Virus record (IMG/VR): IMGVR_UViG_3300017708_001314
Span: 1-22,462 of that record
Source: a virus
Reading direction: 5' to 3' (one strand)
Length of the DNA stretch: 22,462 bases
Numbering within the stretch: position 1 is the stretch's first letter; every line of letters starts with the position of its first letter. Below are positions 1-22,462 of this stretch, piece by piece. The notes under the pieces are model-generated. The model was not told the origin of the DNA, did not search any database, and was given only the letters and a program-made list of their open reading frames with translations. The position numbers and the translations under genes were made by a program.

Positions 1-74
1 CATGTGACACTTTTTAAAGTGTTTGAGAGATTGTTTTCTGGCACGGATTCTACCTTTACAGGTTCCCTTGCCAT
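1..74 (-). CDS. 5' end of an unidentified gene (runs off left edge)
   Basis: An ATG at position 74 opens a frame of 24 codons that continues without a stop to the window edge, beginning MAREPVKVESVPENN. It lies 29 nt downstream of the gp46 stop, on the same strand. A weak purine-rich stretch (AAAGAAAGAC) precedes the ATG. The visible part is hydrophilic and matches no family I recognise. In related phages small unknown genes or the sliding clamp gp45 can follow gp46, but these residues do not identify either. The call rests on position, strand and open frame only. Confidence 0.45.
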   Translation of the reverse strand, partial: MAREPVKVESVPENNLSNTLKSVT

Positions 75-103
75 GCTTGTCTTTCTTTGAGTGGTGTTGC
101 CAG

Positions 104-1837
104 TTAGGGAGTTGTGCCATTGGTCTGAAATGGTTTGGAGAAGTTTTTAACCTTCTTGAACTGTATCACATTATCGAACTTATCGTGAAGCATGTCCTCT
201 TTGTGTGAGATCACAAACACATTGTTACCATCTGTTACAGTTCTCAGAATATTTATAAAGTCTGTGGTTCCATTGCTATCCAATGAACTATCAAAAATTT
301 CATCCAATATAAGAATATTTGTATTGACAGAGTTCTTCAACTTAGCAACCTCTCTCCAAGTAAATAATAATGCAAGATCAATTCTCATCTTCTCACCTTC
401 AGAAAAAGATGCATACGAAAATTCATCTCTATGCCTTGACTTAATAGTTTCATTAAATGTATCATCGAGATTAAAATTAATATAAAACTCAAGTTCTTGA
501 AGATTTTTATTAATAAGAGTATTCATTACAGGAAGATACTTTCGTATGATTGTGCTTTTGACTCCTCCATCTTTTAAAATGTTAGAAATAATTTTCAACT
601 CAGTAGATTTTTTAGACAATTCTTTTCTTTGAAGTTCATGTCCCATACCTTGTTTAATTAAAACTTTCATCTTCTGAAGTTCACGATCAGTGTTGTCCGT
701 ATTATCTTTGATAGATTGAATTTTTTGTTGGGTTTCTTTTATTTTATTTTCTTTCCATTTAATCGTACTCAAACAATTATTAATTTTATTTTGATGTTGA
801 GTAATATTTTTTTGTATCGTATTTCTGGAATTGAGTGTTTGTGTTAGATTTTTTTCTTTAGAATCAATATCTGTCAAAGCGTCCATCAATTTATCAATAG
901 TTGTATTGTTTCCATCAATGTTTAATTTTTTAAACTCTTCAGTGATGTCTTGATTGCAAGTTGGGCATACATCATTTGATGTTAAAAAATTAATTTCTTT
1001 CTGTAGAGTTTTAATTTTAGATTTAAATTTGATATTAAATTCATTCAATCGAGTCAATTGGGTTTGAGGATTTTCATAAGAGTTCATCTGTTTAGTCATC
1101 TCCTCAATACTACTCATAAATTTTTCAAGTTCTTTTTGATTAAATTCAATTTCTTCTTTTATCTTAATAATTTCATCATCCCAAAGAACTACATTATCTT
1201 CACTTTGTTTTTTAAGATCTTGAATAAACTGTTTTTGTACATCTATTTTATTTTTAAGAATAGAAATAGAATAATCAATTTCAGTTATTGCTTCTTTACT
1301 TTCCCTGACTCTATCTTTTAAAATAGTATTCATTGTAGAAAAAATCCTAATGTCAAGAATATCCTCAATAACTTCCCTACGACCTGCTGCAGGTAATTGC
1401 ATAAAAGGAATAAAAGTTGAAGATCCCAAAACAACAATTTGAGTAAATGATTTATAATTTAATTTTAAAACATTTTGCTCAAACCATTTTTGCTGATCTG
1501 CAGAAGATGCAGTTTGATCTAACTGATTTCCATTTTTGTAAATTTCAAAAATAGTTGGTTTCATCCCACGTTTAATTTTCCAATTTATTTTACCAATAGA
1601 AAATTCAATTTCTACTAAACAATCCCCAAGATTTATAGCATTGACTAATTGTGGTTTATTAATTTTTCTAAATGGTTTATTAAATAAACTAAAGCAAAGA
1701 GCATCTAGGATAGTAGATTTTCCTGCTCCATTTTCACCCACAATTAAAGTTTTATTATGAGTGTTCAAATTCACTTCAGTAAAATTATTTCCTGTGGACA
1801 GAAAATTTCTCCATTTAATAGTTTTAAATTCAATCAT
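104..1837 (-). CDS. 46: gp46, recombination endonuclease subunit (SbcC/Rad50-like ATPase)
   Basis: ATPase subunit of the gp46-gp47 complex, the phage counterpart of SbcCD and Mre11-Rad50. It resects DNA ends for recombination-dependent replication and takes part in host DNA degradation. The 577 residues show the full SMC-like layout: Walker A GENGAGKS (34-41), a long charged coiled coil broken by the zinc hook CPTC (291-294), the ABC signature SFSEGEKMR (477-485), Walker B ILILDE (508-513), and a switch histidine in VISH (545). T4 gp46 is about 560 residues, so this is full length. The start ATG overlaps the end of the upstream DUF3110-like gene by 8 nt, indicating coupled translation in the gp55-gp47-DUF3110-gp46 group. 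Confidence 0.96.
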   Translation of the reverse strand: MIEFKTIKWRNFLSTGNNFTEVNLNTHNKTLIVGENGAGKSTILDALCFSLFNKPFRKINKPQLVNAINLGDCLVEIEFSIGKINWKIKRGMKPTIFEIYKNGNQLDQTASSADQQKWFEQNVLKLNYKSFTQIVVLGSSTFIPFMQLPAAGRREVIEDILDIRIFSTMNTILKDRVRESKEAITEIDYSISILKNKIDVQKQFIQDLKKQSEDNVVLWDDEIIKIKEEIEFNQKELEKFMSSIEEMTKQMNSYENPQTQLTRLNEFNIKFKSKIKTLQKEINFLTSNDVCPTCNQDITEEFKKLNIDGNNTTIDKLMDALTDIDSKEKNLTQTLNSRNTIQKNITQHQNKINNCLSTIKWKENKIKETQQKIQSIKDNTDNTDRELQKMKVLIKQGMGHELQRKELSKKSTELKIISNILKDGGVKSTIIRKYLPVMNTLINKNLQELEFYINFNLDDTFNETIKSRHRDEFSYASFSEGEKMRIDLALLFTWREVAKLKNSVNTNILILDEIFDSSLDSNGTTDFINILRTVTDGNNVFVISHKEDMLHDKFDNVIQFKKVKNFSKPFQTNGTTP

Positions 1838-2093
1838 AAGATTCAGATGGTGGAATAATAATATCTTCTGGTTTTACTATACAATACGAATATCCTTTCA
1901 TCATACACATTTCAATAGCATTCTTACCATCTACTTCTATGGGGATTAACTCTGGATAATCATCTGCTGCTAATAAACCACAATGTCGTTCAGCGTCTGC
2001 TTCTTCCTCAAACAGATAAAGAATGTTGTTTTCTCCAATAGAAGGAGCATATGCCCCCTCTCTTTGATTGTCTTTTAAAGATAAAATATACAT
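1830..2093 (-). CDS. DUF3110-like small protein between gp47 and gp46
   Basis: An 87-residue acidic protein with no signal peptide or membrane segment. Its pattern resembles DUF3110, a small family of unknown function common in cyanobacteria and seen in cyanophages: an N-terminal YILSLKD strand, then NNILYLFEEEADAERHCGLL, then the DYPELIPIEVD segment and a C-terminal region with GYSYCIV. Its ATG shares one base with the gp47 stop (TAATG) and its own end overlaps gp46 by 8 nt, so it is made together with the nuclease subunits. The family resemblance is from memory of its pattern, and the biochemical role is unknown. A link to gp46/gp47 function is inferred from position only. Confidence 0.75.
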   Translation of the reverse strand: MYILSLKDNQREGAYAPSIGENNILYLFEEEADAERHCGLLAADDYPELIPIEVDGKNAIEMCMMKGYSYCIVKPEDIIIPPSESYD

Positions 2094-3133
2094 TATTCTA
2101 ATTGCAATGACTCGTTGTAAATGGAACCAATAATTGATTTGAGATTATCTTTATCCTCATAATCAATTTCTTCTATATATTTTTCTAGAAAAGAAAGAGT
2201 TCCTTCAACTTCAATATCTCCTGATGGATTAATCTCTTGTTTACTGTTATCAATAATTTTCAAATCATGGATATCAGATCTATATAATCTCTCAAGAAGA
2301 TTATCATACTTATGATGATCAGTTATCTTTTCTACAATAAATTTTACATATTTATTACAGTAAAGATTAGTATCAATACCAGAAGATTCTACTATAGAAT
2401 CATTGTAATACAATTTAACAAACATTTCATTTGGATTTTTTACAAATTTTAATTTTGTAGTTTCAGTATCAAACGTATGAAATCCTCGGACATCTCCATA
2501 ATCATTCCAATACATTTGATATGGATTACCAAGGTAATATATATTATCAGAATTTGATCTGTGATGGAAATGTCCAGAAAAGACTTTCTTGAATTTAGAA
2601 AAAACATCACGACTCATACCATGATCCATAAAGTATCCTACATGTGCTTCAAATCCAGATAGTTCAAGATGCCCCATGCAGATCTTTGCTTTTGTATTTG
2701 AAATTTCATTATATGTTTCAGTCTCATTGTCTATACAAATCCATGGAATGAAACAAATATCGAGACCCCCTACATTTATAGTTTCAGGGTTTTCTATTAA
2801 TTGAACATTTTTATATTCTTGAAGTAACAAATTAATTGCATTAATACCAAGTGTATTTTTATAGTAAGCAGTATGATTACCAACTACTGTATATACTTTA
2901 ATATTTTTATCAGATAGAACATCATAGTAATTTTTCTTTGCCCAATCTAACGACCAAAAATCAATAGACTTTCTATTGTCGAAAGTATCACCCAGATCAA
3001 GCACTGTATTAATTTTATTTTTATCCAGAAATGGAAAAAATACTTCGTCATAGAATTTCTTCATGTAGTCATGAAATATTTGACTACCTTTTCTCATGCC
3101 AAAATGCTGATCAGTAATAATAGCAACTTTCAT
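2093..3133 (-). CDS. 47: gp47, recombination endonuclease subunit (SbcD/Mre11-like phosphoesterase)
   Basis: Metal-dependent nuclease subunit that partners gp46 in resecting double-strand ends. Calcineurin-like phosphoesterase motifs appear in the expected order: DQH (D8, H10), GDTFD (D49), GNH (N86, H87), GHLE (H155) and SGHFH (H188, H190). Together they supply the two-metal site. Length is 346 residues from the chosen start; T4 gp47 is about 339. The frame extends one codon further to a TTG at 3136, but the ATG at 3133 is preferred: it is preceded by GAGG six bases upstream and shares one base with the gp55 stop (TGATG). Confidence 0.95.
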   Translation of the reverse strand: MKVAIITDQHFGMRKGSQIFHDYMKKFYDEVFFPFLDKNKINTVLDLGDTFDNRKSIDFWSLDWAKKNYYDVLSDKNIKVYTVVGNHTAYYKNTLGINAINLLLQEYKNVQLIENPETINVGGLDICFIPWICIDNETETYNEISNTKAKICMGHLELSGFEAHVGYFMDHGMSRDVFSKFKKVFSGHFHHRSNSDNIYYLGNPYQMYWNDYGDVRGFHTFDTETTKLKFVKNPNEMFVKLYYNDSIVESSGIDTNLYCNKYVKFIVEKITDHHKYDNLLERLYRSDIHDLKIIDNSKQEINPSGDIEVEGTLSFLEKYIEEIDYEDKDNLKSIIGSIYNESLQLE

Positions 3134-3597
3134 CAATACCTCATCTTTTGCTCAAGTGAATTTTTAATTCCGTCATAAGATGCTTCGCAACCATATTCAT
3201 CTGCAGTAAACACTTCACTAAATCCAGACTTCTCAATCATACGATTTTTGATATCTACTTGCTTCTTTTCTTTCATAATTCTACGAAGAAATGCATAGTA
3301 AATAATCTGTGTAAAATATGCAAAAGGATTGGTAGATTTTTCTGGATTAAAATTATCGATGTAGGTAATGCAATTCTCAATACCATCACCTATCATATCA
3401 TCCTTAAACATGTAGTTGACAAAATTAGGTTTATAGGATAAATGCTGGGCAATCTTTAAAAAGCATCCTCCTATGTACTCACCCACTGGTGGTTTTTTGT
3501 CGCCAGTTTTTTTTGCTAATTCAACTCTCTTCTTATATTCAACAATTGCGTATAAGAAGTCTTTATTGTTTACGTAATGTTCTTTTTGTTTTGACAT
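3133..3597 (-). CDS. 55: gp55, sigma factor for late transcription
   Basis: Small sigma70-family factor that directs host RNA polymerase to late promoters of the TATAAATA type, together with the sliding clamp and gp33 in T4. The 154 residues are somewhat shorter than T4 gp55 (185). A region-2-like core is visible at about residues 64-113: an acidic helix FKDDMIGDG, then YIDNFNPEKSTNPFAYFTQ, then the helix YYAFLRRIMKEKKQ, the part that in sigma region 2 binds core polymerase and the -10 strand. It is the first gene after a sigma70-type promoter, which fits expression before the late genes. Its targets appear throughout this window as minus-strand TATAAATA elements. Confidence 0.93.
   Translation of the reverse strand: MSKQKEHYVNNKDFLYAIVEYKKRVELAKKTGDKKPPVGEYIGGCFLKIAQHLSYKPNFVNYMFKDDMIGDGIENCITYIDNFNPEKSTNPFAYFTQIIYYAFLRRIMKEKKQVDIKNRMIEKSGFSEVFTADEYGCEASYDGIKNSLEQKMRY
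3139..3142 (-). promoter_or_regulatory. Shine-Dalgarno GAGG that sets the gp47 start
   Basis: The minus strand reads GAGG, six bases, then ATG. This spacing favours the ATG at 3133 over the in-frame TTG immediately upstream. The surrounding 13 bases are identical to those at the uvsW start. Confidence 0.7.
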
Positions 3598-3623
3598 TAT
3601 ATTCTAATTTGTCTTCGTTACCC

Positions 3624-3652
3624 ACAATAGCACATATAGGGGGGCTTGACAA
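3624..3652 (-). promoter_or_regulatory. sigma70-type promoter for gp55-gp47-DUF3110-gp46
   Basis: On the minus strand a -35 box TTGTCA (3652-3647) is separated by exactly 17 bases from a -10 box TATTGT (3629-3624). The -10 is preceded by TGC, giving an extended -10. Initiation is predicted near 3617, about 20 nt before the gp55 ATG. Each hexamer differs from consensus by one or two bases. This is the only host-type promoter seen on the coding strand of the window. It lies in the longest intergenic stretch (3598-3722). Confidence 0.7.
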
Positions 3653-3674
3653 GTCATCCGATTTCGAGTAGGAT
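3646..3674 (+). promoter_or_regulatory. candidate opposed sigma70-type promoter (antisense direction)
   Basis: On the plus strand a perfect -35 TTGACA (3646-3651) is followed after 17 bases by TAGGAT (3669-3674), four of six matches to a -10. It shares its -35 region with the minus-strand promoter because CTTGACAAG is nearly palindromic. Transcription would run antisense to the Sm-like gene and uvsW. The weaker -10 makes activity uncertain. Confidence 0.35.
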
Positions 3675-3722
3675 AACTTTGTCAGGGTTAATAGAGAAGC
3701 TATAAAGCTTTAAAGAATATAG

Positions 3723-4169
3723 TTACTTAGAGTCTTTTGAATCTTCTTTATCATATGAATCTTCTAAGAACAATAGTTCAAGTAGTGTTCTAGCATCTTC
3801 AATAGAGGATAAAAGACCCATATCTTTATTAATAGAAACTCGCCCCTCAGGATAACTTCTATGTTTTCTTTTAACTTCTGTATCTCCAGTTTCAAGTTTA
3901 TATAAACTATCCTTATAAAACTCGATTGCTTCACCGTGTATTTCAGTTAAAGCAATAATATTTTCTCCACTAATAAGAAAATCATCTGTTTTTGAAGTCT
4001 TTAACCAATATTTTATTTTCAATCCATGAACAATACCAGGGATTTCAATTTCTTCTATTTCAATTGGGAATCTTATTTTTATGTAATCGTTTTCTAAATT
4101 TGTTTCAGTAACAACACATAATAATTCCTCACCACTTGTGATCTTGATGCTAGCGAAAAATGATTCCAT
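3723..4169 (-). CDS. Sm-like small protein (conserved in cyanophages)
   Basis: A 148-residue protein with an N-terminal beta-rich section of about 90 residues (ASIKITSGEELLCVVTE, then IKIRFPIEIEEI, then a hydrophilic hairpin and the strand IIALTEI), a pattern that suits an Sm/Hfq-like barrel. The C-terminus is a charged helix ending in an acidic tail (DSYDKEDSKDSK). I recall that an Sm-like protein of putative cyanophage origin has been solved structurally, and this protein looks like that family; homology is not proven here. It starts two bases after the uvsW stop, with AAGGT upstream, so it belongs to the gp3-uvsY-uvsW group. RNA binding is a reasonable guess but not shown. Confidence 0.7.
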   Translation of the reverse strand: MESFFASIKITSGEELLCVVTETNLENDYIKIRFPIEIEEIEIPGIVHGLKIKYWLKTSKTDDFLISGENIIALTEIHGEAIEFYKDSLYKLETGDTEVKRKHRSYPEGRVSINKDMGLLSSIEDARTLLELLFLEDSYDKEDSKDSK

Positions 4170-4171
4170 AC

Positions 4172-5641
4172 TTAGTTTTTTACCTTAATGTTTATTATTT
4201 CGTAATCAAAATTTTCTTGATTATAAATTTTTACTCTTTCTAATAAATGCTTCAATGTATAATTTGGATGAATACTATCTTTTGATGTATCATCTGCAAT
4301 GTCATACAATATTGCAGTATTTTTATTTTCTCCTTTTCTGAGAACTCTGCCAATTGATTGGAGATTTCTTACTCTTGATTTTGATGGAGATGCAAAGATA
4401 ATATTATGCAATTTTTTAATGTTGATTCCTGTAGAAAAAGTACCATAACTTGCAATGATAATTGCATTATCTTCGTTTTCTGTAATAGATCGAATTTCTT
4501 CTCTATCCTTTACGTCAACTCCACCGTGTACAAAAAATATTTTTCTGTCACTTCTTACACTATTATTTATCAGATCATAAAGTGGTTCACCATGTTTTTC
4601 TACATAGTTAAAAAGAATTAAAGTATTGCCACCAAGATCTAATGCAAGATTTTTGATAAAATTATTTCTCATTGGATGTGAAACAAGATAATCAATTTCA
4701 TCATGATACGTATCAAATTTAACAGGTTGATGTTTTAATGCAATAATTTTAATTTTTAACCTAGACAAATGTCCTTGTTGTATTAATTCATTAGTGCTAG
4801 TAATTTTTTCATGGGGTCCAAACAAACCTTCCAATACTAATTTATTCGTCTTGCTTCCATCTAGGGTGCCGGTAAACCCTACTCTATATTTTGCATGATG
4901 TAATTTTGTTAAAATATCTGTTAAAGATTTTGCTTTAAATAGGTGTGCTTCGTCTCCAATAACTGCATCAAAACATTCAAAATATTTTATACTTTGTTTA
5001 TATACAGATTGCCATGTTGTAATCGTTACTGGTTTTGGAGATATTTTTTCATGACCTGCATATACTTTGTGACAAAATTCTTCTGATACCCAACCATAAT
5101 CATCAAAGTCTTTATACATCTGTTCTACTAATGATGTAGTAGGAACTACAATAATAATTTTTTGTCCTGTTTCTTGTAAGAAACGAACAATGGAATAAAT
5201 CATAAATGATTTACCTGATCCAGTTGGTGAAACAATTAACTTACGTTTTTTTCTTAATGCTTCATATATTGCTGTGTATTGATAATTTCTTGCTTTTATT
5301 GTTGAAAATTTTTGAGTAAAAGATTTGACTCCTTCCAAAGAAATTAATTCATTTTCTTCATCGGGCATTCCAAAAAAATTGTTGTCAACATACTCATATG
5401 TATAGTGACGTTCTTTACAAAATTGTTCAATGTATTCTCTTAGACCAGCATAAATTTCTCCTGTTCCTGGAGAGTATAATCTGATTTTACCATCCCAATA
5501 TTTTTGCCTAAATGCAGGCATGAACTGAGCACCTTCAACATCAAACGTAAAATGGTCTGATAGTTCATATGCAATATGTGGGTGTGTCTTTAGTTGTAGA
5601 TACACTTCATTTTTCTTTTTAATAATAACGTCACTAGTCAT
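4172..5641 (-). CDS. uvsW: UvsW, superfamily 2 DNA/RNA helicase
   Basis: Helicase that unwinds R-loops and branch-migrates recombination and stalled-fork intermediates, shifting T4-like phages from origin-dependent to recombination-dependent replication. The 489 residues carry Walker A SPTGSGKS (138-145), DEAH (230-233), motif III FTGT (256-259), motif V near GINI (405-408) and motif VI QSIGRVLRKG (428-437). An N-terminal domain of about 110 residues precedes the helicase core, as in T4 UvsW. The ATG at 5641 is chosen over the preceding TTG because GAGG sits six bases upstream. The gene overlaps the end of uvsY by 8 nt, keeping the recombination pair translationally linked. Confidence 0.95.
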   Translation of the reverse strand: MTSDVIIKKKNEVYLQLKTHPHIAYELSDHFTFDVEGAQFMPAFRQKYWDGKIRLYSPGTGEIYAGLREYIEQFCKERHYTYEYVDNNFFGMPDEENELISLEGVKSFTQKFSTIKARNYQYTAIYEALRKKRKLIVSPTGSGKSFMIYSIVRFLQETGQKIIIVVPTTSLVEQMYKDFDDYGWVSEEFCHKVYAGHEKISPKPVTITTWQSVYKQSIKYFECFDAVIGDEAHLFKAKSLTDILTKLHHAKYRVGFTGTLDGSKTNKLVLEGLFGPHEKITSTNELIQQGHLSRLKIKIIALKHQPVKFDTYHDEIDYLVSHPMRNNFIKNLALDLGGNTLILFNYVEKHGEPLYDLINNSVRSDRKIFFVHGGVDVKDREEIRSITENEDNAIIIASYGTFSTGINIKKLHNIIFASPSKSRVRNLQSIGRVLRKGENKNTAILYDIADDTSKDSIHPNYTLKHLLERVKIYNQENFDYEIINIKVKN

Positions 5642-6047
5642 CAATACCTCTAGAATACTTTAACCAATCAATAGCATTTTTAATATGAAATGATCTATTG
5701 TTAATATTATTTAGAATTTCTTTTAAAGTGTTTTCTAATTTTTCATATAAATCTAAAGTTGCTTGAGATTTAATATATTCTGCATCACCTTTAATATAAA
5801 CTGGTACTTCAGTTTTAATGATCCTATCTTCAGGGGCAGTTTCTTCTCTACCCATATAATAACTATACTTTTGTAAGTACAATCTATTATGACTATACTC
5901 TTTTTCTTTTTTGATTAATTGTATCTTCAAATACTTATCTAACCATTTAGAGTGAAGTATAGGAATTTTTCTTGCTTCATCACCTAGATCATCTCCTATA
6001 GTAGCATCTTTATACCACTCATCTAAAAATTCCTGATATAAATTCAT
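5634..6047 (-). CDS. uvsY: UvsY, recombination mediator
   Basis: Mediator that loads the UvsX recombinase onto single-stranded DNA coated with gp32. The 137 residues equal the T4 UvsY length. The N-terminus (MNLYQEFLDEWYKDATI) followed by KIPILHSKWLDKYLK fits the family, as does the lysine-rich middle; the C-terminal half is helical (TLDLYEKLENTLKEILNN), where T4 UvsY oligomerises. It lies directly between gp3 and uvsW, the usual cyanophage order, and its ATG overlaps the gp3 stop (ATGA). Identity rests on length, these motifs and synteny. Confidence 0.9.
   Translation of the reverse strand: MNLYQEFLDEWYKDATIGDDLGDEARKIPILHSKWLDKYLKIQLIKKEKEYSHNRLYLQKYSYYMGREETAPEDRIIKTEVPVYIKGDAEYIKSQATLDLYEKLENTLKEILNNINNRSFHIKNAIDWLKYSRGIDD
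5647..5650 (-). promoter_or_regulatory. Shine-Dalgarno GAGG that sets the uvsW start
   Basis: GAGG lies inside the last codons of uvsY, six bases before the ATG at 5641, and supports that start over the TTG one codon upstream. The 13-base context is the same as at gp47. Confidence 0.65.
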
Positions 6048-6592
6048 AAAGTCAATTGTTTATTATTGTTGTTAAGTAGTTTAAAATATGTGTATTTAAA
6101 TATAGCAGTTGCTGTTAAATATCGAACATCATTACTAGTTGTATCAAATGTTAGTGTTGATAACGATACTGGAAATGCATCTACAAAATCTATTTTAAAT
6201 GATGGATTGTAATTGCTGTTTAATGCTGTTAGAGTAATTTGTACTTGATCAATATTCCATACATCTGCAAATTTTTTATCAACCTGTTTTTTTACAAAAT
6301 CTCTCCATTGAGTAGATTTTTGTGGATATGTAATGCCAACCATCCAATCATGTATTAATGAATAATTAATACAATTTTCATCAACTAAAAAACTTACTAT
6401 TAAATCTTGATAATTTAATTTATCACCTCCTAGTTGAAAATCATTATATGGAGTTGCTTGTGTAGGACCATTCATCGAAATGCCAGGAATATTTGCTTCC
6501 TGAACTTGATAGTCTACTTCACTAAATCCTGGAAGGTCTAGTTTAAATGCAGTAGGAGATAAAAAATTAGGATTATAGTTTGATGCTGGCAT
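6044..6592 (-). CDS. 3: gp3-like tail completion and sheath stabiliser protein
   Basis: A 182-residue protein close to the length of T4 gp3 (176), which caps the tail tube end. Visible features are a tube-protein-like N-terminus (NFLSPTAFKLDLPGFSEVDY), the NIPGI segment, GGDKLNYQDLIVSFLVDE and a beta-rich second half. These resemble tail-tube-fold proteins, as expected for a tube terminator. The place directly after gp23 and before uvsY is where cyanophages carry gp3. A perfect late promoter sits 21 nt upstream, and AAGGA provides a ribosome site. Another tube-fold protein is possible, since direct similarity to T4 gp3 is weak by eye. Confidence 0.7.
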   Translation of the reverse strand: MPASNYNPNFLSPTAFKLDLPGFSEVDYQVQEANIPGISMNGPTQATPYNDFQLGGDKLNYQDLIVSFLVDENCINYSLIHDWMVGITYPQKSTQWRDFVKKQVDKKFADVWNIDQVQITLTALNSNYNPSFKIDFVDAFPVSLSTLTFDTTSNDVRYLTATAIFKYTYFKLLNNNNKQLTL

Positions 6593-6613
6593 AAGTAGAG
6601 TCCTTCACACTTC

Positions 6614-6621
6614 TATTTATA
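6614..6621 (-). promoter_or_regulatory. late promoter TATAAATA for gp3-uvsY-uvsW
   Basis: An exact match to the T4 late promoter on the minus strand, within the context TCTATAAATAGAAG. It lies 21 nt before the gp3 ATG and directly after the terminator that closes the capsid group, so it restarts transcription for the recombination genes. Confidence 0.75.
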
Positions 6622-6624
6622 GAC

Positions 6625-6652
6625 AAAAAAAAGGACCCCCGAAGGAGTCCTT
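6625..6652 (-). terminator. intrinsic terminator after gp23
   Basis: On the minus strand a 9-bp stem (AAGGACTCC against GGGGTCCTT, with one T-G wobble) closes a UUCG tetraloop in the stable C(UUCG)G arrangement, followed by an unbroken run of eight T. It starts 22 nt past the gp23 stop. This is the only convincing intrinsic terminator in the window. Confidence 0.92.
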
Positions 6653-6673
6653 GATATAATGTGATGCAAAAAA

Positions 6674-8095
6674 TCACATAAGGTTCTGGACTTGAGCACG
6701 TCTGTAGTAGACGTTCTTGCCAAGGTTATTATTAGCGAGAGGATCTGCACCATCAGTAGAGAGATCCTCAGGACCTCTTGCGAATGGGTTGAGGACCATG
6801 CCATAACGAGTCTTGAACCCGATACGTGGCTGGAAGTCTTCAGCACCGACACTACGTACCATTTGGATGGGAACGTAAGGGCAATAGAACAGACCAGCAT
6901 CATAAGAGGACGAACCCTTATAACCAACAACATAGTAGTTGTGTGGGGACTGCCCTGACCCGGAAGCAGGATTGCGGGTCAGGGTTGCATAAGGATCGAC
7001 GTAGACGCGATAGCGACCGTTAAGTACACCAGCAAAGGTATTACCGGTCTCATCAACTTGGAGACGGTTGTTGCCTTCAAGAGCAGGAGCATAGTCGAGT
7101 TGACCAGCAGCAGCAAGTGCAGATGCAACGTCAGCAGAGCACATGATAACGTTGCCCTTCCCTCTACGAGTCTGTCTTGCGATTGCGTTAGCATCACGCT
7201 CGATCTGGAACATCAGTCCTTTGAACTTCTCGACAGACCAACGACCGTTGGAGTCAACGTCCATATCAAAGACACCAGGATTTGCGGTATCATATTGAGC
7301 ACCTGCCTTAGCAGACTTATAGATGGTACGAACAACTTCACGGTTGATTTCTGCAAGCAGTTCACCCGTGATGATATTAGCAAGTTCGTCTTCAATGCCA
7401 AGACCATGAATCGCTCTCATGTCTTGAGCAATTTCCATGCTGTAGGCTGCCTTCAGAGCACGAGACTTAGCAGTAACCGAGATTTTCTCGATTGACAGAC
7501 TAACTTCGTTGAATGCTACGCCTCTACCAAGATCTTCAGCGACCTTTGTCTCCATACCTGAAGCAACTTGATAATCTCCAGGAACATCAGTGATATGTGC
7601 AGGGTTGTCTCCAAGAACACCAGTCAGAGAAGATGCATTATCGTTACCAGCAGAGAAACCAGTATCTACTTCATCATAGAAGGTCTCGCCAGTTGCACCG
7701 CCTTGCTGCACGTTACCAAGTTTTGAACGCATTGCGAAGATGAGTCCAACAGGACCGTTCATGGGTTGAACGCCTGCAAGGTCATATGCGACCAAATTAG
7801 GCATCGAACGACGGATCATTGAGATCAGTACTGGATCGAAACCTGCGACAGGACCACCAGCGTTTGCAGCAGAGCTAAAACCTGCGATGTTTGCACCGGC
7901 AAGGGCAGAATTTGAACCAGTGCTCATGGTTGGCACTGCTTCCGAAAGCATCATTCTTTCGGCGTGTGTTTCTTTTTCGTAATTTTCCAGAAGGATAGAA
8001 GTTACGGCCTTTCTGTATGGATCTGAAATTGATTCAGATCCTGCATTAAGGACATCATTCCATTTTTCCTGGAGTTGTTGGGAATTACCTAACAT
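6674..8095 (-). CDS. 23: gp23, major capsid protein
   Basis: Main head shell protein with the HK97-type fold, assembled on the gp22 scaffold and cleaved by gp21 during maturation. The 473 residues are shorter than T4 gp23 (521). The N-terminal part is a helical delta-like region; LSE followed by A at residues 50-53 fits the (L/I)xE cleavage rule of the T4 prohead protease. Conserved blocks include NLVAYDLAGVQPMNGPVGLIFAMRS, a glycine-rich loop and a C-terminal FQPRIGFKTRYGMVLNPFARG. The gene is markedly richer in G+C than its neighbours (31 of 60 bases in 6781-6840 against 17 of 60 in uvsW 4261-4320), as expected for a very highly expressed gene. Its ribosome site is weak (CCCGGAAAAACA before ATG) and no late promoter is evident in the 33-nt gap, so it is probably transcribed with gp22. 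Confidence 0.97.
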   Translation of the reverse strand: MLGNSQQLQEKWNDVLNAGSESISDPYRKAVTSILLENYEKETHAERMMLSEAVPTMSTGSNSALAGANIAGFSSAANAGGPVAGFDPVLISMIRRSMPNLVAYDLAGVQPMNGPVGLIFAMRSKLGNVQQGGATGETFYDEVDTGFSAGNDNASSLTGVLGDNPAHITDVPGDYQVASGMETKVAEDLGRGVAFNEVSLSIEKISVTAKSRALKAAYSMEIAQDMRAIHGLGIEDELANIITGELLAEINREVVRTIYKSAKAGAQYDTANPGVFDMDVDSNGRWSVEKFKGLMFQIERDANAIARQTRRGKGNVIMCSADVASALAAAGQLDYAPALEGNNRLQVDETGNTFAGVLNGRYRVYVDPYATLTRNPASGSGQSPHNYYVVGYKGSSSYDAGLFYCPYVPIQMVRSVGAEDFQPRIGFKTRYGMVLNPFARGPEDLSTDGADPLANNNLGKNVYYRRAQVQNLM

Positions 8096-8128
8096 TTGTT
8101 TTTCCGGGTTAAATTAGTAAGTGTGTTA

Positions 8129-9178
8129 TCAATATTGAACAGAACCGCCCCTGTTAATGAAGTCAGCATATTGCTGAATTCTTGGGTTGGAACTTGTGTG
8201 TGCAACGCTATCAGTTGCAATATCTTCTTTCAGTTGAACTTGCTCCTTAGGGAAATAACTTTCCTTGACGGTAGTAAGTTTTTCTGTGAAAGAATCTTCA
8301 GAATCAAACTCGATACTTTCAGCAAGAGACGCAAGTCTCTCTGCTTGAGTTTGAGCAAGACCCTTTGATGCCTCTGAGATCATACGATCTTTAATAAGAG
8401 CGGATTTCTCAGCGTGAAGTGACATACTTACTTCAATTTGCTCATTGAGCTTTTCTTCCATCTCATCTAATTTGTCTGTCATCTCTTGCATTACATTATA
8501 TTTTTCTTCAGGGATTTCTACATAATTTGTTTCAAAAAGTTGCTTAAGTTTAAGCATCATATTATCGGCCATCTCTAATTTGATGCCGTTGTGGAGTTCG
8601 ATTTCGTTCTCCTTTCTCCATTCCTCAGCAACATAGTTGAGGAATTTGTCCATTTTTTCAGTGAGTTCAGTCTTGACTTCTTCAACTTGTTCGGAAAGAC
8701 GTAACTCGCATGACTCTTCAATCTTTTTGGTTTCTTCAGCAAGTCTAGAAGAGACTGCTGCCGTAAAGATTGTACGTGCCTTTTCTTGGAATTCTTCGGA
8801 AAGTTCTTCGCCAGTTAGAAGTGCATTAACATCTTCTTCGACTGAGAAAGATTCGGTTTCAGTAGTTTCAGCAACTACCTCACCCTGAATCTCTTCTTCT
8901 TCTTTCATTTTTTTAGGTGCAGAATCACCAGCATTAGCGCCCTTTGTATTAACGTCGCTAACTTTACCTGATGTACCGTCATTAAGTTTTGCAGAATTAT
9001 CATCTGCCTTATAGTTTTCGGGAGTAGGACCACCGAGATCGTTTACTGAGGTATCTTGAGGAGCAGGAGTGTTCAATGTTTGCATTGAATCTGCCTTGCC
9101 AGCACCATCGGTTGGTGCTTTTTCATCAAGAGTTTCCTCTACGAAAGTGTTAAATTTCTGGTCAACCGATGCTGACAT
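8129..9178 (-). CDS. 22: gp22, prohead scaffold core protein
   Basis: Internal scaffold on which gp23 assembles, later degraded to peptides by gp21. The 349 residues exceed T4 gp22 (269). An N-terminal section of about 90 residues is low in complexity and rich in G, A, D, N, S and P. It is followed by an acidic stretch (MKEEEEIQGE) and a long charged coiled-coil region (about residues 110-300). Several (L/I)xE sites suit gp21 cleavage. The C-terminus ends in RIQQYADFINRGGSVQY. A strong ribosome site AAGGAGAA (9185-9192) precedes the ATG and a perfect late promoter lies 41 nt upstream. Identity comes from composition and its place between gp21 and gp23. Confidence 0.93.
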   Translation of the reverse strand: MSASVDQKFNTFVEETLDEKAPTDGAGKADSMQTLNTPAPQDTSVNDLGGPTPENYKADDNSAKLNDGTSGKVSDVNTKGANAGDSAPKKMKEEEEIQGEVVAETTETESFSVEEDVNALLTGEELSEEFQEKARTIFTAAVSSRLAEETKKIEESCELRLSEQVEEVKTELTEKMDKFLNYVAEEWRKENEIELHNGIKLEMADNMMLKLKQLFETNYVEIPEEKYNVMQEMTDKLDEMEEKLNEQIEVSMSLHAEKSALIKDRMISEASKGLAQTQAERLASLAESIEFDSEDSFTEKLTTVKESYFPKEQVQLKEDIATDSVAHTSSNPRIQQYADFINRGGSVQY

Positions 9179-9219
9179 GTTTTATTCTCCTTTAATATAG
9201 TCTATTATTTGCTATAATT

Positions 9220-9227
9220 TATTTATA
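9220..9227 (-). promoter_or_regulatory. late promoter TATAAATA for gp22-gp23
   Basis: An exact late promoter match on the minus strand that overlaps the stop codon of gp21 and lies 41 nt before the gp22 start. With the terminator at 6625-6652 it defines a gp22-gp23 transcription unit. Confidence 0.75.
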
Positions 9228-9873
9228 ATTCTATTGCTTTCAAGAATTCTGCAAACGCGGAAACTTTAGTCTCTTGGAGATTATATAAAGTTGCCGAGTT
9301 AATTTCTTTCTTAAAAGTTTCAACGTGACGTTCGGTAAGAATGCCATTGTTCCAAATCCATTCTTTTCCTTCCATGATTCCTTCAACAAAAGCATCAGGA
9401 GCAGAAGGATCTGCTACAATATCAGCAGCAGTAGAAAGCATAAAATCATTACGAACATAGGAGGCACCATTCTTTTCAGAAATAGATCCAACTCCTCTAG
9501 ATGAAACACCTAGTTTTACACCTTCGTCAAGTAAATTCTTTGCAATTTTACCCATAGGGGTTTCAAGAATTTTTGCTTTACCAATAAAATTATGCCCTTC
9601 TCTTTGAAGTGAAATAATTTTATGAGATACGCGATCTAAATTTACAGTAGGACCTTCAGGGTGACCCAATTCTCCTAATGCACGATCTTTGGAAATGAAA
9701 GATTCAGTGTATCTTTGGACTTCTTTTTCAAGAACGTCCATGGGATAAACTCTTCCATTTCTATTTTTAATTTCAGATTGAAGGAAAACACCTTCAATGA
9801 AATGATTCTTTCCAGAACCATTATCTTCAATTAAAAATTCTACGCTTTCAATCTGTTCCGTTATCAGTCTCAT
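9223..9873 (-). CDS. 21: gp21, prohead core protease
   Basis: Serine protease that assembles in the prohead core and cleaves gp22, gp23 and other head proteins. From the ATG at 9873 the protein has 216 residues, matching T4 gp21 (212). The reading frame stays open upstream to 9939, but the family begins at about MRLITEQIESVEFLIED, so the later ATG is chosen. Catalytic candidates are H71 in GELGHPEGP and S124/S125 in LGVSSRGVGS, which fit the His and Ser motifs of prohead proteases; the segment DIVADPSAPDAFVEGIMEG follows. The gene overlaps the end of the gp67-like gene by 26 nt in another frame, and its ribosome site is weak, so translation is probably coupled. Confidence 0.94.
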   Translation of the reverse strand: MRLITEQIESVEFLIEDNGSGKNHFIEGVFLQSEIKNRNGRVYPMDVLEKEVQRYTESFISKDRALGELGHPEGPTVNLDRVSHKIISLQREGHNFIGKAKILETPMGKIAKNLLDEGVKLGVSSRGVGSISEKNGASYVRNDFMLSTAADIVADPSAPDAFVEGIMEGKEWIWNNGILTERHVETFKKEINSATLYNLQETKVSAFAEFLKAIEL

Positions 9874-10045
9874 TTTCGGGTTCTTCTGGTTCGGTTTCTG
9901 AATTTGTGAATAAATTAGCACCAACTTTTTCTTTTTCAAGAGTAAGAATAGATGCTGCCTTATTCATAATGATATCTTTCACTGCATCTGAAGCATCGGA
10001 AAGTTGATCCTTCATAATCATATTAACAATTTTATTGGGTTCCAT
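9848..10045 (-). CDS. 67: gp67-like prohead core protein
   Basis: A 65-residue protein between portal and protease, the place of genes 67 and 68 in T4. It has an amphipathic helical part (DQLSDASDAVKDIIMNKAAS, then LTLEKEKVGANLF) and a strongly acidic tail (SETEPEEPENETDNGTD), the same plan as T4 gp67, a small core protein cleaved to internal peptides. T4 gp67 is about 80 residues. A good ribosome site GAGG lies nine bases before the ATG. The assignment is from layout and position, since small acidic proteins diverge fast. Its last 26 nt overlap gp21. Confidence 0.7.
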   Translation of the reverse strand: MEPNKIVNMIMKDQLSDASDAVKDIIMNKAASILTLEKEKVGANLFTNSETEPEEPENETDNGTD

Positions 10046-10061
10046 AATTTAACCTCGTTTA

Positions 10062-11669
10062 TTATTTAGTGTTTTTACTTTCTACTGGTGTTTTAGTAGG
10101 ATTTTTCATATTATTTATAGAAACTTTTTTAGTTTCTAAATCAAGATCCGCACTTTGCTTTTCTTGATCCACAACATCAAGAGGATCAATGACTTGACCC
10201 GTCTTGATTTCATCATTTATTTGAATCTTCATTTCTTCAATTTCTTTTTCAGTAAATTGAAGAAGTTGTCTCATCACATAATCTTGAGAGAAGTACTTGC
10301 CAACATAAAGATCTACTTTATCAAGAACTTCCATTTTTTTCTCAAGCATTTCAAGGTCTGCCATTTCAGCAAACTGATTATCATATAGAAAATCATATTG
10401 AATATGCTCTTTGAATTCTTCCCAATCTGCAGAAGTAATTACTCCTTTTAATATTAATTGAGTTCTCAATAAATCATGAAATAGATCAGAAAATTTCTTA
10501 CGAAGACGACCTACAAATTTAGTAAATTTAATTTCGTCTCTGTTAATTTCTTCAGACTTTCCAAGATCAAATGACTTATCACTCTCCAGTCTAGATGCAG
10601 GTACATTAAGTGCTTTATAAACCTGAGTTTGAAAATACTTAATGTCCGTTAATTCTCCAAGATTTTGACCACCAGGAAGTGTAGTGATCTCAGTACCACG
10701 TCCACCTTCACGACGAGGCAACCAATAATCTTCCATGATTGACATATGTTTCTTGTCATCACGCATCTCCCCAGTCGATGAATCATATACAAGTTTATTT
10801 CTATATCGTGACATCACATCACGAAGATATTGCTCTGCTTTTACTTTGGGTAGATTACCTACGTCAATATAAAAGATACGACGTTCTGGTGCTCTCGACA
10901 GACGATATATCACAATGCTATCTTCTAGCATTTTAAGTTGATTTAAAGATTTGATTGCTTTGTGAAGATGACTTAATGTAATATTTCTTGTTGCATCAGT
11001 AATACCAGAAGTTACAGATGCAATTGAATCAGCAGCTATTTTAATACCTTGATTTGTGCTATTTATTCCTTTGTTATTGTAGACATAAAATTCTGTAATT
11101 TTTCCATAATCATATTGATTAAACTCCTGTTCATTTTGAGGAGACTTGTCTACGTACTTATATTTTTTAATTTTTAACGGATCAATATATCTAAGTTCTA
11201 AAATTCCTTTAGAAGAATCATTTAAATCTATAACTTTATGATAATAAATTCTTCCATCAACATACCAACGCCTAAAAATTTGATGTGCTGCTTTATCAAA
11301 ATCTAAAATGCGTTTAATATGTTCAAATTCATTTCTCATACTAGTTTTAATAGAATCAGAAACTTCTAAATTTGATAGTTCTAACTCTACTGGACTATCA
11401 TCTTTATCTGAAACAACTGCTTCATTTGTTACATCTTCAATGGCACTATCTACTTCAGGAGATAGTGCCATTTCCCTATATTTTCTGATGAGATTTACCT
11501 CATCTCTGTGTTTTATACCATCAAGATCTACATAGTGACCAAACCATCCCCCATATGTTGTTATGGAGGAGGTTGCATCTTTATCCGTAGGTGGCACAGG
11601 AGACGAAGCATTTTTCGCCCCCCGCTTGAGATCTTCTTTATCTATAGAAAATCCAAATAACTTTGCCAT
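10062..11669 (-). CDS. 20: gp20, portal vertex protein
   Basis: Dodecameric portal at the unique head vertex, through which gp17 pumps DNA and onto which the neck attaches. The 535 residues match T4 gp20 (524). Conserved portal segments are easy to see: LRYIDPLKIKKYKYV, SRAPERRIFYIDVGNLPK, EQYLRDVMSRYRNKLVYD, MEDYWLPRREGGRGTEI and TLPGGQNLGELTDIKYFQ, then KALNVPASRL. This central block is the region used as a marker for cyanophage diversity. The C-terminal tail is lysine- and threonine-rich. No strong ribosome site precedes the ATG; only GGA lies directly adjacent. Confidence 0.97.
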   Translation of the reverse strand: MAKLFGFSIDKEDLKRGAKNASSPVPPTDKDATSSITTYGGWFGHYVDLDGIKHRDEVNLIRKYREMALSPEVDSAIEDVTNEAVVSDKDDSPVELELSNLEVSDSIKTSMRNEFEHIKRILDFDKAAHQIFRRWYVDGRIYYHKVIDLNDSSKGILELRYIDPLKIKKYKYVDKSPQNEQEFNQYDYGKITEFYVYNNKGINSTNQGIKIAADSIASVTSGITDATRNITLSHLHKAIKSLNQLKMLEDSIVIYRLSRAPERRIFYIDVGNLPKVKAEQYLRDVMSRYRNKLVYDSSTGEMRDDKKHMSIMEDYWLPRREGGRGTEITTLPGGQNLGELTDIKYFQTQVYKALNVPASRLESDKSFDLGKSEEINRDEIKFTKFVGRLRKKFSDLFHDLLRTQLILKGVITSADWEEFKEHIQYDFLYDNQFAEMADLEMLEKKMEVLDKVDLYVGKYFSQDYVMRQLLQFTEKEIEEMKIQINDEIKTGQVIDPLDVVDQEKQSADLDLETKKVSINNMKNPTKTPVESKNTK

Positions 11670-11690
11670 TCCAAATATAAACTTATCGTT

Positions 11691-11700
11691 TAACTATTTA
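11691..11700 (-). promoter_or_regulatory. possible weak late promoter for gp20
   Basis: The minus strand reads TAAATAGTTA, preceded by GTC, 21 nt upstream of the gp20 ATG. It matches only the 3' part of TATAAATA (CTAAATAG). It forms part of a short inverted repeat at 11695-11712. Spacing is like the other late promoters, but the match is weaker. Confidence 0.35.
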
Positions 11701-11712
11701 GACATCTAAATA
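11695..11712. repeat. 18-nt near-palindrome between gp19 and gp20
   Basis: TATTTAGA and TCTAAATA face each other across two bases, a perfect 8-bp inverted repeat. No T run follows, so it is not a standard terminator. It places a TAAATA core on both strands. Confidence 0.5.
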
Positions 11713-11722
11713 TCAAACAATA

Positions 11723-12361
11723 TTACTTTAATTTGGTAAATTCGCCAACGTTATTTGTTTCGCCTGCATCAAGATATTGATATTGGAATTCAACATCAAA
11801 TTCTTCGATTTGATCATTACTATCATATGATAAATTAATAGCACCGATACTAGTTGGCCAAGCACCAATTAGTTTATAAACTCTAAGAACTCTATTTGGA
11901 TCATCTCTTTGACCAGTTCTAACTGCTTCACGACCATCAGAAGCTATATTTTTATCTAACTGTCTGACGGTAATATCTTGGAAGTATCCTCCAAAATCAC
12001 CTCTTGCGCCAAAATCAAATGTTCCAAGATTTTCGTCAGTTTTGTTTCCAGTGTTAATCCACTGTTCAAATGCTGCTCTTAGATCAAAGTCAGAGGTATT
12101 ATAGAATGTTGCAGTCCATGCTTCAAAAGTTCTATCACCTGGAACTTTCAAAAACCTTCCTCTAAATGGAACTTCAATGAGTCCCTGATTTACAGATGGA
12201 ATTTGTGCAGACCTGCATAAAAATTTAGTATTTTTTGCTAGATCATTTTTGTTTGCAATATCTCCAGTAAATGCTATCGATGGAAATGGAATTTCCACCT
12301 GATATAGATTGGGGCGTACCCCGCCCTTTAATCTAGATTTGAAATCGATAATGTTTGCCAT
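11723..12361 (-). CDS. 19: gp19, tail tube protein
   Basis: Major subunit of the inner tail tube, polymerising inside the gp18 sheath. The 212 residues are longer than T4 gp19 (163). The N-terminus (DFKSRLKGGVRPNLYQVEIPFP) with the early arginine-proline element, the RSAQIPS motif, IEVPFRGRFLKVPGDRTFEAW and a C-terminal EFDVEFQYQYLDAG are typical of T4-type tube proteins. A clear ribosome site GGGAGAT (12369-12375) and a late promoter at 12382-12391 show it can be expressed on its own, suiting the high copy number required. Confidence 0.95.
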   Translation of the reverse strand: MANIIDFKSRLKGGVRPNLYQVEIPFPSIAFTGDIANKNDLAKNTKFLCRSAQIPSVNQGLIEVPFRGRFLKVPGDRTFEAWTATFYNTSDFDLRAAFEQWINTGNKTDENLGTFDFGARGDFGGYFQDITVRQLDKNIASDGREAVRTGQRDDPNRVLRVYKLIGAWPTSIGAINLSYDSNDQIEEFDVEFQYQYLDAGETNNVGEFTKLK

Positions 12362-12381
12362 TGTGGTTATCTCCCGTTTAA

Positions 12382-12391
12382 ATATTTATTA
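12382..12391 (-). promoter_or_regulatory. late promoter for gp19
   Basis: The minus strand reads TAATAAATAT, one base from TATAAATA at its core, 20 nt before the gp19 start and just upstream of its GGGAGAT ribosome site. Confidence 0.6.
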
Positions 12392-12399
12392 TAAAAAAA

Positions 12400-15183
12400 T
12401 TATCTACCAGTTATTTCACTGAAAGAAATTCCAGTTCTTGTAGCAGTAAAGGTCAATTTAATGAAGTTAATAGAACGTGCAGGTTGAATAAAGATATCAG
12501 CAACAAATTCATTGTTGTCAATTACTGCTGGACCATTATTGCTTTCGTCGCAAATAACTTCAAAGTTAGTAACGCCTCTCCTTGATTGAACATCACGAAG
12601 GAATGGTTCGACAATAGATCTAAAAATATTTCTTGTCGTTTCATCATTGAGTTCAAACAACTGCGCCTTCGCCGCTTGTTCAATCGCTCTTTCCACTACA
12701 AGGAAAAGTTTACGAACATTAATTCTATCAAACGCAGATGGTGTAGCAAGAGCAGTCTTATCTCCAAAGAGAACTGCACCTTGACCAGGGAATGTTGTGA
12801 TAGGATTGATTCTATTTGAATAGAGTTCATCTCTATCTGCTTTTGTTGGATTCCAAGCAAGTTTTGCAAGGTTCCGAATACCACCTCTAGAGAAACCAGC
12901 AGGAGAGAACCAGGGTTCATTTCTAATTGAAGTATCTGCAATCAATCCAGCAATATCACTATTGCAAGGAATGTAGCGATATAAATCATTCCACCGATCA
13001 TAAACATACTTATAGTTTGAATCAAACACACAATATGAAGTACTTCCTATTTGGTCGTAGAAAGATTTAATATTTTCTACAATGGTAGGGTTATCTTTTG
13101 GTATGCCTGTAGTAGAGAGAATATTTTCTCTATATGGAGAAACAACAGCAATACAATCTTTTCTCAAATTTGCAATTGATGCAATATGACTTGCTTTTTT
13201 TCTTGTATCGTTTTCAGGTTCTTCGGAATATGGAATATCAGGACCCATAATTAAATAATCTATGGTTATTGTTTCTGTATCAGCAAATACATTATAACCA
13301 GATTCTATTTCACTAATAGTAACATTATATAATCCATTACTTGTTTCAGAATAATCAGAACCAGAAGTCAACGAATAATCAATAGAACCTTTGGGTTCAA
13401 ATGCAACAGTTTTTGCTTCATAATTATAAAGTGAGGAACCAACAAATACATATTGACTTGATCCAGAAACTAAATTTTTATAATAGTTTGACCCACCTTG
13501 TGCACCCCTTGCATCTTTTGCTTTTGAAAGATATGTGAATGTTTCTACAACGGTATTTTTACTTCCAGACAATCCTCCATCTTCATCCACAATAGCAACA
13601 TGAACTGCATCTTTTGCATCAGCACCAGAGGTTGAAAATGCTTGGGCATCTGGAGTCACCCTGGGTCTTGCAGCAATAGAATTCCACTTAACACCGGAAC
13701 CTGGGTATACTTCTTTGGAGTTATACCAAGCACTACCATCATCAAATGCAGCATTTCCAGATTTTAAATTATAATTAGACGAATCTATAGTTACTTGAGA
13801 TCCAGATTGAAACTTTTGTAGAATTGTGGGAGATGCTAGATACTCATCTGAAGAATCAAGAGTTACAACATGGAGAATTGTAAAATTATCAGAACCTGTA
13901 GAGGTATCGATAACTTTGCCTTTTACTGATCCTTGAGTAACTATAGTTCCAACATTAACTGTACCTAAATTTTCTGTAAAGTATAAAGATTGATTTGGAC
14001 CATGATCAACAACACAAACTCTTAAATTATTACCCCAAGAACCAGGAGATCTAGAAGCAAAAAAGAAAGGAGCAGTATTGTCTATTGCATATGCAGATTC
14101 ATATGTTTCTTCCGACTTAATTGTAATTGGGTCAGATTGCATTACTGCTGTACCTGTAGCAGTCGTTCCAGGAAGAGGAAGAGTAGCACTAAGAGTGGCA
14201 CCTGTAGCAAAATCTCCAAATTCAGTAACAGTAATTCCACTAACAACACCGCCAACACCAATAGTTGCGGTTCCGGCAAATGGAGTATTGATGGTTCCAT
14301 CTGAAGTTACTGTAACTGCATATGAAGTACCAGAATCATAATTAGTACCTACATTAACCAACGTTACGACAACTCCTTCTGGAGCATCAATGGTTACTGT
14401 ATAATCACTAGTATAACCAGTACCACCACCAGTAATGTCAATTCCAGTTATTTCACCATTGGTTACAACTGCAACTGCTGTAGCATCATCGTTACCGCCA
14501 CCACCACTAATTGTAACTGCTGGAACATTTGCTCCATCTCTATAACCAGAACCTGGAATATCAATATTAGTAATAATACCAGTAGTAATACCGCCAGTAT
14601 CAACTGATCCAGGACCAGAACTTGGAATTGTAGTTAATTCTGCTTGAGTTCCATATGCAACGCTAAGAGTTGCCGCAGTACCTACCGGGGTTACCGTAAT
14701 TGTTGGTGGAGATGAATATCCAGAACCAGGTTCTCCTACAACAAATTCTTTTACTGTAAGGTCAGGATTAAGTTGTGCAGATACTATTGCCGTAATACCA
14801 CCAGCAAGATCAGGTGCAGAAACTTCAACTGATGGAGAAGAAGTATACTTTCCTCCAGGATTTACTAAAGTTACTGAACTGACAGACTGTCCAAGTCTTG
14901 CTACTGAATTATTGAGTGCATCAGAATCAATTCTTGATGCAGAAATAAGTCCGCCATATGAAAGGTAATTAGATGCTGATAAGAAATATTCTGCATTTGC
15001 AGAGTTAGGTTCACCAAATGTACTAATTAACTCTGCTTCGTTTGAAACTGTAACAGCGACCCCTACAGGTCCTTCTGAAAAGGGAGCAGCAAAACCGGCA
15101 ATATTACCACTAGTAATATCTGCTCTTCCGGTTGTTAAATCTTGTTCTTTAACAACCACTCCCGGTGAGCGTAATGCAACCAT
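12400..15183 (-). CDS. 18: gp18, contractile tail sheath protein with a large insertion
   Basis: Sheath subunit that contracts to drive the tube through the host envelope. At 927 residues it is far longer than T4 gp18 (659). The N-terminus (MVALRSPGVVVKEQDLT, then NIAGFAAPFSEGPVGVAVTV) and the C-terminal core (NVRKLFLVVERAIEQAAK, FEVICDESNN, ADIFIQPARSINFIKLTFTA) are typical of sheath proteins and conserved. Residues about 103-350 are an inserted glycine- and threonine-rich beta section with repeated G-x-G-Y turns (152-156, 210-214, 253-257, weaker at 109-113 and 278-282). Sheath proteins carry variable outward-facing domains, so this part is probably on the tail surface. It has a strong ribosome site AGGAGAT (15188-15194) and its own late promoter. 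Confidence 0.96.
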   Translation of the reverse strand: MVALRSPGVVVKEQDLTTGRADITSGNIAGFAAPFSEGPVGVAVTVSNEAELISTFGEPNSANAEYFLSASNYLSYGGLISASRIDSDALNNSVARLGQSVSSVTLVNPGGKYTSSPSVEVSAPDLAGGITAIVSAQLNPDLTVKEFVVGEPGSGYSSPPTITVTPVGTAATLSVAYGTQAELTTIPSSGPGSVDTGGITTGIITNIDIPGSGYRDGANVPAVTISGGGGNDDATAVAVVTNGEITGIDITGGGTGYTSDYTVTIDAPEGVVVTLVNVGTNYDSGTSYAVTVTSDGTINTPFAGTATIGVGGVVSGITVTEFGDFATGATLSATLPLPGTTATGTAVMQSDPITIKSEETYESAYAIDNTAPFFFASRSPGSWGNNLRVCVVDHGPNQSLYFTENLGTVNVGTIVTQGSVKGKVIDTSTGSDNFTILHVVTLDSSDEYLASPTILQKFQSGSQVTIDSSNYNLKSGNAAFDDGSAWYNSKEVYPGSGVKWNSIAARPRVTPDAQAFSTSGADAKDAVHVAIVDEDGGLSGSKNTVVETFTYLSKAKDARGAQGGSNYYKNLVSGSSQYVFVGSSLYNYEAKTVAFEPKGSIDYSLTSGSDYSETSNGLYNVTISEIESGYNVFADTETITIDYLIMGPDIPYSEEPENDTRKKASHIASIANLRKDCIAVVSPYRENILSTTGIPKDNPTIVENIKSFYDQIGSTSYCVFDSNYKYVYDRWNDLYRYIPCNSDIAGLIADTSIRNEPWFSPAGFSRGGIRNLAKLAWNPTKADRDELYSNRINPITTFPGQGAVLFGDKTALATPSAFDRINVRKLFLVVERAIEQAAKAQLFELNDETTRNIFRSIVEPFLRDVQSRRGVTNFEVICDESNNGPAVIDNNEFVADIFIQPARSINFIKLTFTATRTGISFSEITGR
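14134..14877 (-). repeat. G-x-G-Y repeat-coding insertion in gp18
   Basis: Codes for about 248 residues built of degenerate units in which a strand is followed by a (P/G)G(S/T)GY turn and a T-V-T-I-like strand. The clearest turns are at residues 152-156, 210-214 and 253-257. The units are diverged at DNA level, so this is a protein repeat, not a recent DNA duplication. Confidence 0.7.
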
Positions 15184-15218
15184 TTTTATCTCCTAAAAAA
15201 GTGTCATATTTTCTAAAA

Positions 15219-15228
15219 CTATTTATTA
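15219..15228 (-). promoter_or_regulatory. late promoter for gp18
   Basis: The minus strand reads TAATAAATAG, 35 nt upstream of the gp18 ATG, in the 84-nt gap between the 90-residue zinc-finger-like gene and gp18. Confidence 0.6.
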
Positions 15229-15267
15229 TTTTTACACTCTTCAGAGGGGAAACCATGCATGAACCTT

Positions 15268-15540
15268 TTACCAGTCAGGGTAAATGTCTAATCCGAATCT
15301 AGGGACAGGATCATATGGTATGTCTGGTTTGTTTTTCTTTTTTTTCTTCTTTGATTCACTCACTCTTTTTATTGTACAATCTTTGCATTCGTATGAATAT
15401 GATGAAGGAAATCCTTTTTTATTTTTTCTGATTAAATAAAAATCTAGTAGAAGATCTTTTGTAATATTACAAGTTCTACATTGTCTTTCATTAAATAATA
15501 AATGTTCTAATTCATATTGATCTTCCTCAAAATTGCTCAT
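15268..15540 (-). CDS. small zinc-finger-like protein between gp17 and gp18
   Basis: A 90-residue protein with two cysteine pairs, C21-x2-C24 and C52-x2-C55, arranged like the zinc-binding preamble found in many HNH endonucleases (C-x2-C, then an F-Y-containing strand and a lysine-rich segment, then Y-x-C-x2-C). A lysine run (about 64-70) and the ending GLDIYPDW follow; no HNH catalytic motif is present. Its ATG overlaps the gp17 stop (ATGA). A nucleic-acid-binding role, possibly linked to packaging, is inferred. A degraded homing endonuclease is an alternative, but the intact frame and coupling argue against decay. Confidence 0.75.
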   Translation of the reverse strand: MSNFEEDQYELEHLLFNERQCRTCNITKDLLLDFYLIRKNKKGFPSSYSYECKDCTIKRVSESKKKKKKNKPDIPYDPVPRFGLDIYPDW

Positions 15541-17291
15541 CTATACTCCCACATATAATTCATTTCTCCATATTCACTAGTATTTGATCCTGAATATGAT
15601 CCTGAACCATCTTGTGCAATATACCAAACATCACCATTATTATCAACTTCTACATTATCATCTAATCCAGTATCAATAAATCCAAAAGGTGACATATCTT
15701 GATCAATTTGATTTTTTTGATCTTCGTACAATCTTTTACGAACATCATTATCTGTCATTTCTTTGAAATAATCTTGAGCAACTAACCATGCAAAGATAAC
15801 CAAACACATGGCAAGATCATCATTACAACCTTCTTCTGCCTCGAAAGATTGTTTCTTTTGAATAAATGTAGTTAGTTCAGATATAATATCATAATCATTT
15901 ATTAAAAGTTTATCACCTTCAATTAGTTGTTTTAAATTAGAACAACCAATTTTTTTCACGGTGGTACTTGTTTTTACTCCTAGTTGAGTTTTAGAACCAG
16001 AAAATCCTTGACCTACAATTTGACCTGCTCTACCTCTCATAGAACACATTAATAAATTTTCATTTTCTAAATCATACTGTAGGATTGATGCTACTTGATC
16101 TCCGATATCATTAACCTCAACTAAAATAAATGCTTTATTATAATTTAATGATACTTGATTAATAATATTTGGAAACAACATAGGTTTAATCTCGTTGTTC
16201 TTATATGTACCTACAACTTTATATGGAACTGTTGTGATATCATATAATATAAATGCTGAATAATCATTACTAGTACCTCTGGCAACATCAACGGTCATCA
16301 GATATTCATGATCTTTTATTGGATTTTCATAAGTTTTTAATCCAGAACCTTCTTTAATTGGTTCTTCATATGCCATAGATCTTAATTTATTTGCTGAAAT
16401 TAAAGTATCAACAGATCCTAAAAATTCACATTCAAATTCTTGAGTGAACTGTCGGGCAGATGTATTTGCAATAGTTTGTTGTTTCCAGGCATCATCTCTT
16501 CCTGGGACTTGTGACCAGTGAACTTCTGTGGTGACATATTCATTTCTACCAAGTTCGGCATCATGCCATAACTTGTAGAACATGTTCATTCCGTTTGGCG
16601 TTGAGATGATGATGACTTTTGTGCTTTTACCAGAAGAAATAGTAGGATACACAGAGGCAAAAAATTGCTCTGCAACATGAGTTGGAATGAACGCAAATTC
16701 ATCGAGGAAGATGATGTTAAACGACATACCTCGGACAGCAGACGCAGATGTAGAAGATGCCAAAATTTTACTGCCATTTTCAAGCTCCATAGATCCTTTG
16801 TTCCATGCAATGATACCTTGCTGCAACCACGTCGGCAAGTTTTCATATGCAAGTTGTAACCTTCCTAAAAGTTCTCTTGCAGTCGGTGCTTTGTTTGCTA
16901 GGATACCAATATTTACATTATCATTAAATAATGCATAGTGCATAAGATATGCCACAACAGTGGTTGACTTACCTGTCTGTCGTGGCAACTTTGCAATATT
17001 AAATCTGTTTGCATGGAATCTACGTACCATGTCTTCCTGAAAATCATATAACTTAAAAGGAACTAAACCTTCATCAAGAGATACGATTTTACAGTATGTT
17101 ATAGCAAAGTATACTGGATCTGCTTTACACTTTAGATACTCTTCAATCTGTTTAGGTGTAAAGTTGATTGGTACACCAACTTTTTTTAAATTGGGATTTC
17201 CTAAGTAAATCTGATGTTGATTCAGTTTAGGGTCAACAATATCATCATTATCATCAGGTTCAGGTGATGCTATTTTTGTTTTCTTTGCCAT
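15537..17291 (-). CDS. 17: gp17, large terminase subunit (packaging ATPase and nuclease)
   Basis: Motor that docks on the gp20 portal, translocates DNA into the head and cuts concatemers. The 584 residues are close to T4 gp17 (610). The N-terminal ATPase shows Walker A RQTGKST (104-110), Walker B IIFLDE (193-198) and the coupling motif STPNG (230-234). The C-terminal RNase H-like nuclease shows acidic residues D335 in MTVDVARG, E392 in LVEVND and D491/D492 in CNDDLAM, corresponding to the T4 D401-E458-D542 site. The acidic C-terminal tail is rich in G, S and N. Upstream is the 49-residue cysteine-rich gene, three bases away, rather than gp16 as in T4. Confidence 0.98.
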   Translation of the reverse strand: MAKKTKIASPEPDDNDDIVDPKLNQHQIYLGNPNLKKVGVPINFTPKQIEEYLKCKADPVYFAITYCKIVSLDEGLVPFKLYDFQEDMVRRFHANRFNIAKLPRQTGKSTTVVAYLMHYALFNDNVNIGILANKAPTARELLGRLQLAYENLPTWLQQGIIAWNKGSMELENGSKILASSTSASAVRGMSFNIIFLDEFAFIPTHVAEQFFASVYPTISSGKSTKVIIISTPNGMNMFYKLWHDAELGRNEYVTTEVHWSQVPGRDDAWKQQTIANTSARQFTQEFECEFLGSVDTLISANKLRSMAYEEPIKEGSGLKTYENPIKDHEYLMTVDVARGTSNDYSAFILYDITTVPYKVVGTYKNNEIKPMLFPNIINQVSLNYNKAFILVEVNDIGDQVASILQYDLENENLLMCSMRGRAGQIVGQGFSGSKTQLGVKTSTTVKKIGCSNLKQLIEGDKLLINDYDIISELTTFIQKKQSFEAEEGCNDDLAMCLVIFAWLVAQDYFKEMTDNDVRKRLYEDQKNQIDQDMSPFGFIDTGLDDNVEVDNNGDVWYIAQDGSGSYSGSNTSEYGEMNYMWEYR

Positions 17292-17294
17292 GTT

Positions 17295-17444
17295 TCATTC
17301 CCATTTTGGAGGCCAATCTGGACATTTTTGTCCAGGAAATAATGTTTTCAGTGGCATAAAGCAACCACATAATCTACATTGTTTTGTTTTTGGTTTATAA
17401 AATTCACATGCTTCGCACACTTTCATTTTTTCATCAGAGGTCAT
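17295..17444 (-). CDS. 49-residue cysteine-rich microprotein upstream of gp17
   Basis: A short gene from ATG at 17444 to TGA at 17295, coding for 49 residues. Cysteines form two knuckles, C10-x2-C13 and C23-x2-C26-x-C28, with a further C41 in the ending GQKCPDWPPKWE. This is a zinc-ribbon-like arrangement with a tryptophan/proline-rich tail. It fits exactly between the 93-residue gene (stop three bases upstream) and gp17 (ATG three bases downstream), so coding is strongly supported by packing, cysteine spacing and absence of any other use of the space. Function is unknown; metal binding is likely. Confidence 0.8.
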   Translation of the reverse strand: MTSDEKMKVCEACEFYKPKTKQCRLCGCFMPLKTLFPGQKCPDWPPKWE

Positions 17445-17447
17445 AAA

Positions 17448-17729
17448 TTAGCAATCCCATTTACGTAATGATTTATTGATCCTGCTATCTGGATCGTTTG
17501 CAGTTTTCTTACTTGTAAGTTTTTTCTTCATTCCACTCATCCGAGCACAGAAGGATTTTCTTCTCTTGTTTCCCTTCTTCTTGGTTGGTGCTTTCAAATC
17601 GCTGCCAGGGTTCTCCTTCTCGTAGGATTTCCTGCCCTTCTCGTTGAGTCCACCTTCTTTGTTCTGACCAGATTTCTTTGTCCATGCTGCCTCATCTAAT
17701 TGTGTACAAAATTCGTTAAATGTTAACAT
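17448..17729 (-). CDS. small basic protein, DUF6321-like
   Basis: A 93-residue, strongly basic protein. The N-terminus (MLTFNEFCTQLDEAAWTKKSGQ) resembles the start of many short cyanophage proteins. The body GGLNEKGRKSYEKENPGSDLKAP, then KRRKSFCARMSGMKKKL, and the ending INKSLRKWDC recall a small conserved family (DUF6321 as I remember it) of unknown function, also found outside phages. Lysine/arginine richness suggests nucleic-acid contact. It has a late promoter 35 nt upstream and heads the group leading to the microprotein and gp17, so it is a late protein that may act in packaging or in the head. Confidence 0.75.
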   Translation of the reverse strand: MLTFNEFCTQLDEAAWTKKSGQNKEGGLNEKGRKSYEKENPGSDLKAPTKKKGNKRRKSFCARMSGMKKKLTSKKTANDPDSRINKSLRKWDC

Positions 17730-17764
17730 TGTTCTTATTCCACTGTGCCATGTTTCATCTTTTG

Positions 17765-17776
17765 TATTTATTTATG
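17765..17776 (-). promoter_or_regulatory. late promoter for the 93-residue gene and gp17
   Basis: The minus strand reads CATAAATAAATA, containing two overlapping ATAAATA cores. It overlaps the stop of the BspA-like gene and lies 35 nt before the next ATG. Confidence 0.6.
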
Positions 17777-18839
17777 GATTGTGAGCAACAGTCCAACCCT
17801 TGTTAATTAGGTTAGTATAAGCAGTGTTGGCAGCAGCAGACCAAGTGGTCTTGGCAGCACTTGTTCCACCAGACACAGAAGTGCTGACATTTGACTTTCC
17901 AGAAGTATCTAAAGCAACCAAAATATTTTCAATAGATTGTACTGATAGGGCACAATTAAGCCAAGTGTTAAACATATAAAGAACATTAGAATAATCAAGC
18001 ACTGGGAATGTAGTGAGTGAAGTACAACCACTCCAAGCATTAGATATGTTTATGCTTGATCCCCCAGACAAGTCAATCACTGGGAATGAAGTAAGTGAAG
18101 TACAACCACTCCAAGTGTGGGTTAGTAATGTTGCTGAAGAAGTGTCAATCGATGGGAAACTTGTAAGATCGCTACATCCCTTCCAAGTGTATTGGAAATT
18201 TGTTCCCGAAGAAGTATCAATTTCGGGGAAGCTTGTAAGGTTGATACAGTTCCACCAAGTACCTTGGAAACTTAGTACTGAAGAAGTATCAAGCAATGGG
18301 AATGAAGTAAGTGAAGAACAACCAAACCAAGCAAAGCTAGCGTTTAATACCGAAGAAGTGTCAATCGATGGGAAACTTGTAAGGTTACTACAATTTTGCC
18401 AGGTGCGTTGTATATCTGTAATATTACTTGTCACATCAAACGGACATACAAGTGAAGTCATGTTATTTGCACCCCGCCAAGCAGACGGGATGCTAGTCCC
18501 CAAATTAGCATCAGCACCAATAGTAACAGAAGTAATCTGTTCTGAGTCACTGGAAATATTTGCAAAAAATGGGTTATAAGCATCATCACTATCAATAGTA
18601 ATAGTGTAATCACCAGCAGTATAAGTATGAGTTAATGCGTTGGATGTGCTGCTTTCAGAGTTACCATCACCCCAATTAACAGTATAATTGACAGTACCAT
18701 TAGACCTAAGAACAAAATCACCACCAGTATTTGTGATGGTATAGTTAATATCTTGTAGTTCGGACTCAGTATTGGTGATGTTTCTACTAAACTTTTCTGA
18801 CCAAGTATAAAATCCTAATCCTAAAAATGGATAAGTCAT
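17772..18839 (-). CDS. BspA-like leucine-rich-repeat protein with PKD-like domain
   Basis: A 355-residue protein with no signal peptide or membrane segment. Residues about 35-85 look like a PKD-type beta domain (NYTVNWGDGNSES, then LTHTYTAGDYTITI). Residues 126-297 are seven repeats of 24-26 residues of the BspA/DUF285 kind, with the pattern LTSFPxIDTSS-x6-TWxxCxx. The C-terminus (SIENILVALDTSGK, then TTWSAAANTAYTNLINKGW) is the usual end of phage-borne BspA proteins. BspA-type repeats are known from bacterial surface adhesins and occur in some phage virions. The gene sits between the two terminase genes, which are adjacent in T4. It has a good ribosome site GAGGA and starts two bases after the preceding stop. 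A role in binding cell surfaces is inferred. Confidence 0.85.
   Translation of the reverse strand: MTYPFLGLGFYTWSEKFSRNITNTESELQDINYTITNTGGDFVLRSNGTVNYTVNWGDGNSESSTSNALTHTYTAGDYTITIDSDDAYNPFFANISSDSEQITSVTIGADANLGTSIPSAWRGANNMTSLVCPFDVTSNITDIQRTWQNCSNLTSFPSIDTSSVLNASFAWFGCSSLTSFPLLDTSSVLSFQGTWWNCINLTSFPEIDTSSGTNFQYTWKGCSDLTSFPSIDTSSATLLTHTWSGCTSLTSFPVIDLSGGSSINISNAWSGCTSLTTFPVLDYSNVLYMFNTWLNCALSVQSIENILVALDTSGKSNVSTSVSGGTSAAKTTWSAAANTAYTNLINKGWTVAHNP
17949..18464 (-). repeat. seven tandem 24-26-residue LRR units
   Basis: Units begin at residues 126, 152, 176, 200, 224, 248 and 274, each ending in a W-x2-C element; units 2-5 and 7 are exactly 24 residues (72 nt). At DNA level blocks such as the sequence coding for DTSS and TSFP recur closely, suggesting relatively recent expansion or gene conversion. 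Confidence 0.85.
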
Positions 18840-18841
18840 AA

Positions 18842-19039
18842 TTATTCCTCTTCTAGGTTAGGTTCTTCTGGTTCTACATAACCGAGTTCTTTTGCTCTTG
18901 CTAAACCAGATGCCTCATCACTAAACTCTTCACAGTTTGGTTGTCCTGTAGACATTGCACTACCAACAGGCAAATGTGTAAAATGAACTACTTCTGGTCC
19001 GTGACATACGAACCACTTATCAGTATCAAATGGTCCCAT
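18842..19039 (-). CDS. small unknown protein (65 residues)
   Basis: A hydrophilic protein of 65 residues (MGPFDTDKWFVCHGPEVVHF) with an acidic end (GYVEPEEPNLEEE). I do not recognise a family. The frame could start at a TTG at 19045 inside the preceding stop, but the ATG at 19039 is better placed relative to GAGGG (19049-19053). It lies two bases after the stop of the 92-residue gene and two bases before the BspA-like gene, so the three are probably expressed as a unit. A VCHGP segment with histidines (C14, H15, H20, H23) might bind a metal, but this is speculation. Confidence 0.7.
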   Translation of the reverse strand: MGPFDTDKWFVCHGPEVVHFTHLPVGSAMSTGQPNCEEFSDEASGLARAKELGYVEPEEPNLEEE

Positions 19040-19041
19040 TA

Positions 19042-19320
19042 TCAAGCACCCTCATGAATTACAACAGCAGAAGCAGTAATAGATTTTGCCCAAACATATG
19101 CTGGAGATGATACAAATGATAAATCTGATAATGCTTTTTTCATTTCACCTTCAAATCTACCATAAACAATTCCAGGATCAGTAAGTACTGGTGCAGTATC
19201 TGCAGCAGTAAATTCAATAAGAATAGGAGTTACACTTTGATTTTGAAACGTAATACTAGTTACGTTATCTCCAATTTTAGTCCACGCATCCTGATAAATT
19301 TTTGTTTTAGATAACGCCAT
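19042..19320 (-). CDS. small unknown protein (92 residues), probable virion or late protein
   Basis: A 92-residue protein starting MALSKTKIYQDAWTKIGDN, with beta-strand-like patches (SITFQNQSVTPILIEFT, then AYVWAKSITASAVVIHEGA) and no cysteine. The composition and the alternating hydrophobic pattern look like a small structural or decoration protein, but I recognise no family. It is the first gene after gp16 and has an AT-rich late promoter region directly upstream. In T4 gene 17 follows gene 16 directly, so it belongs to the accessory block between the terminase genes. Confidence 0.7.
   Translation of the reverse strand: MALSKTKIYQDAWTKIGDNVTSITFQNQSVTPILIEFTAADTAPVLTDPGIVYGRFEGEMKKALSDLSFVSSPAYVWAKSITASAVVIHEGA
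19049..19053 (-). promoter_or_regulatory. Shine-Dalgarno GAGGG supporting the 19039 start
   Basis: GAGGG is nine bases before the ATG at 19039 but only three before the alternative TTG at 19045, which is too close; this decides the start. Confidence 0.55.
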
Positions 19321-19340
19321 TTGTTTTTAAATTTCTACAG

Positions 19341-19365
19341 TTTATATTTATTTATTTATTTATTA
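19341..19365 (-). promoter_or_regulatory. late promoter region with ATAA repeats
   Basis: The minus strand holds about four tandem ATAA units ending in AATATAAA, giving several overlapping ATAAATA cores. It overlaps the gp16 stop and ends 20 nt before the 92-residue gene. Confidence 0.55.
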
Positions 19366-19784
19366 TCTAAGAGACCTTGCTTAATAAGTTTAGACAACTC
19401 TGCAGTTGACCCGACAAACAAAGCATTGTTGTTAGTTACTTTTTGTTTGGACTTTGGACCCTCTTCAAGATCCTGCATTTTTTGCTGAAGTGCTACTAGT
19501 TTCTCAGCGGCGTCTGAGACGCTCTTGACGAGTTGTCCGGCGACTTCGTATGCTCTAGGGTGGTCAGTGTTGTTTGCCACGTCTAGGATGCCTGAGAGCG
19601 CCTCCTGACCCTTCTCAATGACATTGTATAGTTGACCCCTAGTATAGTCGTAATCTTTTTGGATATCTTTTTCAATATCAATGATCCTTTCAGTTTTCTT
19701 TTTGGGTTTAGGTGATTCTTTTGTAGAAACAATTTCTGTCTCTACATTAAGAGTTTCCTCAATACCATCATAGTTTTCTATCAT
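19356..19784 (-). CDS. 16: gp16, small terminase subunit
   Basis: Oligomeric DNA-recognition subunit that starts packaging and stimulates gp17 ATPase. The 142 residues are a little shorter than T4 gp16 (164). After a charged N-terminal arm (PKPKKKTERIIDIEKDIQKD) the central part is a long helical, coiled-coil section (about residues 40-115, including GQEALSGILDVANNTDHPRA, then EVAGQLVKSVSDAAEKLV), like the oligomerisation domain of T4 gp16. The C-terminus ends in LSKLIKQGLLDNK. Its ATG overlaps the gp15 stop (ATGA). The central coding region is unusually GC-rich. Confidence 0.93.
   Translation of the reverse strand: MIENYDGIEETLNVETEIVSTKESPKPKKKTERIIDIEKDIQKDYDYTRGQLYNVIEKGQEALSGILDVANNTDHPRAYEVAGQLVKSVSDAAEKLVALQQKMQDLEEGPKSKQKVTNNNALFVGSTAELSKLIKQGLLDNK
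19495..19620. other. GC-rich island in gp16, candidate packaging site
   Basis: Bases 19501-19620 are about 57 percent G+C by hand count (68 of 120), while surrounding sequence is clearly AT-rich. The island contains the odd palindrome GCGTCTGAGACGC (19510-19522) and a looser symmetric element around GTCCGGCGAC (19537-19546). In T4 a pac-like site recognised by gp16 has been proposed within gene 16. That this island is such a site is inference. Confidence 0.35.
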
Positions 19785-20623
19785 ACATCCTCAGCAAAAG
19801 TTACAATTTCATTAAATCCAAAATCATCATTACTAGTTAATGCATCATCATCAAAACTATCAATAACGCCATCTGGTGCTCCTGCATCTGGACCATTTGG
19901 ATCACTTGTAGTATCGGTAAGTGCTTTTGGTGTCACACTATATTGACGATACCTGCCTGGAGATTCTATATTTGTATTTGTATACTCATTGATGATTGCC
20001 TTTCTAATAATTGCACTATCAAACTTAGGACCATAATAATAAGATTTGGCAGTAAAAAATAATGTATAAGTTATATATCTACGTTCTTTAAAATCTCCAT
20101 CCCAAGTATCATCATATGAAATACTATCTAAATTTATTGGCACATCTCTTTTTGCTTCCTGCATATCAGGAACAAACTTAACTGTTACATTTAAAGATGG
20201 TTGAAAAAATGGTAAAATCTGTTCTAAAATCTGTAATGCATCTGCTTGAGATTTTGCAATAATACCTGCTTCAAAACTTAAATTATAAGGAACTGGTACA
20301 TATTGTACTTTAATTGATTTACCATCATCTTGTTTAACTTCAGTTAATTGTTTGCATGGTGTAAGATGTCTTTCTTCATCATAAGAAATACCTGTCATTT
20401 CAAAATACAACCTAGGAAGAGTAATTGATGTCTTTTTAGTTTTAGTATTTTGCTCAAGACGTGATAAAAATTTCTGTTTAGGTCCATATGCCAAAGGAAC
20501 TTTCTGGACAGTAACAACTGTTCCGTCTGGATCTTCTGTCTTTAACTGTATATTATTAAAGATTGTTCCAAAAGCAACAATTACTTTATTGGTTGATTTG
20601 TTGTAAAAATGTGTTCCTAACAT
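19781..20623 (-). CDS. 15: gp15, tail sheath stabiliser and terminator
   Basis: Forms the ring that closes the top of the tail and joins it to the neck. The 280 residues match T4 gp15 (272). The N-terminus MLGTHFYNKSTNKVIVAFGTIFNNI, the block TSITLPRLYFEMTGISYDEERH and the segment YVPVPYNLSFEAGI are characteristic of the family and well preserved; the C-terminus is acidic and probably flexible. The start ATG shares a base with the gp14 stop (TAATG), indicating coupled translation in the gp13-gp14-gp15-gp16 series. Confidence 0.95.
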   Translation of the reverse strand: MLGTHFYNKSTNKVIVAFGTIFNNIQLKTEDPDGTVVTVQKVPLAYGPKQKFLSRLEQNTKTKKTSITLPRLYFEMTGISYDEERHLTPCKQLTEVKQDDGKSIKVQYVPVPYNLSFEAGIIAKSQADALQILEQILPFFQPSLNVTVKFVPDMQEAKRDVPINLDSISYDDTWDGDFKERRYITYTLFFTAKSYYYGPKFDSAIIRKAIINEYTNTNIESPGRYRQYSVTPKALTDTTSDPNGPDAGAPDGVIDSFDDDALTSNDDFGFNEIVTFAEDV

Positions 20624-21513
20624 TAGATGCTACCTGTAAAATTGCCATATTCTCCAAATGGATTTCCTTCTGTCCAATCGATGATATCATCACCACTGTT
20701 CTCAAGTTCTCTATTTTGGTCGTAATTTGTATTATCTATACTCAAAGTATCAAATGAAGTTAAAGTATATGCAGCACTACTACTAGATCCGGTAATAGAT
20801 TCTCCAACAGTAAAATCTCCATTATTATTTATAGTTTCAAGTTTAAATATTGTACCGTTCCAACTTGCAACCCTTCCTGTAGTTCCAGATGTAGATCCTG
20901 TTACAAGTTCTCCAATCTCATATGTTCCAGTTCCATTCAATTCTTGAAGAACTAATGTAAGTGATGGATCAAGTTCAAGTTCAGTTTCTACAATTTCAGC
21001 AATTGGAACATTAAACTCATCACTGCCCATCTCATATAATTCAGCAGTTAGTTTAAAGAATTGAATTTCTCCAAATTGATAGAAAGGATTTTCTTTATTT
21101 ACAAATTTAATTTCATATAAATCTTGTGTTAATGGATAATATAATAGGTCTCCCTCATTAGGTCTTGTTAATACATCAATATCAATTGAATTATATTCTT
21201 GTACAGAACTTTCCCATCTTCTACGCGAAACCCTGAAAATAATTTCATCCGTAATTCTTAAACCAAATTTACTTATAAACTCACTATTTTCGTTAAATCC
21301 CTCTACATTTTGTAATAACATTTCAATCTGAAATTGATTGTTAAATTCAGATCGAATTATATCATCTAAAACTCCATCAGTTATTACTTTACGTGGAAGA
21401 TAATAAATATCTGATCCATATAATTTTATTTGCTCATCTACTAAATCTTGATAAAGACCTTGCTCGCCAGAAAATCCTTTATGATACTGGGGAAAATAGT
21501 GACTTGTTGGCAT
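20623..21513 (-). CDS. 14: gp14, neck protein with repeat insertion
   Basis: Neck protein joining the head portal to the tail with gp13. The 296 residues exceed T4 gp14 (256). Conserved parts are the start MPTSHYFPQYHKGFSGEQGL, then YYLPRKVITDGVLDDIIRS, ISKFGLRITDEIIFRVSRRRW and the proximal tail segment YQFGEIQFFKLTAELYEMG. Residues about 185-265 are an extra section with two copies of an (F/Y)-x-(I/V)-G-E-x-x-T-G-S pattern (198-206 and 234-242). The conserved end DWTEGNPFGEYGNF returns afterwards, so the extra part is an internal insertion. The gene begins one base after the gp13 stop. Confidence 0.95.
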   Translation of the reverse strand: MPTSHYFPQYHKGFSGEQGLYQDLVDEQIKLYGSDIYYLPRKVITDGVLDDIIRSEFNNQFQIEMLLQNVEGFNENSEFISKFGLRITDEIIFRVSRRRWESSVQEYNSIDIDVLTRPNEGDLLYYPLTQDLYEIKFVNKENPFYQFGEIQFFKLTAELYEMGSDEFNVPIAEIVETELELDPSLTLVLQELNGTGTYEIGELVTGSTSGTTGRVASWNGTIFKLETINNNGDFTVGESITGSSSSAAYTLTSFDTLSIDNTNYDQNRELENSGDDIIDWTEGNPFGEYGNFTGSI

Positions 21514-21514
21514 C

Positions 21515-22321
21515 TTATCCTATCATGTCTAAGGGTGGTTCTGCATACTTACTCAATACTTCACTTTCTATTTGTTGAATCTCCAACAAAGCATCTTCAT
21601 AAATTTGTCTTCCATTCATGGTAATACCACCAGGAAGTTGTACATTATTAAATTTAATTAAATTTTGACCCCATTGTTTTTTAATCAATGAAGTTGCATA
21701 TCTTTTTAAAAATATATCATTATACATTTCAGTTGCATCGTTAGGGTCTAATAACCGATGCGCCTCAATTAAAAGAAAATTTCCTTCTTTTACAAACTTT
21801 TGTTGGATGTCTAAGTATAATCTATCACGACGCATGTTATATCTAAATTGCTGGAAAGATCCATTATTGAGAACATGATCTAATGTTTCCAAATAAGACT
21901 TGACCATATAATAACTAAGGATATCAATATTACCAAATTGATAAATATCATTTAAAAATAATTGATATTCAAGACCAAATAAATTAGATCTAATATTACT
22001 ACCAACTATGCCAAATATTTTACTCACTCCAACTACATGAGGTGGAACTGGAATATAATTATTGTCTTCGATCCATTGCGAAGAACTTGCAGCAATTGGT
22101 GAATTTGAAGTAGTATCAAATCTTGTAATATCATCAGCAGTTAATTCATATGCAAGGTAGCACCTCTCCATTCCATTGTAACAATTTTCTTGAAAAAATT
22201 GAATGGCATCATCTACACAATCATCAACTTGCTCATCGTCAACATTAATTTCAAGAACAGGAGCACCCAAACGCCTCAAACAATAATCTGTAAATTCAGT
22301 TCTACTTGCCGGTTGTGCCAT
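21515..22321 (-). CDS. 13: gp13, neck protein
   Basis: Head completion protein that, with gp14, seals the portal after packaging and receives the tail. The 268 residues are shorter than T4 gp13 (309). The start MAQPASRTEFTDYCLRRLGAP, then DEQVDDCVDDAIQFFQENCY, and the later QFGNIDILSYYMVKSYLETLDHVLN, RYNMRRDRLYLDIQ and the DIFLKRYATSLIKKQWGQNLIKF block are well-conserved gp13 segments. It is the first gene after a late promoter and leads the group gp13-gp14-gp15-gp16. Confidence 0.95.
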   Translation of the reverse strand: MAQPASRTEFTDYCLRRLGAPVLEINVDDEQVDDCVDDAIQFFQENCYNGMERCYLAYELTADDITRFDTTSNSPIAASSSQWIEDNNYIPVPPHVVGVSKIFGIVGSNIRSNLFGLEYQLFLNDIYQFGNIDILSYYMVKSYLETLDHVLNNGSFQQFRYNMRRDRLYLDIQQKFVKEGNFLLIEAHRLLDPNDATEMYNDIFLKRYATSLIKKQWGQNLIKFNNVQLPGGITMNGRQIYEDALLEIQQIESEVLSKYAEPPLDMIG

Positions 22322-22340
22322 TATTTCAAACTACTTTTTA

Positions 22341-22350
22341 AGTATTTATG
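22341..22350 (-). promoter_or_regulatory. late promoter for gp13-gp16
   Basis: The minus strand reads CATAAATACT, a one-base variant of the late consensus, 19 nt upstream of the gp13 ATG and downstream of the preceding gene's stop. Confidence 0.55.
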
Positions 22351-22357
22351 ATAGTAA

Positions 22358-22462
22358 TTATTCTGTAAGTAAAGGATCAATAAACATAAAGGTAGATCTT
22401 AAACTTCTTTGGTATTGTTCGTTTGTGGTAATATCTACCATATCCGTGACTTCTGAAGGTGG
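22358..22462 (-). CDS. 3' end of an unidentified gene (enters from right edge)
   Basis: An open frame of 34 codons reaches from the right edge to a TAA at 22358, ending in RSTFMFIDPLLTE. It is the only stop-free minus-strand frame with protein-like composition here; one neighbouring frame ends in TGA shortly before. The gene is upstream of gp13, where cyanophages carry further structural genes, so a virion protein is likely, but the fragment does not allow naming. Confidence 0.55.
   Translation of the reverse strand, partial: PPSEVTDMVDITTNEQYQRSLRSTFMFIDPLLTE

Follow-up and report, generated by a model that had tools for sequence, protein, structure and literature searches.

A tail sheath protein of uncultured T4-like phages with three tandem G-x-(G/N)-Y modules at the position of T4 gp18 domain I

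In the tail sheath protein gp18 of phage T4, present in 138 copies, domain I (residues 98-188) is inserted in domain II (residues 88-97 and 189-345) (PMC3004832). It protrudes outwards, makes no subunit-subunit contacts, and binds the baseplate and the retracted long tail fibres, retraction being blocked by the substitutions G106S, S175F and A178V (PMC3004832). In cyanophage A-1(L), the fibres are folded back towards the sheath, and a long fibre touches it (PMC10966104). That sheaths can bear extra domains, for which adhesive or stabilising roles have been proposed, is already known (PMC9230969). In the open-access literature we have found no description of the module array reported here, of its link to T4 domain I, or of its repeated appearance in several loops of sheaths.

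The window, that is, the whole 22.5-kb stretch of DNA analysed, is a fragment of a T4-like virus. Its ORFs follow the order terminase-like (15537-17291), sheath, tube-sized (11723-12361) and portal-sized (10062-11669), which is the gp17-gp18-gp19-gp20 order of the S-SKS1, B23, S-RSM4 and T4 records, the labels gp17, gp19 and gp20 in the window being putative. Genes near the sheath match the gp14, gp15, small terminase and UvsY families. The 927-aa sheath itself matches Pfam families Phage_sheath_1 (47.6 bits, cut-off 31.4) and Phage_sheath_1C (61.9 bits, cut-off 26.9), its best sequence relative in PDB is T4 gp18 (phmmer, E 2.7e-87), and the top folds for the full-length model are the sheaths of phage KP1 variant Lilla1 and of T4 (E 4e-23). 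As the core of this full-length model is poor (mean pLDDT 63), we infer the orientation of residues 100-350. The features of the gene are as follows.

12400-15183, minus strand: tail sheath protein gene, gp18 type, 927 aa (intact ORF; Pfam, PDB and fold matches)
14887-15183, minus strand: N-terminal core, residues 1-99, T4 domains IV/III and the start of II (phmmer to T4 residues 2-118)
14134-14886, minus strand: expanded domain I, probably homologous to that of T4, residues 100-350, three tandem G-x-(G/N)-Y modules (alignments and isolated model)
14623-14886, minus strand: module A, residues 100-187, motif Y113 and Y156 (hhalign A-B and A-C)
14359-14589, minus strand: module B, residues 199-275, motif Y214 and Y257 (hhalign B-C and B-T4 domain I)
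14134-14373, minus strand: module C, residues 271-350, motif Y282 and F325 (hhalign C-T4 domain I; collinear alignment)
13336-14133, minus strand: rest of domain II, residues 351-616 (collinear with T4 189-345)
13654-14001, minus strand: approximate second insertion in domain II, residues ~395-510, of a different sequence type (alignments)
12403-13335, minus strand: C-terminal part of domain III and domain IV, conserved core, residues 617-927 (phmmer to T4 348-656)

Some other ORFs of the window, all on the minus strand, may be mentioned here. A 90-aa endonuclease VII-like ORF (15268-15540, PHROG 4723) lies between gp17 and gp18. Pfam assigns DUF6321 (E 2e-23) to the product of 17448-17729, which eight PHROGs of widely differing lengths match, mostly via their C-terminal ends. 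Beside gp17, a 355-aa ORF (17772-18839) contains a run of ~23-residue units (C.SLTSFP.IDTSS...W..C) resembling BspA-type leucine-rich repeats; it has no Pfam match and belongs with PHROG 34853, whose function is not assigned.

The initial annotation put the sheath at about 270 residues longer than T4 gp18, and the excess is indeed 268 residues (927 vs 659) within one intact ORF. It also ascribed all of this excess to a glycine/threonine-rich run at 14134-14877. The run is there, but its better start is at residue ~100 (window 14886) rather than 103. Its ~251 residues enlarge domain I by only ~160, and a further ~110 of the 268 fall in the second insertion in domain II. The latter (VGTIVTQGSVKGKVID...) is found in many cyanophages, S-SKS1, B23, Bellamy and S-SM2 among them, being shorter or absent in S-RSM4, ACG-2014e, Mosig and T4. 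In the rest of domain II (residues 351-616), 'ASRSPGSWGNNLRVCVVD' pairs with 'ALYPGELGDKIEIEIVS' of T4 in the profile alignment.

Residues 100-350 are rich in G, T and V, and contain six matches to G-x(0-1)-(G/N/K)-Y at five sites, one tyrosine being counted twice (GGKY/GKY); composition shuffles yield 0.51 matches on average, and none of 20,000 reaches six. The motif turns are paired, two per module and 43 residues apart, and hence the segment divides into three modules, A, B and C, with F325 of module C replaced by tyrosine in most relatives. Modules A and B align by hhalign with E 8e-17 and a score of 85, compared to a shuffle maximum of 18, A and C with E 3e-5, and B and C with E 4e-5, all three pairs exceeding column-shuffled controls. 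In the alignment with 22 relatives, the glycine and tyrosine of the motif are among the few invariant columns. No DNA-level tandem repeats are seen, so the duplication of modules is old and the protein units have diverged. The degenerate strand-turn repeat noted initially is thus real, but it is not featureless, being built of three tandem modules with paired turns.

Structure prediction for the subunit and an alignment of gp18 across marine T4-like phages had been suggested as checks in the initial annotation. The isolated three-module segment is predicted by AlphaFold2 to consist essentially of beta strands (mean pLDDT 94.0, pTM 0.78). A Foldseek search of this model against PDB yields nothing significant, T4 gp18 included (best E 0.31), a search of PDB with the segment sequence gives only a chance antibody match (E 0.24), and no Ig-like family occurs among the Pfam matches of the sheath at E up to 1. 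In the alignment, the corresponding slot is nearly empty in the cultured cyanophages checked; in T4, by contrast, the slot is occupied by domain I, short and probably homologous, so the claim that T4 lacks the insertion holds only in part.

The link to T4 is supported by position and by profile comparisons. Residues 100-350 occupy exactly the slot of T4 domain I (98-188, 91 residues), and both flanks are collinear with T4. A mixed MAFFT alignment misplaced T4 domain I, and a profile alignment was used for the T4 comparison; in it module C and the start of domain II are collinear with T4 99-240 (local E 0.0013). An HMM built from modules A and B only finds residues 102-158 of T4 gp18 at E 8e-6 in the sheath set. 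In 949 ORFs the same HMM places T4 gp18 (19.1 bits) directly after plain-module proteins, followed by other Straboviridae sheaths (3-11 bits), roughly the better-scoring half of which exceed the best reversed decoy (6.7 bits). By hhalign, T4 domain I matches module B with E 2.5e-4 and module C with E 6e-4, the probabilities for single modules being only 2-43%. Tyrosines Y110 and Y151 of the T4 motifs are 41 residues apart, vs 43 in the window sheath. Among the relatives of T4 itself, the second of its motifs (GKNY) is not conserved. PHROG 26741 matches both T4 domain I (6e-5) and a baseplate-type protein that also has plain modules. Judging from these sequence comparisons, and with the missing fold match of the isolated model speaking against it, T4 domain I is probably one divergent copy of the module, the homology being likely, not proven.

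In IMG/VR, the segment occurs in at least 40 full-length relatives, 904-931 aa long. In the aligned sheaths of cultured cyanophages and pelagiphages (S-SKS1, B23, S-RSM4, P-HM1, Bellamy, Mosig, S-B43 and S-SM2, with others in a further alignment), the slot, its length being taken from the alignment, comprises ~8 to 19 residues, that is, domain I is absent. In a tree built on the C-terminal core with the segment left out, the long forms constitute one clade (100/99) beside S-RSM4 and ACG-2014e (98/94), both lacking the segment. Genes of the psbA/psbD type are found on three of the eight long-form contigs tested, namely the three largest, and therefore the clade very probably infects cyanobacteria and consists of uncultured cyanophages; the window, for its part, is too short for such evidence. 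The full segment is not found in 50,697 phage records, a set from which records close to the window may be missing. Cultured phages yield no whole-segment match. The best hits span ~60 aa of proteins of fibre-like or structural type; another, in an uncultured phage, takes in half of a hypothetical protein.

The module is observed in other sheaths as well. Two sheaths (L220 and L237) of an unrelated lineage near pelagiphage Mosig have a shorter run of modules at the domain I slot, while the S-CAM1 sheath (L275:601-3021) carries the module at residues 207-359 and that of Xanthomonas phage X1 (L277:586-2562) at residues 242-321, both in other loops of domain II. On a tree rooted on Straboviridae, and depending on that root, the shortest reading would be that domain I was lost after the split of L220/L237 and regained in the long-form clade. 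Beyond sheaths, proteins with the module include those of the baseplate, the fibres and the neck as well as P22 gp10-like hubs, where neck and hub are names taken from PHROG and BFVD. It is also present in very large open frames (2,500-3,500 aa) of long-form cyanophage contigs, presumably also of virion type. Predicted viral structures sharing the module fold are mostly virion proteins of cyanophages and uncultured phages.

Two further proteins belong to this subject. A P22 gp10-like hub-type protein (L188:2179-4482) has six G-x-G-Y motifs, and many contigs are similar. The gp14/Hc2 neck protein of the window (20623-21513, minus strand) has a different repeat, F/Y-x-V/I-G-E-x-V/I-T-G, near residues 183-253, approximately where other members of PHROG 460 have G-x-G-Y modules.

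Surface display of the segment is well supported by homology and position: the T4 domain I slot and the T4 copy number agree with the initial suggestion of a surface domain along the whole tail in about a hundred or more copies. The retraction residues of T4 are G107, S176 and A179 if the initial methionine is counted, the published numbers fitting only without it. G107 corresponds to the glycine in the PGSNY motif, S176 and A179 lying in another loop; as the mutations fall on this glycine and loop, the fibre-docking loops of T4 coincide with features of the repeated module. S-RSM4 and ACG-2014e have no slot domain, and hence it is probably dispensable for contraction. By analogy with T4, we are somewhat inclined to regard the segment as an enlarged, three-module domain I, forming an outward-facing surface for docking or adhesion outside the contraction machinery. 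Each sheath subunit would display three modules away from the tail axis, apart from that machinery, and the exposed turn loops would, like T4 domain I, dock tail fibres that lie folded back on the sheath, possibly also contacting the host surface. Fibre docking by the modules is the more conjectural part: the role is carried over from T4, and cultured cyanophages manage without domain I. A bolder version, which we hold to be rather improbable, is that the module is a mobile decoration unit, set again and again into various outward-facing sheath loops and into neck, baseplate, fibre and podovirus hub proteins. In T4, domain I would be its single, domesticated form, and the long-form clade would have regained the lost domain as three modules docking module-to-module onto module-bearing fibres.

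The main rival to fibre docking is adhesion to glycans, with lectin-like or Ig-like patches weakly binding polysaccharide of the host or of particles and thereby increasing the number of encounters without any docking of fibres. Such a role has been proposed for extra Ig-like sheath domains (PMC9230969). The exposed position, as well as the presence of modules in fibre and baseplate proteins, agrees with it. Still, Pfam reveals neither Ig nor carbohydrate-binding families in the sheath, and no solved lectin is significant by fold. Tryptophan is common in sugar-binding sites. The segment contains neither Trp nor His; of its charged residues, 20 are acidic and just 3 basic. We consider adhesion possible, but less likely than an enlarged domain I with an outward-facing surface.

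Stabilisation would require adjacent arrays to touch in the extended or contracted tail, stiffening or cementing the sheath. Three stacked modules could reach neighbouring subunits, and such a role has been proposed for the additional domains in the sheath of phage 812 (cited in PMC9230969). It is disfavoured by the viability of the nearest tree relatives without the segment, S-RSM4 and ACG-2014e, and by the lack of inter-subunit contacts in T4 domain I (PMC3004832). Nor is the segment conserved above the rest of domain II, the mean pairwise identity among long forms being 57% and 56%, respectively (70% for residues 1-99, 84% for residues 778-927). All this makes stabilisation unlikely. The idea of a hypervariable surface is not supported, since the divergence of the segment keeps pace with that of the remaining domain II but does not exceed it.

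Equally doubtful is a neutral spacer, i.e., a mobile beta module that enters tolerant surface loops and stays there without a specific job. The differing insertion points in sheaths and the presence of the module in many unrelated virion proteins are what one would expect of it, but the near-constant length and the invariant Gly and Tyr in the long-form clade are not, and at a copy number of a hundred or more per tail such a module would be costly. Finally, although the window is a metagenomic fragment, an assembly artefact or a frameshifted fusion is refuted by the intact ORF and by recurrence of the full-length form, segment included, on at least 40 separately assembled contigs.

If the preferred reading of an enlarged domain I holds, domain I of the best-studied contractile tail becomes one case of a widely shared virion module, and the exterior of the sheath is marked out as a site of surface-module exchange among marine phages. 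By comparing clades that have zero, one or three modules, the role of domain I, so far little explained, could be put to the test. Moreover, the module has a confidently predicted fold without a significant match in PDB.

Among known systems, the closest is T4 gp18 domain I (crystal structures gp18PR and gp18M/3FOA), which shares with the window segment the slot between conserved flanks, detectable homology and a beta-rich character. It differs in having one divergent module of 91 aa, as opposed to three modules and ~251 aa. T4 domain I is a six-stranded barrel; the model of the segment is all beta and has no significant Foldseek match in PDB. An analogy with the tail whiskers of phage CBB was not used, as no genes are known to be tied to whiskers. 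Type 3 (multi-domain) sheaths likewise have accessory domains, inserted into the core of the sheath at a distance from the tube; these are described as mostly Ig-like (Evseev et al., 2022; PMC9230969), unlike the window segment, which has no Ig match. The sheath of Vibrio phage XM1 (PMC10457771) also has an accessory insertion domain, but one similar to FliD D3 of the flagellar cap and of an unrelated sequence class. The sheaths of Synechococcus phage S-CAM1 and Xanthomonas phage X1 contain the same module as the window, but outside the domain I slot. The sequence module of the window sheath is also found in PHROGs 460 (Hc2/gp14), 708 and 438 (baseplate wedge), 5342 (tail fibre) and 701 (virion structural), which are not sheaths but other virion proteins, and the module fold is predicted in such proteins.
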